A stretch of 64,000 nt of DNA from Carbonactinospora thermoautotrophica (GTDB taxonomy: Bacteria > Actinomycetota > Actinomycetes > Streptomycetales > Carbonactinosporaceae), in the NCBI RefSeq assembly GCF_001543895.1, contig NZ_JYIJ01000019.1:744001-808000 (forward strand), written 5' to 3'. The position numbers and the translations under genes are program-made. This document shows, in pieces, positions 1 to 64,000 of the stretch; the first letter of the stretch is position 1; each line of letters begins with the position of its first letter. Below the pieces are notes generated by a model. The model did no database searches. It had not been told where the DNA came from and saw only the letters and a program-made list of their open reading frames with translations.

Positions 1-547
1 CGGTGAACCCGACGACCGCGACGAGAAGCGGGGTGCGCGTGTCCTGCAGGCCGCGCAGCACCCCGGTCGCGGCGAGCACGACGAGCATGCCGGGCACGCC
101 AAGGAGGCTGATGCGCAAGTACTGCTCGGCGTACGGGACCGCGCTGGGCGCCGGACCGAACAGTGCGACGATCCGCGGGGTGAGCGCCGCGCCGACGGCC
201 AGGATGGCGAACCCGAGGACCGTGGCCAGCCAGATGCCGTCCAGGCCCTGGCGGATCGCGGCGGCCACGTTGCCGGCGCCGAGCTGGCGCGCCACGCCGG
301 CCGTGGTGCCGTACGCCAGGAAGACGCACACGTACGCGAGGGTGCCGAGCGCCGTGGCGGCCACGCCAAGGCCGGCGAGTTGGGGGGTGCCCAGGTGGCC
401 GACGATCGCGGAGTCGACGAGGAGGAACAGGGGTTCCGCGACGAGCGCTCCGAACGCGGGCAGGGCGAGCCGCCAGATCTCCCGGTCGTGCGGATGACGC
501 GCGGCGGGGAGGAACCGGCGGAGGCTGGGGCTCGGAACGGTCTGCAC
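1..547 (-). CDS. MATE family efflux transporter (partial, C-terminus off window)
   Basis: About 182 codons of an open minus-strand frame with no stop before the window edge. The start is probably the GTG at 547. The protein begins with a short cytoplasmic stretch and then EIWRLALPAFGALVAEPLF, followed by VDSAIVGHLGTPQLAGLGVA. This is the first-helix pattern of MATE (DinF-like) cation/drug antiporters. Further hydrophobic segments follow, with a typical loop near LRGLQDTRTP. A MATE exporter lies beside dnaB in Streptomyces too, which supports the call. Substrate unknown. It is divergent from dnaB, so the DnaA-box cluster between them sits in both promoter regions. Confidence 0.85.
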   Translation of the reverse strand, partial: MQTVPSPSLRRFLPAARHPHDREIWRLALPAFGALVAEPLFLLVDSAIVGHLGTPQLAGLGVAATALGTLAYVCVFLAYGTTAGVARQLGAGNVAAAIRQGLDGIWLATVLGFAILAVGAALTPRIVALFGPAPSAVPYAEQYLRISLLGVPGMLVVLAATGVLRGLQDTRTPLLVAVVGFT

Positions 548-682
548 GGGCTCCCACTGTAGGGGCGCCCAAGTAATGACCGCATGCCGTTACGGTGATT
601 ACTGAAGGTGGCGCTGCGTGACCGTTCACATCGGCTGCGTAGCGAGGTCACCCACAAGTGTGGGAAGATGCGGAACTTTCCT

Positions 683-849
683 CCGTCCACAGGGCGTGGA
701 CAACGTTCCCCCAGCTCAACGCCGTCCTGGAGGAATCCTCCCCTGGATATTCACAGCGCTGTCCACAGGCTGTGCACAGTCCCTGTGGACAGCGAGGCCG
801 GTTGTCCACAAGTCTTCCACAGCCCTTGTGCACGACCGGGTTGTCCATC
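683..849. promoter_or_regulatory. DnaA-box cluster upstream of dnaB
   Basis: The 410-bp gap between the MATE gene and dnaB holds no gene but has about eight DnaA-box-like 9-mers in 167 bp, on both strands. They are CCGTCCACA 683-691, CGTGGACAA 695-703, CTGTCCACA 759-767, TGTGCACAG 771-779, TGTGGACAG 784-792, a perfect TTGTCCACA 802-810, TTGTGCACG 826-834 and TTGTCCATC 841-849. The actinobacterial consensus is TTGTCCACA. The density is close to that of the dnaA-dnaN oriC. It may control dnaB or titrate DnaA; which one is inference. Confidence 0.75.
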
Positions 850-971
850 CGATCCGCCCGGCCGTAACGTCACGATGCGCGAATGTGGGCGCCATCCCGT
901 ACCAAGGTGCCGTAACCCGAGCGAAGGCGTCGCCGTCGATCGGACCACGGCGATCCGAGGAGGGGATCCAG

Positions 972-3833
972 GTGAGTGTTGCCGAGTTCCCGGGGCCCGC
1001 GAGCCCTGCGGAGTTCGAGCGCACCCCGCCGCAGGACATCGCCGCCGAACAGTGCGTGCTCGGCGGCATGCTGCTCAGCAAGGACGCGATCGCGGACGTC
1101 ATCGACACCCTCCGCGGCAACGACTTCTACCGGCCGGCGCACGAGACCATCTTCAACGTCATCCTCGACCTGTACAGCCGGGGTGAGCCCGCCGACGCGG
1201 TCACCGTCGCCGCCGAGCTCACCAAGCGCGGCGAACTCGGCCGGATCGGCGGGGCGGCGTACCTGCACACGCTCATCTCGTCCGTGCCGACCGCAGCCAA
1301 CGCCGGGTACTACGCCAAGATCGTCCGCGACCGCGCGATCCTCCGCCGGCTGGTCGAGGCCGGCACCAAGATCGTCCAGATGGGCTACTCGGCCACCGGG
1401 GACGTCGAGGACGTCGTCAACCAGGCCCAGGCCGAGCTGTACTCGGCGACTGAACGCCGGGAGAGCGAGGACTACCTCCCGCTCGCGGAGATCATGGAAG
1501 GCGCCCTCGACGAGATCGAGGCCATCGGTTCCCGCAGCGGCGAGATGATCGGGGTTCCCACCGGCTTCGCCGACCTGGACGCCCTCACGAACGGCCTGCA
1601 CCCCGGCCAGATGATCATCGTCGCGGCGCGGCCGGCCATTGGCAAGGCACTGGCCCTGGACACCCCGCTCCCGACACCGACGGGGTGGACGACCATGGGC
1701 GAGGTCCAGGTCGGCGACTACCTCATCGGGGCGGACGGCAAGCCCACCCGCGTAGTTGCCGCCTCTGAAGTCATGCACGGTCGGCCCTGTTATGAGGTCG
1801 AGTTCGACGACGGGACGGTCATCGTGGCCGACGCGCAGCACCAGTGGCAGACCACGACCAGGGCCAGCCGCCGCCAGGCGTCCGAGAACAAGAGAAGCTT
1901 CTACTGGTCCACGGAGGCGATCGAGCGCGTCCGCGTTGCCCACGCCGCTTCACTCGCGGAGCCGGATCGCCTCATCACGCACCAGGAGGCGGTACACGCC
2001 GTTGGTGACGAGTTCCGGAACGTGCTCCGCACCGTGGAGAAGGAGATCGGCGCAGCGGGCCGTGTCCCTCGCGCCGTCACCACTTCCGGGGGGCGATACC
2101 ACGTCCGAAAGACGCCGGTTTACTCGCGCCGTCGGCTGCTTGGGGCCCTCCTCGCGCGCGCGAGCAGGCCCAAGAACGCCGCGACAACCGCGGTCCACCG
2201 GTCTGTGGTGACAACTGAGGAGATCGCGGCCACGCTGCGGTGCAAGTCGGCGGACCGGCGGCCAAATCACGCCGTTGCCGTCGCGGGTGCGTTCGACCTC
2301 CCGGATCAGGAGCTTCCGTTGCCGCCTTACACGCTTGGGGCATGGCTGGGAGACGGCGACGCGACGTCCGCCCGTATCACGACGGCCGATCCGGAGATCG
2401 TGGCGGCCATCGAGGCGGAAGGTCTGCGCGTCAAGAAGCGGGGGGATCTCCAGTACACGATCCAACTCCCGGAGCGGCCCCCTGTTGCGGAGCAGCCATG
2501 TGCTGTGTGCGGGAAAATGTTCCGCCCAAAAAACTCCCAGGTACGCACTTGTGGCAGATCGTGCGGCGGAAAGGCTCGACATGTCTCTGCTCCGGTGCCG
2601 CCACCCACGTGTCCTGACTGCGGTGGTCCGTCGTGCGGCATGATCCAGTGTCAGACGTGCCGGAACCGGCATGGAACGGTCCAGGCGATCCTGCGCAGCT
2701 TGGGTGTCCTGGGAAACAAGCACATCCCCGCGCAGTACCTGCGCGCGTCGGAAGCCCAGCGCCGCGCATTGCTCGCCGGGTTGCTCGACACGGACGGCTA
2801 CGTCAGTTCCTCGGGTGCGGTCCAGTTCGCGGTGACCAACGAGAGGCTGGCCAGGGACGCTCATGAACTGATCCTCAGCCTGGGATACCGGGCGACCATG
2901 ACCACCAAGAAGGTCCGCGGTCGAAGTGCGGCGAGCTCGACCTGCTACATGGTCAACTTCACGCCTGCCGACAAGGTCTTCCGGCTGCCCCGCAAGCTCG
3001 CGCGGCAGAAAACGAGGGCACACCCGACCACCCGGGTCCGGTACATCGTCGACGTGCGGCCGGTGCCCTCGGTTCCGGTGCGGTGCGTCCAGGTGGACAA
3101 CGCCGATCGGCTGTATCTGGCTAGCAAGGCGTGCATCCCAACCCACAATTCAACGCTCGGGTTGGACTTCGCCCGCGCCGCGTCGATCAGGCACGGGTTG
3201 ACATCGGTGATCTTCTCGCTCGAGATGAGCCGCAACGAGATCACCATGCGTCTGCTCTCGGCCGAGGCTCGGGTGCCGCTGCACCACATGCGGTCCGGCA
3301 CCATGACCGACGACGACTGGAACCGACTCGCGCGCCGGATGAGCGAAGTCGCCAACGCGCCGCTGTTCATCGACGACTCGCCCAACATGTCGATGATGGA
3401 GATCCGGGCCAAGTGCCGGCGGCTCAAGCAGCGCCACGACCTGCGCCTGGTGATCGTCGACTACTTGCAACTCATGCAGTCCGGCCGGCGCGCCGAGAGC
3501 CGCCAGCAGGAGGTCTCGGAGATATCCCGGGCACTCAAGCTGCTGGCCAAGGAGCTGGAGGTCCCCGTGGTCGCGATCTCCCAGCTCAACCGCGGCCCCG
3601 AGCAGCGGACCGACAAGAAGCCCATGATCTCGGACCTCAGGGAGAGCGGTTCCCTCGAACAGGACGCCGACGTCGTCATCCTCCTGCACCGCGAGGACGC
3701 GTACGAGAAGGAGTCCCCGCGGGCCGGCGAGGCGGACCTGATCGTGGCCAAGCACCGGAACGGGCCCACGGCCACCATCACCGTGGCGTTCCAGGGCCAC
3801 TACAGCCGGTTCGTGGACATGGCCCAGACCTGA
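972..3833 (+). CDS. dnaB: Replicative DNA helicase DnaB, intein-containing precursor
   Basis: The 953-residue precursor would splice to a 452-residue hexameric helicase. Start is the GTG at 972, eight bases after a strong AGGAGG (958-963); the open frame continues upstream but without a comparable site. The N-terminal DnaB domain covers about residues 15-115 (QDIAAEQCVLGGMLLS). The RecA-like domain has Walker A ARPAIGK-(intein)-STLGLDF, Walker B LVIVDYLQLM and the later motif SGSLEQDADVVILLHRED. The intein splits the P-loop directly before the Ser of GKS, so an unspliced protein could not bind ATP. DnaB unwinds DNA at forks after loading at oriC by DnaA. Gene and flanking MATE gene match the Streptomyces order. 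Confidence 0.97.
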   Translation: MSVAEFPGPASPAEFERTPPQDIAAEQCVLGGMLLSKDAIADVIDTLRGNDFYRPAHETIFNVILDLYSRGEPADAVTVAAELTKRGELGRIGGAAYLHTLISSVPTAANAGYYAKIVRDRAILRRLVEAGTKIVQMGYSATGDVEDVVNQAQAELYSATERRESEDYLPLAEIMEGALDEIEAIGSRSGEMIGVPTGFADLDALTNGLHPGQMIIVAARPAIGKALALDTPLPTPTGWTTMGEVQVGDYLIGADGKPTRVVAASEVMHGRPCYEVEFDDGTVIVADAQHQWQTTTRASRRQASENKRSFYWSTEAIERVRVAHAASLAEPDRLITHQEAVHAVGDEFRNVLRTVEKEIGAAGRVPRAVTTSGGRYHVRKTPVYSRRRLLGALLARASRPKNAATTAVHRSVVTTEEIAATLRCKSADRRPNHAVAVAGAFDLPDQELPLPPYTLGAWLGDGDATSARITTADPEIVAAIEAEGLRVKKRGDLQYTIQLPERPPVAEQPCAVCGKMFRPKNSQVRTCGRSCGGKARHVSAPVPPPTCPDCGGPSCGMIQCQTCRNRHGTVQAILRSLGVLGNKHIPAQYLRASEAQRRALLAGLLDTDGYVSSSGAVQFAVTNERLARDAHELILSLGYRATMTTKKVRGRSAASSTCYMVNFTPADKVFRLPRKLARQKTRAHPTTRVRYIVDVRPVPSVPVRCVQVDNADRLYLASKACIPTHNSTLGLDFARAASIRHGLTSVIFSLEMSRNEITMRLLSAEARVPLHHMRSGTMTDDDWNRLARRMSEVANAPLFIDDSPNMSMMEIRAKCRRLKQRHDLRLVIVDYLQLMQSGRRAESRQQEVSEISRALKLLAKELEVPVVAISQLNRGPEQRTDKKPMISDLRESGSLEQDADVVILLHREDAYEKESPRAGEADLIVAKHRNGPTATITVAFQGHYSRFVDMAQT
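1647..3149 (+). mobile_element. DnaB intein with LAGLIDADG homing endonuclease
   Basis: 501 residues (226-726 of the precursor) in frame within the P-loop. The N-terminus is Ala (ALALDTPLPTP) instead of Cys or Ser. Block B reads DAQHQW (His290, Trp292). Block F has Cys705 (VRCVQVDNADRLYL). Block G is CIPTHN followed by Ser, with Thr724, His725 and Asn726. Trp at B:12, Cys at F:4 and Thr at G:5 is the WCT signature of class 3 inteins. Two endonuclease motifs are present, LGAWLGDGD (455-463) and LAGLLDTDG (601-609). Between them is a Cys-rich stretch with CAVC at 510-513 and several more Cys pairs to about 566. The DNA looks less GC-rich than the exteins. Confidence 0.92.
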
Positions 3834-3844
3834 CCCGGCTGGAA

Positions 3845-3860
3845 GGCGGGGATTCCCGCC
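3845..3860 (+). terminator. Possible dnaB terminator hairpin
   Basis: GGCGGG-GATT-CCCGCC begins 11 bases after the dnaB stop. It is a perfect 6-bp GC stem with a 4-base loop and no T-run, as is common in high-GC actinobacteria. The rest of the gap to 4075 shows nothing else recognisable. Confidence 0.5.
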
Positions 3861-4074
3861 GCCCACCCCGGCGCGGCCGGCGAAGTTCCTCGCCGCGGTG
3901 TGCACCGTGCGAGCTGGTCGAGGTCGACGAGGTCGACCAGCGGCTAAGCCCCCCGCGCGCAGCGCCTGTTCAGGGGCCAGGTAGCGGATCACCCGCCCAG
4001 CCGGCGCAGGGCCTCGGTCCGCTTGGAGCTGAGCCGCCAGCCGTACCACGCATCGCCATATCCCTACCGAAAGC

Positions 4075-4105
4075 TTGCTTGGAGCGCGCTCCAACTGGTT
4101 AGCGT
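4075..4105 (+). promoter_or_regulatory. MerR-type promoter/operator, probably leaderless
   Basis: A -35-like TTGCTT (4075-4080) and a -10-like TAGCGT (4100-4105) are separated by 19 bp. This long spacer is typical of MerR-controlled promoters. The 16-bp palindrome TTGGAGCGCGCTCCAA (4079-4094) fills the spacer. The GTG of the next gene is at 4112, about seven bases after the -10, so transcript and reading frame probably start together. Confidence 0.7.
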
Positions 4106-4111
4106 CGAGTC

Positions 4112-4543
4112 GTGGCCGACGAAGGGCGTGAGTACACGATCAGCGAGGTCGCCGCGCTGACCGGGTTGAGCCCGCACACGCTGCGCTGGTACGAGCGGAT
4201 CGGCCTCATCGCGTTCATCGGGCGGGAGGCGAACGGCCGGCGCCGCTACACCGCGCATGACCTGGACTGGCTGCTCCTGCTGACCAAACTGCGCGCCACC
4301 GGCATGCCCGTGGCGGACATGGTCCGGTACGCGGAGCTGGTCCGGCGCGGCGCGGGCACATACCCGGAGCGGCAGCGGTTGCTGGAGGAGCACCGGGAAC
4401 GCGTCCTCAAGGCCATGCGGGAACAGCAGGAGATGCTGCGGCTGCTCGATCACAAGATCGAGATGTGCCGGCGCGGAACCGTGCCGGAACCCCCACGGGA
4501 GGAGACAGCGCGTGCGCAAGGTGACGCTCGGCCAAGGGCTTGA
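4112..4543 (+). CDS. MerR family transcriptional regulator
   Basis: 143 residues. The N-terminal winged helix-turn-helix starts at [19 protein letters not shown] and continues through the wing [15 protein letters not shown] long dimerisation helix follows (about residues 75-125), containing [16 protein letters not shown]. There is no Cys cluster for metal sensing, and only a single Cys late in the helix, so the signal is probably organic or redox; that is inference. The gene overlaps the downstream aldo/keto reductase by 32 bp (4512-4543), a pairing often seen in actinobacteria. The promoter has a MerR-type 19-bp spacer palindrome, so autoregulation of both genes is likely. Start chosen at the GTG matching the predicted transcription start. 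Confidence 0.9.
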
Positions 4544-5510
4544 GGTCTCGGCGCAAGGGCTCGGGTGCATGGGGATGTCCGAGTTCTACGGGCCCATCGA
4601 CGAGCAGGAGTCGATCGCGACGATCCACCGGGCGCTGGAGCTCGGCGTGAACTTCCTGGACACGGCCGACATGTACGGGCCGCACACGAACGAGGAGCTG
4701 GTCGGCCGCGCGATCCGGGGCCGGCGCGAGGAGGTCGTGCTCGCGACGAAGTTCGGGATCGTGCGCGACCCGGCCGACCCGACCAAACGGGGCGTGCGCG
4801 GCGACGCCGCGTACGTGAAGCAGGCCTGCGAGGGGAGCCTCAAACGCCTCGGCGTCGAGGTGATCGACCTGTACTACATGCACCGGCGCGACCCGGACAC
4901 GCCGATCGAGGAGACGGTCGGCGCGATGGCGGAGCTGGTGGCCGAGGGCAAGGTCCGCTACCTGGGCCTGTCCGAGGTGACCGCGGACGAGCTGCGCCAG
5001 GCCCACGCGGTGCACCCGATCGCCGCGGTGCAGTCGGAGTGGTCGCTGTGGAGCCGCGACGTGGAGCGCTCGGTGGTGCCGGCCTGCCGCGAGCTGGGCG
5101 TGGGCCTCGTGCCGTACTCCCCGCTCGGGCGGGGGTTCCTCACCGGCACGGTGACCTCGGCCGACAACCTGCCGGCCGACGACTTCCGCCGCTACCAGCC
5201 GCGGTTCGCCGGGGAGAACGCCAAGCGCAACGCGGCCCTGGTCGAGGTGGTCCGCCAGGTGGCCGAGGAGCGCGGGGTGGCGCCGGCGCAGGTGGCGTTG
5301 GCCTGGGTGCACCAGCGGGAGCAGGCCTGGGGCCTGCCCGTCGTCCCGATCCCAGGCACGAAGCGCCGCAAGTGGCTGGAGCAGAACATAGCCGCGGTCG
5401 ACCTGGTGCTCACCGACGATGAGCTGGCCCGGCTGGACGCCCTCGGCGACCGGGTGGCCGGCGACCGGTACCAGGACATGAGCCACACGTTCAACGCGCG
5501 GGAGCGCTAA
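4512..5510 (+). CDS. Aldo/keto reductase
   Basis: 332 residues, full length for the family. NAD(P)H-dependent carbonyl reductase of the YakC/AKR13-like type. The expected tetrad is visible: Asp50 and Tyr55 in [11 protein letters not shown], Lys80 in VLATKFG, and His124 in YYMHRRDP. The C-terminal cofactor segment [18 protein letters not shown] is also typical. Start is the GTG at 4512 with GGAGGAGA just upstream, inside the 3' end of the MerR gene, so it is translationally coupled and probably controlled by that regulator. The substrate is not predictable. Its stop overlaps the stop of the convergent MerR gene (5507-5510). Confidence 0.93.
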
Positions 5511-6175
5511 CCGCACGCGCCCTGGCGCCGGTCCTCGGCCGGCCGCCGGGGCGCGAACTTCTCGGCCGAGTGGTGCTCCTCGGCCAGCCGGCGCAGCGCG
5601 ACGAGCACCGCCTCGTACACCACGGTCCCGATGACGACCGAGCGCACGGTGTCGGCGCGCGACGCGTCGGCGGGGATGCTCTCCAGCTCGCACCGGGCGA
5701 GCCGGTCGGCCGCCTCCGCGTACGGAACCAGGGCCCGCGCGTCCACCCGCCAGCCGACCCGGCGGAGCGCCACCAGCGCGTCGGCGAGAGCATGCCGGGC
5801 TGGTGCGTCGGGCCTGACCCGCCAGCCCAGGCCGGCGAGGAACTCGTCCACCTCGGCGCGGGCGGCCCGCACGTCGTCGTCGTTCTCGGGGTGGACGGGC
5901 CTGGGCCCGAGCGCGTGGTGCGCGACGCCGAGCAGGTCGTGCAGGGGCAGACGCTCGTCGGCGATCGCGTCGAGCACCTTGCGCACGGTGGCGATGCTCA
6001 AGCCCCCGATGTCCAGCAGCACCCGGATGAGGCGCAGCCGCTGCACGTGTTCGTCACCGTACTCGGCCTGGTTGCGCGCGGTGGCCGTGCCGGGGGCGAG
6101 GAGCCCTTCCCGCAGGTAGTACTTGATCGTCGGCACGGGTACGCCGGTGCGCTGGCTCAGCTCGGAGATCCGCAT
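5507..6175 (-). CDS. MerR family transcriptional regulator
   Basis: 222 residues from the ATG at 6175, where the canonical [20 protein letters not shown] begins. The frame stays open for 21 codons upstream, but those codons fall inside the operator region. The helix-turn-helix and wing are followed by a long helix and a C-terminal domain of about 110 residues that I do not recognise. It has few Cys and no metal-site pattern. It is divergent from the DUF4188 gene, and the 102-bp gap holds two inverted repeats, so it is probably the regulator of that gene and of itself. Confidence 0.85.
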
Positions 6176-6202
6176 GCGCCACACCTCTTGACAGGCTTCA
6201 TG

Positions 6203-6248
6203 GATAGCTGCACTATCTATTATCACTGTAGATAGCAACGCTATCTAC
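6203..6248. promoter_or_regulatory. Divergent operator: two related inverted repeats
   Basis: Between the MerR gene (minus) and the DUF4188 gene (plus) are GATAG-CTGCA-CTATC (6203-6217) and the perfect GTAGATAGC-AAC-GCTATCTAC (6228-6248). Both contain the half-site GATAG/CTATC. The segment is strikingly AT-rich compared with the surroundings. These are probable binding sites for the adjacent MerR protein. Confidence 0.7.
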
Positions 6249-6277
6249 TATCTATTCCTTGAGTCTGGAGGGCACAC

Positions 6278-6724
6278 ATGACGCGGATCAACACCGGCCG
6301 GCACATCGCCTCGTACGGGGACGGGCTGGTCGTCTTCCTGATCGGGATGCGGATGAACCGGCTCTGGAAGCTCCACCGGTGGCTGCCGGTCGTGGTCGCG
6401 ATGGGCCGGATGCTCGCCCACCTGTCCCGCCACCCGGACCGTGGCCTGCTCGGCTACCGCTTCCTCCTCGAAGGCAAGGGCGTCACCCTGATCCAGTACT
6501 GGCGGGACGAGGAGTCCCTGTACCGGTTCGCGCGCGAGGCCGACGACCCGCACCGCCCTGCCTGGCTCGACTTCTACCGCCGCCACGGCAGAAGCTCGGA
6601 CGTTGGGCTCTGGCACGAGGTGCATCCGGTGGCACCGGGCGCGGCGCACGGCATGTACGTGGACATGCCTGGCATCGGGCTGGGCCGGATCGGCCAACTC
6701 GCCCCGGCCGGGCGCCGCGGGTGA
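6278..6724 (+). CDS. DUF4188 family protein
   Basis: 148 residues with GGAGGG six bases before the ATG. It resembles the DUF4188 family of small haem-monooxygenase-like (dimeric alpha-beta barrel) proteins: INTGRHIASYGDGLVVFLIGMR, then GLLGYRFLLEGKGVTLIQYW, then FARE..DPHRPAWLDFYRR and VGLWHEVHPV. The biochemical role is not established. It is divergent from and probably controlled by the MerR gene through the GATAG repeats. It ends 10 bp from the convergent CHAP gene. Confidence 0.75.
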   Translation: MTRINTGRHIASYGDGLVVFLIGMRMNRLWKLHRWLPVVVAMGRMLAHLSRHPDRGLLGYRFLLEGKGVTLIQYWRDEESLYRFAREADDPHRPAWLDFYRRHGRSSDVGLWHEVHPVAPGAAHGMYVDMPGIGLGRIGQLAPAGRRG

Positions 6725-6734
6725 GCCCATCCGA

Positions 6735-7571
6735 TCAGGTCCCCGGGGCGAGGTGGATGTACCCGCTCGGGTTGCCGACCGGGATCGTGCGCTTCCCGTA
6801 GCCGTGCCGCTTGCCCCAGTTGTACTCCTCGATCGTGACCTTCTTACCGTCGCTGCTCACCGACACGACGTACCCGACGTGCCCGTACCGGGACGCACCG
6901 CTCTTGCCCGCCTCCCAATAGGCGATCGCACCCATCCGCGGGGTGCGGTCGACGCGGTAGCCGAGCTTCTTGGCGTTGTCGTTCCAGTGCGCGGCGTTGC
7001 CCCAGTGGCCTTTCTTGCCGTGGCGCCACATGTGGTTGTGGAAGTACCCGTTGACCTGCTCCATGCGCCAGGCGACGAACGAGGTGCACTCGCCGGTGTA
7101 CATGGCCCAGCGGTCGATCCCGTAGGAGCGGCTGTAGGGGTAGTCGTCCCCGCTCGGTCGGCGACCCGTGCCCGGGCACTCCGGCCTGGTTCGCTCGTTC
7201 GTTCCGGTGTAAACGTTTGCGTCCGGGACCCAGCGGCCGTTGTCCAGACGGTTCCAGATGGTGCTGGTCCCGTACGTGCCCCGCACCGGCTGGGAGCTGG
7301 TGGTGCAGACGATGTTCACGCCGCGCCCTTCGGGCAGCCGCTTGGCAACCTTGTAGACCGTTCCCGGTCCCCGGCGTGCCTGGGCACCGCTGCTGCTCGG
7401 GCCGTCGACCTGGCCCTTGGCGGGCGCCGCCAGCGTTGGCTGAGCGCCCGCCAGGATGGCCGTCGCGGCGAACGTCGCGGTGACCACCACCGCCGCGACC
7501 CGCCGGACAGCGCGACCGAGCCATTCAGCACGAGTTATCTCAAACGCCTTGCGAACGGCGCTGCGAAACAT
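6735..7571 (-). CDS. Secreted CHAP-domain peptidoglycan hydrolase
   Basis: 278 residues. A long twin-Arg-poor signal region (hydrophobic segment about 24-45, LAA-P cleavage near 49) points to export. A small SH3-like region (about 70-125) precedes the CHAP domain. Its nucleophile is Cys162 (TGECTSFVAWRM), its catalytic His is His231 (RYGHVGYV), and an acidic/Asn partner lies in EEYNW (248-252). CHAP amidases/endopeptidases cut peptide cross-links or stems in the wall. The protein ends soon after the CHAP fold, without further binding modules. The ribosome-binding site sits in the loop of an 8-bp hairpin that ends at the start codon. Confidence 0.9.
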   Translation of the reverse strand: MFRSAVRKAFEITRAEWLGRAVRRVAAVVVTATFAATAILAGAQPTLAAPAKGQVDGPSSSGAQARRGPGTVYKVAKRLPEGRGVNIVCTTSSQPVRGTYGTSTIWNRLDNGRWVPDANVYTGTNERTRPECPGTGRRPSGDDYPYSRSYGIDRWAMYTGECTSFVAWRMEQVNGYFHNHMWRHGKKGHWGNAAHWNDNAKKLGYRVDRTPRMGAIAYWEAGKSGASRYGHVGYVVSVSSDGKKVTIEEYNWGKRHGYGKRTIPVGNPSGYIHLAPGT

Positions 7572-7603
7572 GCCGGACGCCTCCCTCCTGGTCCACGTCC
7601 GGC
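7572..7603 (-). promoter_or_regulatory. Hairpin around the CHAP gene ribosome-binding site
   Basis: GCCGGACG (7572-7579) and CGTCCGGC (7596-7603) are perfect 8-bp complements. They frame a 16-base loop that carries the purine-rich CCAGGAGGGAG ribosome-binding site on the minus strand. The stem abuts the ATG at 7569-7571, so folding could gate translation. Confidence 0.5.
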
Positions 7604-7966
7604 ACTAAAGCCTGAGGACAAGGTCGGCGTCTGCCCCCAAAACGGTCATGTGACTCGATCAGGTGTAAGAAGTTCACGCGGGCGGTCGCAGGGGAGTCAG
7701 CCCGCCGGCGTGAAGATCACTTAGCCCGCGACACGGGTCCCCACGAGGTAGCCGCCCGGGCTCCGTACCCCGGCTCCACACCCCTGGCCGGTACCCCTGA
7801 GACATCTCCGGGGTACCCCGGAAGGCAGGGCCGTACCTGCCCAGAACAGGGCGGCCGGCACGGCGGCACCCGCGCCCACCAGTGCGTACTCCGTATGGTA
7901 TCCGGCGCGGAAACCCATCCCCGGCGAGACGCGCCGGAAGACCTCACGGGCTCGGCGTGGTGCCGC
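7604..7966. other. Non-coding gap with one inverted repeat
   Basis: The rest of the 395-bp gap upstream of the CHAP gene. It contains the inverted repeat GGTACCCC (7790-7797) / GGGGTACC (7810-7817) and no convincing gene. No recognised riboswitch consensus was seen in the leader, although cell-wall hydrolase genes in actinobacteria often carry one. Confidence 0.4.
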
Positions 7967-8812
7967 CTACCCAGCCGCCAGCGCCGCCCGCGCCGCCTCG
8001 ACGACCGCCGACCGGTAGCCACGGCCGAACAGCACGACGTGCACCAGCAGCGGATGCAACTGGTGCAGCGGAACCCGGGCCCGCCAACCGTCCGCCAGCG
8101 GGGAGACCTCCTGGTAGGCGGCCAGGATCCGGTCCAGGAACGGGGCGCCGAACAGGGCGAGCATCGCCAGGTCCGTCTCCCGGTGCCCGCCGTGCGCCGC
8201 CGGGTCGACCAGCCAGCCCCGGCCACCCGCCCACAGCACGTTCCCCGACCAGCAGTCCCCGTGGATCCGGCTCGGCGGCTCCGCCGGACCCGCCAGGGCC
8301 TCGATCCGCTCGACCACCCGCTCCACCAGCCGCGCGTCGTCCTTCGACAGGCCACCCCGGTCCACGGCCGCCCGGAGGAACGGCAGCACCCGCCGCTCGG
8401 CGTACCACGACGGCCACGACGACCCCGGGGTGTTGTCCATCGGCAGCTCCGCGATGAACCCCGGCCACGAAGCCCCGAACGACTCCGCCCCTGCCGCGTG
8501 CAACGCCGCCAGCTCCCGCCCGAACCGCTCCGCGGCCGGCGCCGTCGCCGGCTCGGACTCCAGCCACGGCAGCACCAGGGTCTCCTCATCCACCGCCAGC
8601 ACCTGCGGCACCGGAACCGCCCCCGCCTCGCCCAGCCACCGCAGCCCCGCGGCCTCCGCCGCGAACAGAGCGCCGACCTTGCCGGATTTGACGAACACCG
8701 GCCGGCCGTCCGCCAGGACCGCCCGATGCAGGCGCCAGCGGTGGTTCATCCCGAGGTCCTGGACCTCGCGGACGCGCACGCCCAGCAGCCGCTCGAGCCG
8801 GGAACCGATCAC
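7967..8812 (-). CDS. Fructosamine kinase family protein
   Basis: 281 residues. Kinase-like fold of the fructosamine/ketosamine-3-kinase family (PF03881), which phosphorylates glycated amines and proteins so that they decay. Lys42 in VFVKSG is the ATP Lys, HGDCWSGN (184-191) is the catalytic loop with Asp186, and LVDPAAHGGHRETDLAML (from 201) is the metal/Asp segment. Its ATG overlaps the stop of the upstream phosphatase gene by four bases (8809-8812), so the two are coupled. The same pairing occurs in Streptomyces coelicolor. A role in protein deglycation is family knowledge; a functional link to the phosphatase is inference. Confidence 0.9.
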   Translation of the reverse strand: MIGSRLERLLGVRVREVQDLGMNHRWRLHRAVLADGRPVFVKSGKVGALFAAEAAGLRWLGEAGAVPVPQVLAVDEETLVLPWLESEPATAPAAERFGRELAALHAAGAESFGASWPGFIAELPMDNTPGSSWPSWYAERRVLPFLRAAVDRGGLSKDDARLVERVVERIEALAGPAEPPSRIHGDCWSGNVLWAGGRGWLVDPAAHGGHRETDLAMLALFGAPFLDRILAAYQEVSPLADGWRARVPLHQLHPLLVHVVLFGRGYRSAVVEAARAALAAG

Positions 8813-9402
8813 CGGGGCTCCCCCGGGAGGGGGGTGGCCGCCGGGCCTGTCGTGGGCCCACCGCCCTCAGCGGGCTGGCCGGGCAGCTCCGCAGGGTGAC
8901 GGGATGAGGCCGACTTCTCCTTCAGCCCCCGCCGCACCTCATCCAGGAGCGCCGGGCAGGCGGCCTCAATCAGGTCCAGCACGTGCTCGAAGTCGGCCTG
9001 GCCGCCGTAATACGGGTCCGGGACGTCCAGGTCGTCGCCGGCCGCCGGGTCGAACTCGCGCAGCAGCCGCACCTTCCAGGCGGCCTGCGTGTCCGGGGCG
9101 AGGCGGCGCAGGGCGCGGACGTGGCCTTGGTCCATGGCGACGATCAGGTCGTACCGGTCGAACCAGTCCGCGCTGAACTGCCGGGCCCGGTGGTCGCAGG
9201 CGTACCCACGGCCGCGCAGGGCCTCGACGGCCCGCCAGTCCGCGGGCTCGCCGACGTGCCATGATCCGGTGCCGGAGCTGTCCACCTCCACCTGACCGTC
9301 GAGACCGGCCTGCGCGACACAGCGCCGGAACACCGCCTCGGCCATGGGCGAGCGGCAGATGTTGCCGCTGCAGACGAACGTGACACGGTACGGCTCGGAC
9401 AT
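8809..9402 (-). CDS. ptpA: Low-molecular-weight protein-tyrosine phosphatase
   Basis: 197 residues from the ATG at 9402 (MSEPYRVTF), which has AGGA eight bases upstream; an ATG three codons earlier (9411) is possible. P-loop VCSGNICRSPMAE has Cys11 and Arg17, and the general acid lies in DVPDPYYGG. It dephosphorylates phosphotyrosine through a Cys-phosphate intermediate. After the phosphatase fold comes an extra tail of about 40 residues rich in Gly and Pro, unusual for the roughly 160-residue family. It is the first gene of a two-gene operon with the fructosamine kinase homologue, as for ptpA of Streptomyces. Confidence 0.92.
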   Translation of the reverse strand: MSEPYRVTFVCSGNICRSPMAEAVFRRCVAQAGLDGQVEVDSSGTGSWHVGEPADWRAVEALRGRGYACDHRARQFSADWFDRYDLIVAMDQGHVRALRRLAPDTQAAWKVRLLREFDPAAGDDLDVPDPYYGGQADFEHVLDLIEAACPALLDEVRRGLKEKSASSRHPAELPGQPAEGGGPTTGPAATPLPGEPR

Positions 9403-9449
9403 GTTCTTCATCCTGCCTGAGCCGTACCAGAGGAGTCAGCCGGGCCCGC

Positions 9450-9824
9450 TCAGTCCCCGTCCGGCAGGACCAGGCTGAGCAGGAAGCTGACCACCGTCAC
9501 CACGAGGGCGCCGAGCAGCGCGGGCCAGAAGCCGTCCACGTGGAACGCCAAGCCGACCTTCTCAGAGATCCACGAGGTCAGCCACAGCATCAGCGCGTTG
9601 ATCACGAACGTGATCAAGCCGAGGGTCAGGATGAACAGCGGGAGCGCGAAGAGCTCGACGATCGGCTTGATCACCGCGTTCACCAGACCGAAGATCACCG
9701 CCGCGACCAGCAGCGCGAAGACCTTCTCCCGGGTGTCGGCGCCGGTCAACTCGATGCCGTCGACGACGAGGGTCGCCACCCAGATGGCCACGGCGTTCAC
9801 GACGAGCCGGATGATGAGTTCCAT
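9450..9824 (-). CDS. Phage holin family membrane protein
   Basis: 124 residues with four hydrophobic segments: IIRLVVNAVAIWVATLVV, VFALLVAAVIFGLVNAVI, LPLFILTLGLITFVINALML and ALLGALVVTVVSFLLSLVL. This is the four-helix PF04020 (phage_holin_4_2, YvlD-like) pattern found in many bacterial chromosomes without a phage. Start at MELIIR (9824); the frame is open upstream but the extra residues are Pro/Arg-rich and non-membrane. The function of chromosomal members is unclear. No neighbouring phage genes. Confidence 0.85.
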   Translation of the reverse strand: MELIIRLVVNAVAIWVATLVVDGIELTGADTREKVFALLVAAVIFGLVNAVIKPIVELFALPLFILTLGLITFVINALMLWLTSWISEKVGLAFHVDGFWPALLGALVVTVVSFLLSLVLPDGD

Positions 9825-9936
9825 GTCGTGATCGTTCCAGATTCCCGCCCTATCCGACCAGGCTGGCCGGCGTGGCCGTGCCGGCCCGGCACGCGGGAGA
9901 ATCACCGGCGGCTGTTCGTCCGACCCGGGGAGACGC

Positions 9937-10506
9937 GTGCTCGCCTTCGCAGAGTTGGTGCTCCGGTACTACTGGCCCGCCCTGCTGGCCAGCCTCACCG
10001 CGGCCGTGTCGCTGTGGCGCGTCCTGGTACGCCGGGGCGTGGTCAGGAAAGGCGCCGCCCTTGGCCTGCTGCTCTCCCTCGCCGCGGTCGCCACGGTCAC
10101 CATCGGCCTGCCCAGCTCGTTCGCCCGGCCGCTGGTGGACCCGGCAGGGGTCGGCCGATGCGCGGAGTTCGCACTGACCGACCTGACGGCGGTTGGTGTG
10201 CCGCGGACCGTGGAAGACGTCGTCAACACAGCCCTGCTGGTGCCGCTGGGCTTCTTCGGTGTGCTGGTGGCCCGCCGGTTCCGGCCGGTCCTGGGCACCG
10301 GCCTGCTGCTCGCGGCCTTCATCGAGGCGCTGCAGGCCCTGCTACCCCCGCTGGGGCGTTCCTGCACGGCCGGTGACGTGGTCATGAACATGCTCGGCCT
10401 GCTGGCGGGGACGGCAGGGGGTGCACTGTGGCTGAGCGGGACGCACCTGCTGCGCGAAGACGCCAAAGACGGTCACGGGCCGGGCGCCGGAGCGCCCGGC
10501 CCGTGA
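9937..10506 (+). CDS. VanZ-like membrane protein
   Basis: 189 residues. Hydrophobic helices at about 5-25, 33-55, 85-110 and 115-145. The VanZ-family signature is FIEALQALLPPLGRSCTAGDVVMNMLG, in which a Glu/Gln helix is followed by Arg, Asp and Asn. Family members are linked to teicoplanin resistance or lipid handling, but most chromosomal copies are uncharacterised. The last 13 codons also form the left arm of a 20-bp perfect hairpin shared with the convergent rplI operon. Confidence 0.8.
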   Translation: MLAFAELVLRYYWPALLASLTAAVSLWRVLVRRGVVRKGAALGLLLSLAAVATVTIGLPSSFARPLVDPAGVGRCAEFALTDLTAVGVPRTVEDVVNTALLVPLGFFGVLVARRFRPVLGTGLLLAAFIEALQALLPPLGRSCTAGDVVMNMLGLLAGTAGGALWLSGTHLLREDAKDGHGPGAGAPGP

Positions 10507-10511
10507 CCGTC
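10468..10511. terminator. Bidirectional terminator, 20-bp perfect stem
   Basis: Left arm 10468-10487, loop CGGA 10488-10491, right arm 10492-10511. All 20 pairs match. It lies inside the 3' end of the VanZ-like gene and five bases past the rplI stop, so it can end both convergent transcripts. Confidence 0.9.
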
Positions 10512-10516
10512 CGTAC

Positions 10517-10963
10517 TCAGGCGGGCACGACCTCGAACTCGAGCTTCGCGGTCACCTCCGGGTGCAGCCGCACGGTGACCTGGTGCACGCCGATGGTCTT
10601 GATCGGCGCGGCGAGCTCGATGCGACGCTTGTCGATCTCCGGCCCGCCGGCGTTCTTGACCGCCTCGGCGATGTCGGCCACGGTGACCGAGCCGAACAGG
10701 CGACCGCTCTCGCCTGCGCGGGTCGGCAGCTTGATGCTCAGCGACTCCAGCCGGCCCTTGACCTCCTGGGCATGGCCGAGGTCGCGGATCTCCCGGGCGT
10801 GGCGGGCGCGCTTGATCTGCTCGACCTGCTTCTCGCCGCCGCGGGTCCACTTGATGGCGTAGCCGCGCGGAATGAGGTAGTTGCGGCCGTAGCCGTCCTT
10901 GACCTCGACGATGTCACCAGGAGCACCGAGGCCGCTGACTTCCTGGGTGAGGATGAGCTTCAT
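10517..10963 (-). CDS. rplI: 50S ribosomal protein bL9
   Basis: 148 residues, the usual length. N-terminal domain [30 protein letters not shown], long connecting helix, and C-terminal rRNA-binding domain with [14 protein letters not shown]. The start at 10963 (ATG) has GGAGGG upstream; the ATG three codons earlier would add MTQ. It binds the L1 stalk base of 23S rRNA and helps keep frame. Last gene of the rpsF-ssb-rpsR-rplI operon, followed by a 20-bp hairpin terminator. Confidence 0.98.
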
Positions 10964-10977
10964 CTGTGTCACCCTCC

Positions 10978-11214
10978 TCAGCGCGCGGTGCTGGTGTACG
11001 GCAGCAGCGCCATCTCACGGCTGTTCTTGATCGCCGTCGCGACGTCGCGCTGGTGCTGCGTGCAGTTACCGGTCACTCGCCGGGCGCGGATCTTGCCGCG
11101 GTCGGAGATGAACTTCCGCAGCAGGCCCGTGTCCTTGTAGTCGACGTAGGAGATCTTTTCCTTGCAGAACACGCAAACCTTCTTCTTCGGCTTACGTGCG
11201 GTGGTCTTCGCCAT
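10978..11214 (-). CDS. rpsR: 30S ribosomal protein bS18
   Basis: 78 residues. CVFC near the N-terminus and [24 protein letters not shown] are typical. The CxxC and later Cys mark the zinc-binding (C+) form rather than the zinc-free paralogue many actinobacteria also carry for zinc starvation. It binds the 16S rRNA central domain together with bS6, whose gene is in the same operon. It is 14 bp upstream of rplI. Confidence 0.98.
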
Positions 11215-11247
11215 GGTTCCTCAACTCCCACAAGAGCGCGTCACGGA

Positions 11248-11739
11248 TCAGAAGGGAGGCTCGTCGGGATAGCCACCGGGAGCACCCCAACCGCCGCCGC
11301 CGCTACCGGTAGCCCAGGGATCCTCGGCCGGTTGGCCGCCACCAGGACTCGCTCCGAAGCCACCCTGCCCGCCCCGCGAGGTCTTGTTGACCTTGGCGGT
11401 GGCGTTCCGCAGGGACGGGCCGACCTCGTCGACCTCGACCTCGAAGACGGTCCGCTTCTCACCCTCTTTGGTCTCGTACGAGCGCTGGCGCAGGCGTCCC
11501 TGGACGATGACCCGCATGCCGCGCTGGAGGGACTCCGCGACGTTCTCCGCCGCCTGCCGCCAGACATTGCAGGTCAGGAACAGCGATTCGCCGTCCTTCC
11601 ACTCGCCTGACTGGCGGTCCAGGTACCGCGGGGTGGACGCGACGCGGAACCGCGCGACGGCCTGCCCGCTGGGCGTGAACCGCAGCTCGGGGTCGTCGAC
11701 CAGGTTGCCGACGAGGGTGATGACGGTGTCGCCTGCCAT
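11248..11739 (-). CDS. ssb: Single-stranded DNA-binding protein
   Basis: 163 residues. OB-fold [21 protein letters not shown] through [19 protein letters not shown] and [13 protein letters not shown] (about 1-110), then a Gly-rich linker and the acidic tip DEPPF, the docking peptide for replication and repair partners. It coats single-stranded DNA at forks. As usual it lies between rpsF and rpsR, so replication and ribosome genes are co-transcribed. Confidence 0.98.
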
Positions 11740-11764
11740 GAATGGCCTCCGGTTCAGGCGGTGG

Positions 11765-12055
11765 TTACCGGATGTCCGGGCGGATGACCTTGGTCCGCAG
11801 CACAGCCTCGTTGAGGTTGAGCTGACGGTCGAGCTCCTGCACCACCGCGGGCTCGGCCTTCAGGTCGATGACCGCGTAGATGCCTTCGGACTTCTTCTTG
11901 ATCTCGTACGCGAGACGACGGCGGCCCCAGATGTCGACCTTCTCCACCGAACCGCCGCCGTTGCGGACGACGTTCAGGAACTGGTCGAGCGACGGGCCGA
12001 CAGCCCGCTCCTCGAGCTCGGGGTCGAGGATTACCATGACCTCGTAACGACGCAC
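11765..12055 (-). CDS. rpsF: 30S ribosomal protein bS6
   Basis: 96 residues, normal length. The GTG at 12055 ([18 protein letters not shown]) is preferred because AGGAGGTGG sits at the right distance; the ATG 12 bases upstream overlaps that site. Features: [25 protein letters not shown] and [12 protein letters not shown]. It binds 16S rRNA with bS18. First gene of the four-gene operon; the upstream gap to 12254 should contain its promoter, which I could not define. Confidence 0.97.
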
Positions 12056-12254
12056 GCTCAACTCCACCTCCTCTGGACTCGGCGGCCACGGTCCTTCCGT
12101 GGCAGGAGGGCTAGATGCGTCAGCGCCACACCCGCACGACCGTATGACGCACAGATGTAGCCGAGTAATCTTAGCGGTTTCCTACGCCTCTCTTGAAATC
12201 GCCACAGATTCGGATGACTCTGGGCACAAGCTCACCACCTTGGGGAGGTGGCTC

Positions 12255-12572
12255 ATGGCTCATGTGCTCCGTCGTCCGCGCATATCCCGCGAAGTACTCG
12301 AGGATCTGGGGTTCCGCGGGGACGGCCGACGCCACCCCAGAGAGAACGCGCTGACCGCGAGCACGATCGTGCTCGCGGTGGTCGCGCTGGTGTGCGCGAC
12401 GAACCAGACGCTGCACATCCCCGGCTCCTGGGCGGGACTCGCCGGGATGGTGCTCGGCTTCAGCACCCAGTTGATCTCCGCGTCCACAGCCCAGCGGATG
12501 CTCATCGTGCCGGCGCTCGGCGCGAGCTTTGTGGGCTTGTACCTGAACATGTTCAACGGCGGCCTCTGGTAA
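12255..12572 (+). CDS. Small integral membrane protein, unknown function
   Basis: 105 residues from the ATG at 12255, preceded by GGGAGGTGG. An earlier in-frame ATG would add 52 residues without a ribosome-binding site. The N-terminus is basic (RRPRISREVLEDLGFRGDGRR). Three hydrophobic segments follow: ASTIVLAVVALVCATNQTL, WAGLAGMVLGFSTQLIS and MLIVPALGASFVGLYLNMF. I do not recognise the family. It is divergent from rpsF and 56 bp upstream of the endonuclease IV gene on the same strand. Confidence 0.75.
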   Translation: MAHVLRRPRISREVLEDLGFRGDGRRHPRENALTASTIVLAVVALVCATNQTLHIPGSWAGLAGMVLGFSTQLISASTAQRMLIVPALGASFVGLYLNMFNGGLW

Positions 12573-12628
12573 CGCGGGCAGCGCAAGCAATCCGGTACCG
12601 CCTGGCCCGGCCAGCGTAGGCTCATCCC

Positions 12629-13426
12629 ATGCTGCGCATCGGTGCCCACGTCGACCAGGCCGACCCCATCGCGGAGGCGGCCGCCCGCAAGGCCGACCTC
12701 GTGCAGTTCTTCCTGGGGGACCCGCAGGGCTGGAAGGGTCCGGTGGTCCAGTACGAGGGCGGTCCGGCCGCCCTGCGCGCGGCCGCGCGCGAGGCCGGTG
12801 TGGACCTGTACGTACACGCGCCGTACGTGATCAACGTGGCGACCACGAACAACCGCGTCCGGATCCCGAGCCGCAAGCTGCTGCAGCAGACCGTGGACAT
12901 GGCGGCCGAGATCGGGGCCAGGGCGGTGATCGTGCACGGCGGGCACGTGCTTGCGGGGGACGATCCGGAGGTCGGGTACGACAACTGGTGCAAGACCTTT
13001 GAACGCACCGAGCTGAAGGTGCCGGTGTACATCGAGAACACCGCGGGCGGCGGCAATGCCATGGCGCGCCGGCTCGACCGGATCGCCCGGCTGTGGGAGG
13101 CGCTCGACGCCCGCTGCGACCTGACGAACGTGGGGTTCTGCCTGGACACCTGCCACGCGCACGCGGGCGGGGAGGACCTGGTGGACGTGGTGGACCGGGT
13201 CAAGGCGGTCATCGGCGGGATCGACCTGGTCCACGCGAACGACTCCAAGGACGCCTTCGACTCCGGGCGGGACCGGCACGAGAACTTCGGCAAGGGCAGG
13301 ATCGACCCCGAGCTGCTGGTCGCCGTGGTCGCCGCGGCGGGCGCGCCGGTCGTCTGCGAGACACCGGGCGGCGTGGCGGGCCAGGCGACGGACATCGCGT
13401 GGCTGCGCGCTCGCCTGTCAGGCTGA
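12629..13426 (+). CDS. nfo: Endonuclease IV (AP endonuclease)
   Basis: 265 residues. TIM-barrel DNA repair enzyme that cuts 5' of abasic sites using three zinc ions. Typical segments: [64 protein letters not shown] (His/Asp zinc ligands) and [19 protein letters not shown]. Complete and slightly shorter than E. coli Nfo (285). No clear Shine-Dalgarno precedes the ATG. No partner genes nearby; it is followed by a 272-bp gap before femX in which I see no gene. Confidence 0.95.
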
Positions 13427-13698
13427 GCAAGACGGTCGCCGTCCAGCCGTGACCACCGGGACCGGTTCCGCTCACCGCGTTCCACGCAGCGGCTGTGTCG
13501 CATAGCAGGACCTGCTCAAACCTGAGGACGTCGAGGGACGTCCCGCGCTCCCGGCGTCCAGGACAACGCGCCGACCGCTTCGGTTTCGGCCGGGATCGGT
13601 CGCGCGAGTAGCCTCATAGACTCCGCCACGACGTTGTCGTCAAGCCTTCAGCACCGGGCCTCCCAGCCTGGTGCGGATCGCAACACGAGGAGCAGCCG

Positions 13699-14817
13699 AT
13701 GAGTCTGCGACTCCGCCCGCTGAGCCGGGAGGAGCACCTGGCCTTCATCAAGAGCCGGCCGTCCGTGAGCTTCCTCCAGTGCCCGTCCTGGGCAGACGTG
13801 AAAACCGAGTGGTCCTCCGAGAGCATCGGCTGGGTCGATTCCGCGGGCAACGTCGTCGGCGCCGGGCTGGTGCTCTTCCGGCAGGTCCCGAAGATGAAGC
13901 GGTACCTGGCTTACCTGCCCGAGGGGCCGGTCATCGACTGGGAGCGGGGCGACGTCCGGGACTGGCTCGACCCGATGATCGAGCACCTGAAGAAGCGCGG
14001 CGCCTTCGCGGTGAAGATGGGCCCGCCGATCGTGACCCGCAAGTGGGAGGCCGACACCATCAAGAAGGCCATCCGGGACAAGTCGGCCAAGCGGCTGCGG
14101 GACGTGCCCGCCGACTACACGAACCCCCGCGCCCTGGAGGTCGCCGGCCAGCTGCGGGCCATGGGCTGGCTGCAGGACGACACCGACGACACCGGGTTCG
14201 GCGACGTGCAGCCCCGGTACGTGTTCCAGGTGCCGCTGGCCGGGCGCAGCATCGAGGAGATCCACGCCGACATGAACCAGTTGTGGCGGCGCAACATCAA
14301 GAAGGCCATGAAGGCCGGCGTGGAAGTCGTGCTCGGCGACTACGAGGACATCCCGGCCTTCCACGAGCTGTACGTGGTGACGGCGAAGCGCGACGGCTTC
14401 ACCCCGCGCCCGCTCGGCTACTTCCAGCGGATGTGGAAGGCGATGAAGGCCGAGGACCCCAACCGCATCCGCCTGTACTTCGCCGAGCACGAGGACGACG
14501 TGCTCGCCGCGGCGACCATGGTCACGGTCGGCAACCACGTCTGGTACTCCTACGGGGCGTCCGCCAACCACAAGCGCGAGGTCCGGCCGAGCAACGCGAT
14601 GCAGTGGAAGATGCTGCGCGACGCGTACTCGCTGGGCGCCTCCGTGTACGACCTGCGCGGCATCAGCTCGACGCTGGACGAGAACGACAAGCTGTTCGGC
14701 CTCATCCAGTTCAAGGTGGGCACCGGCGGCCAGGCGGTCGAGTACCTCGGCGAATGGGACTACCCGATCAACAAACTGATGTACAAGGCGTTCGAACTGT
14801 ACATGTCCCGGCGCTGA
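13699..14817 (+). CDS. femX: Lipid II:glycine glycyltransferase FemX-like peptidyltransferase
   Basis: 372 residues with tandem GNAT-like folds of the Fem family. It transfers an amino acid from aminoacyl-tRNA to the stem peptide of lipid II; in Streptomyces the FemX at this locus adds the first Gly. Visible segments: FLQCPSWADVKTEW, RYLAYLPEGPVIDW, LWRRNIKKAMKAGVEV, ELYVVTAKRDGFTPRPLGYF, VWYSYGASANHKREVRPSNA and YDLRGI followed by LIQFKVGTGGQAVEYLGEWDYPIN near the C-terminus. GAGGAGCAG precedes the ATG. It is 18 bp upstream of the racemase-like gene, so the two probably form an operon for wall precursor modification. Confidence 0.9.
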   Translation: MSLRLRPLSREEHLAFIKSRPSVSFLQCPSWADVKTEWSSESIGWVDSAGNVVGAGLVLFRQVPKMKRYLAYLPEGPVIDWERGDVRDWLDPMIEHLKKRGAFAVKMGPPIVTRKWEADTIKKAIRDKSAKRLRDVPADYTNPRALEVAGQLRAMGWLQDDTDDTGFGDVQPRYVFQVPLAGRSIEEIHADMNQLWRRNIKKAMKAGVEVVLGDYEDIPAFHELYVVTAKRDGFTPRPLGYFQRMWKAMKAEDPNRIRLYFAEHEDDVLAAATMVTVGNHVWYSYGASANHKREVRPSNAMQWKMLRDAYSLGASVYDLRGISSTLDENDKLFGLIQFKVGTGGQAVEYLGEWDYPINKLMYKAFELYMSRR

Positions 14818-14835
14818 TAGGGGGCTCGAACAGCG

Positions 14836-15867
14836 ATGCCGCTCACCTTGTACATCGACACCGAGGCCTGGCGGGCCCACCAGACGGCCGTGCTGGAGGC
14901 CAACCCGGGCCTGATCCCGGTGATGAAGGGCAACGGGTACGGGTTCGGCAACACCCGGCTCGCGGAGGAGGCCGCGAAGCTGGGCGTGGACCGGATCGCG
15001 GTCGGCACGGTCGACGAGGTGGCGGAGGTGTCGCCCGCGTTCAGCGGTGACGTCCTGGTGCTCTCCCCGTACCGGCCCGGGGACGAGCCCGAGGGGCTGC
15101 CCGACTCCGTGATCAGGACGGTCTCGTCCATCGACGGGTTGAAGGCCCTGGCGGGCCGGCGCGTCGTGATCGAGTGCCTGACCAGCCTGCGGCGGCACGG
15201 CGTCACCGAGCAGGACCTCATCAAGCTGCGACCACTGCTGAACGACGTGCGGCTGGAGGGGTTCGCGGTGCACCTGCCGCTGGACCGCCCCGCCGGGGTG
15301 AGCCCGGCGGACGAGGTCGCGACCTGGCTGCACCGGCTGCACGCCGCCGGCATGCCGCCGCGCGTGATGTACGTCAGCCACCTCACCCCGCTGGAGATCG
15401 CCGACCTGGCGGCGCGGTTCCCGCACGTGACGTTCCGGCCCCGCGTCGGCACCCGGCTGTGGCTCGGCGACCGGAAGGCGTTCCAGGCCCGGGCGACCGT
15501 GCTGGACGTGCAGCGGGTGGCGCGGGGCGAGCGGTACGGGTACCGGCAGCGGCGGGCGCTGACCGACGGTTACCTGGTCGTGGTCGCCGGCGGTACCACG
15601 CATGGTGTGGGCCTGGAGGCGCCGAAATCGGTCCGCGGCCTGGTGCCGCGCGCCAAGGGCGTGGCGATCGCCGGGCTGGCGACCGTGAACCTGGCGCTCA
15701 GCCCGTTCCGGTGGGCAGGCCGGCAGCGGTGGTTCGCCGAACCTCCGCACATGCAGGTGAGTGTCCTGTTCCTGCCGGCCGACGTGCCCCCGCCCGCGAT
15801 CGGGGACGAGCTGGACGTCGACGTGCGGATGACGATCACCCGCTTCGACCGGGTCGTCGACCGCTAA
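14836..15867 (+). CDS. Alanine racemase-like PLP-barrel protein
   Basis: 343 residues. The N-terminal barrel resembles alanine racemase, with the PLP Lys31 in PVMKGNGYGFGN and barrel segments VDRIAVGTVDEVAEV and GFAVHLPLD. The C-terminal beta domain has FRPRVGTRLWLGDR and GERYGYRQRR, but I do not find the usual GYxDGxxR motif that carries the catalytic Tyr of true racemases; at that place there is VAGGTTHGVGLE. So it may act on another amino acid or lack racemase activity (inference). Coupled to femX by an 18-bp gap. Its stop is four bases from the end of the convergent mannosyltransferase gene. Confidence 0.75.
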   Translation: MPLTLYIDTEAWRAHQTAVLEANPGLIPVMKGNGYGFGNTRLAEEAAKLGVDRIAVGTVDEVAEVSPAFSGDVLVLSPYRPGDEPEGLPDSVIRTVSSIDGLKALAGRRVVIECLTSLRRHGVTEQDLIKLRPLLNDVRLEGFAVHLPLDRPAGVSPADEVATWLHRLHAAGMPPRVMYVSHLTPLEIADLAARFPHVTFRPRVGTRLWLGDRKAFQARATVLDVQRVARGERYGYRQRRALTDGYLVVVAGGTTHGVGLEAPKSVRGLVPRAKGVAIAGLATVNLALSPFRWAGRQRWFAEPPHMQVSVLFLPADVPPPAIGDELDVDVRMTITRFDRVVDR

Positions 15868-17072
15868 CCGGCCCACCGGCCGGTCGAGAACGCGAGCGTG
15901 AACACCACCATGAACGGCGCGACCGTGACCAGGTAGGCGGTCAGCGCCCCGGGCCGGCGACGGCTCCAGGCGGCGAGCCCGATCCACAGCGGCCACCACA
16001 GCAGGGCCGCGCGCGGCACGGAGAAGTACCAGAAGGAGGTGCCGAGCGCGACGACCTGGAGGCCGACCCAGGTGGCCTCGCCCCAGCGGCGCCGGGCCAG
16101 CAGCCAGCCGGTCAGCGCGACGCCCACCGCCACCGTGAGGATCTCGATCCGGAACATCCACGCGAACTGGGTGGGGTACAGCCCGTCCACGGCCGCGTGC
16201 CAGGTGTTGAGGAACGTGTCGACCGGGCTCATGAACCGGCGGTACCAGCCCTTCTCCTGCGCGTGCTGCCAGGCCAGCCAGTCGCCGGTCTTCGCGTGCA
16301 GGTACGCCGCGTACGCGAAGGTCGACAGGAACGGGAACGCCAGGGCGGGCGCCTGGAGCAGGACGCGCCCGACGCGCTCGCCCGCGCGCACGCGGCCCAG
16401 CAGCCCGGACGCGCCGAGCAGGAACTCCACGACCAGGGCGCAGCCCAGGAACAGCCCGCTCACCCGGACCACCGCGGAGCACCCGGCCAGCAGGCCAGCC
16501 AGCCACCAGCGGCCCCGCCGGGCGGCCAGCCAGGCCGGGATCGCGAACGCGAGGAACAGCGCCTCGGTGTACCCGGCGGCCAGGAACACCGCGGTGGGGG
16601 CCAGCAGGAGCAGCAACACCGCGCGCTCACCCGTGCCGGGCGCCTCCAGGTCGGCCAGCCGGCGCAGCGCGACCATCGCGACCGCGCCCGCCACGAAGGA
16701 GACCAGCAGCCCGGCCAGCACCCAGTCGGGGACGACCACGTGGACCGCGCGCACCAGCAGCGGGAAGCCGGGGAAGAACGCCTCGAGCGGCACCCGGCCC
16801 GGGTGGTCGGGGTTGAAGTACCCGTACTGGGCGATGTGCTGGTAGTGCTCCCAGTCCCACTGCGCCCAGCGCTGCAGGTACGGCACCGGCCGCTTCGCGT
16901 TGGCGTCGCCACTGAAGATCCAGGCGGACGCCCCGACCAGCAGGAACACGCTCACGCGGGTGAGCAGCCACAGCCGCAGCGCGGCCAGGTCGCCTCCGCT
17001 TAAGACCCTGAAGCGCCCGCGGTTCTCCTTGGGGTCGGCGCGCACGACTGGGTCCTGGTCCAGCAGGGCCAC
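15864..17072 (-). CDS. PIG-V-like mannosyltransferase family membrane protein
   Basis: 402 residues from the GTG at 17072, which has GAGGGAG eight bases upstream; a longer frame to 17147 would overlap the upstream gene. About ten hydrophobic segments. The lumenal motif WAQWDWEHYQHIAQYGY near residue 65 contains the acidic pair found in polyprenyl-phosphate-mannose-dependent (GT-C) enzymes, followed by LEAFFPGFPLLVRAV. It probably adds a sugar from a lipid carrier outside the membrane. Last gene of the DUF5318-PBP-GT87-PIG-V operon (13-bp gap to the upstream gene). Confidence 0.82.
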   Translation of the reverse strand: MALLDQDPVVRADPKENRGRFRVLSGGDLAALRLWLLTRVSVFLLVGASAWIFSGDANAKRPVPYLQRWAQWDWEHYQHIAQYGYFNPDHPGRVPLEAFFPGFPLLVRAVHVVVPDWVLAGLLVSFVAGAVAMVALRRLADLEAPGTGERAVLLLLLAPTAVFLAAGYTEALFLAFAIPAWLAARRGRWWLAGLLAGCSAVVRVSGLFLGCALVVEFLLGASGLLGRVRAGERVGRVLLQAPALAFPFLSTFAYAAYLHAKTGDWLAWQHAQEKGWYRRFMSPVDTFLNTWHAAVDGLYPTQFAWMFRIEILTVAVGVALTGWLLARRRWGEATWVGLQVVALGTSFWYFSVPRAALLWWPLWIGLAAWSRRRPGALTAYLVTVAPFMVVFTLAFSTGRWAG

Positions 17073-17085
17073 GAAGCTTACTCCC

Positions 17086-18495
17086 TCAACCGACGGCGGG
17101 TGCCCCACCAGTCTGGCCCGTCCGGGACGCGGCGACCAACGGGCCACTCAGGGGATCCTGGCCCAGCGCGTCCGGACCGGGCCGGACCGGATCGTGCTGC
17201 GGGTGCAGGAGGTCGCGGATCACCATGCCGGCGAAGTAGAGGGTGCCGGCCACGTGGATCATGATCGCGACCGAGTACAGGCCCACCGGCAGCCCCCGGT
17301 TGGGGTCGTAGCTGCCGGCCAGGTAGTACCAGACGGCCAGGTAGTAGACGACCTCGCACGCCTGCCAGGCGATGAAGTCCCGCCACCGGGGCCGGGCGAG
17401 CGCCGCGAGCGGGATGAGCCAGAGCACGTACTGCGGCGAATACACCTTGTTGAACACCGCGAACGCCGCCACGGTCAGGAACGCGAGCTGGGCCAGGCGC
17501 GGACGTGCCGGCGCGGTCAGGGCGAGCCAGGCGATGCCCGCGAACAGCGCCGCCAGCACCCCTCCGACCAGCAGGTTGAAGTGCGGGATCTTGCCCTGCC
17601 CGGCCTGCTCCAGGACGAGCCAGATCGACCCGAACTCGGCCCCGCGCTGCTCGTTGAACACCCAGAACGCCCGCCACCCGTTCGGGGCGAGCAGCAGCAC
17701 CGGCACGTTCACCGCCAGCCAGGCGACGGCCGCCCCGGTGACCGTCTTGGCCAGGGCCGAGAACGCCGCGCGCTTGTCGGGCGCCCGCAGGCACACCAGG
17801 AACAGCGGGCCGAGCAGCAGCACCGGGTACAGCTTCGCGGCGGTACCCAGGCCGAGCAGCGCCCCGGCCAGCAGGGGGCGGCGGCGCGCCCACGCGAGCA
17901 GGCCGAGCATGGCGAACGCGACCGCCATCATGTCCCAGTTGATGGTGCCGGTCAGCGCCAGCCCTGGCGCGAGGGCGTACAGGGCGGCGTCCCACGGCCG
18001 GCGGCCGGCGAGGTTCACCACCGCGAGCGCGGTGACGGCCGCGCAGAGCAGCATGAGCCAGGCGTTCAGGTCGTAGAACCGGACGGCCTGGCCGGTGAGC
18101 GTGCGTTCGGTGGCCCGGGCCGCCTTGGCGGTGACGGTCATCACCGCGCCGATCAGGACCGGGTACTCCAGCCGTGGGTACTCGCCGGTGTCGAGGTACG
18201 GCACGTTGCCCTCGGCGAAGCCGCGCTCCCGGTACAGGTGCGGCATGTCGCTGTAGCAGACGTGCACGTACTGGAGGTTGTTCTCGCGCGGCCAGCCGAT
18301 GTCGCGGCAGTAGTCACGCTGGGCGATGCCGAGCGAGAACACCAGCACGGTCAGCAGCACGATCACGCGGGCCGGGGTCCACCAACCGGTGCCGGGCAGC
18401 AGTCGCCTGCCCGCCGGCCCGCCGATCGCCTCGCTGCCGGCTGCCACCACCGGGTCGTCCCGGGACGGCAGGACGAGGTCGGTCTGCCTTTCCAC
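17086..18495 (-). CDS. GT87-like (DUF2029) polyprenyl-phosphate-mannose-dependent glycosyltransferase
   Basis: 469 residues, multi-pass. The first loop has FSLGIAQRDYCRD and CYSDMPHLYRERGF followed by PYLDTGEYPRLEYPVL, the acidic extracytoplasmic loop of GT-C enzymes of the GT87 family (mycobacterial arabinomannan and PIM mannosyltransferases). Later segments include ALAPGLALTGTINWDMMAVAF and AVFNKVYSPQYVLWLIPL. Start GTG at 18495, six bases after the PBP stop, so it is coupled. The substrate is probably a glycolipid or wall polymer of the actinobacterial envelope; exact product unknown. Confidence 0.85.
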   Translation of the reverse strand: MERQTDLVLPSRDDPVVAAGSEAIGGPAGRRLLPGTGWWTPARVIVLLTVLVFSLGIAQRDYCRDIGWPRENNLQYVHVCYSDMPHLYRERGFAEGNVPYLDTGEYPRLEYPVLIGAVMTVTAKAARATERTLTGQAVRFYDLNAWLMLLCAAVTALAVVNLAGRRPWDAALYALAPGLALTGTINWDMMAVAFAMLGLLAWARRRPLLAGALLGLGTAAKLYPVLLLGPLFLVCLRAPDKRAAFSALAKTVTGAAVAWLAVNVPVLLLAPNGWRAFWVFNEQRGAEFGSIWLVLEQAGQGKIPHFNLLVGGVLAALFAGIAWLALTAPARPRLAQLAFLTVAAFAVFNKVYSPQYVLWLIPLAALARPRWRDFIAWQACEVVYYLAVWYYLAGSYDPNRGLPVGLYSVAIMIHVAGTLYFAGMVIRDLLHPQHDPVRPGPDALGQDPLSGPLVAASRTGQTGGAPAVG

Positions 18496-18501
18496 GGCGC
18501 G

Positions 18502-21114
18502 TTACGTGCCGTCCCCGTTGCCGGTCCCGTCGCCGCTGCCCTGTTTGCGCTGCTGGTCCTCCTCCGGGGGCGGCGGATTCTGCCCGCCGCCGTCGTCGGG
18601 CGGGCACGGCTCCTGGAAGAGCCCACCGCAGCCGTCGCCCGGGTTACCCGGGTTGAACGTCGGCCTGACCGTGGGCTTGTCGCCCCGCTTACCCTGGCCG
18701 TCGCCCGGATTCGGCGAGGGCTCCGGCGGCAGCGTCTCCTGCGGCGTCGGCTCCGGCTCGGGCAGCGGGTTGAGCACCCTGCCGATGTGCGCGGGCTCGG
18801 GGAACTTCTCGTCCTGCTGGCCCCTCAGCGCCGCGTACATGAACGCGGCCCAGATCCTCGCCGGGTAGGTGCCGCCGCCGAGCCGCTTCGTCGTGTTCCC
18901 CTTCGGCGCGCCCACGCCGTACAGCGGCTTGTGACCGTCGCCACGGTAGATCTTCACGCCCGCGGCGAGCTGCTTGGCGAACCCGACCAGCAGGGCGGAC
19001 TCGTTGTTCTGGCCGGTGCCGGTCTTCGCCGCGACCGTCCGCTGCGCCCCCTGGGTGTTCCTCGCCGAGCCCTGCTCGGCGGTCTCCCTCAGCGCCCAGA
19101 TGACATCCCGGACCACGCCCTCCTCGAACTTCCGCTCCGGCTCCGGGATCTCCTTCTCCGGCGGGATCTCCTCCTCGCCGCTGGCGTCGTAGACCGCCTC
19201 GACGATGTGCGGGGTGGCCCGCACGCCCTCGGCGGCGAAGGTCGCGTACGCGTTGACCAGGTGGACCAGGCTGGGCGAGGCGGTGCCGAGCGTAACCCGG
19301 GCGTTGGCCTTGAGGTCCTCGGTCTCCGGGATGCCCGCGTCGATCGCGGCCTGCTTCACCTTCTGCGGCCCGACCTCGACGGCGAGATCGACGAAGGCGG
19401 AGTTGATGGAGTTCTTCGTCGCCGTGATCATGTCGATCCGGCGGTCCGGCCCCTCGCCCCAGTCCTTGTCGTTCTCGTTGTCGACCGGCGGCTCGTTGGA
19501 ACTCGCGCCGTTCTTGGTCGGGATGTAGTACGGGGAGTCCCCGGCGAACCGGCTCTCCAGCGAGATGCCCTCCCGGAGCGCGGCCGCCAGCGTGAAGACC
19601 TTGAAGGTCGAGCCCGCCTGGGCACCGCCGGCGGTGGCGGCGCCGTTGTAGGGGCGGGTGAGATAGTTCTTGTCGCCGTAGACCGCCTTGATCTTACCGG
19701 TGCCCGGCTCGACGGCGGTGAGGGCGACGTGGACGTCGCTGGGGATGTCGACCTCGCCGGCCTTGTCCCAGAACTCCTTCTGGACCGCGTCCTCGGCGGC
19801 CCGCTGGGCCTTCGGGTCGATCGTGGTGACGACCCGGTACCCGCCCCGGTCGAGCTTGGCCTCGGTGAGGCCGTAGCGCTCCTTGAGCTCCTTGTTGACC
19901 ATCTCGACGATGTAGCCGCGCTGGCCGCCGAGCTCGTTCTTCTTCTTCACCGGCGGCTTGGGCATCGGGAAGTTGCGCTTCCACTCATCGGCCTGGGCCT
20001 GCGTGAAGTGCCAGTCGGGCCGCTGGAGCTTGACCAGCTCGTTGAGCGCGAGGGCGTACCGGGCCTTCAGCCGGTTGAGGTTCGCCGGGTTCAGCTTGCC
20101 GTTGTTGCCGATGTACGGGTCGTAGAAGCCGGGGCTGCGCAGGATCGACGCGAGGACCGCGGCCTCGCCGATGGTGAGCTTGTCGACCGGCTTGCCGAAG
20201 TACGTCTCGGCGGCGGTGGCCACCCCATAGGACCTGCGGCCGAAGTAGATGGTGTTCAGGTAGCCCTCAAGGATCTGATCCTTGCGCATCTGCTTGTCGA
20301 TCTTGAGGGCGATGATGAACTCCTTGAGCTTGCGCTCAAGGGTCCGCTCCTGCGTCAGGTAGTAGTTCTTGACGTATTGCTGGGTGATCGTCGAGCCGCC
20401 CTGGGTGGAGCCGCCCTTCAGGTTGCTCCACAGCGCCCGGAGGATGCCCTTGGGCGAGATGCCGTTGTCGGTGAAGAACGTCCGGTTCTCCAGCGCGACC
20501 GGCGCGTACCGCACGGCGGGCGGCATCTGCTCGTAGGAGACCTTGATCCGGTTCTCGCCGTCCCGGTAGATGTCCTGCCGGCCCCCGGCATACTGGTAGA
20601 TCACCGCCTGTGCCTCGGCGAACTCGTTCGGGTCGGGGACGGGCGTCTTGATGTACGCGTACGTGAACACCGCCATGCCGAGCGCCAGGAAGAACAGGCA
20701 GCAGATCGCCACCTGCGTGAACGACGGCACCCAGCGGGCCAGGCCGGTCTTGTCGGCGCGCGGGTAATCGATGAAGCGACGCTTGCTCCGCCGCGCCGCT
20801 TCCCGTGCCCGTGCCCGCGCCTCCGCGCGGGTTCTCGGTGGTCGCGCGGTGGGAGGCGGGGTCGCGGTGCCCTGCGCGGCGCGGCGGCGCCTCCCACCGG
20901 AGGGCTGCGGCTCGCTCCGCCGGGAGGCGTCCGGGATCTGCTGGCGGTTGCCGCCCCCGGCGTACGTCCCCGAGGTGCGCGGGCCCAGCAGGCGGGCCAG
21001 TTCGGGATCGTCGTCGAAGCTGTTCCCGTAGTCGGAGCGTCCCGGTGAGCTGCCAGGGCGTACGTACGGACCAGAGCCGTGCGCGGGCGGGAACCCGTGA
21101 CGGTAATCACTCAT
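18502..21114 (-). CDS. Bifunctional class A penicillin-binding protein
   Basis: 870 residues. Cytoplasmic tail of about 130 residues, Arg-rich and disordered; a single membrane helix at about 133-153; glycosyltransferase domain (GT51) with Glu209 in ALENRTFFTDNG and GGSTITQQYVKN (239-250). The transpeptidase domain has SxxK at Ser502-Lys505 (AGSTFKVF), SxN at Ser569-Asn571 and KTG at 697-699. A Pro/Gly/Asp-rich C-terminal tail of about 100 residues follows. It polymerises and cross-links lipid II outside the membrane. It lies seven bases after DUF5318 and six before the GT87 gene. In Streptomyces a PBP is found at the same position. Confidence 0.95.
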   Translation of the reverse strand: MSDYRHGFPPAHGSGPYVRPGSSPGRSDYGNSFDDDPELARLLGPRTSGTYAGGGNRQQIPDASRRSEPQPSGGRRRRAAQGTATPPPTARPPRTRAEARARAREAARRSKRRFIDYPRADKTGLARWVPSFTQVAICCLFFLALGMAVFTYAYIKTPVPDPNEFAEAQAVIYQYAGGRQDIYRDGENRIKVSYEQMPPAVRYAPVALENRTFFTDNGISPKGILRALWSNLKGGSTQGGSTITQQYVKNYYLTQERTLERKLKEFIIALKIDKQMRKDQILEGYLNTIYFGRRSYGVATAAETYFGKPVDKLTIGEAAVLASILRSPGFYDPYIGNNGKLNPANLNRLKARYALALNELVKLQRPDWHFTQAQADEWKRNFPMPKPPVKKKNELGGQRGYIVEMVNKELKERYGLTEAKLDRGGYRVVTTIDPKAQRAAEDAVQKEFWDKAGEVDIPSDVHVALTAVEPGTGKIKAVYGDKNYLTRPYNGAATAGGAQAGSTFKVFTLAAALREGISLESRFAGDSPYYIPTKNGASSNEPPVDNENDKDWGEGPDRRIDMITATKNSINSAFVDLAVEVGPQKVKQAAIDAGIPETEDLKANARVTLGTASPSLVHLVNAYATFAAEGVRATPHIVEAVYDASGEEEIPPEKEIPEPERKFEEGVVRDVIWALRETAEQGSARNTQGAQRTVAAKTGTGQNNESALLVGFAKQLAAGVKIYRGDGHKPLYGVGAPKGNTTKRLGGGTYPARIWAAFMYAALRGQQDEKFPEPAHIGRVLNPLPEPEPTPQETLPPEPSPNPGDGQGKRGDKPTVRPTFNPGNPGDGCGGLFQEPCPPDDGGGQNPPPPEEDQQRKQGSGDGTGNGDGT

Positions 21115-21121
21115 GACTGGC

Positions 21122-21529
21122 CTACTCCTCGGCGGCGCGCCGACGGCGCCGGGCAGGGGTTCGCGGCACTCCGTCCCCGAGCACGTACGAGGACGTCAGA
21201 TAGTTCCATGCGCAACCCTGGCACACCTCGACCACGTACACCCGGAACTCTCCATACTCACGAGCCATCGGCTCGAGCTCCTTGGTGGACTTGATCCTGC
21301 CGGAGTACTGGCCGAGCTCGTCCCCGAAGACGTACGTCACATGGGTGAGCTTGTGCCTGCGGCAGACGGGGCAGTCCCGGTTGGTCGGCTCGCCGTGGTA
21401 CTTCGCGGCGCGCAGTAGGTAGGGGTCGGCGTCGCACACGTCCATCTTCAGTGCGCCGCCACGGAACAAGGCCTCCAGCGTCGCTCGCCTGGCGAGCGAG
21501 TAGTCGATGACGTCGCGCTGGGACCACAT
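21122..21529 (-). CDS. DUF5318 family protein
   Basis: 135 residues from the ATG at 21529 (MWSQRDVIDYSLARRATLE). CPVC in the middle and CQGC near the C-terminus form a likely zinc ribbon. Other marks are HVTYVFGDELGQYSGRI and EFRVYVVEVCQGCAWNY. The C-terminus is Arg-rich. This family is specific to actinobacteria and nearly always sits directly upstream of a class A PBP, as here (seven bases). Function unknown; a link to wall synthesis is inference from position. No strong ribosome-binding site precedes the ATG. Confidence 0.85.
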   Translation of the reverse strand: MWSQRDVIDYSLARRATLEALFRGGALKMDVCDADPYLLRAAKYHGEPTNRDCPVCRRHKLTHVTYVFGDELGQYSGRIKSTKELEPMAREYGEFRVYVVEVCQGCAWNYLTSSYVLGDGVPRTPARRRRRAAEE

Positions 21530-21707
21530 GTTGCCAGGGTACGCACTCGCGCAAGGGGCCGGCGCCGCCTCCACCCACCCGGCACGGGCGAAACCGGGCG
21601 AATCTGGCGCGTCAGCTGTTCCGCACGTGGTGAGGGGAGTCGAAATCAGCGGAGGGCGAGGCGCATGGGACCGCGTCTTGTCCTCGGGGCCCGGGCTGCG
21701 TATCGTG

Positions 21708-21732
21708 TCGATGTATCGGTCCGATACATCGA
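21708..21732. promoter_or_regulatory. 25-bp perfect palindrome upstream of PadR-ino1
   Basis: TCGATGTATCGG-T-CCGATACATCGA has 12-bp arms around one base. It contains ATGT...ACAT ends, which is the pattern bound by PadR proteins. A TTGACA follows at 21734-21739. It lies in the 305-bp divergent region between DUF5318 and the PadR gene, so it could serve both directions. Confidence 0.8.
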
Positions 21733-21834
21733 GTTGACATGTGACTCGGCGGCGGCCGAGTGGACCGCAGAGCAGCGGCGCCGGCGCGCGGACGCCCGCC
21801 GGCACGGGACTACGCGAGTGACCTGGGAGGGGAC

Positions 21835-22530
21835 GTGGGCAAGCGCTCCGGCGTGCTCGAGCTCGCGGTTCTCGGGTTGCTGGCCGAGTCCCCGCTGCAC
21901 GGCTACGAGCTGCGCAAGCGCCTGAACGCGCTGCTCGGCTCGTTCCGGGCGTTCTCGTACGGGTCGCTGTACCCGTGCCTGAAGGATCTGCTCGCGAAGG
22001 GCTGGATCGCCGAGGAGACCCCACAGGAGGCCACCCCGGGCGGCCGGCCCCTCAAGGGCCGGCGATCGAAGATCGTCTACCGGCTGACCCCGGAGGGTAA
22101 GGAGCACTTCCAGCAGCTCCTCGCCACCTCCGGGCCCTCCGAGTGGGAGGACGAGAACTTCGGCGTACGGCTCGCGTTCTTCGCCAAGACCGACGCGGAC
22201 GTGCGGATGCGGATCCTGGAGGGCCGGCGCAGCCGACTGGAGGAGCGGCTGCACGCGCTGCGGCAGTCGCTGGCCCGCACCTGGGAGCGCCTGGACAACT
22301 ACACGCTCGAGTTGCAGCGCCACGGGCTGGAGTCCGTGGAGCACGAAGTGCGGTGGCTGAACGAGCTGATCGCGACAGAACGCGCGGAACACCGCGACAC
22401 CGGGTCCGGCGAGCCGGGCAGCGGCGCTGGGACCAGCGCCGAGCGCCCGGCGAAGCGCACGGAAGGCGCGCCACGGCCGGACGCGGACTCGGATCCGTCC
22501 GCCCCAGCATCTGGATCAACTGAATACTGA
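21835..22530 (+). CDS. PadR family transcriptional regulator
   Basis: 231 residues from the GTG at 21835, preceded by GGGAGGGG. The winged-helix PadR domain shows [41 protein letters not shown] and [16 protein letters not shown] (about 1-95). A long dimerisation helix follows (about 120-185), then a disordered, charged tail of about 45 residues. It lies 22 bp upstream of ino1 and downstream of a 25-bp palindrome that it probably binds. This PadR-ino1 pairing is also seen in Streptomyces. Likely regulator of inositol phosphate synthesis, and itself. Confidence 0.9.
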
Positions 22531-22552
22531 AAACGAGACAGGAGCAGCCGGA

Positions 22553-23632
22553 ATGGGTTCGGTACGTGTAGCCATCGTCGGCGTCGGTAACTGCGCCGCG
22601 TCGCTCGTGCAGGGCGTTCACTACTACCGGGACGCCGACCCTGCCACCCGGGTCCCTGGGCTGATGCACGTGCAGTTCGGCCCCTACCACGTGCGGGACA
22701 TCGAGTTCGTCGCCGCGTTCGACGTGGACGCCAAGAAGGTCGGCCAGGACCTGGCCCACGCCATCCTCGCGAGCGAGAACAACACCATCAAGATCTGTGA
22801 CGTGCCGCCGACCGGCGTGACGGTGCAGCGCGGACACACCCTGGACGGCCTCGGCAAGTACTACCGCCAGATGATCGAGGAGGCGCCCGGCGACCCGGTC
22901 GACGTCGTCCAGGTGCTGAAGGACACCAAGGCCGACGTGCTCGCGTGCTACCTGCCGGTGGGTTCGGAGGAAGCGACGAAGTTCTACGCGCAGTGCGCGA
23001 TCGATGCGGGCGTGGCCTTCGTGAACGCGCTGCCGGTGTTCGTCGCCAGCGACCCCGAGTGGGCGAAGAAGTTCACGGACGCGGGCGTGCCGATCGTCGG
23101 CGACGACATCAAGTCGCAGGTCGGGGCCACGATCACGCACCGGGTGCTGGCCAAGCTGTTCGAGGACCGGGGCGTGGTCCTCGAGCGCACCATGCAGCTG
23201 AACGTCGGCGGCAACATGGACTTCATGAACATGCTCGAGCGTGAGCGCCTGGAGTCCAAGAAGATCTCCAAGACCCAGGCGGTCACCTCGCAGGTGTCCC
23301 ACGACCTGGGCAAGAAGAACGTCCACATCGGCCCGTCCGACTACGTGGCCTGGCTGGACGACCGGAAGTGGGCGTACGTGCGCCTGGAGGGCCGCGCGTT
23401 CGGCGACGTGCCGCTGAACCTGGAGTACAAGCTCGAGGTCTGGGACTCGCCGAACTCGGCTGGCGTGATGATCGACGCGATCCGCTGCGCCAAGATCGCC
23501 AAGGACCGTGGCATCGGCGGCCCGATCCTGTCCGCGTCCTCCTACTTCATGAAGTCCCCGCCCGAGCAGTACCGCGACTCCGAGGCCAAGGAGCTGGTCG
23601 AGAAGTTCATCCGCGGGGAAGTCGAGCGCTGA
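22553..23632 (+). CDS. ino1: Inositol-3-phosphate synthase
   Basis: 359 residues, the length of the actinobacterial enzyme. NAD-binding segment [18 protein letters not shown] at the N-terminus, then [48 protein letters not shown] and [14 protein letters not shown], and the C-terminal [18 protein letters not shown]. It makes myo-inositol-3-phosphate from glucose-6-phosphate for phosphatidylinositol and mycothiol. GGAGCAG precedes the ATG. Co-transcribed with the PadR gene. Confidence 0.97.
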
Positions 23633-23639
23633 GCTGAAC

Positions 23640-23711
23640 CGGTCGTGGGCCGCGCCTGGGGTGCGGTATGCGATCACCCGCTGGTCCCCCCCGCGCGCGG
23701 GCCCACGACCG
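23640..23711. terminator. Long inverted repeat between convergent ino1 and SBP genes
   Basis: CGGTCGTGGGC (23640-23650) is the perfect complement of GCCCACGACCG (23701-23711). The inner CGCGC and GCGCG can extend the stem past one bulge. It lies in the 91-bp gap between two convergent stops, so a bidirectional terminator is likely. Confidence 0.7.
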
Positions 23712-23723
23712 TGCCGGCGTTTC

Positions 23724-25466
23724 TCACCCGGCCAGCCACACGTTCGTCGGGTCGCCGTTCTTCAGCAACGGCAGGTACACCCAGTTGCGCACGCGCTCGG
23801 CCCGGTAGTTGACGATCCTGCCGGTGAGCAGCGGCACCCAGGGGGCGTCCTGCATGACCAAGCGGTCGGCCCGGGCCCAGATGTCGGCGGCCTGGTCCGG
23901 CGAGCTGGTCTGCAGGGCCTCATCGATGAGCCGGTTGACCTCCGGGCTGTCGTACCCGCCGTAGTTGACCGAGCCGGGGCCGTACCGGCGGCCGTCGAGC
24001 AGCGGCACGAAGAACGACCGGGCCGCGTTGCCGGGCCAGTCCGGCGCCCAGCTCGGCGCGGCCAGGTCCCACTCCCCGGCCTTCCCCGACTCCGGATCGC
24101 GCAGGTAACGGTTGTAGAAGTCGTCCGGGTCCACCGCCTTGAGCCGCAGCCGGATGCCGGCCCTGGCCAGGTCGGCCTGGAGCTGCCGGGCGACAGCCGG
24201 GTGCTTGCCGGAGTCGCGGTACAGGAACGTGAGGGTGAGCCCGTTCGGATACCCGGCCTGGGCGAGCAGGTCGCGCGCCTGCTCCGGGTCGCCCCGGTTG
24301 CCCGGCGTCGGATACAGGTCGTACTGCTGGTAGCCGTCCAGCGGCGGGGTCAGGATCTGGCTGTGCGGCTGCACCTGGGCCGGGCCGCCGCACACCCACA
24401 TGATCGCCTGCTTGTCCACGGCGAAGTTCAGCGCCTGGCGGACCGCCAGGCGGCCGAGCGCGTGACCGGCGGTCGGGCTGCGCAGGTTGATGACCAGGTA
24501 CGGATTGAGCGAGCCGTCATCCTCGCTGGACAGCTTCGGATCCTGCTTCTCCTGCAGCCGGCTGATGTCCCTGGGCGGGACGAACGTGTCCCAGGACATG
24601 TCCGCCTCGCCGGACTCCAGCTTCCGCAGCACCGGCGTCTCGTCGTACCCCTGGTCGATCCGGATCTCGTCCACCCACGCCTTGCGGACCTGGTCGGTGG
24701 CCGGGTCCCATGCCGGGTTGCGCACCAGGTGGATGAGTTTCTTCGGCTCGTACCTGGCGATCTTGTACGGCCCGCTGGAGATCACGTGAGCGCGGTACTC
24801 CGGGGAGTCCGGCAGGTGGTCGAGCGCCTCGACCGGGACCGGTGAGGACGCGGGCAGGGCGAGGATGTTGAGGAAGTCCCCGGCGGGCCGCGTCAGGTGG
24901 AAGCGCACGGTGCGCTCGTCCACCACCTCCACCCCGGGGATCTCGTGCCCCTCGACGAATTCGCGGATCTCCTCGACCGCGGGCGTGACCTTCGCGAACT
25001 TTGCGCAGAACTCGTCCATCCCGGCGATCACGCCCACGTAGTACCCGAGCGCCCCGAACCGCCGACCGGTGGGGTTGCACAGCCGCTTGAACCCGCGTGC
25101 CACGTCGGCCGCGGTGATCTGCCGTGGCGGGCTGGTGTCCCACCGGGCGCCGGCTCGGATGCGGAACTCGTAGGTGCGCCCGCCGTCGGTGGGGGTGGGG
25201 ATGGCTTCGGCGAGGTCGGGCACCGGCCGGGAGCGGGTCTTGGGGTCGGCCGCAGCCGTGTACCCGACGGCGGTGTCCATGCCGTCCACGTCCCCGGCCC
25301 CGATCATGCGCAGCGTGCCGCCCCGGCGCGGCGGCCCCCCGGCGCGGTCGACGTCCCCCTGCGCGCATGCGGCGACCAGCAGGGAAAGCGCCGTCCACAG
25401 CGTGAGGAGCCGCTTGAACCGGCGCGCTGCTCTCGAACCTCCCGGCGTGTTCATCGGACTCGACAC
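23724..25466 (-). CDS. ABC transporter substrate-binding lipoprotein, family 5 (peptide/oligopeptide)
   Basis: 580 residues. Signal peptide with lipobox LVAAC (Cys34), so it is anchored outside the membrane. SBP family 5 marks: GGTLRMIG, YEFRIRAGARWDTSPPRQITAADV, SSGPYKIARYEP, VRQALNFAVDKQAI, PGNRGDPEQARDLLAQAGYPNGLTLTFLY and the C-terminal YDSPEVNRLIDEAL. GTG at 25466 is the likely start, with an ATG four codons later as alternative; neither has a clear ribosome-binding site. No permease or ATPase genes are adjacent, so it is an orphan component here. Confidence 0.9.
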   Translation of the reverse strand: MSSPMNTPGGSRAARRFKRLLTLWTALSLLVAACAQGDVDRAGGPPRRGGTLRMIGAGDVDGMDTAVGYTAAADPKTRSRPVPDLAEAIPTPTDGGRTYEFRIRAGARWDTSPPRQITAADVARGFKRLCNPTGRRFGALGYYVGVIAGMDEFCAKFAKVTPAVEEIREFVEGHEIPGVEVVDERTVRFHLTRPAGDFLNILALPASSPVPVEALDHLPDSPEYRAHVISSGPYKIARYEPKKLIHLVRNPAWDPATDQVRKAWVDEIRIDQGYDETPVLRKLESGEADMSWDTFVPPRDISRLQEKQDPKLSSEDDGSLNPYLVINLRSPTAGHALGRLAVRQALNFAVDKQAIMWVCGGPAQVQPHSQILTPPLDGYQQYDLYPTPGNRGDPEQARDLLAQAGYPNGLTLTFLYRDSGKHPAVARQLQADLARAGIRLRLKAVDPDDFYNRYLRDPESGKAGEWDLAAPSWAPDWPGNAARSFFVPLLDGRRYGPGSVNYGGYDSPEVNRLIDEALQTSSPDQAADIWARADRLVMQDAPWVPLLTGRIVNYRAERVRNWVYLPLLKNGDPTNVWLAG

Positions 25467-25552
25467 TGCGCTACGGGTACGCCGGAATCCAAGGCATGTG
25501 TCCGGTTTGGAATGAGATCTTTACGTGGCCCCGCGAACAGTAGCCTTCCAGC

Positions 25553-26848
25553 GTGACGTTCCTGGCGGATTTGCGGGCGGTCATCGGAGGACGGGACTTC
25601 CGCCGCCTGTACGCGACGCGCCTGGTGTCCCAGTTCACCGACGGTCTGTTCAACGTCGCGCTGACCTCGTACGTCTTCTTCTCCCCGGAACGGCAGCCCA
25701 CGGCCGGGCAGGTGGCGGCTGCGTTCGCAACGCTGCTCCTGCCGTACTCGGTGGTGGGGCCGTTCGTCGGCGTGCTGCTCGACCGCTGGCGGCGGCGACA
25801 GGTCCTGGTGTACTGCAACCTGCTGCGCTCGGCGATGGCGCTCGGGGTGGCGGGACTCGTGTGGGCCAGGGCGCCGGAGCCGCTGTTCTACGCGGCTGTG
25901 CTGGCCACGCTGGGGATCAACCGGTTCTTCCTGGCCGGGTTGTCGGCCGCGCTCCCGCACGTGGTCGCCGCGGACAAGCTGGTGATGGCCAACGCGGTCT
26001 CCCCGACCTCCGGGACGTTGGTCGCCACCCTCGGCGCCGCCGCCGGGTTCGTGCTGAACCAACTGGCCGGCGCCGGGCGCAGCGGGGCGACCACGCTGAT
26101 CGCGACGGCGGCGTGCGGGTACCTGGCGGCGGCGCAGGTGGCGCGCCTGCTGCCGGTCGGGCTGCTCGGGCCGCACTACGACCCGAACCGGCCGCAGACC
26201 CTGGAGGCGCTGCGCAACGTCGCCGTCGGCATGGCCGACGGGGCCCGGCACGTGTGGGAGCGACGTCCCGCCGGGCACGCGCTCGCAGCGATCGCGGCGC
26301 AGCGGTTCCTGTACGGACTCTCGCTGATCTCGGTGATCCTGCTGTTCCGCAACTACTTCAACCCCCCGGAGGCCACTGACGCCGCACTGGCCGGATTGGG
26401 GACGGTGGTCGCGATATCCGGGCTCGGGTTCTTCGCCGCCGCTGCGATCACGCCGGTCGTGACCGGACGCGCGTCCGTGCCCGCCTGGATCGTCACCTGC
26501 CTGCTGCTCGCGGCCGTGGGCGAGCTGGTGTTCGGCGTGCCTTACCAGGAGATGCCGCTGCTGTTCGGCGCGTTCCTGTTGGGGTTCGTCGCGCAGGGCG
26601 TCAAGATCTGTGTGGACACGATCGTCCAGCAGGAGATCGACGACGCGTACCGGGGGCGGGTGTTCTCCCTGTACGACGTGGTGTTCAACGTCTCGTTCGT
26701 GTCGGCGGCGTTCTTCGCCGCGCTGGCGCTGCCGCCAACCGGCAAGTCGTACCTGGTGCTCGTGCTCAGCGCCGTGGGGTACGCGCTGATCGGGCTCGTC
26801 TACTGGTGGCGGTCCCGCCGGTACCCGACAGGCCAGCACGCCGGGTGA
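25553..26848 (+). CDS. MFS transporter
   Basis: 431 residues with about 11-12 hydrophobic segments. The N-terminal pattern FRRLYATRLVSQFTDGLFNVAL and VGPFVGVLLDRWRRRQVLVYCNLLR carries the loop 2-3 GxLxDRxxRR motif of major facilitator proteins. Later VSPTSGTLVATLGAAAGFVLNQL and YRGRVFSLYDVVFNVSFVSA resemble the enterobactin/macrolide exporter branch. Start GTG at 25553, with no good ribosome-binding site. An MFS gene at this place upstream of cca is also present in Streptomyces. Substrate unknown. Confidence 0.87.
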   Translation: MTFLADLRAVIGGRDFRRLYATRLVSQFTDGLFNVALTSYVFFSPERQPTAGQVAAAFATLLLPYSVVGPFVGVLLDRWRRRQVLVYCNLLRSAMALGVAGLVWARAPEPLFYAAVLATLGINRFFLAGLSAALPHVVAADKLVMANAVSPTSGTLVATLGAAAGFVLNQLAGAGRSGATTLIATAACGYLAAAQVARLLPVGLLGPHYDPNRPQTLEALRNVAVGMADGARHVWERRPAGHALAAIAAQRFLYGLSLISVILLFRNYFNPPEATDAALAGLGTVVAISGLGFFAAAAITPVVTGRASVPAWIVTCLLLAAVGELVFGVPYQEMPLLFGAFLLGFVAQGVKICVDTIVQQEIDDAYRGRVFSLYDVVFNVSFVSAAFFAALALPPTGKSYLVLVLSAVGYALIGLVYWWRSRRYPTGQHAG

Positions 26849-27003
26849 GGCTCCCGATCCGGCCGGGCGAGGCGGACGAAGATCGCCGCAGGAAGCCGCC
26901 GGAGCGCGCCCGGGCCACCAGACCGCTGGGGCGGGGAACCCCGCTGGCCGCCGGCTTCCCACCGCGGCACAAGCCCGCACCGTCGGTGCGCGCCGTCCCC
27001 GGC

Positions 27004-27071
27004 GCGGGAGCCGGCCTGGGGCGGGTCTTTCCCCGGTCACCGTGTCGCGGGGAAACCGGCCTGGCTCCCGC
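27004..27071. repeat. Large imperfect cruciform
   Basis: Outer arms GCGGGAGCCGGCC (27004-27016) and, with one bulged T, GGCC-T-GGCTCCCGC (27058-27071). An inner perfect arm TTTCCCCG (27028-27035) / CGGGGAAA (27048-27055) encloses a 12-base loop. It lies in the 444-bp gap between the MFS gene and cca, just left of three DnaA boxes. Role unknown; it may be an MFS terminator or a structured element. Confidence 0.5.
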
Positions 27072-27092
27072 CCGGCACGTCTGTGCCGACCC

Positions 27093-27156
27093 GCATCCAC
27101 AGGTATGGGCCAGAGCTGGCCACCCACAGCTATCCACAGAGCCCGAGTTATCCACA
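27093..27156 (+). promoter_or_regulatory. Three same-direction DnaA boxes
   Basis: GCATCCACA 27093-27101, CTATCCACA 27130-27138 and a perfect TTATCCACA 27148-27156, all on the plus strand, in the gap downstream of the convergent MFS and cca genes. The position between two gene ends makes promoter control unlikely; DnaA titration is an alternative. Confidence 0.6.
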
Positions 27157-27226
27157 GACCACCGCTCCTGCCTGGCGAAAGACCCCGAGAGCGGCGAGGC
27201 TGGTCACAAGGGGTTGGGTGGGTTCG

Positions 27227-27251
27227 CCCCCCCTTGGGAGGGTGGGGGCTG
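27227..27251 (-). terminator. Possible cca terminator
   Basis: GCCCCCCC...GGTGGGGGC around 27227-27251 is an imperfect GC-rich hairpin about 42-66 bases beyond the cca stop. The remaining bases to 27292 show nothing else. Confidence 0.35.
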
Positions 27252-27292
27252 CCCTTCCGGGGAGAGACGCGAGGTCAGGGTGCCAGACGGTG

Positions 27293-28762
27293 TCAGGACC
27301 GCGGCTGGTGCTCGGCCCACCACCGCTTGAGCTCCTCGATCGCCGTCTCCCGGCCGAGAGGTCCGCGTTCGATACGCAGCTCCAGCAGGTGCTTGTACGC
27401 CTTGCCGACCATCGGGCCTGGCGGGATGCCCAGGATCGCCATGATCTCGTTGCCGTTGAGATCCGGACGCATCCGATCGATCTCCTCCTGCTTGCGCAGG
27501 CGCTCGATGCGGGCCTCCAGGTCGTCGTACGCGCGGGCCAGCGCGGCGGCCTTGCGCCGGTTGCGGGTGGTGCAGTCGGCACGCGTCAGCCGGTGCAGCC
27601 GCTCCAGCAGGTGGCCGGCGTCGCGCACGTACCGGCGCACGGCCGAGTCGGTCCACTCGCCGGTGCCGTACCCGTGGAACCGCAGGTGCAGCTCGACCAG
27701 CTTGGCGACGTCCTCGACGACGTCCTTGGGGTACTTGAGCGCCTTGAGCCGATGACGGGCCATGTGCGCGCCGACCACCTCGTGGTGGTGGAACGAGACG
27801 CCGCCACCGGGCTCGAACCGGCGGGTCTTGGGCTTGCCGATGTCGTGCAGCAGTGCCGCCATGCGCAGCACCAGGTCCGGACCGTCCGGCTCCAGGTCCA
27901 TGGCCTGCTCCAGGACGGTGAGCGTGTGCTCGTACACGTCCTTGTGCCGATGGTGCTCGTCGATCTCCAGCCGAAGCCGGGGCACCTCGGGCAGAATCCG
28001 GTCGGCAAGCCCGGTCTCGACCAGCAGCTCGATGCCGCGCCGCGGGTACGGGGCGCAGATCAGCTTGGACAGCTCGTCGCGCACCCGCTCGGCCGAGACG
28101 ATGTCGATCCGGTCGGCCATGTCCCGCATGGCCGCGACCACCTCGGGCGCGACATCGAACCCGAGCTGGGCGGAGAACCGGGCGGCACGCATCATCCGCA
28201 GCGGGTCGTCGCTGAACGACTCCTCCGGAGTGCCCGGCGTGCGCAGCACCCGCGCGGCCAAGTCGCGCAGCCCCTCGTAGGGGTCCTCGAACCGGATGCC
28301 CGGCAGCCGCACCGCCATGGCGTTCACGGTGAAGTCACGCCGCCGCAGATCCTCCTCCAGCGAATCGCCGTACGAGACGATCGGCTTACGGGAGGTCCGG
28401 TCGTAGGCCTCCGAACGGTACGTGGTGATCTCCAGCTTGTAATCGCCCTTCTGGCAGCCCACCGTGCCGAAGCCGATCCCCACGTCCCAGACCGCGTCCG
28501 CCCAGCGTTTGACGAGCTGGAGCACCTGTTCTGGTCGGGCGTCCGTGGCGAAGTCCAGGTCGTTGCCGAGCCGCCCCAGCAGGGCGTCCCGCACCGAACC
28601 GCCGACCAGGGCCAGCTCATGGCCGGCGTCCGCGAAACGCCTGGCGAGGTCGTCGACCACGGGGGCGACGCGCAGCAGCTCGCTGACCGCCCGCCGCTGC
28701 GCATCACTCAGCGATGCCGGAGCGGGTATCTGCCTACGAGGGGAGCGACCGGAGGTGGACAC
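27293..28762 (-). CDS. cca: CCA tRNA nucleotidyltransferase
   Basis: About 489 residues. Class II nucleotidyltransferase head: LVGGSVRDALLG and NDLDFATDA (metal Asp residues), EEDLRRRDFTVNAMA, GLRDLAARVLRTPG and DDPLRMMRAARF. These are followed by an HD domain ALLHDIGKPKTR and HHHEVVGAHMARHRLKAL, as in actinobacterial enzymes. It adds CCA to tRNA 3' ends. Start uncertain: GTG at 28762 is preferred over an in-frame TTG at 28771, and neither has a strong ribosome-binding site. Divergent from the NUDIX gene by 62 bp, the same arrangement as in Mycobacterium. Confidence 0.95.
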   Translation of the reverse strand: MSTSGRSPRRQIPAPASLSDAQRRAVSELLRVAPVVDDLARRFADAGHELALVGGSVRDALLGRLGNDLDFATDARPEQVLQLVKRWADAVWDVGIGFGTVGCQKGDYKLEITTYRSEAYDRTSRKPIVSYGDSLEEDLRRRDFTVNAMAVRLPGIRFEDPYEGLRDLAARVLRTPGTPEESFSDDPLRMMRAARFSAQLGFDVAPEVVAAMRDMADRIDIVSAERVRDELSKLICAPYPRRGIELLVETGLADRILPEVPRLRLEIDEHHRHKDVYEHTLTVLEQAMDLEPDGPDLVLRMAALLHDIGKPKTRRFEPGGGVSFHHHEVVGAHMARHRLKALKYPKDVVEDVAKLVELHLRFHGYGTGEWTDSAVRRYVRDAGHLLERLHRLTRADCTTRNRRKAAALARAYDDLEARIERLRKQEEIDRMRPDLNGNEIMAILGIPPGPMVGKAYKHLLELRIERGPLGRETAIEELKRWWAEHQPRS

Positions 28763-28824
28763 AGGTGTCAAGCCTACGAAACCACGCCAGCGCCTAGTCC
28801 ACCGCGACGTCCTAGGATCGAAGA

Positions 28825-29298
28825 ATGGCCCGTCTGAGCGCTCGAGGTTCGCGCCGCAGACGACTACGCAAGGTTGAGGAGACGTCTGCGGGCGGGCTCG
28901 TCGTGGACCGGACCACCCTGGTCCCGCGGGCCGCTCTCATCGGGCGCATCGACCGGCAAGGCAAACTGGTGTGGTCCCTGCCCAAGGGCCACATCGAGAA
29001 CGGGGAAAGCCCGGCGGACGCCGCGGTCCGCGAGGTCGAGGAGGAGACCGGCATTCGTGGTCGTGTGCTCGCCCTGCTCGGGATCATCGACTTCTGGTTC
29101 GTGGCGGAGGACCGGCGCGTCCACAAGACTGTGCACCACTACCTGATGGAGGCCGCTGGCGGCGAGCTCTCCGCCGACGATATCGAGGTCGACCAAGTCG
29201 CATGGGTACCGCTTCCGGAGGTGGGCGCCCGGCTCGCGTACGCGGACGAACGGCGCCTGGTGGGCCGCGTGCCGCACCTGCTCGCGAAAATCGCATGA
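28825..29298 (+). CDS. NUDIX hydrolase (MutT4-like)
   Basis: 157 residues. Basic N-terminus ([10 protein letters not shown]), then [10 protein letters not shown] and a complete Nudix box [22 protein letters not shown] (from residue 55), with the Glu residues for Mg2+. It cleaves nucleoside diphosphate-linked substrates; the position matches mutT4 of Mycobacterium, but the substrate is unproven. Its stop overlaps the ATG of the DUF6049 gene (ATGA at 29295-29298). The last 50 bases of the gene are duplicated 93 bp downstream inside the next gene. Confidence 0.93.
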
Positions 29299-29388
29299 CC
29301 GCCCGCGACCAGGTGCCCGGCAACACCCCCAGCCGGGGACGAACAGCGCCTGGTGAGCCGCGTGCCGAACCCACTCGCGAAAATCGCA
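29244..29388 (+). repeat. 52-bp direct repeat, 93-bp period
   Basis: Copy 1 (29244-29295) is the 3' end of the NUDIX gene up to the A of the next ATG. Copy 2 (29337-29388) lies in the first codons of the DUF6049 gene. 47 of 52 bases agree. The period is exactly 31 codons, so in the DUF6049 frame both read GRTAPG.PRA.P.RENR. This is a local tandem duplication that extended the N-terminus of the downstream protein. Confidence 0.9.
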
Positions 29389-31490
29389 CCCGCCCGCCCC
29401 GCGCCCGCCGCGCGCCGGTGCTGCTCGCCCTCGCCCTGCTCGCCACCCTGGTCAGCTCCTTCGGCCTGGAACAGGCGCACGCCCAGACCCTGCCCGTCCA
29501 GGTCGTCGTCGACCAGCTGGAGCCGGCCGCGCCCAGGCCGAGCGACACGCTCCGGCTCGCCGGCCGGCTCGTCAACACCGGGGACCGGCCGGTCCGGGAT
29601 CTCGCTATCCAGCTGCGGTTCGGCACCCTGCCGCTGGACACGCGCGGGGAGATCGCCACGCTCACGGCACCCGGCAACCGGGACGGGGTGGCGGCCACCG
29701 GGCTGAAGAAGGAACTGCGCGGCGTCACGATCGGGCCGCGCGGGACCGCGGGGTGGCAGCTCACGGTCCCGGCGGCGAAGCTGCGGCTGCCCAAACCGGG
29801 GATCTACACGTTCGGCATCGAAGCGACCAGCGGCGGGCACCGGGTGGGCCTCGCCAAGACGTTCCTGCCGTGGTTCCCGCACGGGTACCCGGGCAGGCAG
29901 CAGCTCAGCCTCACCCTGCTCTGGCCGATCGTCGACCGGCCGCGCCGGGACCCGGAAGGGGTGTTCCTCGACGACCAGCTCGCCCGGGACCTGGCGCCCA
30001 ACGGGCGGCTGCACCGGCTGGTGTCGCTGGCCGCCGGCCAGCGGGTGACCTGGGTCCTCGACCCGGAGCTGCTGGAGACCGTGCAGGCGATGACCAGCGG
30101 TTACCAGGTACGGGACGGCAACCGGACCCGGCCCGGCGTCGGGCAGGCCGCGGCCACCGCCTGGCTCGACCTCCTGCGCCAGGCCACCCGGGGCAGGGAG
30201 GTCTACCTTCTGCCGTACGGCGACCCGGAACTCGCCGGGCTCGTGCACGCCGGGCTGATCGGGGACCTGAAGGCGGCGACCGAACGGGCCTGGACGATCG
30301 GCAGCCGCGTGCTCGGCCGGCAACTGCCGCCGACGCCGCTGGCCTGGCCGGAGAGCGGCGGGCTCGACCAGCAGACGCTGCGGCGGGCGCGTGCCCTGCA
30401 GCTGGACCCGATCCTGGTGAGCGGCAAGTACGCGCGGCTGACGCACACCCTCACCTACACGCCGACCAGCCGGGCCGCGGTGGCAGGCGCGGGGCGAGTG
30501 CTGGTCATCGACGCGCGGCTCTCCGACACCCTGGCGGCGGCCGGGACCCGCTCCGACCATGCCCTCCTGGAGAGCCAGCGGTTCCTGGCCGACACCGCGG
30601 TGACCGCCCTGGAGCGGCCGGCCGAGGCCCGCGTCGTCCTCGCGGCGCCGCCCAAGCGGTGGAACCCGTCCGAGCAGGTGGTGCGCCGGCTGTTCACCGC
30701 CACCGACTGGATGCGCCCCAGCACGGTGGCCCAGCTGCAGGCCAGCAAGGTGAGCGAGGAGAACCAGATCCGGCTCGCGTACTCGCCGGCGCTGGCCAAG
30801 CGCGAGCTGTCCCGCGCCTACCTGGCGAACGTGCACGCGCAGAGCAAGCGGGTGATCCGCTTCGCCGGAATCCTGGCGAACCCCGAGCCGGTGATGGACA
30901 AGTACTCACCGGCGTTCCTCCGGGCAGAGTCGGCGGCGTGGTGCACCTACCCGTCGGCCGGGCGGCGGTACTGGCTCACGGTGCGGTCCCGGCTGGACCA
31001 GCTGGAGCGTCAGGTACGGATCACCACGACCGCCCCGTTGACCCTGTCCAGCAAGAGCGGCCAGATCCCCATCACGATCGAGAACCGGCTCGATCAGGAG
31101 GTCAAGGTGGGGGTCAAGCTGGACGTGCAGGGCAGGCGCCTGGCGCTCGAGTCCGCCGAGCCGGTGCGGATCAAGGGCAACCGTACCGTCACGGTACGGG
31201 TACCGGCCCGCGCGTACGCCAACGGCCCGGTCCTGGTGACGGCGCGGTTGACCACGGCGCGCGGGCAGGAGTTCGGCGAGCCGGTCGAGCTGCACGTGCG
31301 GGCGACGAACTACGGCATCCTCGGCATGGTGATCGCCGGCGGCGTCGCGGCACTGCTGTTCCTGGCGGCCGGCGTCCGCATCTGGCGCAAGCGCCGGGCC
31401 GCGGGCACCGGGGCACCCGCCAACGGCGGATCCGCCTCCGCGGCGGACGCCGCGAGCCCGGCACCCTCGGATGAGAAGGTTGGGGGATGA
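29295..31490 (+). CDS. DUF6049 family membrane-anchored secreted protein
   Basis: 731 residues. N-terminal stretch of about 40 basic residues (partly made by the 52-bp duplication), a signal/anchor helix [20 protein letters not shown] then AHA-Q cleavage near 65, a large extracytoplasmic part, and a C-terminal helix [20 protein letters not shown] followed by KRR and a short tail. The extracytoplasmic part starts with an immunoglobulin-like fold ([25 protein letters not shown]). It corresponds in position and type to Rv3909 upstream of murJ. A role with MurJ is inferred from constant linkage. ATGA overlap with both neighbours (NUDIX and murJ). Confidence 0.88.
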
Positions 31491-33184
31491 CTGACACCGG
31501 GACGGAGCACCAGGATCTCGCCGGCGAGGAGCGCGTGGCGCAGACCGCCGAGGGCCGTCGACACAGCCTGCTCAAGTCCAGCGCGATCATGGCGCTGGGC
31601 ACGATCGTCTCGCGGCTCACCGGGTTCCTACGCAACATCCTGCTGGTCACCGCGCTCGGGACCGGGATCCTGGCCGACACCTACAACGTCGCCAACACGC
31701 TCCCGAACATCGTGTACGCCCTGCTGGTCGGCGGCACGCTCAACGCGGTGTTCGTACCGCAGATCGTCCGGGCGATGAAGGAGAACGAGGACGGCGGCGA
31801 GGCGTACGTCAACCGGCTGCTCACCCTGACCGGCGTCGTCCTGCTGGGGATCACGGTCGTGACGGTGCTGGCCGCGCCGCTGATCATCGCCTTGTACGCG
31901 GGCAAGTACACCACGCCCGGCTTCGAGCAGGACTTCGACCACGCGGTCACGTTCGCCCGGTACTGCCTCCCGCAGATGTTCTTCTACGGGTTGTACGTGA
32001 TGCTCGGCCAGGTGCTGAACGCCCGGGACCGGTTCGGCGCCATGATGTGGACGCCGATCCTGAACAACGTCGTGGTGATCACGACCTTCGGGCTGTTCAT
32101 CTGGGTCTCCGCCCGCGGCGACCTGCGACAGACCATCACCCCGGAGGAACTGCGGCTGCTGGGCGTCGGCACCACGCTCGGCATCGTCGTGCAGGCGCTG
32201 AGCCTCGTCCCGTTCGTGACCGCCACCGGCTTCCGGCTGCGGCCCCGGTTCGACTGGCGCGGCGTGGGGCTCGGCAAGGCGGCCGGCCTGGCCAAGTGGA
32301 TGCTGCTGCTGGTGCTGGCCAACCAGATCGGGTACTGGATGGTCGTCAAGGTGGCGACCACCGCCGAGGCGATCGCCCAGGAGCAGCGGCTCGGCGTCGG
32401 CGTGGGGCTCACCCCGTACCAGAACGCGTCGCTGCTGTTCCAGCTGCCGCACTCGATCATCACGGTGTCGATCATGACCGCGCTCATGCCCCGGCTCAGC
32501 CGGGCGGTGGCGGACGGGCGGCTGGACGAGGTGCGTGACGACCTGTCGGACAGCCTGCGCACCGCGGCGGTCGCGATCGTGCCCGCGGCGTTCGCGTTCC
32601 TCGCCCTGGGACCGTCCATCACCGGCATGATGTACGCGCCGGTGGGCCCGGAGGACGCCCGCTACATCGGGTACGTGCTGATGGGCTTCGCGGTCGGGCT
32701 GATCCCGTTCTCCGCGCACCACCTGGTGATCCGGTCCTTCTACGCGTTCGAGGACACCCGCACGCCGTTCTGGATCTGCGTGTGGATCAACGCCGCGAAC
32801 GTCATCGGCGCCCTGCTGTCGCTGGTGCTGCTGCCCACCCAGTGGATCACGGTCGGGCTGGCCGTCAGCTACTCCGTGTCGTACACGATCGGTCTGATCC
32901 AGAGCACCCGGCTGCTGCGCCGCCGGATCGGCGGCCTGGACGGGCCACGGGTCATCCGCACGTACGCGCGGCTCTGCGTGGCCGGGGCCGTCGCCGCGGT
33001 GTGCGCGTTCGCGGTGGCCCAGCTCGCCACGCGGATCGCCGGCGACGGGCTGGCCGGCTCGGCGCTGGCGGTGGTGGCCGGCGGGCTGGTGCTGCTGGGC
33101 GTGTACGTGCTCGCCGCTCAGCGCATGCGGGTCGCCGAGCTGGACAGCATGATCGGTATGGTACGTGCCAGGATCGGCCGATAA
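31487..33184 (+). CDS. murJ: Lipid II flippase MurJ
   Basis: 565 residues with about 14 membrane helices. MATE/MOP-type marks: KSSAIMALGTIVSRLTGFLRNI, ADTYNVANTLPNIVYALLVGG, NAVFVPQIVRAM, FYGLYVMLGQVLNARDRFGAMMW, YQNASLLFQLPHSIITVSIMTALMP and HHLVIRSFYAFEDTRTPF. It moves lipid II across the membrane. In mycobacteria the same protein carries a C-terminal pseudokinase; here it stops after the flippase and the pseudokinase is the next gene. Start at the ATG 31487, overlapping the previous stop. Confidence 0.96.
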   Translation: MTDTGTEHQDLAGEERVAQTAEGRRHSLLKSSAIMALGTIVSRLTGFLRNILLVTALGTGILADTYNVANTLPNIVYALLVGGTLNAVFVPQIVRAMKENEDGGEAYVNRLLTLTGVVLLGITVVTVLAAPLIIALYAGKYTTPGFEQDFDHAVTFARYCLPQMFFYGLYVMLGQVLNARDRFGAMMWTPILNNVVVITTFGLFIWVSARGDLRQTITPEELRLLGVGTTLGIVVQALSLVPFVTATGFRLRPRFDWRGVGLGKAAGLAKWMLLLVLANQIGYWMVVKVATTAEAIAQEQRLGVGVGLTPYQNASLLFQLPHSIITVSIMTALMPRLSRAVADGRLDEVRDDLSDSLRTAAVAIVPAAFAFLALGPSITGMMYAPVGPEDARYIGYVLMGFAVGLIPFSAHHLVIRSFYAFEDTRTPFWICVWINAANVIGALLSLVLLPTQWITVGLAVSYSVSYTIGLIQSTRLLRRRIGGLDGPRVIRTYARLCVAGAVAAVCAFAVAQLATRIAGDGLAGSALAVVAGGLVLLGVYVLAAQRMRVAELDSMIGMVRARIGR

Positions 33185-33415
33185 TGATCGACCAGGGCCA
33201 CCCGATGGCGGGTACGAGTCAGCTCTTTGTGGGTATCCGAACTGTTCGACCGCAACCTGACGAGGTTCTCAGACGTCCCATTCATAGGAGTTCTCCGGCC
33301 CTATGATTCCCGGCCCGGGGGCGTTGGAGGCGAAAGCAGGGCGCCCTTGACGTACCCATCGAGATCTGCACCAGCTTTGACGCCGCATCAGGACGTCGAC
33401 ACGACGGGGAGGCGC

Positions 33416-34939
33416 GTGCAGCCGATTACCGTCGAGTCGGGAAGCCGGCTCGCTGACCGATACCGCCTCGAGGAGGAACTCGAGGTCTCAGACAACTGCG
33501 CCGTGTGGCGGGCCGTGGACGAGAAGCTGTCCCGTCCCGTGGGCGTCCGCATCGTCCCGTTGGGGCACCCGCGGGCTCAGGCGATGGTGGAGGCGGCGCG
33601 CGCTGCCGCGCTTGTCGGCGATCCCCGGTTCTTGCAGGTGTTGGATGCCAACGACGACGGCGAGGTCGTCTACGTCGTCACCGAGTGGGCGGCCGGCGCG
33701 GTCAGCCTGGCCCGGCTGCTCGCCGAGGATACCCTGCCCGCGGCGGACGCGGTCGGCATCGCCGAGGAGGTGGCCGGCGCGCTGGCCGCCGCCCACGCGG
33801 CCGGGCAGCATCATCTCCGACTGGACCCGGGCGTCGTCTGGCGTACCGAGACCGGCCAGATCAAGGTCGCCGGCCTCATGATCGAGGCCGCCCTGCACGG
33901 CGTCACCTCCCCCGACCCGGCGCTCACCGACACCCGCGCGATCGCTTCCCTGCTGTACGCGATGCTCACCGGTCGCTGGCCTGGCCAAGCCGCCCACGGC
34001 CTCCAGGCCGCGCCGCAGATGGACGGGCGGGTCTGCTCGCCACGCCAGGTCCGGGCCGGCGTGCCGATCCCACTCGACCAGGTCACCATGCAGGCGCTGG
34101 TCGACACGCCGCCGAGCGGTCTCGTTCCCCTGCGCACCCCCGCGGAGCTGGCCGCCGCGCTGGCCATGGTGCCGCGGCCCGAGCCGGAGCCGGACTACGT
34201 CGTCCCGTCGGTCCCCGTAGTGAACGGCACGGGCAGGCCGGTGCCCGGGGTGAGCCGTGTCCCGGTCGCACGACCGCGGAGCCGTCGGGTCGGCCAGCTC
34301 ACCCGCCTGGCCGTGGCAGGGGTCCTGCTGGCCGGCCTCGGCCTGCTGGGCTGGCAGATCGGCGCCGCTTTCTTCAGGCCCCTGGGGGGCGCCGACCAGC
34401 CGGACGCCGGCGGGCAGCAGCAACAGCAGCAGGTCGCGCCCGCCCCGCAGGGCAAGGAGCTGAAGATCCAGGACGCGGCTCTCTTCGACCCCTTCGGAAG
34501 CGGCCGGACCGGTGGCGGCGCCCCCGAGGACATGTACGACGGGAACGGGCGGACCGCGTTCTACACGGCTTACTACAACTACCACCCGGGGACCAAGAAC
34601 GGCACCCTCGGCGGGACGAAGCCTGGGACGGGCATGGTGTTCGACCTAGGCTCGGTCCAGCAGGTCAGCAGCGTTCACCTGGAGCTGCTCGGCAGGGGCA
34701 CGACAGGCTTGCAGATCCGGGTGGCTGACGAGTCCGCCGGTTCGAGGCCGAGGGGCTTGGACGACTTCAGGTCGGTCGCCCTCGAGGCGAACGCGGGTGA
34801 CGAGGTGACGGTCCAGCTGTCGAGGCCGGTCAGAACCCAGTACCTGCTCGTCTGGTTCACCGAGCTGCCCGAGTCCGACAAGCCGGAGAACACCGGCAAG
34901 CGCCAGGTCGGCGTCGCGGAGATCACGGTCAAGAGCTGA
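33416..34939 (+). CDS. Membrane pseudokinase with extracellular discoidin-like domain
   Basis: 507 residues from the GTG at 33416 (GGGGAGG upstream). A kinase-like region covers about 10-255: LADRYRLEEELEVSDNCAVWRAVDEKL, but the ATP Lys is Arg (VGVRIVPL), the HRD loop reads HLRLDPGVVW, and DFG reads AGL. It therefore lacks all main catalytic residues. A Pro-rich linker, a single helix (LTRLAVAGVLLAGLGLLGW, about 296-318) and an extracellular beta domain follow (LFDPFGSGRTGG..., FDLGSVQQVSSVHLELLG). This matches the C-terminal half of mycobacterial MviN/Rv3910, which recruits the FHA protein FhaA when phosphorylated. The 231-bp gap after murJ shows no gene. Confidence 0.88.
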   Translation: MQPITVESGSRLADRYRLEEELEVSDNCAVWRAVDEKLSRPVGVRIVPLGHPRAQAMVEAARAAALVGDPRFLQVLDANDDGEVVYVVTEWAAGAVSLARLLAEDTLPAADAVGIAEEVAGALAAAHAAGQHHLRLDPGVVWRTETGQIKVAGLMIEAALHGVTSPDPALTDTRAIASLLYAMLTGRWPGQAAHGLQAAPQMDGRVCSPRQVRAGVPIPLDQVTMQALVDTPPSGLVPLRTPAELAAALAMVPRPEPEPDYVVPSVPVVNGTGRPVPGVSRVPVARPRSRRVGQLTRLAVAGVLLAGLGLLGWQIGAAFFRPLGGADQPDAGGQQQQQQVAPAPQGKELKIQDAALFDPFGSGRTGGGAPEDMYDGNGRTAFYTAYYNYHPGTKNGTLGGTKPGTGMVFDLGSVQQVSSVHLELLGRGTTGLQIRVADESAGSRPRGLDDFRSVALEANAGDEVTVQLSRPVRTQYLLVWFTELPESDKPENTGKRQVGVAEITVKS

Positions 34940-34952
34940 GGCGGGAGGCACG

Positions 34953-35666
34953 GTGGCCCCAGGGCCAGCCGAGGCCGGGTCGTCCGGGCGCGCGCCCGAG
35001 CCGACCCCGGCCGAAGACGCGCCGGCTCCGCTGGCCGAGCTGGCTGACGGCGAACTGCTGGCCCGGCACGTGGACGGGGACCGGGAGGCGTTCGCCCAGC
35101 TGGTACGGCGGCACCGGGACCGCCTGTGGGCGGTGGCGCTGCGGACGCTCGGCGACCCGGAGGACGCGGCCGACGCGCTGCAGGACGCGTTGGTGTCCGC
35201 CTACCGGAAGGCGGACCGGTTCCGGGGGGAGTCCGCCGTCACCACGTGGCTGTACCGGATCGTGGTCAATGCCTGCCTGGATCTGGCGCGGCGCCGGGCG
35301 GTCCGGTCCACGCAGGCGCTGGACGCCGAGACGGCGGAGCGCTTACCCGCGGCGGACGGGGCCCCGGACGCGATCGAGCGGCAGGAGCTGAGGCTGGATC
35401 TGGTCTCGGCGCTGGACACCCTGTCAGCCGAGCAGCGGGCGGCCCTCGTGCTCGTGGACATGCAGGGGTACTCGGTGGTGGAGGCCGCGGAGATCCTCGG
35501 CGTGCCGCCGGGCACGGTGAAGAGCCGCTGCGCCCGCGGTCGGGCCAAGCTGCTGCCGCTCGTACGAAACCTGCGTGAGGCAGGGAACCGCCCGGGCGCC
35601 GGAAACGTCCCAGTTGCGGACCGTGACAACCCGCGCGGTGTCGAGGGAGGTGGGAGCGGGCCGTGA
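34953..35666 (+). CDS. sigM: ECF RNA polymerase sigma factor SigM
   Basis: 237 residues. Sigma region 2 (ALRTLGDPEDAADALQDALVSAYRKADRF, WLYRIVVNACLDLARRR) and region 4 (LDTLSAEQRAALVLVDMQGYSVVEAAEILG, GTVKSRCARGRAKL). An acidic, Pro-rich leader of about 30 residues and a disordered tail of about 30 residues flank them. GTG start at 34953 with GGGAGG upstream, 13 bases after the pseudokinase stop. The order matches sigM of Streptomyces and Mycobacterium. It ends in a GTGA overlap with the anti-sigma gene, so it is probably held inactive by it until a signal from outside. Confidence 0.93.
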   Translation: MAPGPAEAGSSGRAPEPTPAEDAPAPLAELADGELLARHVDGDREAFAQLVRRHRDRLWAVALRTLGDPEDAADALQDALVSAYRKADRFRGESAVTTWLYRIVVNACLDLARRRAVRSTQALDAETAERLPAADGAPDAIERQELRLDLVSALDTLSAEQRAALVLVDMQGYSVVEAAEILGVPPGTVKSRCARGRAKLLPLVRNLREAGNRPGAGNVPVADRDNPRGVEGGGSGP

Positions 35667-36550
35667 CCGAAGACAGCGCGGTGTCGACGAGGTGGACCGC
35701 CGGGCACCCGGACCCCGAGACGATCTCGGACTACCTCGAGGGCCTGCTCTCCAGACCGGCCGCCCGTCGGGTGGAGGTGCACCTGCGCCGGTGCGGATCC
35801 TGCCGGGACACCCAGGCGGCGCTCGGCGAGGTACGCGAACTGCTCGCGGCGAGCGACGCCGGACCGATGCCGCCTCAAGTCGCCGCGCGGATCGAGGCGG
35901 CGCTCGCGTCCCCGGGCGAGCGGGTGTCCGGGGACGCGGGGCCGACCACGCCAGGGGAGCCGGCCGCGTCCATGACCTCCCGGAAGCGATCGCGGCGATC
36001 CGCGTGGCTGCTGCGCGCCGCGGCAGCCGTGGCGGTGGTGGCGGCGGGCGTCGGCATCGTGCCGCAGCTGCTGCCGGGGGTGTGGCCCCGGCAGAACTCC
36101 GCGACCAGCACCAACGCCCCCGCGCCAGCCCGGAGCGGGCAGCCGGGCTCAGGCGGTCAGCAAGAAAGCAGCCCGCGGCTCAGCGGCCTCCCCGGCCCGG
36201 TCCTGTACCGGGGCCGCCCGTACGCCGCGGCCCAGTTCGGGACGCAGGTTCATGAGCTGTTGCGGGAAGCCGCCACCATCCGACCGTTCCAGGGCCGGCC
36301 TCCGAGCGGCAGCCAGGGTGGCGTGCCGTACGACGGAGATGCCGCCTCGGTCGTGGGCTGCGTGCGGGAGGCCACCGGCCGACCCGGCGACCCTCCGGTC
36401 GTGGTCGACTTCGGCACGTACGAAGGCCGGCAGGCCGCCGTGGTGGTCCTCCACGACGAGACGAACCCCGCGCTGCTCGACGCGTACGTCGTCCCGGCGA
36501 GCTGCCCGGCGCACCCCCCCGTGCTGGTTCGCCAGGTGATGTTGCCCTGA
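35663..36550 (+). CDS. Anti-sigma factor with ZAS zinc domain
   Basis: 295 residues. N-terminal anti-sigma domain with PDPETISDYLEGLLSRPAARRVEVHLRRCGSC, whose zinc motif HxxxCxxC is His40-Cys44-Cys47. A membrane helix at about 112-137 (LLRAAAAVAVVAAGVGIV) is followed by an extracytoplasmic domain of about 150 residues with no clear family. It corresponds to the membrane anti-sigma partner of SigM (RsmA in mycobacteria). Overlaps sigM by four bases. Confidence 0.88.
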   Translation: MTEDSAVSTRWTAGHPDPETISDYLEGLLSRPAARRVEVHLRRCGSCRDTQAALGEVRELLAASDAGPMPPQVAARIEAALASPGERVSGDAGPTTPGEPAASMTSRKRSRRSAWLLRAAAAVAVVAAGVGIVPQLLPGVWPRQNSATSTNAPAPARSGQPGSGGQQESSPRLSGLPGPVLYRGRPYAAAQFGTQVHELLREAATIRPFQGRPPSGSQGGVPYDGDAASVVGCVREATGRPGDPPVVVDFGTYEGRQAAVVVLHDETNPALLDAYVVPASCPAHPPVLVRQVMLP

Positions 36551-36596
36551 CCCGCCCGGTACCGCCCCTGTCCCGGCGCGGGACCGGCCGCGGCGC

Positions 36597-36622
36597 TTTC
36601 CACAGCCCGCTGGTTATCCACA
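36597..36622 (+). promoter_or_regulatory. DnaA boxes upstream of trxB
   Basis: A perfect TTATCCACA at 36614-36622 and a weaker CTTTCCACA at 36597-36605 lie in the 297-bp gap before trxB. Promoter elements for trxB were not resolved. The remainder of the gap is very G-rich (36670-36725) and shows no gene. Confidence 0.5.
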
Positions 36623-36847
36623 GTTGACCGGCACCGGATGGTGCCGCCCCCAGCCACCGTGTCACGCTGGTCGCGGGGGCGGCCCCCTGGGAGGCGGGGG
36701 TTCGCCGGTACGTGCTGGGGCGGCGGGCCGTCGGGAACGACACCCGCCGCGTAGGGGTTAGAACTGGCGAGCACCGGTCGCGGGAATGCCAGACCCCTAG
36801 GATCGGTTGACGGCAGCGAACCCGAGACAGCTTGAGGAAGGCCAGGC

Positions 36848-37837
36848 GTGAGCGACGTTCGCAACGTGGTCATCATCGGTTCGGGGCCCGCCGGGTACAC
36901 CGCGGCGATCTACGCGGCGCGGGCGGATCTGAAGCCGCTGGTGTTCGAGGGCGCGGTGACAGCGGGTGGCGCGCTGATGAACACCACCGAGGTGGAGAAC
37001 TTCCCCGGCTTCCCGGATGGGATCATGGGACCGGACTTGATGGACAACCTGCGCAAGCAGGCGGAGCGGTTCGGCGCCGAGCTGATCACCGATGACATCG
37101 TCGAGGTCGATCTGACCGGCGACATCAAGATCCTCAAGGACGGCTCGGGTAACACCTACCGGGCGAGGAGCGTGATCATCGCCACCGGGTCGAAGTACCG
37201 CGAGCTCGGCCTGGAGAACGAGAAGCGGCTGTCCGGCCACGGGGTCTCCTGGTGTGCCACCTGTGACGGCTTCTTCTTCCGCGGCCAGGACATCGCCGTG
37301 ATCGGCGGTGGGGACTCGGCGATCGAGGAGGCCACGTTCCTGACCCGGTTCGCCCGCTCGGTGACCGTGATCCACCGCCGCGACAGGCTGCGCGCGTCCA
37401 AGATCATGCAGCAGCGTGCGTTCGCCAACGACAAGATCCGTTTCATCTGGGACACCGAGGTCGTCGACGTCCTGGGTGAGGACAAGGTGTCTGGTCTGAG
37501 GCTGCGCAACAAGAAGACCGGGGAGGTCTTCGAGCTGGCGGTGACCGGGGTGTTCATCGCGATCGGGCACGAGCCGCGCAGCGAGCTGTTCCGCGGTCAG
37601 GTGGAGCGCGACGAGAACGGCTACATCCTGGTCGAACACCCCACCACCAAGACCAACGTCCCGGGCGTGTTCGCCTGCGGTGACGTGGTCGACCACATCT
37701 ACCGTCAGGCGGTCACCGCGGCCGGCACCGGCTGCGCCGCGGCCCTGGACGCCGAACGGTACCTCGCCGCGCTGGAGGACGCGAGAACGGGCGGCGCGGT
37801 GGGCCCGGCCGCGGAGGCGACCGCCACGGCCGAGTGA
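36848..37837 (+). CDS. trxB: Thioredoxin reductase
   Basis: 329 residues. FAD-binding [20 protein letters not shown], redox CATC (Cys136 and Cys139) in [16 protein letters not shown]-binding [17 protein letters not shown], and C-terminal [24 protein letters not shown]. It reduces thioredoxin with NADPH. GAGGAAGG precedes the GTG start. It is 39 bp upstream of trxA, in one operon. Confidence 0.98.
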
Positions 37838-37876
37838 GGCAACGGTTGAGAAATCGAAACGAGCAAGGAGCGTCTC

Positions 37877-38203
37877 GTGGGAGCTGCCACCAAGATCGTG
37901 ACCGACGCGAGCTTCGAAGCGGAGGTCCTGGATAGCGACAAGCCGGTCGTCGTCGACTTCTGGGCTGAGTGGTGCGGCCCGTGCAAGCAGATCGCCCCGA
38001 TCCTGGACGAGATCGCGAGCGAGTACGCCGACAAGATCACGATCGCGAAGCTCAACGTGGACGAGAACCCGCAGACCGCCATGAAGTACGGCGTCACGTC
38101 AATCCCGACGCTGGCGGTGTACCAGGATGGCAAGGTCGTGAAGACGATCATCGGAGCCCGTCCGAAGCCTGTCCTCCTGAAGGACCTGGAAGAGTTCATC
38201 TGA
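37877..38203 (+). CDS. trxA: Thioredoxin
   Basis: 108 residues. Active site WCGPCK with Cys33 and Cys36, VDFWAEWCGPCKQIAPILDE, and the cis-Pro loop TSIPTL. Normal length. Reduced by the TrxB encoded upstream; it supplies ribonucleotide reductase and other enzymes. A strong hairpin follows at 38225. Confidence 0.98.
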   Translation: MGAATKIVTDASFEAEVLDSDKPVVVDFWAEWCGPCKQIAPILDEIASEYADKITIAKLNVDENPQTAMKYGVTSIPTLAVYQDGKVVKTIIGARPKPVLLKDLEEFI

Positions 38204-38224
38204 CCGCTTTCGACCGGTAGTGTC

Positions 38225-38262
38225 GACGCCGCAGGGCTCAGTCTGTCGGGTCCTGCGGCGTC
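38225..38262 (+). terminator. trxBA terminator
   Basis: GACGCCGCAGG (38225-38235) and CCTGCGGCGTC (38252-38262) are perfect 11-bp arms, 22 bases after the trxA stop. Confidence 0.85.
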
Positions 38263-38350
38263 TGCCTATTGATCCGCACATGACCGCCCTGATCCCCGCT
38301 GCTGAGAAGGGCACCGGAGCGGGCCTGATCAACTCGTTCGGAGGGCGCGT

Positions 38351-39502
38351 ATGACCTCGCAGCGGTACTACCGACTCGGGGACACCGGAGCTGCCGTGGC
38401 GGAGATCCGGGCCAAACTCGCGACGCTGGGGCTGCTGCCCGCCGACGAGGCGACGATGGGCTCGGCCGCGATGGCCGACGCCGTCTTCGACGCACAGGTG
38501 GACCAGGCCGTCCGGTGTTTTCAGCAGCAGCGTGCGCTCACCGTCGACGGCGTCGTGGGGCCGCAGACGTACCGGGCGTTGGACGAGGCCCGGTGGAAGC
38601 TGGGCGATCGCATCCTGCAGTACTCCGTCAGCCATCTCATGTCCGGGGACGACGTGGCCCAGTTGCAGCGGCGGCTGCTGGACATGGGGTTCGACTGCGG
38701 GCGCGTGGACGGGATCTTCGGGAAGGACACCGAGCGCGCGCTCCGGGAGTTCCAGCGCAACGTCGGCCTGGCTCCCGACGGCCAGTGCGGCCCGCGCACG
38801 CTCAAAGCCCTCAGCCGACTGTCCCGCACCGTGGTCGGCGGGGAACCGTACGCGATGCGGGAGTCCGAGATGATCCACCAGGCCGGGCCGAGCCTGCACG
38901 GCAAGACCGTGGTGATCGACCCGGGGCACGGCGGCGGCGACCGCGGGGTGGTCGCGAACGGCTTGGAGGAAGCGGCCGTGGTCTGGGACCTGGCCAACCG
39001 GGTGGAGGGGCGGTTGGCGGCGACCGGGGTGCAGGCCTACCTGACGCGTGGCGTCGAGGGTGAGCTGGACGAGGTGGCCCGCGCGCACTTCGCGAACGCC
39101 ACCGGCGCGGACCTGGTCATCTCGCTGCACGTGGACCGGCATCGGAACCCGGTCGCGAACGGGGTGGCCGCGTACTACTACGGCAACGACCGGTTCGGCC
39201 ACCATTCGGCAGTGGGCGAGAAGTTCGCCGGCCTGGTCCAGCGTGAGATCGTGGCACGGACCGGGATGCTGGACTGCCTGACGCACGAGCGCACCTGGGA
39301 CCTGCTGCGCCGGACGAGGATGCCGGCCGTACGCATCGAGCTCGGATACCTCACCAACCCGGGGGACGCCGCCCGGTTGGCCGACCCCGGCTTCCGGGAC
39401 ACCGTGGCGGAGGCGATCGTCGTGGCGGTGCAACGGCTGTACCTGCCACCCGAGGACGACGCTCCGACCGGGATGTTGCACTTGCCCGAGTTGATCAAGT
39501 AA
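38351..39502 (+). CDS. cwlM: N-acetylmuramoyl-L-alanine amidase fold protein, CwlM-like
   Basis: 383 residues. Two PG_binding_1-type repeats (about 5-80 and 88-155), then an Amidase_3 domain (about 183-372). The zinc and catalytic residues are present: His193 in IDPGHGG, Glu206/207, His260 in ISLHVD, Glu330 in RIELGYLTNP. There is no signal peptide, so it should be cytoplasmic. In Mycobacterium the CwlM at this exact place, after trxA and before parB, is a cytoplasmic activator of MurA controlled by phosphorylation. A regulatory role here is inference from synteny and lack of export signal. GGAGGGCG precedes the ATG. Confidence 0.9.
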   Translation: MTSQRYYRLGDTGAAVAEIRAKLATLGLLPADEATMGSAAMADAVFDAQVDQAVRCFQQQRALTVDGVVGPQTYRALDEARWKLGDRILQYSVSHLMSGDDVAQLQRRLLDMGFDCGRVDGIFGKDTERALREFQRNVGLAPDGQCGPRTLKALSRLSRTVVGGEPYAMRESEMIHQAGPSLHGKTVVIDPGHGGGDRGVVANGLEEAAVVWDLANRVEGRLAATGVQAYLTRGVEGELDEVARAHFANATGADLVISLHVDRHRNPVANGVAAYYYGNDRFGHHSAVGEKFAGLVQREIVARTGMLDCLTHERTWDLLRRTRMPAVRIELGYLTNPGDAARLADPGFRDTVAEAIVVAVQRLYLPPEDDAPTGMLHLPELIK

Positions 39503-39544
39503 CGCGCCTCGACGGACGGCGGCCGCGAGGCGTGTCCAAGCCCC

Positions 39545-40381
39545 TCAAGAACTGATCAGCTTGGTCAGCTCGTCGAGCGTACGCAGCGTCTCGTCACGCG
39601 GCGCCGTGTCGATGCCGAACAGCACCCGCGCCACGCCGAGCTCCGCAAGACGTGCGACGTCCGCCGCCTCAGCACCCGGCGACAGGTACGCGGTGACGGA
39701 CACGTCCTCCCGTCCACGGTCCCGCGCGAGCCGCTGGAGTGCCCTGACACCGTGGGTCAGCTTGTCCAGGCTGAGGCCGGGCGGGGCCAGCCAGCCGTCC
39801 CCGTACTCGACGATGCGCGCGAACGTGGTGGGGCCCCCGCCGCCGAGGAGGATCGGCGGGTGGGGACGCTGCTTCGGCTTGGGCCAGGAGAGGATCGGGC
39901 CGAAGTCCACGTACCGCCCGTGGAACTCGGCCTCGTCCTTGGTCCAGATCTCCTTCATCGCCAGGACGCGCTCGCGCAGCAGGGCCAGACGGGTCGCCGG
40001 GTCGGTACCGTGATTCCGCATCTCCGTACGGTTCCACCCCGAGCCGATCCCGAGGACCATCCGCCCGCCGGAAAGGTGGTCCAGGCTCGCCACCTCCTTG
40101 GCCAGGGTGATCGGGTCGCGCTGGACGGCGAGGACGATTCCGGTACCCAGCCGCAGGCGTTCGGTGACGGCTGCGGCCGCGCTGAGGGTCACGAAGGGAT
40201 CGAGTGACCGGGAGTACACGCGCGGCAGCCGGCTCCCGTCCGGCCATGTCTGCTCGTTCACCGGAATGTGGCTGTGCTCGGGAACGAACAGCGACTCGAA
40301 GCCGCGTTCCTCCAGCGCCCGTGCGAACTCCGTCGGGTGGATACCCTCGTCCGTGACGAAGGTGGACACTCCGAACTTCAT
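39545..40381 (-). CDS. LLM class (F420-dependent) oxidoreductase
   Basis: 278 residues from the ATG at 40381 with GGAGGCAC upstream. Luciferase-like monooxygenase barrel with ARALEERGFESLFVPEHSHIP, RLRLGTGIVLAVQRDPITLAKEVASLDHLSGGR, GIGSGWNRTEMRNHG and PILLGGGGPTTFARIVEYGDGW. These are marks of the actinobacterial F420-dependent branch. Substrate unknown. Downstream of the GNAT gene on the same strand (81 bp). Confidence 0.88.
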   Translation of the reverse strand: MKFGVSTFVTDEGIHPTEFARALEERGFESLFVPEHSHIPVNEQTWPDGSRLPRVYSRSLDPFVTLSAAAAVTERLRLGTGIVLAVQRDPITLAKEVASLDHLSGGRMVLGIGSGWNRTEMRNHGTDPATRLALLRERVLAMKEIWTKDEAEFHGRYVDFGPILSWPKPKQRPHPPILLGGGGPTTFARIVEYGDGWLAPPGLSLDKLTHGVRALQRLARDRGREDVSVTAYLSPGAEAADVARLAELGVARVLFGIDTAPRDETLRTLDELTKLISS

Positions 40382-40462
40382 CGTGCCTCCCACCAGCTTC
40401 TCCGCCGAGGTCCCTGGTTACCGAGTACCAGCCGCCAACGTCGTTCCGTGAACGATCCGTGA

Positions 40463-41080
40463 CTAGACGGGCCGGAACGCAGGCTCCGGCTGCATGGAGC
40501 CGAGGAGTCGCTCGAGCGCGACCTCGACATCCTCCCGCCACGACAGCGCGTTCTTGAGTTCGAGCCGCAGACGCGGAAAGCGCGGGTGTGGCCGCACCGT
40601 CTTGAAACCGACCGCGAGCAGGTGGTCCGCCGGGATGAGGCAGGCCGGCTTCTCCCACTTGGCGTCGCCGAAAGCCTCGATGGCCTTGATGCCACGCCGC
40701 TGCAGATCCTTGGCGACCCCCTGGATGAGCATCCGCCCCAGCCCGCCGCCGGCGAACTCGGGGAGGACGTGCGCGGTCATGAGCAGTACCGCGTCCGCGC
40801 TCACCGGGCTGGTGGGAAAGGCGACAGACCGTGGGACGTACGCCGGCGGCGCGTACATGACGAACCCCGCCGGCACGGCGTCGACGTACACGATCTTGCC
40901 GCACGAACCCCATTCGAGCAGCGTCGCGGAAACCCAGGACTCCTTTTCGAGCTCGGGGTTTCCAGCCTCTTCCGCACGCTGCCGGCTGACCGGGTCGAGT
41001 TCCCAAAAGACGCACCGCCGACAACGCCTCGGCAGGTCGTTCAGATTGTCGAGCGTGATGTTGACGAGGCGACGCGCCAC
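40463..41080 (-). CDS. GNAT family N-acetyltransferase
   Basis: 205 residues from the GTG at 41080, with GAGGTG upstream. N-terminal LDNLNDLPRRCRRCVFWELDP has Cys residues and is typical of the actinobacterial family next to parB (Rv3916c position). The acetyl-CoA loop lies in EFAGGGLGRMLIQGVAKDL. IVYVDAVPAGFVMYAPPAYVP is the central beta sheet. Substrate unknown. Confidence 0.85.
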   Translation of the reverse strand: MARRLVNITLDNLNDLPRRCRRCVFWELDPVSRQRAEEAGNPELEKESWVSATLLEWGSCGKIVYVDAVPAGFVMYAPPAYVPRSVAFPTSPVSADAVLLMTAHVLPEFAGGGLGRMLIQGVAKDLQRRGIKAIEAFGDAKWEKPACLIPADHLLAVGFKTVRPHPRFPRLRLELKNALSWREDVEVALERLLGSMQPEPAFRPV

Positions 41081-41201
41081 TGGAACACCTCGTGGCCGAA
41101 TCGACGAGCTGGGCGAGGCTCTGTACTGCGAAGTACCTACGGGCTGCGCTACCGTGGCGCCTCCCACCTCGGTAAGCCTAGTCCGGAAGGTCCACTGTCG
41201 G

Positions 41202-41330
41202 CTAGAAGCGGCTGAAAGTCCGGATCGATGCCGCATACCTGCTCGATGATCGGGAATACAGCAAACCCCCCAGAAAGCCGCCCAGGGCGCCCACTCCGAG
41301 ACTGGTCACCAACCAGTACCCAATCCGCAC
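41202..41330 (-). CDS. Possible 42-residue membrane protein
   Basis: GTG at 41330 preceded by GGAGGGG at good spacing; the frame encodes RIGYWLVTSLGVGALGGF then LGGLLYSRSSSRYAAS and ends ..RTFSRF. A single hydrophobic helix with a glycine-zipper pattern (GVGALGGFLGG) is followed by a basic, Ser-rich tail. It lies in the 381-bp divergent gap between the GNAT gene and the aminotransferase gene, on the GNAT strand. I do not recognise it; coding is supported only by ribosome-binding site, hydrophobicity and position. Confidence 0.5.
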   Translation of the reverse strand: MRIGYWLVTSLGVGALGGFLGGLLYSRSSSRYAASIRTFSRF

Positions 41331-41461
41331 GGCACCCCTCCAGGACAAGACCCCACACCCTCAGGCATCGTAGTACCAGGAGACGTTCGGTTGTGGGATC
41401 TTGCACCCCATACGGGTCTCCGTTCTTGTCGTCTAGCCCGAACAGGTAAGGGAGGGCGAGC

Positions 41462-42772
41462 GTGAACGTCCGATCGCGGCTCGATGCGCACGTGGACCGC
41501 TACGCGGCACGTACCCGGGGCATGACGGCCTCCGAAATCCGAGCTCTGTTCGCGGTCGCCACGCGGCCTGAGGTCATCTCGCTCGCCGGCGGCATGCCCT
41601 ACCTGTCCGCCCTCCCCATGGACGCGGTCAGCTCGGTGGTCGAGCGTCTCGTCATGGAGCGCGGTGCCGTGGCCCTGCAGTACGGCTCGGCCCAGGGCGA
41701 CCAGAAGCTGCGCGAGCAGATCTGCGAGGTCATGGCGTTGGAGGGCATCCAGGCAGACGCGGACGACGTCATCGTCACCGTCGGCTCCCAGCAGGCGCTC
41801 GACCTGGTGACCAGGATCTTCATCGATCCGGGGGACGTCATCCTCGCGGAGGCGCCCTCGTACGTGGGCGCGCTGTCGACTTTCGCCTCGTACCAGGCAC
41901 AGGTCGTGCACGTGGAGATGGATGACGACGGTCTGGTCCCCGATCGCCTGCGTGACACGATCAAGTCGCTGAAGTCGGCCGGAAGGCGGCCGAAGTTCCT
42001 CTACACGATCCCGAACTTCCACAACCCGGCCGGGGTCTCGCTCTCGCTGGAACGCCGTCGCGAAGTGGCGGAGATCTGCCGCGAGCACGACCTGCTCATC
42101 CTGGAGGACAACCCGTACGGGCTGCTCGGCTTCGACGAGGAGCCGATGGACGCCCTGTACGCGCACGCTCCGGACCGCGTCATCTACCTCGGCACCTTCT
42201 CCAAGACATTCGCGCCCGGCTTCCGGGTCGGATGGGCGGTGGCTCCGCACGGGGTGCGTGAGAAGATGGTCCTCGCAGCCGAGGCGGCGGTCCTGTGCCC
42301 GCCGGTGTTCTCGCAACTCGCGGTCTCCGCGTACCTGGAGACCGAACCGTGGAAGGACCAGATCAAGAAGTACCAGGAGCTGTACCGGGAGCGCCGCGAC
42401 GCCATGCTCTCGGCGCTGGAGGACATGATGCCGCCCAGCGTCACCTGGACGAAGCCCACGGGCGGCTTCTACGTGTGGCTGACGCTGCCGAATGGGCTGG
42501 ACTCCAAGGCGATGCTTCCGAGAGCCGTCACGGCCCGCGTCGCGTACGTGCCTGGGACCGCGTTCTTCGCCGACGGCTCCGGCTCCACTGCGCTGCGCCT
42601 CTCGTACTGCTACCCCACTCCGGAACGGATTCGCGAAGGTATTCGCCGGCTGGCCGGAGTCCTCGAGGATGAGCTGGAGCTGCATTCGACGTTCGGCACC
42701 GGGCCTCGGCGGCCGCAGCGCGGACAGGCTGGCAGCGAGCTCGCGAGCGCTCCCTACCCGGATCTCGCCTGA
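41462..42772 (+). CDS. PLP-dependent aminotransferase (class I/II)
   Basis: 436 residues, GTG start with GGGAGGGCG upstream. Fold type I enzyme close to 2-aminoadipate/LysN-type transaminases: VISLAGGMPYLSALP, ALQYGSAQGDQKLREQI, TVGSQQALDLVTRIF, YTIPNFHNPAG (Asn188), LEDNPYG (Asp216) and the PLP Lys248 in TFSKTFAPGFRVGW. C-terminal KPTGGFYVWLTLP and ALRLSYCYPTPERI. It lies 70 bp upstream of a Ddl-like ligase on the same strand, so they may share a pathway; the substrate is not known. Confidence 0.92.
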   Translation: MNVRSRLDAHVDRYAARTRGMTASEIRALFAVATRPEVISLAGGMPYLSALPMDAVSSVVERLVMERGAVALQYGSAQGDQKLREQICEVMALEGIQADADDVIVTVGSQQALDLVTRIFIDPGDVILAEAPSYVGALSTFASYQAQVVHVEMDDDGLVPDRLRDTIKSLKSAGRRPKFLYTIPNFHNPAGVSLSLERRREVAEICREHDLLILEDNPYGLLGFDEEPMDALYAHAPDRVIYLGTFSKTFAPGFRVGWAVAPHGVREKMVLAAEAAVLCPPVFSQLAVSAYLETEPWKDQIKKYQELYRERRDAMLSALEDMMPPSVTWTKPTGGFYVWLTLPNGLDSKAMLPRAVTARVAYVPGTAFFADGSGSTALRLSYCYPTPERIREGIRRLAGVLEDELELHSTFGTGPRRPQRGQAGSELASAPYPDLA

Positions 42773-42842
42773 GCGGGGTCGCGGACTCCGGCACCCGACC
42801 CGATGTACTCCCTTCAGGGACTGGATCAGGAGGTAGACCCAG

Positions 42843-43793
42843 ATGAGCGACCTGGGCCGTGTCGTCGTACTCGCCGGCGGGCTGTCCCACGAGCGTGACG
42901 TGTCCCTGCGGTCCGGTCGGCGGGTCGCCGAGGCGTTGCGCTCCGTCGGCGTCGAGGTCGACGTCCTCGACGTGGACGGCGCGCTGTTGCCTTCCCTGAA
43001 GGAGGACCGTCCCTCGGTCGTGTTTCCCGCCCTGCACGGCGCCGCCGGTGAGGACGGCGCCGTACGGGAGGTGCTCGAGCTCCTCGGCATCCCCTACGTG
43101 GGAGCCACGCCCGCCGCGTGCCGACTGGCCTTCGACAAGCCGACCGCCAAGGATGTGGTGCGCGCGGCAGGTCTGCTGACCCCTGACGCCGTCGCGCTCC
43201 CCCACGCCATGTTCCGCGACCTCGGCGCCACCGCGGTTCTGGACGCGATCGTCGCCCGCCTGGGCATGCCGCTGTTCGTGAAGCCGGCACGCGGGGGATC
43301 GGCGCTGGGCTGTTCCGTGGTACGTGAACCCGGCGAACTGCCGGCGGCGATGGTGAACTGCTTCGCGTACGGCGACACCGCGTTGGTGGAGCGGTTCGTG
43401 GAAGGCGTGGAAGTCGCGATCTCGGTGGTCGACACCGGGAACGGACCCACGCCGCTGCCCGCCGTCGAAATCGTCCCGGACAGCGGCGTGTACGACTACA
43501 CCGCCCGCTACACGGCCGGCGCCACCGAGTTCTTCACACCCGCTCGCCTGGAGACGGCGGCGGCCGAGACGGCCGCCCGGACGGCGGTCACCGCGCATCA
43601 GGTGCTGGGACTGCGCGACCTGTCCCGCACCGACCTCATCATCGACGAGCAGGGACGACCATGGTTCCTCGAGGTGAACGTCGCGCCGGGCATGACCGAG
43701 ACCAGCCTGCTGCCTCTCGCGGCCTCCGCTGCGGAGATCGACCTCGGCACCCTGTACCGCGACCTGCTCCACGTTGCTGAGAATCGAGGCTGA
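42843..43793 (+). CDS. D-alanine-D-alanine ligase family ATP-grasp protein
   Basis: 316 residues. N-terminal VVLAGGLSHERDVSLRSGRRV, FPALHGAAGEDGAVREVLELL, ATP-grasp FVKPARGGSALGCSVV, and C-terminal FLEVNVAPGMTETSLLPLAA. The loop normally reading YDYEAKY reads YDYTARY, so the ATP-contacting Lys is Arg while the Tyr stays. It may be a second, non-housekeeping ligase acting on another D-amino acid or peptide (inference). Pairs with the aminotransferase upstream. Convergent with parB (10 bp between stops). Confidence 0.85.
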   Translation: MSDLGRVVVLAGGLSHERDVSLRSGRRVAEALRSVGVEVDVLDVDGALLPSLKEDRPSVVFPALHGAAGEDGAVREVLELLGIPYVGATPAACRLAFDKPTAKDVVRAAGLLTPDAVALPHAMFRDLGATAVLDAIVARLGMPLFVKPARGGSALGCSVVREPGELPAAMVNCFAYGDTALVERFVEGVEVAISVVDTGNGPTPLPAVEIVPDSGVYDYTARYTAGATEFFTPARLETAAAETAARTAVTAHQVLGLRDLSRTDLIIDEQGRPWFLEVNVAPGMTETSLLPLAASAAEIDLGTLYRDLLHVAENRG

Positions 43794-43803
43794 GACCTCA
43801 GTC

Positions 43804-44787
43804 TTACTCGTCGCCGGTTGACTCCCGGGCCAGGACTCTGCCTTCACCCGGTGCCATCACCCTGAGGATCCGCTCCAGATCCTCGATCGAGGCGAACTCC
43901 ACGACGATCTTCCCCTTCTTCTGACCCAGGTCGACCTTCACCCGGGTCTCGAAGCGGTCGGACAGACGTGCGGCGAGATCGCTCAACGCCGGTGTGACGC
44001 GCTTCCCGGCACGTGGCTTGCGCGGCGCCTTCGGCTTCTCCCACAGGGCGATGATCTCCTCGACCGCCCGGACGGAAAGGCCCTCGGCGACGATTCGCTG
44101 CGCCAGCCACTCCTGTTCCTCCGGCGACTCCAGCGCCAGCAGCGCCCGGGCATGGCCGGCCGAGATCACGCCAGCGGCCACTCGGAGTTGTACCGCAGGG
44201 GGGAGCTTCAGCAACCGGAGAGTGTTGGTGACCTGCGACCGGGATCGCCCGATACGCTGGGCCAGCTCCTCGTGCGTGCAGTTGAAATCCTTGAGCAGCT
44301 GTTCGTACGCGGCCGCTTCCTCCAACGGGTTGAGCTGCACCCGATGAAGGTTCTCCAGCAGCGCGTCCAGCAGGAGCCGGTCGTCCTCAAGGGTACGGAC
44401 GATCGCGGGGATCCGTTCCAGGCCTGCCTGCTGAGCCGCCCGCCAGCGCCGCTCCCCCATGACGAGCTCGTACCGCTCCTCGTCGATGGGCCGCACCACG
44501 ATGGGCTGGAGCAGTCCCACCTCCTTGATGGAGTGCACCAGCTCCTTCATGGCCTCCTCGTCGAAGACCTCACGTGGCTGTCGCGGGTTGGGCGAGATGG
44601 CCTGGATCGGGATCTCGGCGAAGTGGGCACCGGCGACCCCCTGCGGGTGAGATGCCCCGGACACCGGGATCGAGGCCGCGCTGAAACCGTTCGCCGGAGC
44701 AGACGAGGAGATGCTGTCAGCTCGTGGGACGGCCTGCGGGATCAACGCCCCCAGGCCTCGCCCCAAGCCCCTACGCCGCTCGTTCAC
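43804..44787 (-). CDS. parB: Chromosome partitioning protein ParB
   Basis: 327 residues. N-terminal [14 protein letters not shown], then the CTPase/arm region [18 protein letters not shown] and [17 protein letters not shown] with GERRxR motif, the helix-turn-helix [25 protein letters not shown], and a C-terminal dimerisation domain. It binds parS and spreads as a CTP clamp to organise and segregate origins. Overlaps parA by four bases (ATGA). parS sites lie within 3.5 kb. Confidence 0.97.
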
Positions 44788-45863
44788 CGCTGTTCCTCCA
44801 CGCCGTGGTACTCGGTGGGCTGTTGTACGTACCAGCCATGCTGGTTGTTGTCCGCAGGCTGCGGCTGCTGACGGGCACCCATCTCGGCCATCTCACGGGC
44901 CGCCTCGATGTAGGAGAGCGCACCGCTGGACGCTGGATCGTAAGTGATGACGGTCTGGCCGTAGCTGGGAGCCTCCGAGATCCGAACCGACCGCGGGATG
45001 GCGGTGCGAAGGACAAGCCCGGGGAAATGAGCGCGAACCTCCTCTGCCACCTGGGACGCGAGGCGGGTACGCCCGTCGTACATCGTCAGCAGGATCGTCG
45101 AGACGCGAAGCCGCGGGTTGAGGTGTCCCTTGACCAGCTCCACGTTGCGCAGCAGCTGCCCCAGACCCTCCAGCGCGTAGTACTCGCACTGGATCGGGAT
45201 GAGGACTTCCTCGCAGGCCACGAGGGCATTGACGGTGAGCAGGCCGAGCGAAGGCGGGCAGTCCACGAAGATGTAGTCGTACGGCTCGACGAGCGAATGG
45301 ACAGCGCGATGGAGCCGGGATTCCCGAGCGACGAGGGAAACCAGCTCGATCTCGGCGCCGGCCAGGTCGATGGTCGCGGGAGCGCAGTACAGCCCCTCGA
45401 TCCCCTCGACCGGACGGATGATCTCCGAAAGGGTCCGTGCCTCCAGGAGCACGTCATAGATCGAGGGGATCTGTGCGTGGTGGTCGATGCCGAGCGCCGT
45501 CGAGGCATTGCCCTGCGGGTCGAGGTCGATCACGAGCACGCGGGCGCCATGCAGGGCGAGCGCCGCGGCCAGGTTGACCGTCGTGGTTGTCTTACCCACG
45601 CCGCCTTTCTGGTTCGCGACGACGATCTTTCGCTGGTACGAGGGTCGAGGCATCTCAGGACCGCGTCGGCGCATGACCTGCACAGCCATTTGGGCGGCCA
45701 TGGCGATTGGAGTGTCGCTGAGTGTTTCACGTGAAACCGAAGGTCCGGAGAACTCCGTCGCCCCGGACGCCGACTCGTAGGAGTCCGCGAAATCCATGGA
45801 ACCCGGGGGCATGTCCGGGTCCCGCTGCGGCAGCGCGGAGCCGTCATCGGTCGCACGAGCCAT
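44784..45863 (-). CDS. parA: Chromosome partitioning ATPase ParA
   Basis: 359 residues from the ATG at 45863, with GGAGG upstream; the open frame extends further back but includes a parS and no better site. N-terminal extension of about 70 residues, then deviant Walker [53 protein letters not shown] and [15 protein letters not shown]. It moves ParB-parS complexes. A parS (45724-45737) is embedded in its coding sequence. Confidence 0.96.
45724..45737. promoter_or_regulatory. parS site inside parA
   Basis: Perfect 14-bp palindrome GTTTCACGTGAAAC, the actinobacterial parS core, within the 5' coding part of parA. ParB loading site. Confidence 0.95.
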
Positions 45864-46363
45864 ACCAACCTCCACGTCTGGTGCCGTCCTCGGATCACGC
45901 CCCGGGCGAGCGCTGGGATCTCCCACTCTCCCCGCGACAGATGGCTGCGAATGTCTCGCCGGTTCCTGCCCCGTTGAAACTAGCGCACGTCTCGGCGAAA
46001 TCGCGCACTGGTTCGGATTCTCCGACCGGATCGGCGACCGATAAGGCCGCAGTCCTACCTCGCGGTCTCGCAATAAGGAGACGCGCCCACCCTCGACATC
46101 CGAACCGTCTGATACGTCAACGGTTTCACGTGAAACATGCCCTGGCGCCTGGGCCGCCTCGGGTGTTCTCGCCCTCTCGGTCCGGACTCCCTTGTTCGCA
46201 CCGACAGACCCACGGGCCCCTGCACGGGGTCTGTCAGCGGCCGACCTCGGAGGGAGGGATGCGGGCCAACCCGTACCAGTGCGTGCTTTGCTCGACTCAA
46301 CGTCACTCGGCTTCGAGTGGTTCCGAGGCACACGTTCTGGCCACCCGAGACCAGTCAACTAGA
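45864..46363. other. 500-bp gap between rsmG and parA
   Basis: It carries the parS at 46123-46136 and must hold the parAB promoter. No gene was found; the parA frame is open across it but lacks a start with a ribosome-binding site. Confidence 0.5.
46123..46136. promoter_or_regulatory. parS site upstream of parA
   Basis: Perfect GTTTCACGTGAAAC in the rsmG-parA gap, 260 bp upstream of the parA start. ParB loading site, also placed to repress parAB. Confidence 0.95.
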
Positions 46364-47170
46364 TCACCTCTTCCGACGCTTTCTCCTACGCTCCTGGACA
46401 CCCCTCCCAGCACGGACTCGCACGACCGTGGTCGGCGGATCCACGAACTCGCTCCCCACGTGCGCGACAGACCAATCCACAGCCCCGAGCCGCGTCAGCT
46501 CACGCTCCGCGGCCTGAAGTTCTTCTTGTGCGGAGCTCCCTTTGACCGCAAGCATCTCCCCACCCTCCCGCACAAGAGGCAGACACCACCCGGCGAGCCG
46601 GTTCAAAGGAGCCACCGCCCTCGCCGTGACCACGTCCGCCGCCAGATGCCCGGCGAATTCCTCCGCACGCCCTCGCAACACGCGCACGTTCCTCAGGTCG
46701 AGTTCGTCGACACACTCCTGCAAGAAGGTGGTCCGACGAAGCAGTGGTTCCAAGAGCGTGATCCGAAGATCGGGTCGGAGGATCGCCAGGACGATCCCTG
46801 GCAACCCCGCGCCTGAGCCCACGTCAACGACGATCGAGCCGTGGGGGACAAGCTCGGCGACTACCGCGCAGTTGAGGATGTGGCGATCCCACAGCCGAGG
46901 CACCTCACGCGGCCCCAGAAGGCCCCGGACCACGCCCGGGCCGGCAAGCATGTCGACGTACCGCCGGGCCTGCGCAAGGCGCTCGCCGAACAGCCGCCGG
47001 GCTGCTTCCGGCGGCTGGGGAACGGCTCCGTTCCCGGACGACTGGAGCGGATTGGGATCCGTCACCGAAGAGGCAGTGTCATCGACGACGCTTGGGTCTC
47101 CGAGGCTACGAGCCGGCGCAGTGCCCGGCTCATCAGTGGGCTGTGTTCCACGTGAAACATTGTCGACCAC
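46364..47170 (-). CDS. rsmG: 16S rRNA (guanine(527)-N7)-methyltransferase RsmG
   Basis: 268 residues from the GTG at 47170 (GGAG six bases upstream). AdoMet-binding [29 protein letters not shown], then [28 protein letters not shown] and [22 protein letters not shown]. Methylates G527 of 16S rRNA; loss gives low-level streptomycin resistance. The core starts only at about residue 50 ([21 protein letters not shown]). The first 50 residues are unconserved and encoded partly by a parS (47144-47159), so a later start is possible. Confidence 0.92.
47144..47159. promoter_or_regulatory. parS site at the 5' end of rsmG
   Basis: TGTTCCACGTGAAACA, one mismatch to the 16-bp parS TGTTTCACGTGAAACA. It lies just inside, or just upstream of, the rsmG reading frame. 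Confidence 0.88.
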
Positions 47171-47245
47171 GGTCAGCTCCGAGACGTTGTGAGACACGGC
47201 GGACGTCGAAGGGCTACACCCGGACGGCTGCAGGGAAGACAGAAT

Positions 47246-47271
47246 GGCCCCGTCTGGAACCAGACGGGGCC
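47246..47271 (-). terminator. Terminator of the rpmH-jag operon
   Basis: GGCCCCGTCTGG-AA-CCAGACGGGGCC, a perfect inverted repeat (10-12 bp stem) 19 bases after the jag stop. It separates jag from rsmG, which therefore needs its own promoter in 47171-47245. Confidence 0.88.
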
Positions 47272-47289
47272 GGAAGCAAGGAGCGTCAC

Positions 47290-47838
47290 TCAAGCAGGCC
47301 GCACGACCACACAGCGATTGGGCTCCTCCCCCTCGGACTCGCTGTACAACCCGGCGGCCGCGACCACGTCGTGGACCACCTTGCGCTCGAAGGGAGTCAT
47401 CGGCGAGAGCTTCACGGGCTTGCCGCTGGCCTTCACCTTCTCGACCGCTTTCTTGCCGACCTTGACGAGTTCAGCGCGGCGTCGCTCCCGGTACCCACCG
47501 ATGTCCAGCATCAGGCGGCTCCGCTCGCCAGTCACCTGCTGCACCGCGAGCCGGGTCAGCTCCTGGAGCGCCTCCAGCACCTCCCCGTTGGGCCCCACCA
47601 AGTGGTCCAGCTCACCCCCGACGATCGCAACCGCAGCCCGGTCCCCCTCGACATCCATGTCGATGTCGCCGTCGAGGTCAGCGATGTCGAGCAGACCCTC
47701 GAGGTAGTCGGCCGCGATCTCCCCCTCCTGCTCGAGAAGCTTCAGCCGTTCGAGCGTCTGCACAGCCACGTCCGGTGGGACCTGGCGCTGGGCCGCCTGC
47801 CCCTGCGGACCTGCGGCCGGAGTGGTGGCGTCCGTCAC
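47290..47838 (-). CDS. jag: Jag/KhpB family RNA-binding protein
   Basis: 182 residues, GTG start with AAGGAG upstream. An acidic N-terminal part ([17 protein letters not shown]) is followed by a KH-type segment [27 protein letters not shown] and an R3H domain [34 protein letters not shown] (about 145-182). It binds RNA; in firmicutes the homologue affects cell division and length. Last gene of the rpmH-rnpA-yidD-yidC-jag operon, 90 bp after yidC. Confidence 0.95.
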
Positions 47839-47928
47839 GGATGGGCTCCTTCTCGGTCACATACGGCGCGCTGCCCGCCGCGTCGTCACGTCGTTCCGTC
47901 GATTGGTCTAGATTCTGCTCCCGCGCGA

Positions 47929-48942
47929 TCAGCGCTTGGGACCCCGCCCGCTGCGCTTGCTCCGCGGCTTGCGCGTCGGCTGCTGACGCTGTCCGCCCGG
48001 CTTGGCAGGTGCCTTGCCAGAAGTACTGGATCGGCCACCCGCGGCACCCGAGGTACCGCCGGATGTGCTGGCCGGCGTGCTGGCCGGTTCCGCCGCCTTG
48101 GTCTGCACGGGAGCCTTGGCCTGCGCGCGCTCGGCGCGCCGCCGGGCCTTGGCCTCCTGGCGGGCCTTCATCTCCTTCTCAGCCTGGCTCCCTGGAGCCG
48201 GCATCCGCCGGATCACGATCACCTGCTGGACCATGGTCCACGCGTTGCTCGTCAGCCAGTACACCAGCACGCCGATCGGGAAGTAGACGCCGGAGACCGC
48301 GAAGATCACCGGGAAGACGTACATCAGCATCTTCTGCTGCTGCATGAAGGGGCTGTTCAGCGCCTCCGGCGTCATGTTCTTCGTCATCAGCTGCCGCTGG
48401 GTGTAGAACTGCGACAGCGACATGAGGATGATCATGACCACGGCAAGGACCTGAACCGCGGTCTGTCCATCCGCGCTCAGGAAGCTCGCGGAGATCGGTG
48501 CGCCGAGGATTCGCGCGTTCGCCGCGCTGTGTGCCATCTGGGCGTCGAGGACGCCGATCGCCTTGCCGTGCGCCGCGTTGTTGAGCACCGCGTACAGCGC
48601 GAAGAAGAACGGCATCTGGACCAGGATCGGCAGGCAGGAGGCGAACGGGTTGGTGCCCGTTTCCTTGTAGAGCTTCATCAGCTCCTGCGACTGCCGCTCC
48701 CGATCGTGCTTGTACTTCTCCTGGATCTCCTTGATCTTCGGCTGCAGGATCGCCATGTTCCGCGACGACTTGATCTGCTTCACGAAAAGCGGGATCAAGG
48801 CGGCGCGGATCACCAGCACCAGGCATACGATCGACAGGCCCCAAGCCCAGCCGCCGTTCGGGTCGAAGAACAGGCTGAACAGCTTGTGGAACTGGACGAT
48901 GATCCAGGAAACGGCGTAGTACAGGGGGTCGAGCAGCCCCAC
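47929..48942 (-). CDS. yidC: Membrane protein insertase YidC
   Basis: 337 residues. Membrane segments at about 6-24 and 28-48 ([21 protein letters not shown]), a cytoplasmic hairpin with [20 protein letters not shown], then [42 protein letters not shown] and [32 protein letters not shown]. The C-terminal 70 residues are basic and low-complexity. It inserts and folds membrane proteins. Two bases separate it from yidD. Confidence 0.97.
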
Positions 48943-48944
48943 GG

Positions 48945-49232
48945 TCAGGCTCCTTGCGGGGTCGGTTCGGTTGGCGAGGCGTCAGACGCCCCTGAGGTCT
49001 TCTTCATCCGTGACTCTTCACGCGGAGGAACGGGGTCGTACCCACCAGGGTTCCACGGGTGACAACGCAGCAGCCGCCGTACCGTCAGATAGGTACCCTT
49101 GATCGCACCGTACGTGGCGATGGCTTCGTAGCCGTAGCGCGAGCAGGAAGGATAGAAGCGACAGACCGGCCCGAGCAGCGGACTGATCGTCCACTGGTAG
49201 ACCCGTATCAGTGCCATCAACAAGTACTTCAT
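48945..49232 (-). CDS. yidD: Membrane protein insertion efficiency factor YidD
   Basis: 95 residues. [31 protein letters not shown] and [18 protein letters not shown] are the family signature, with three conserved Cys. An amphipathic, membrane-associated helper for YidC. ATGA overlap with rnpA (49229-49232). The Ser/Pro/Thr-rich C-terminal 20 residues are variable. Confidence 0.96.
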
Positions 49233-49663
49233 GCGCTCCTCCCCTGCCGCTTCGGGCTGAGGAGCCGACGTAGAGCCGCATCCAAGTCCGCCGCGAGTTC
49301 CTGGTACGACGCGTTCGCGGCAGCCGGAAGCGCGCGTACGACGAGCAGGCTACCTCGCGGCAGCTGGTCGAGGCACTCCCGGACCAGGTGTCGGAGGCGA
49401 CGCTTGACACGATTGCGCACGACGGCGCCACCGATTGCTTTGCTCACGACGAAACCCGCACGCGGCGGAAGCTCTCGGTTCTCCACGGCGTGCGGGTGGG
49501 AGTCGGAACGGTCGCAGCGGGCTGCGTGGCCTGGCGCGCTGGGCTCTGCCGCAGGCCCGGGGTATAGATACACCACCAGCAGTGGACGTCCAGCTCGACG
49601 TCCCCGGCGAACCGCGAGCGTGAAGTCCTGGCTTCGCCGCAGCCGGTTGCCGGCGGGCAGCAC
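49229..49663 (-). CDS. rnpA: Ribonuclease P protein component
   Basis: 144 residues, GTG start ([32 protein letters not shown]). The RNR box [19 protein letters not shown] (about 75-95) binds RNase P RNA. A 25-residue insertion rich in Ala/Pro/His (about 34-58) separates the first strand from the rest. It helps process tRNA 5' ends. Follows rpmH by 16 bp. Confidence 0.96.
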
Positions 49664-49679
49664 GGCAGGTTCCTAGATC

Positions 49680-49817
49680 TCAGGCAGACAGCCGCTGGCG
49701 ACCCTTGCGGCGCCGCGCGGCGAGGATCGCGCGGCCCGCGCGGGTGCGCATACGCACCCGAAAACCGTGAGTCTTCGCACGACGACGGTTGTTCGGCTGG
49801 AAGGTGCGCTTGCTCAC
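49680..49817 (-). CDS. rpmH: 50S ribosomal protein bL34
   Basis: 45 residues, GTG start at 49817. [18 protein letters not shown], then [19 protein letters not shown] and GRQRLSA, which is the complete conserved sequence. First gene of the rpmH-rnpA-yidD-yidC-jag operon, divergent from dnaA across a 699-bp gap. Confidence 0.98.
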
Positions 49818-50200
49818 TCGAGGGCTCCCAGGAGTGTGTTAGCCGACCGGTTTACTTGTCGCCCGCGGGGAGGACGCATCCGCGGATGCTCGGATCCACC
49901 GCGTGTCGTCAGCCGCCACCGGAAACCCGCGCTTACGCGGGCATGCGGCAACGGCCGTCGACCTATGGCGACCGGCCCACGGTACGTGCCACAGCCCGGG
50001 TAGGTCAAACCGATGAGGTAGAGCGCGTCCTCCGCACCGTACGGCTCGGCGTCACGCGTTGTCCAGCCCGGCTCGCCGCTCCCGGTCACGGGGCTGGCCC
50101 CGCCGCGGGCGCATATCAGGGCGAACCCCCGCCCTCCCGGGGGGCCCCGCAACCAGGATCGCACGGTCGGGCATAGGAGTTCCAGGCTGGCCCGCCAGCC

Positions 50201-50469
50201 TGTGGATAACTTCCGTTCCGGCGACCGAAACAGACGCTGGAACGACCGTGTCACAGGTCTCACCACCTGCCGTGGCGAGATATGCACAGGCTGTGGATAG
50301 TGAATTGCTGCCCCTGTAGCCGAGGGTTATCGTGACCCGCACACGCCGTCTGTCCCGTGCCTGACGCGTCGGGGTGAGTTGTCGGCGGGGGGCTAGCACC
50401 ACCGGGAGTCACGCCCGAGACTGGTGTACTCGGAAGAAGTACACAGCCTGTGGACAAGTATGTGGACAG
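50201..50469. promoter_or_regulatory. DnaA boxes upstream of dnaA
   Basis: TGTGGATAA 50201-50209, TGTGGATAG 50292-50300, TGTGGACAA 50449-50457 and TGTGGACAG 50461-50469 are all on the minus strand in the 699-bp rpmH-dnaA gap. The last two lie 50-70 bp before the dnaA start and probably mediate autorepression. The rest (49818-50200) shows no gene or clear signal; it must contain the rpmH promoter. Confidence 0.7.
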
Positions 50470-50516
50470 CGGCCCCTCCGGGGATTCGGGTGGTACTGAG
50501 CTAGAGAGCGTGCACC

Positions 50517-51983
50517 GTGGCTGACGAAACTCGTGATCTCGCCGCTGTCTGGGCGCGATCCCTCGAGCAGCTCGCCGAGGGCTCGGTCGCGCCCCAGCAT
50601 CGGGCGTTCATCCAGCTCACGCGTCCGCTCGCGCTGGTCGGGGACACCGCTCTCCTCGCCGCGCCCAACGACTTCGCCAAGGACATCCTCGAGACACGGC
50701 TCCGCCCGCTGATCACCGACGCGTTGTCTCGCGAACTCGGCCGTGACATCCGCATCGCCGTCACCGTCGAGCCTGAGCCGCCGCGCGAACCGGAGCGGGG
50801 CGAGCCACTCACCCCGCCCGCCGACACCGCCCTTGTGAGCCAGGACGTCACCCGGCCGGGCACCGGTCCCCAGCCGATCGTCCCGCCGTACTCCGGCGAC
50901 GCGACCGGCGCGGGCGGTACGGAGACCCCAGACGACGACGAGGGGGCTCGGCTCAACCCGAAGTACATCTTCGACACCTTCGTCATCGGATCGAGCAACC
51001 GTTTCGCACACGCGGCCGCGGTCGCCGTGGCCGAAGCACCGGCGAAGGCGTACAACCCGCTGTTCATCTACGGAGAGTCCGGGCTCGGCAAGACCCACCT
51101 GCTGCACGCCATCGGCCACTACGCCCGCAGCCTGTACCAGGGCGCGCGGGTGCGGTACGTGAGCTCTGAGGAGTTCACCAACGAGTTCATCAACTCGATC
51201 CGCGACGGCAAGGCCGACGGATTCCGGCGCCGCTACCGGGATGTGGACATCCTGCTGGTCGACGACATCCAGTTCCTGGAGAACAAGGAACAGACCCAGG
51301 AGGAGTTCTTTCACACCTTCAACACCCTTCACAACGCCAGCAAGCAGATCGTCATCTCCTCCGACCGGCCGCCGAAGCAGCTCGTCACCCTTGAGGACCG
51401 GTTGCGTAACCGGTTCGAGTGGGGCCTGATCACCGACGTCCAGCCCCCGGAGCTGGAGACCCGGATCGCGATCCTCCGCAAGAAGGCCGCGCAGGAGGGC
51501 CTGAACGCCCCGCCGGAGGTCCTGGAGTACATCGCCAGCAAGATCTCCCGGAACATCCGGGAACTGGAGGGCGCCCTCATCCGGGTCACCGCGTTCGCCA
51601 GCCTCAACCGGCAGTCGGTGGACCTCCAGCTGGCGGAGATCGTGCTGAAGGATCTGATCCCCGAGAGCGAGGGGGGATCCGAGATCACGCCGTCGCTGAT
51701 CATCGCGCAGACCGCCGCGTACTTCGGGCTCTCGATGGAAGACCTGTGCGGCACGTCGCGGAGCCGAGTGCTGGTGACCGCTCGACAGATCGCGATGTAC
51801 CTGTGCCGCGAGCTCACCGACATGTCGCTGCCGAAGATCGGACAGCAGTTCGGCGGCCGGGACCACACCACGGTCATGCACGCGGATCGCAAGATCCGCT
51901 CGCTCATGGCCGAGCGGCGGTCGATCTACAACCAGGTCACCGAGCTGACCAACCGGATCAAGTCGCAGGCACGCCAGGCGTGA
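50517..51983 (+). CDS. dnaA: Chromosomal replication initiator DnaA
   Basis: 488 residues, GTG start. Domain I about 1-85 ([20 protein letters not shown]), short acidic/Pro-rich domain II about 85-150, and domain III AAA+ with [21 protein letters not shown] (Walker A near 185-192), [21 protein letters not shown] (Walker B near 245) and sensor [10 protein letters not shown]. Domain IV has the DNA signature [16 protein letters not shown] (about 447-462). Opens oriC and loads DnaB. Streptomyces DnaA exceeds 600 residues because of domain II; this one does not. Confidence 0.99.
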
Positions 51984-51998
51984 GCGACCACGCGTTAC

Positions 51999-52430
51999 TC
52001 ATCCACAGCCCTCGGGCTGAAGAACCGGTTCTCCACAGCTTCGCCCACAGCCCCCTGACCTGGGACGTCGAGCTGGTTTCCACAGTCCGGCGGCCGGTTC
52101 CCACAGCCTGTCCACACGCTTGTCCACAACCTGGGCATGAATACTCACAGCGACAGGCGAAGCTGTGCACACGCCTGTGGATAACCCTGTGGATGCGAGG
52201 ATGGGCGTGTGGACAACCTGTGGGTGATGCTGGGGAGAACCTGTGGGCAGTCTGTGGACGCCCGTGGATAACCTCTCCTTGTCCACAGCCATCCACAGCT
52301 TCGTGGATCCGCGTCCCCAGGGGCAGTGGACAAAGAAAACGGTGGCTACCTGCGGAAACGCCAGTTATCCACGGTATCCACACCCCCTATTACCACCTCT
52401 ACAAAGATCTATCTAAGAAGAACAGTCCAA
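51999..52430. other. oriC: Chromosomal origin oriC (dnaA-dnaN intergenic)
   Basis: Nearly 20 DnaA-box-like 9-mers in 384 bp, on both strands. The perfect ones are TTGTCCACA 52120-52128 and 52279-52287, TGTGGATAA 52176-52184 and TGTGGACAA 52208-52216. Near-perfect examples include TTCTCCACA 52029-52037, CTGTCCACA 52108-52116, CGTGGATAA 52263-52271, AGTGGACAA 52325-52333, TTATCCACG 52365-52373 and GTATCCACA 52374-52382. An AT-rich run follows at 52385-52430, next to dnaN, the best candidate for the unwinding element. Confidence 0.95.
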
Positions 52431-52503
52431 AGCAGGTGCGGCGCGTCCTGGGGAAAACTCGACTCAACCGCTCCGCACGACACGACGATGGCAGGAGGGT
52501 CCG

Positions 52504-53625
52504 GTGAAGTTCCGGGTCGAACGTGACGTCCTCGCCGATGCGGTCGCTTGGACCGCTCGCAGCCTTCCGGCGCGGCCGCCCGTACCCGTCCTGGCCGGCC
52601 TACTCATGGAGGCCAGCGACTCACAACTCACCCTGTCCGGCTTCGACTACGAGGTGTCCGCACGGGCCGATGTGGACGCCGACGTGATCGACTCCGGGCG
52701 TACCCTGGTCTCCGGCCGGCTCCTCGCCGAGATCGCCCGAGCCCTCCCCGCCCGGCCGGTCGAGATCTCCACAGACGGCGCCAAGGTGGTGGTCACCTGT
52801 GGGACAGCCCGCTTCACCCTGTTGACCCTGCCGGTGGAGGACTACCCGGCCCTGCCGGAGATGCCCGATGCCTGCGGTTCGGTACCCGCCGACCTGTTCT
52901 CCACCGCGGTCTCCCAAGTGGCCATCGCCGCCGGACGCGACGACACCCTCCCCGTGCTCACCGGTGTGCGGATCGAGATCGAGGGTGAGACCGTGACCCT
53001 GGCCGCCACCGACCGATACCGGCTGGCCGTCCGTGAACTCACCTGGAAACCCGAGCAGACCGGCCTGTCCGCCGTGGCGCTCGTCCCCGCCCGTACCCTC
53101 GCCGAGACCGCCAAGTCGCTGTCCGGCGACGTGACGCTCGCCCTGTCCACCGGCGACGGCGAGGGCATCATCGGCTTCGAGGCCAGCGGTCGTCGTACCA
53201 CGACCAGACTGCTCGAGGGCGAGTTCCCCAAGTACCGGGCCCTGCTCCCCAACGAGTCCAACTCCCTCGCGACGGTCGAGACCGCGACCTTCGTCGAGGC
53301 ACTCAAGCGCGTGTCGCTCGTCGCGGAACGCAACACACCGGTACGGCTTTCGTTCACCGACGGCCAAGTGATCCTGGAGGCCGGCTCTGGCGACGAGGCG
53401 CAGGCCTCCGAGGCGGTCGAAGCCAGCCTCGAAGGCGACGACATCGCGATCGCCTTCAACCCGGCCTTCCTCCTCGACGGGCTGGGTGCGATCGACGCGC
53501 CATACGCGCAGCTGGCCTTCACCACGCCGACCAAGCCCGCGGTGATCAGCGGCAAACAAGAGCCCGATTCCGCCGCCAGCCTCGATTACCGATACCTGCT
53601 CATGCCAGTACGCCTCTCCGGGTAG
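52504..53625 (+). CDS. dnaN: DNA polymerase III beta subunit (sliding clamp)
   Basis: 373 residues, GTG start after AGGAGGG. Three repeated clamp folds: KFRVERDVLADAVAWTARSLPARPPVPVLAGLLMEA, DTLPVLTGVRIEIEGETVTLAATDRYRLAVREL, and TPVRLSFTDGQVILEA with the C-terminal YRYLLMPVRLSG. A ring dimer that tethers polymerase to DNA. Directly downstream of oriC. Confidence 0.98.
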   Translation: MKFRVERDVLADAVAWTARSLPARPPVPVLAGLLMEASDSQLTLSGFDYEVSARADVDADVIDSGRTLVSGRLLAEIARALPARPVEISTDGAKVVVTCGTARFTLLTLPVEDYPALPEMPDACGSVPADLFSTAVSQVAIAAGRDDTLPVLTGVRIEIEGETVTLAATDRYRLAVRELTWKPEQTGLSAVALVPARTLAETAKSLSGDVTLALSTGDGEGIIGFEASGRRTTTRLLEGEFPKYRALLPNESNSLATVETATFVEALKRVSLVAERNTPVRLSFTDGQVILEAGSGDEAQASEAVEASLEGDDIAIAFNPAFLLDGLGAIDAPYAQLAFTTPTKPAVISGKQEPDSAASLDYRYLLMPVRLSG

Positions 53626-53677
53626 GAGGTGCGTAGCGTCGACCCGTACGCAACCGGAGGATCCGAAGGATCGAACG

Positions 53678-54625
<948 letters not shown>

Positions 54626-54629
54626 ATCC

Positions 54630-55751
54630 GTGTACGTCGCACACCTGTCGCTGGTCGACTTCCGCTCGTACGCCTCGCTCGAGCTGCCGCTCGAGCCGGG
54701 CGTCACGGCGCTGATCGGTCCCAACGGCCAGGGCAAGACGAACCTGGCCGAGGCCGTCGCGTACGTGGCCACCCTGAGCAGCCACCGGGTCGCGCACGAC
54801 GCGCCGCTGGTCCGTTTGGGGGCCGAGCGCGCGTACGTGCGGGCCAACGTGGTGCGTGACGACCGGCCGACCCTGGTCGAGCTGGAGATCAACCCGGGCA
54901 AGTCGAACCGGGCCCGGATCAACCGCTCCCCCGTGCCGCGGGCGCGCGAGGTGCTGGGGATCCTGCGCACCGTGCTGTTCGCGCCCGAGGACTTGGCACT
55001 GGTCAAGGGGGATCCGGCCGAGCGTCGCGCGTTCCTCGACCAACTGCTGGTCGCACGGGCCCCCCGGTACGCTGCGGTTCGTGCCGACTACGAGCGTGTG
55101 CTCAAGCAGCGCAATGCGTTGCTCAAGTCGGCCAGCGCCGCGGTCCGCACCGGAGACCTGCGCACCCTCGACGTGTGGGATGCGCACCTGGCGCGGATCG
55201 GCGCCGACTTGCTGGCCGCGCGGTTGGAACTCCTCGCCGTACTGTCCCCGCGCGTGGACAAGGCGTATGACGCGGTGTCGCGCGGCGGCGGCCCGACCTC
55301 GCTCGAGTACCGAAGTTCGCTCGGCCCCGACGTGCCACTGGTGCCCGACCGCGAGGTATTGGCGGCGGCCATGCTCGCCGAGCTGGCCAAAGCGCGGCGC
55401 ACCGAGCTGGAACGCGGCGTCTCCCTGGTCGGCCCGCACCGCGATGACCTGGCGCTCAAGCTGGGGCCGCTGCCGGCGAAGGGGTACGCGAGCCAGGGGG
55501 AATCCTGGTCGTACGCGCTCGCACTGCGGCTCGCCTCGTACGACCTGCTACGCGGTGACGGCGAGGATCCGGTGTTGATCCTGGACGACGTGTTCGCCGA
55601 GCTGGACAGCGAGCGGCGGGAACGGCTCGCCGAGCTGGTGGCCGACGCCGAGCAGGTCCTGGTCACCGCCGCGGTGCCGGCGGACGTACCCGAGGCGCTG
55701 AGCGGTGCCCGGATCGACGTGATGGACGGTGAGGTGCGCCGTGTCTGCTGA
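54630..55751 (+). CDS. recF: DNA replication and repair protein RecF
   Basis: 373 residues, GTG start four bases after gnd. ABC-ATPase type: [23 protein letters not shown], Walker [41 protein letters not shown], signature [22 protein letters not shown], and Walker [21 protein letters not shown]. Loads RecA at gaps. Overlaps the DUF721 gene by 11 bases. Confidence 0.98.
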
Positions 55752-56265
55752 CAAACCCGAAGACGGCACCGGCCCCTCGGGGATCGACCTGGCGCGGGCG
55801 GCGCTCGCCGCAGCCCGCGCGGAGGCCCGCCGGCGGGGCGTGCGGCCGGGGTCCGCCGGGGCCGGGGAGGGCAGGGTACGGCGGCGGTCCGGGGCCGGGC
55901 CGGACGACCGTGATCCCCAGCCGTTGGCCGCGACGATCCGCCGGCTGCTCGCCGAGCGGGGCTGGGAGATGCCGGCAGCCGTGCACACGGCGATGGCTCG
56001 CTGGGACGACATCGTGGGGCCGGAGGTGGCGGCCCACTGCCGGCCGCAGCGGTTCGACGACGGCGAGCTGATCGTGCAGGCGGACTCGACGGCGTGGGCC
56101 ACCCAGGTGCGGCTGCTCGCCGCCGATCTGGTCTGCCGGCTGAACACCGAGCTCGGCCACGGCACGGTGAAGCGGGTCAAGGTGCTCGGGCCGGGGGCTC
56201 CCGCGCGGCGCAAGGGGTCGCTGCGGGTCTTCGGCGGGCGGGGGCCGCGGGATACGTATGGTTAG
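55741..56265 (+). CDS. DUF721 (DciA-like) protein
   Basis: 174 residues from the GTG at 55741, GAGG upstream, overlapping recF. N-terminal disordered part of about 70 residues ([24 protein letters not shown]). The C-terminal DUF721 domain covers about 80-165: [61 protein letters not shown]. The family includes DciA, which loads or assists DnaB helicase in bacteria that lack DnaC/DnaI. A helicase-operator role fits this replication cluster but is inference for this protein. Confidence 0.9.
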
Positions 56266-59144
<2,879 letters not shown>

Positions 59145-59286
59145 AGCCGTTTCAGAACCCATGCAACGCGTGCGAGCCGTCGAAGGCGAAGATCGCTGTG
59201 CTGCCCGCCCCCGCTGCACGGCGGCCTTCACACGTGGACGCAGCCGGACGACGGCCGCAGGAACGCCCGAAAGGACCTGACCTTCC

Positions 59287-61806
59287 GTGGTCGAAGTGAA
59301 CACTCCCCCGCCGTTCGATCGCATCGAACCGGTCGACCTGCAGACCGAGATGCAGCGCTCGTACCTCGACTACGCGATGAGCGTGATCGTGAGCCGGGCG
59401 CTGCCCGACGTGCGTGACGGCCTGAAACCGGTGCACCGCCGGGTGCTGTACGCGATGTACGACGGCGGCTACCGGCCCGACCGCGGCTACTACAAGTGCG
59501 CCCGCGTCGTCGGCGACGTGATGGGCAACTACCACCCGCACGGCGACGCCGCGATCTACGACGCGCTGGTGCGGCTCGCCCAGCCGTGGGCGATGCGCAT
59601 GCCGCTGGTCGACGGCAACGGCAACTTCGGCTCGCCCGGCAACGACCCGGCAGCCGCGATGCGCTACACCGAGTGCCGCCTGGCGCCGCTGGCGATGGAG
59701 ATGCTCCGCGACATCGAGGAGCAGACCGTCGACTTCGCGCCGAACTACGACGGCCGCTCGCAGGAACCGGGGGTCCTGCCGTCCAAGTTCCCGAACCTGC
59801 TGGTCAACGGCGCGTCGGGGATCGCGGTCGGGATGGCGACCAACATCCCGCCGCACAACCTGCGGGAGGTCGCGAGCGGCGTCCAGTGGTACCTGGAGCA
59901 CCCCGAGGCCACGAGCGAGGAGCTGCTCGAGGCGCTCATGGAGCGCATCCCGGGCCCGGACTTCCCGACCGGCGCGCTGATCGTCGGCCGTAAGGGCATC
60001 GAGGAGGCGTACCGCACCGGCCGCGGCTCCATCACGATGCGCGCGGTGGTTGAGGTCGAGGAGATCCAGGGCCGCACCTGCCTGGTGGTCACCGAGCTGC
60101 CGTACCAGGTGAACCCGGACAACCTCGCGCTCAAGATCGCCGAGCTGGTCAAGGACGGCAAGATCCAGGGCATCGCCGACGTCCGCGACGAGACGTCCGC
60201 GCGGACCGGCCAGCGGCTGGTGATCGTGCTCAAGCGGGACGCGGTCGCCAAGGTCGTCCTCAACAACCTGTACAAGCACACGCAGCTGCAGGAGACCTTC
60301 GGCGCCAACATGCTGGCGCTGGTCGACGGCGTGCCGCGCACCCTGTCGCTGGACCAGTTCGTCCGGTACTGGGTCCAGCACCAGGTCGAGGTCATCGTCC
60401 GGCGCACCCGGTACCGGCTCAACAAGGCCGAGGAGCGCGCCCACATCCTGCGCGGCCTGCTCAAGGCGATCGACCGGATCGACGAGGTCATCGCGCTGAT
60501 CCGGTCCAGCGATACCGCCGACGCCGCCCGCACCGGCCTGATGCGGCTGCTGGAGATCGACGAGGTCCAGGCGACCGCCATCCTCGACATGCAGCTGCGT
60601 CGCCTGGCGGCCCTGGAACGGCAGAAGATCACCGACGAGTACGACCAGCTCATGGCGACGATCGCCGAACTGAACGTGATCCTCGCCTCCCCGGTGCGCC
60701 AGCGGCAGATCATCAGCGAGGAGCTGGAGCAGATCGTGGCCAAGTACGGCGACGAGCGCCGCACCCGGCTCGTCCCGTACGACGGCGACATGTCCATCGA
60801 GGACCTGATCGCCGAGGAGGACGTGGTCGTCACGATCACCCGCGGCGGGTACGCCAAGCGCACCAAGATCGACCTGTACCGGTCGCAGCGACGCGGTGGC
60901 AAGGGCGTGCGCGGGGCGCAGCTCAAGCAGGACGACATCGTCGAGCACTTCTTCGTCACGACCACGCACCATTGGCTGCTGTTCTTCACGAACACCGGGC
61001 GCGTGTACCGCCTCAAGGCGTACGAGCTGCCCGAGGCGGCCCGCGACGCCCGCGGCCAGCACGTGGCGAACCTGCTCGCGCTCCAGCCCGAGGAGCGCAT
61101 CGCCCAGGTGCTCGACCTGCGTGACTACGACGTCGCGCCGTATCTGGTGCTCGCCACCAAGAACGGCCTGGTCAAGAAGACCCCGCTCAAGGAGTACGAC
61201 TCCAACCGCTCCGGTGGCGTGATCGCGATCAACCTGCGGGAGGGCGACGAGCTGATCGCGGCCGAGCTGGTGCACCCGACCGACCATCTGTTGCTCGTCA
61301 GCCGAAAGGGTCAAGCGGTGCGATTCGTCGCGGACGACTCCACGCTGCGTCCGATGGGCCGCGCGACCAGCGGCGTTATCGGCATGCGGTTCCGCGACGG
61401 CGACGAATTGCTGTCGATGAGCGTGGTCCGGGAGGGCACGTATGTGTTCACGGCCACCTCTGGCGGGTACGCCAAGCGTACGAGCGTCGACAGGTACCCG
61501 GTCCGTGGCCGCGGTGGTCTGGGCGTGATCGCCGCCAAGACCGTCGAGGAGCGCGGTGAGTTGGTCGGAGCGTTGACCGTGCACGAGAACGATGAGGTCT
61601 TCGCGATCACGTCGAGCGGTGGCGTCATCCGTACGCGCGTCGCGGAAATCCGGGAGACCGGGCGGGACACCATGGGTGTGCAGCTGATCAACCTCGCCTC
61701 GCGTGACACGGTCGTCGGAATCGCCCGGAACGCGGAGGAAGAGGAGGCGGAGGCTGTGGAGGAAGGTCCTGACGGGACCGCCGACCCGCAGGAGGACAGG
61801 ACGTGA
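59287..61806 (+). CDS. gyrA: DNA gyrase subunit A
   Basis: 839 residues, GTG start. Catalytic Tyr127 in [11 protein letters not shown]. The quinolone region reads [15 protein letters not shown], with Ala88 at the place of E. coli Ser83 and Asp92 at Asp87; Ala here is also found in mycobacteria. Winged-helix and tower domains, then a C-terminal beta-pinwheel with repeated segments such as [27 protein letters not shown] (GyrA box-like), [19 protein letters not shown] and [14 protein letters not shown]. Acidic C-terminal tail. Overlaps the DUF3566 gene. Confidence 0.98.
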
Positions 61807-62471
61807 GCAAGGGCAACCCCAGCCCCGACGGGGCCGGAGCCAGGGGGCAGGAGACGTCCACCGAGGTGATGCCCGTCCTACGTGCCGGCGCCGCGCCGGC
61901 CCGCCCGGGCGCGCCTTTCGGTGTCGATACCGCGGCGTCGGGCGAGGCCTCCTCCAACGACACCGCGGATCTCGAGGGGAGCGAGCAGGCGGCCGGTAGC
62001 CCGTCGCAGGGCCCGACCGGCGCGGGCGGCACCATGCCGACCGCCGCGATCCGCCGCAGGATCAGGGGCCGCCGGCTTGCTCAGCCGGCCGAAGCCCCGC
62101 CCACCCGCCGGGCGCGGCTCCGCCTCGCCAAGGTGGATCCGTGGTCGGTCATGAAGATCAGCTTCGTGCTGTCGATCGCGCTCGGCGTCGTGCTCCTCAT
62201 CGCCACGGCCGTCTTGTGGGCGGTGCTCGACGTGCTCGGCGTGATCTCCGCCGTCAGCGAGGTCGTAGGCCAGATCACCGGATCGGACACCCAGGCTGGG
62301 TTCAACCTGCAGAACTTCCTGTCGTTGCCTCGCGTCCTGGCGTTCACCGTCCTGGTCGCGATCATCGACGTCATCCTGATCACCGCCCTGGCGACGATCG
62401 GAGCCTACCTCTACAACATGGCGGCTGACTTCGTCGGGGGGCTGGAGTTGACGCTGGCCGAGGACGAGTGA
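61803..62471 (+). CDS. DUF3566 membrane protein
   Basis: 222 residues, GTG at 61803 overlapping the gyrA stop by four bases. Disordered N-terminus of about 100 residues, then basic [30 protein letters not shown], a helix to about 145, a loop with [20 protein letters not shown], and a second helix [28 protein letters not shown]. The family always follows gyrA in actinobacteria; function unknown, with links to division in mycobacteria (CwsA-near region) only positional. Confidence 0.92.
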
Positions 62472-62539
62472 ACTCACAGCCGCCCCGATCCGGTTTGGAT
62501 GGCGGCGGCCGGGTACGGTAACCTGCATTCGCAGCGTAG

Positions 62540-62616
62540 GGGGCTATAGCTCAGTCGGTTAGAGCGCTTCCCTGATAAGGAAGAGGTCACTGGTTCAAGT
62601 CCAGTTAGCCCCACCA
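62540..62616 (+). tRNA. tRNA-Ile (GAT)
   Basis: 77 bases with encoded CCA. Acceptor GGGGCTA / TAGCCCC, D-arm AGCTCAGTCGGTTAGAGC, anticodon loop CTGATAA within CTTCC...GGAAG (anticodon GAT), variable GGTC, T-arm CTGGTTCAAGTCCAG. tRNA-Ile downstream of gyrA is the usual actinobacterial arrangement. Confidence 0.98.
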
Positions 62617-62625
62617 AGCCAAAGA

Positions 62626-62655
62626 CCCCGGAGCGGTTACGCTTCGGGGCTTTTT
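62626..62655 (+). terminator. Rho-independent terminator after tRNA-Ile
   Basis: CCCCGGAGCG (62626-62635), loop GTTA, CGCTTCGGGG (62640-62649), then CTTTTT. A classic hairpin with T-run. Confidence 0.95.
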
Positions 62656-63314
62656 GGCGGCAGCGAAGCCACGGACGCCTCAGCAGGCTTTCGATCCGTC
62701 CTTGCGTCAAATCGTCGTGGCCACGTCCGGGCTGGTGTGGTGCGTGAGGCGGTCACCGGTGATCCGGGGGCGAAGCCGATGCGATGATCGTTTGGGTGGT
62801 TTCTTCTCGTCGTTGCCCGCGCCAGTGATGACGGCCAGACAGTTGTTGGCGAGGATGTCCAGGGCTGTATAGCGTGGTTCGGCCCATCCGTCGGTCTGCC
62901 CGGCCAGATCATCGCCTCTCCTTCGAGGCTCCGTAGATGCCATCTCGAAGGATCACCGTGGTAGCCGTCCCACCTCACGACGCCGCCCTCGGGCCACAGC
63001 CCGACGCCGTACCCCACGCCGGTGGACGCCACTGTGCCGCTTGCCGTGCTCGAACCGTCAGGCGGCCCCGCGGTTCGGGGCGCTTACCGTCGGCCGGGCC
63101 GGCAGCGGGGTGCTGGACGGTTGACCAGCCGTACGGGCTTGCCGGGTCGCGCCGAGCTGTCGGCGACACCCGGACCTGCTCGGCGAGATCTCCCATGCCG
63201 GGCCGGAGCGGATCGGCTTCGGGCTACGTACGGCAAATAGTCCCTGAGTCTCCCGGAAGATCACCTGAAAGCGGTAATGTCCTCTGCGACCTGCACCGTC
63301 TCAGAGGGGGTTCC
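62656..63314. other. 659-bp gap, possible gene remnants
   Basis: No complete gene recognised. On the minus strand, codons around 62940-63032 read VGYGVGLWPEGGVVRWDGYHGDPSRWHL, which looks protein-like but is followed by low-quality sequence. Overall GC is lower and codon pattern weaker than in neighbours, so this may be decayed coding DNA. Confidence 0.35.
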
Positions 63315-64000
63315 ATGTCGCATACTCGCGAGCGCCTCGGAGTCGTGCTCGCTGGTCTGGCTGGCGCCCTACTGACCGGACTGGGAGCGGCGACTCCGGT
63401 GTACGGGGCCGAAGAAGCCGTCGCCGCGTACGCGGGAACCGACAGCGGGCAGGAGGTCCGGCTGGCCGACGGCGAGCGCGTCTGGGCGGGGCTGCACCGG
63501 CTGGACCTGAGCGGTACGACGGCCCGGGCGTACTCGGCCGAGCCGGATGGCCCGGCACGGCCCGGGGTGCCGTACGGCGAGACCGATGAGACGGGGCTGG
63601 GCGATCACGCCCGCCGCATCGGCTGGATCGTGCGCAACAGCGTGCCGAACGTGAGCACGCAGCAGGTCGCCCGGCTGATCGGCAAGCCCGACGTCGATCC
63701 CCGTGACGCGACGGCCGCCGCGCAGGCCGCGATCTGGCACTTCAGCGACGACGTGGACCTGGACACGACCTCTGGCGCCAACCGGGAGGACGTGGTGCGC
63801 CTGTACCAGGCGTTCACGGACTCGCGGGTCAACGTGGGCGCGGGGCCGGCCGGTCCGGCGCTGGAGGTCACGCCCCGGCAGCTCAGCGGGGCGGCCGGGC
63901 TCCTGATAGGCGCCTGGGACGTGTTCACGAGCGCTGACCGGGTGGACGTGACCCTGCGGGGCGCGCCCGAGGGGACCCAGTTGCTCGATGAGGAGCACCA
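63315..64000 (+). CDS. Secreted thioester-domain-like (TQXA) surface protein, partial
   Basis: 228 codons in the window; the C-terminus is beyond the edge. AGAGGGGG precedes the ATG. Signal peptide (hydrophobic about 8-26, cleavage near GAEEA at 33). The next region resembles thioester domains of Gram-positive surface adhesins: VRLADGERVWAGLHRLDL, TTARAY(Ser74)AEPDGP, VPYGETD, WIVRNSVPNVSTQQVARLIG and AAQAAIWHFSDDVDLDT. Gln137 of the AQAAIW segment is the expected acceptor, but the Cys usually following ARAY is Ser74. A repeat domain and wall anchor probably lie outside. Function in attachment is family knowledge. Confidence 0.8.
   Translation, partial: MSHTRERLGVVLAGLAGALLTGLGAATPVYGAEEAVAAYAGTDSGQEVRLADGERVWAGLHRLDLSGTTARAYSAEPDGPARPGVPYGETDETGLGDHARRIGWIVRNSVPNVSTQQVARLIGKPDVDPRDATAAAQAAIWHFSDDVDLDTTSGANREDVVRLYQAFTDSRVNVGAGPAGPALEVTPRQLSGAAGLLIGAWDVFTSADRVDVTLRGAPEGTQLLDEEH

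Follow-up and report, generated by a model that had tools for sequence, protein, structure and literature searches.

The control of DnaA and the loading of DnaB are poorly understood in actinomycetes. Extra-oriC clusters of DnaA boxes located near oriC (H24, H69, and D78) are reportedly found in Streptomyces coelicolor, a relative of the organism examined here. In mycobacteria, where the known helicase loaders and DnaA regulators are missing (PMC5720831), the dnaB upstream region is one of five strong DnaA sites. It is bound by M. tuberculosis DnaA in vitro (IDAP-seq) and in M. smegmatis in vivo (ChIP-seq), and the DnaA I282T mutant, besides binding more weakly upstream of dnaB, uniquely under-expresses dnaB, a correlation drawn from one mutant (PMC7738170). 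In Caulobacter, the DnaA regulon includes dnaB and dnaQ (reviewed in PMC8203912).

DnaA-box cluster upstream of dnaB

The window, i.e., the entire 64,000-nucleotide stretch of Carbonactinospora thermoautotrophica DNA analyzed here, includes both dnaB and an intact dnaA-dnaN oriC.

2-547, minus strand: divergent gene upstream of dnaB, cut off by the window edge
972-3833, plus strand: dnaB replicative helicase (PF00772/PF03796), GTG start at 972, intein-interrupted
50201-50469, minus strand: four DnaA boxes before dnaA (box scan)
52029-52333, no strand: oriC DnaA-box cluster, between dnaA (50517-51983) and dnaN
52390-52429, no strand: AT-rich stretch beside oriC (GC scan)

The divergent gene, which like the earlier note we take to encode a MATE-type transporter, is kept at the same place in 122 of 207 relatives. 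The intein of dnaB (about 1647-3146) is of the LAGLIDADG homing endonuclease type and is inserted directly after the Walker-A lysine.

The DnaA-box cluster directly upstream of dnaB (683-849) is real and functional-looking. The earlier note had described it as oriC-like, with about eight boxes, one of them perfect, 51 kb from oriC. Four boxes in this segment match TTGTCCACA with at most one mismatch, namely those at 695(-), 759(+), 784(-), and 802(+), of which only 802(+) is a perfect match, as had been stated; the others (683; 770/771, a palindrome, CTGTGCACAG; 813; 826; and 841) are weaker, so that the count of about eight holds if degenerate boxes are included, only four being strong. The position of the oriC cluster, at 52.03 to 52.33 kb, agrees with the distance given. 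Box counts in shuffled windows, which the earlier note had proposed as a check, were exceeded by the observed cluster in every case: order-1 shuffles of the 64-kb window gave at most two one-mismatch boxes per 167 bp (150 shuffles) against the four seen, and at most five two-mismatch boxes against 12 (palindromes counted twice). In box density the cluster comes second in the window, after oriC, with no other comparable cluster, and it is one of few places in the genome with three YTRTCCACA sites inside 170 bp, this motif having 81 sites in 5.13 Mb. Its features, including those discussed below, are as follows.

675-718, plus strand: composite core (T-tract, box pair 683/695, spacer, and degenerate GCAGGTCAG, here CCAGCTCAA)
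683-691, plus strand: DnaA box CCGTCCACA, weak match; core box, start point for offsets
695-703, minus strand: inverted DnaA box TTGTCCACG, after a 3-nt gap from the 683-691 box
759-767, plus strand: DnaA box CTGTCCACA, offset 76 from the core box (76-77 recur in relatives)
770-779, no strand: palindromic box CTGTGCACAG at offset 87, which the second locus also shows
784-792, minus strand: DnaA box CTGTCCACA, inverted pair with 770, 14 bp apart
802-810, plus strand: perfect DnaA box TTGTCCACA, offset 119
813-821, plus strand: weak box TCTTCCACA, offset 130, within a range (130-132) where boxes peak at both loci
826-834, plus strand: weak box TTGTGCACG, offset 143
841-849, plus strand: weak box TTGTCCATC, which begins with a candidate -35 (841-846, TTGTCC), so judged by its fixed offset
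865-870, plus strand: candidate -10 TAACGT, 18 nt after the -35, with an offset of exactly 182 nt

Elsewhere in the same genome, the tightest run of perfect boxes lies near a purD-like gene (C19:654265-654327; four co-directional boxes with 16-19 bp spacing), and an ORF resembling a MaoC dehydratase has three same-strand boxes at its 5' end (C17:715817-715923).

Conservation of the array with dnaB

Upstream regions of dnaB were collected from 80 named contigs plus sampled whole genomes. Of 209 Actinomycetia regions, a set that includes the window itself, 204 had at least one YYVTCCACA site in the interval -450 to -50 of dnaB, with 545 sites in total, counts that overstate independence because the sampled genomes are related. 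Column-permuted versions of the motif gave a mean of 6 sites in the same regions and a maximum of 123, the permutation behind the maximum being itself box-like. Redundancy filters among loci were crude, and by kinship labels the closest sampled relatives of this genome share only the order. The sites peak from -400 to -100 of dnaB, with almost none farther upstream or within the gene. In other classes of the phylum, boxes were present upstream of dnaB in only 11 of 46 regions.

The mean number of boxes was 2.84 where the upstream neighbor was the divergent MATE gene (122 loci), 2.29 where it was rplI (51 loci), and 2.35 for other neighbors (34 loci). Since the array is present whichever gene adjoins it upstream, it belongs to dnaB. 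The earlier note had made its reading depend on the boxes being conserved in relatives, and 204 of the 209 regions have them. The array is ancient and conserved across Actinomycetia.

Composite core and candidate promoter at a fixed offset

Profile iteration and k-mer counts delineated, at the dnaB-distal end of the arrays, a composite core made up of a T-tract, a box, a weaker inverted half 12 bp on, and then GCAGGTCAG. The core match in the window had an nhmmer E value of 7e-7, and a model built from sequence only (R1), run on the whole genome of the organism, returned it with an E value of 8.8e-8, which is flattered because the window sequence belonged to the model seed; E values from these models are rough, and the iterative profile favors its own finds. 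Exact GCAGGTCAG was present in 59 of the 209 dnaB upstream regions, compared with a mean of 2 and a maximum of 25 for its permutations. GCAGGTCAG is not a DnaA box, and its spacing from the inverted boxes is fixed (e.g., in L125 and L278); a few loci (L103, L193, and L227) have it on the opposite strand only.

Boxes in the dnaB arrays are oriented along the direction of dnaB in 432 cases versus 126 against it, and have preferred spacings. Relative to the core box, they recur at offsets 64-65, 76-77, 109, 119-121, and 130-132, and on the other strand at 144-145; the offsets in the window are 76, 87, 101(-), 119, 130, 143, and 158. TANNNT hexamers are most frequent at offset 182, where 13 of 82 non-redundant dnaB loci have one (mean per offset, 0.35), and a second peak lies ~10 bases before it; over offsets 174-190, TANNNT was found in only 61 of 138 dnaB loci. 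In the window, the candidate -35 TTGTCC is a poor match, and a generic sigma-70 consensus scan called no promoter at the candidate site. In a streptomycete alignment, the counterpart of the candidate promoter, TTGGCT-17-TACCGT, lies directly after the last conserved box. Because none of these downstream features belonged to the core profile, their alignment constitutes independent support. An Rfam search at the dnaB array returned no element.

Second locus and associated structured RNA

A search for the core pattern in 148 genomes also gave matches far from dnaB, many of which were confirmed by the sequence-only model. In nearly all of the 38 second loci fetched, one neighbor is a metallopeptidase gene resembling ygjP (PF01863, SprT-like), and the opposite flank has DUF5679 or echA. 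Their boxes recur at offsets 64, 87, 119-120, and 131-132, and the box-offset profiles of the dnaB and second loci correlate with an r of 0.64, the maximum under 169 circular shifts being 0.56. A -10-like hexamer is found at offset 183 in 7 of 22 second loci, usually after TTGAC, the promoter taking the form TTGAC-17/18-TANNNT.

Downstream, the second loci carry a long hairpin RNA of about 85 nt with an almost invariant loop, GCAAGGGGAAGGC. In an alignment of 24 sequences, 13 of 20 pairs changed on both sides, and 0 of 500 shuffles reached the observed covariation. No credible Rfam match was obtained for this RNA in seven loci; an Rfam miRNA match, below the gathering score, was discarded as spurious. 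With a covariance model, the RNA was found in 54 of 148 genomes, and at least two DnaA boxes lie upstream of it in 26 of 30 loci. The genome studied here has a copy at C16:363723-363806 (E value 4.7e-6, covariance model) with the promoter present and without boxes. No DnaA boxes were found in the upstream region of its ygjP, nor did the sequence-only model find a second full core anywhere in this genome. Two co-directional boxes and one inverted box are present between DUF5679 and a ThiF-like gene (C16:365080-365120), ~1.4 kb after the RNA.

Proposed DnaA control of dnaB and alternative explanations

Overall, we consider it likely that through this cluster DnaA controls the dnaB promoter. The initiator would occupy both the inverted pair of the core (683/695) and the mostly co-directional box series running down to the -35. 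The candidate promoter, TTGTCC-18-TAACGT (841-870), would be used from its fixed place just downstream, leaving a predicted leader of roughly 95 nt between the start point and the dnaB GTG at 972. This would put most boxes ~45 to 190 bp ahead of the start point, an arrangement typical of an activator, and the last weak boxes could repress under DnaA excess. The level of DnaA or its ATP form, the latter implying a putative nucleotide dependence, would set the helicase supply. At normal DnaA levels, the effect on dnaB is probably activation rather than repression, as the geometry suggests. Transcription control is favored because two different transcripts share one array-promoter geometry. DnaA control of dnaB is also the best explanation because mycobacterial DnaA binds at this place and a mutant under-expresses dnaB (PMC7738170).

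An alternative is that the array is a DnaA-regulating site, DARS-like or datA-like, at which DnaA bound to inverted boxes would exchange or hydrolyze its nucleotide, dnaB being a mere neighbor. The cores of E. coli DARS1 and DARS2 have box I(+) and box II(-) 14 bp apart, and such opposing boxes drive ADP release (PMC8682772). The window has a pair with exactly this arrangement, 770(+)/784(-), which is also, palindrome self-overlap aside, the commonest inverted spacing in dnaB arrays (24 of 144 non-redundant loci); the core supplies a second inverted pair and, like DARS, recurs at a second, unlinked locus. The third DARS box, 12 bp after box II on the same strand, is absent in the window (no box at 796), and membership of the DARS type fails because box III is out of register. 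Moreover, the promoter stands at the same fixed offset at both loci, a feature superfluous to DARS, and this, with the RNA at the second locus, weakens the DARS-like explanation; actinobacterial counterparts of the IHF/Fis sites were not identified. We regard it as unlikely.

We also think it improbable that the cluster is a titration site, whose high-affinity boxes near oriC would soak up DnaA once duplicated, as cluster D78 of S. coelicolor reportedly does. The cluster is 51 kb from oriC and among the densest in the genome, and in sampled genomes that have both genes on one contig, the distance between dnaB and dnaA is roughly 20-150 kb. Precisely because dnaB lies near dnaA in those genomes, distance from oriC is uninformative about titration; many of the boxes are weak, and titration needs no fixed offsets, promoter, or attachment to dnaB. 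A second or relic replication origin, suggested by the highest box density of the window outside oriC, is very improbable and was rejected: the array is not an origin because it lacks an AT-rich unwinding element beside the boxes (lowest 40-bp GC, 55% versus 37.5% at oriC), and the dnaA-dnaN oriC is intact. That a matching array precedes a structured RNA likewise argues for a switch controlling genes rather than a second origin. The origin half of the earlier note's interpretation falls with the missing AT-rich element, whereas its link between DnaA and helicase supply gains from the conservation tied to dnaB, the fixed promoter-like site, and the mycobacterial binding. That TCCACA-like words accumulated by chance or through base composition in intergenic DNA, which is less GC-rich than the remainder, has next to no probability; this explanation was ruled out by the shuffles and permuted motifs and is also contradicted by the position peak and the conservation in 204/209 regions.

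Beyond DnaA control of dnaB, we give even chances to the wider proposal that actinomycetes use one standard promoter cassette under DnaA control, consisting of an inverted-box core that contains GCAGGTCAG, phased boxes, and a promoter at 182 nt, at two places: before dnaB and before the undescribed structured RNA that neighbors ygjP/DUF5679/echA. If true, there would be a small DnaA-run replication regulon including a regulatory RNA, with a second factor reading GCAGGTCAG. A class-wide, fixed-geometry DnaA array before the helicase gene would offer a testable route for the initiator to set helicase supply, and the matching array before a conserved RNA would represent a second, unstudied output of the DnaA regulon.

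Comparison with known systems

The array resembles E. coli DARS1/DARS2 in its opposing boxes 14 bp apart and in the presence of one core at two chromosomal loci; it differs in lacking a box III in register and in having additional co-directional boxes and a promoter at a fixed offset. A DnaA-controlled RNA of the kind seen at the second locus was not found in the literature, nor were descriptions found of the class-wide cassette or of the RNA itself; the link of DnaA to dnaB is already known in mycobacteria. The mycobacterial site (Rv0057 region) occupies the same place relative to dnaB as the array here, and the four boxes at 50201-50469 are a probable match to the mycobacterial rpmH-dnaA binding site; array geometry and spread are not described for the dnaB site in the available part of that source (PMC7738170). 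Because minus-strand boxes precede dnaA, three of the five DnaA sites of mycobacteria (oriC, the dnaA promoter, and dnaB) probably have counterparts in the window. Loci of sampled family f4, which look mycobacterial, have a weak composite core or none (most R1 matches with E values of 0.05-0.3, or none), unlike the array here. Both the clustering of DnaA boxes directly upstream of dnaB and the conservation with dnaB independently of the neighboring gene are nonetheless as in a mycobacterial-type array. Caulobacter, although of a different phylum, likewise combines DnaA boxes upstream of dnaB with dependence of dnaB on DnaA supply (PMC8203912), as we propose for the array described here.
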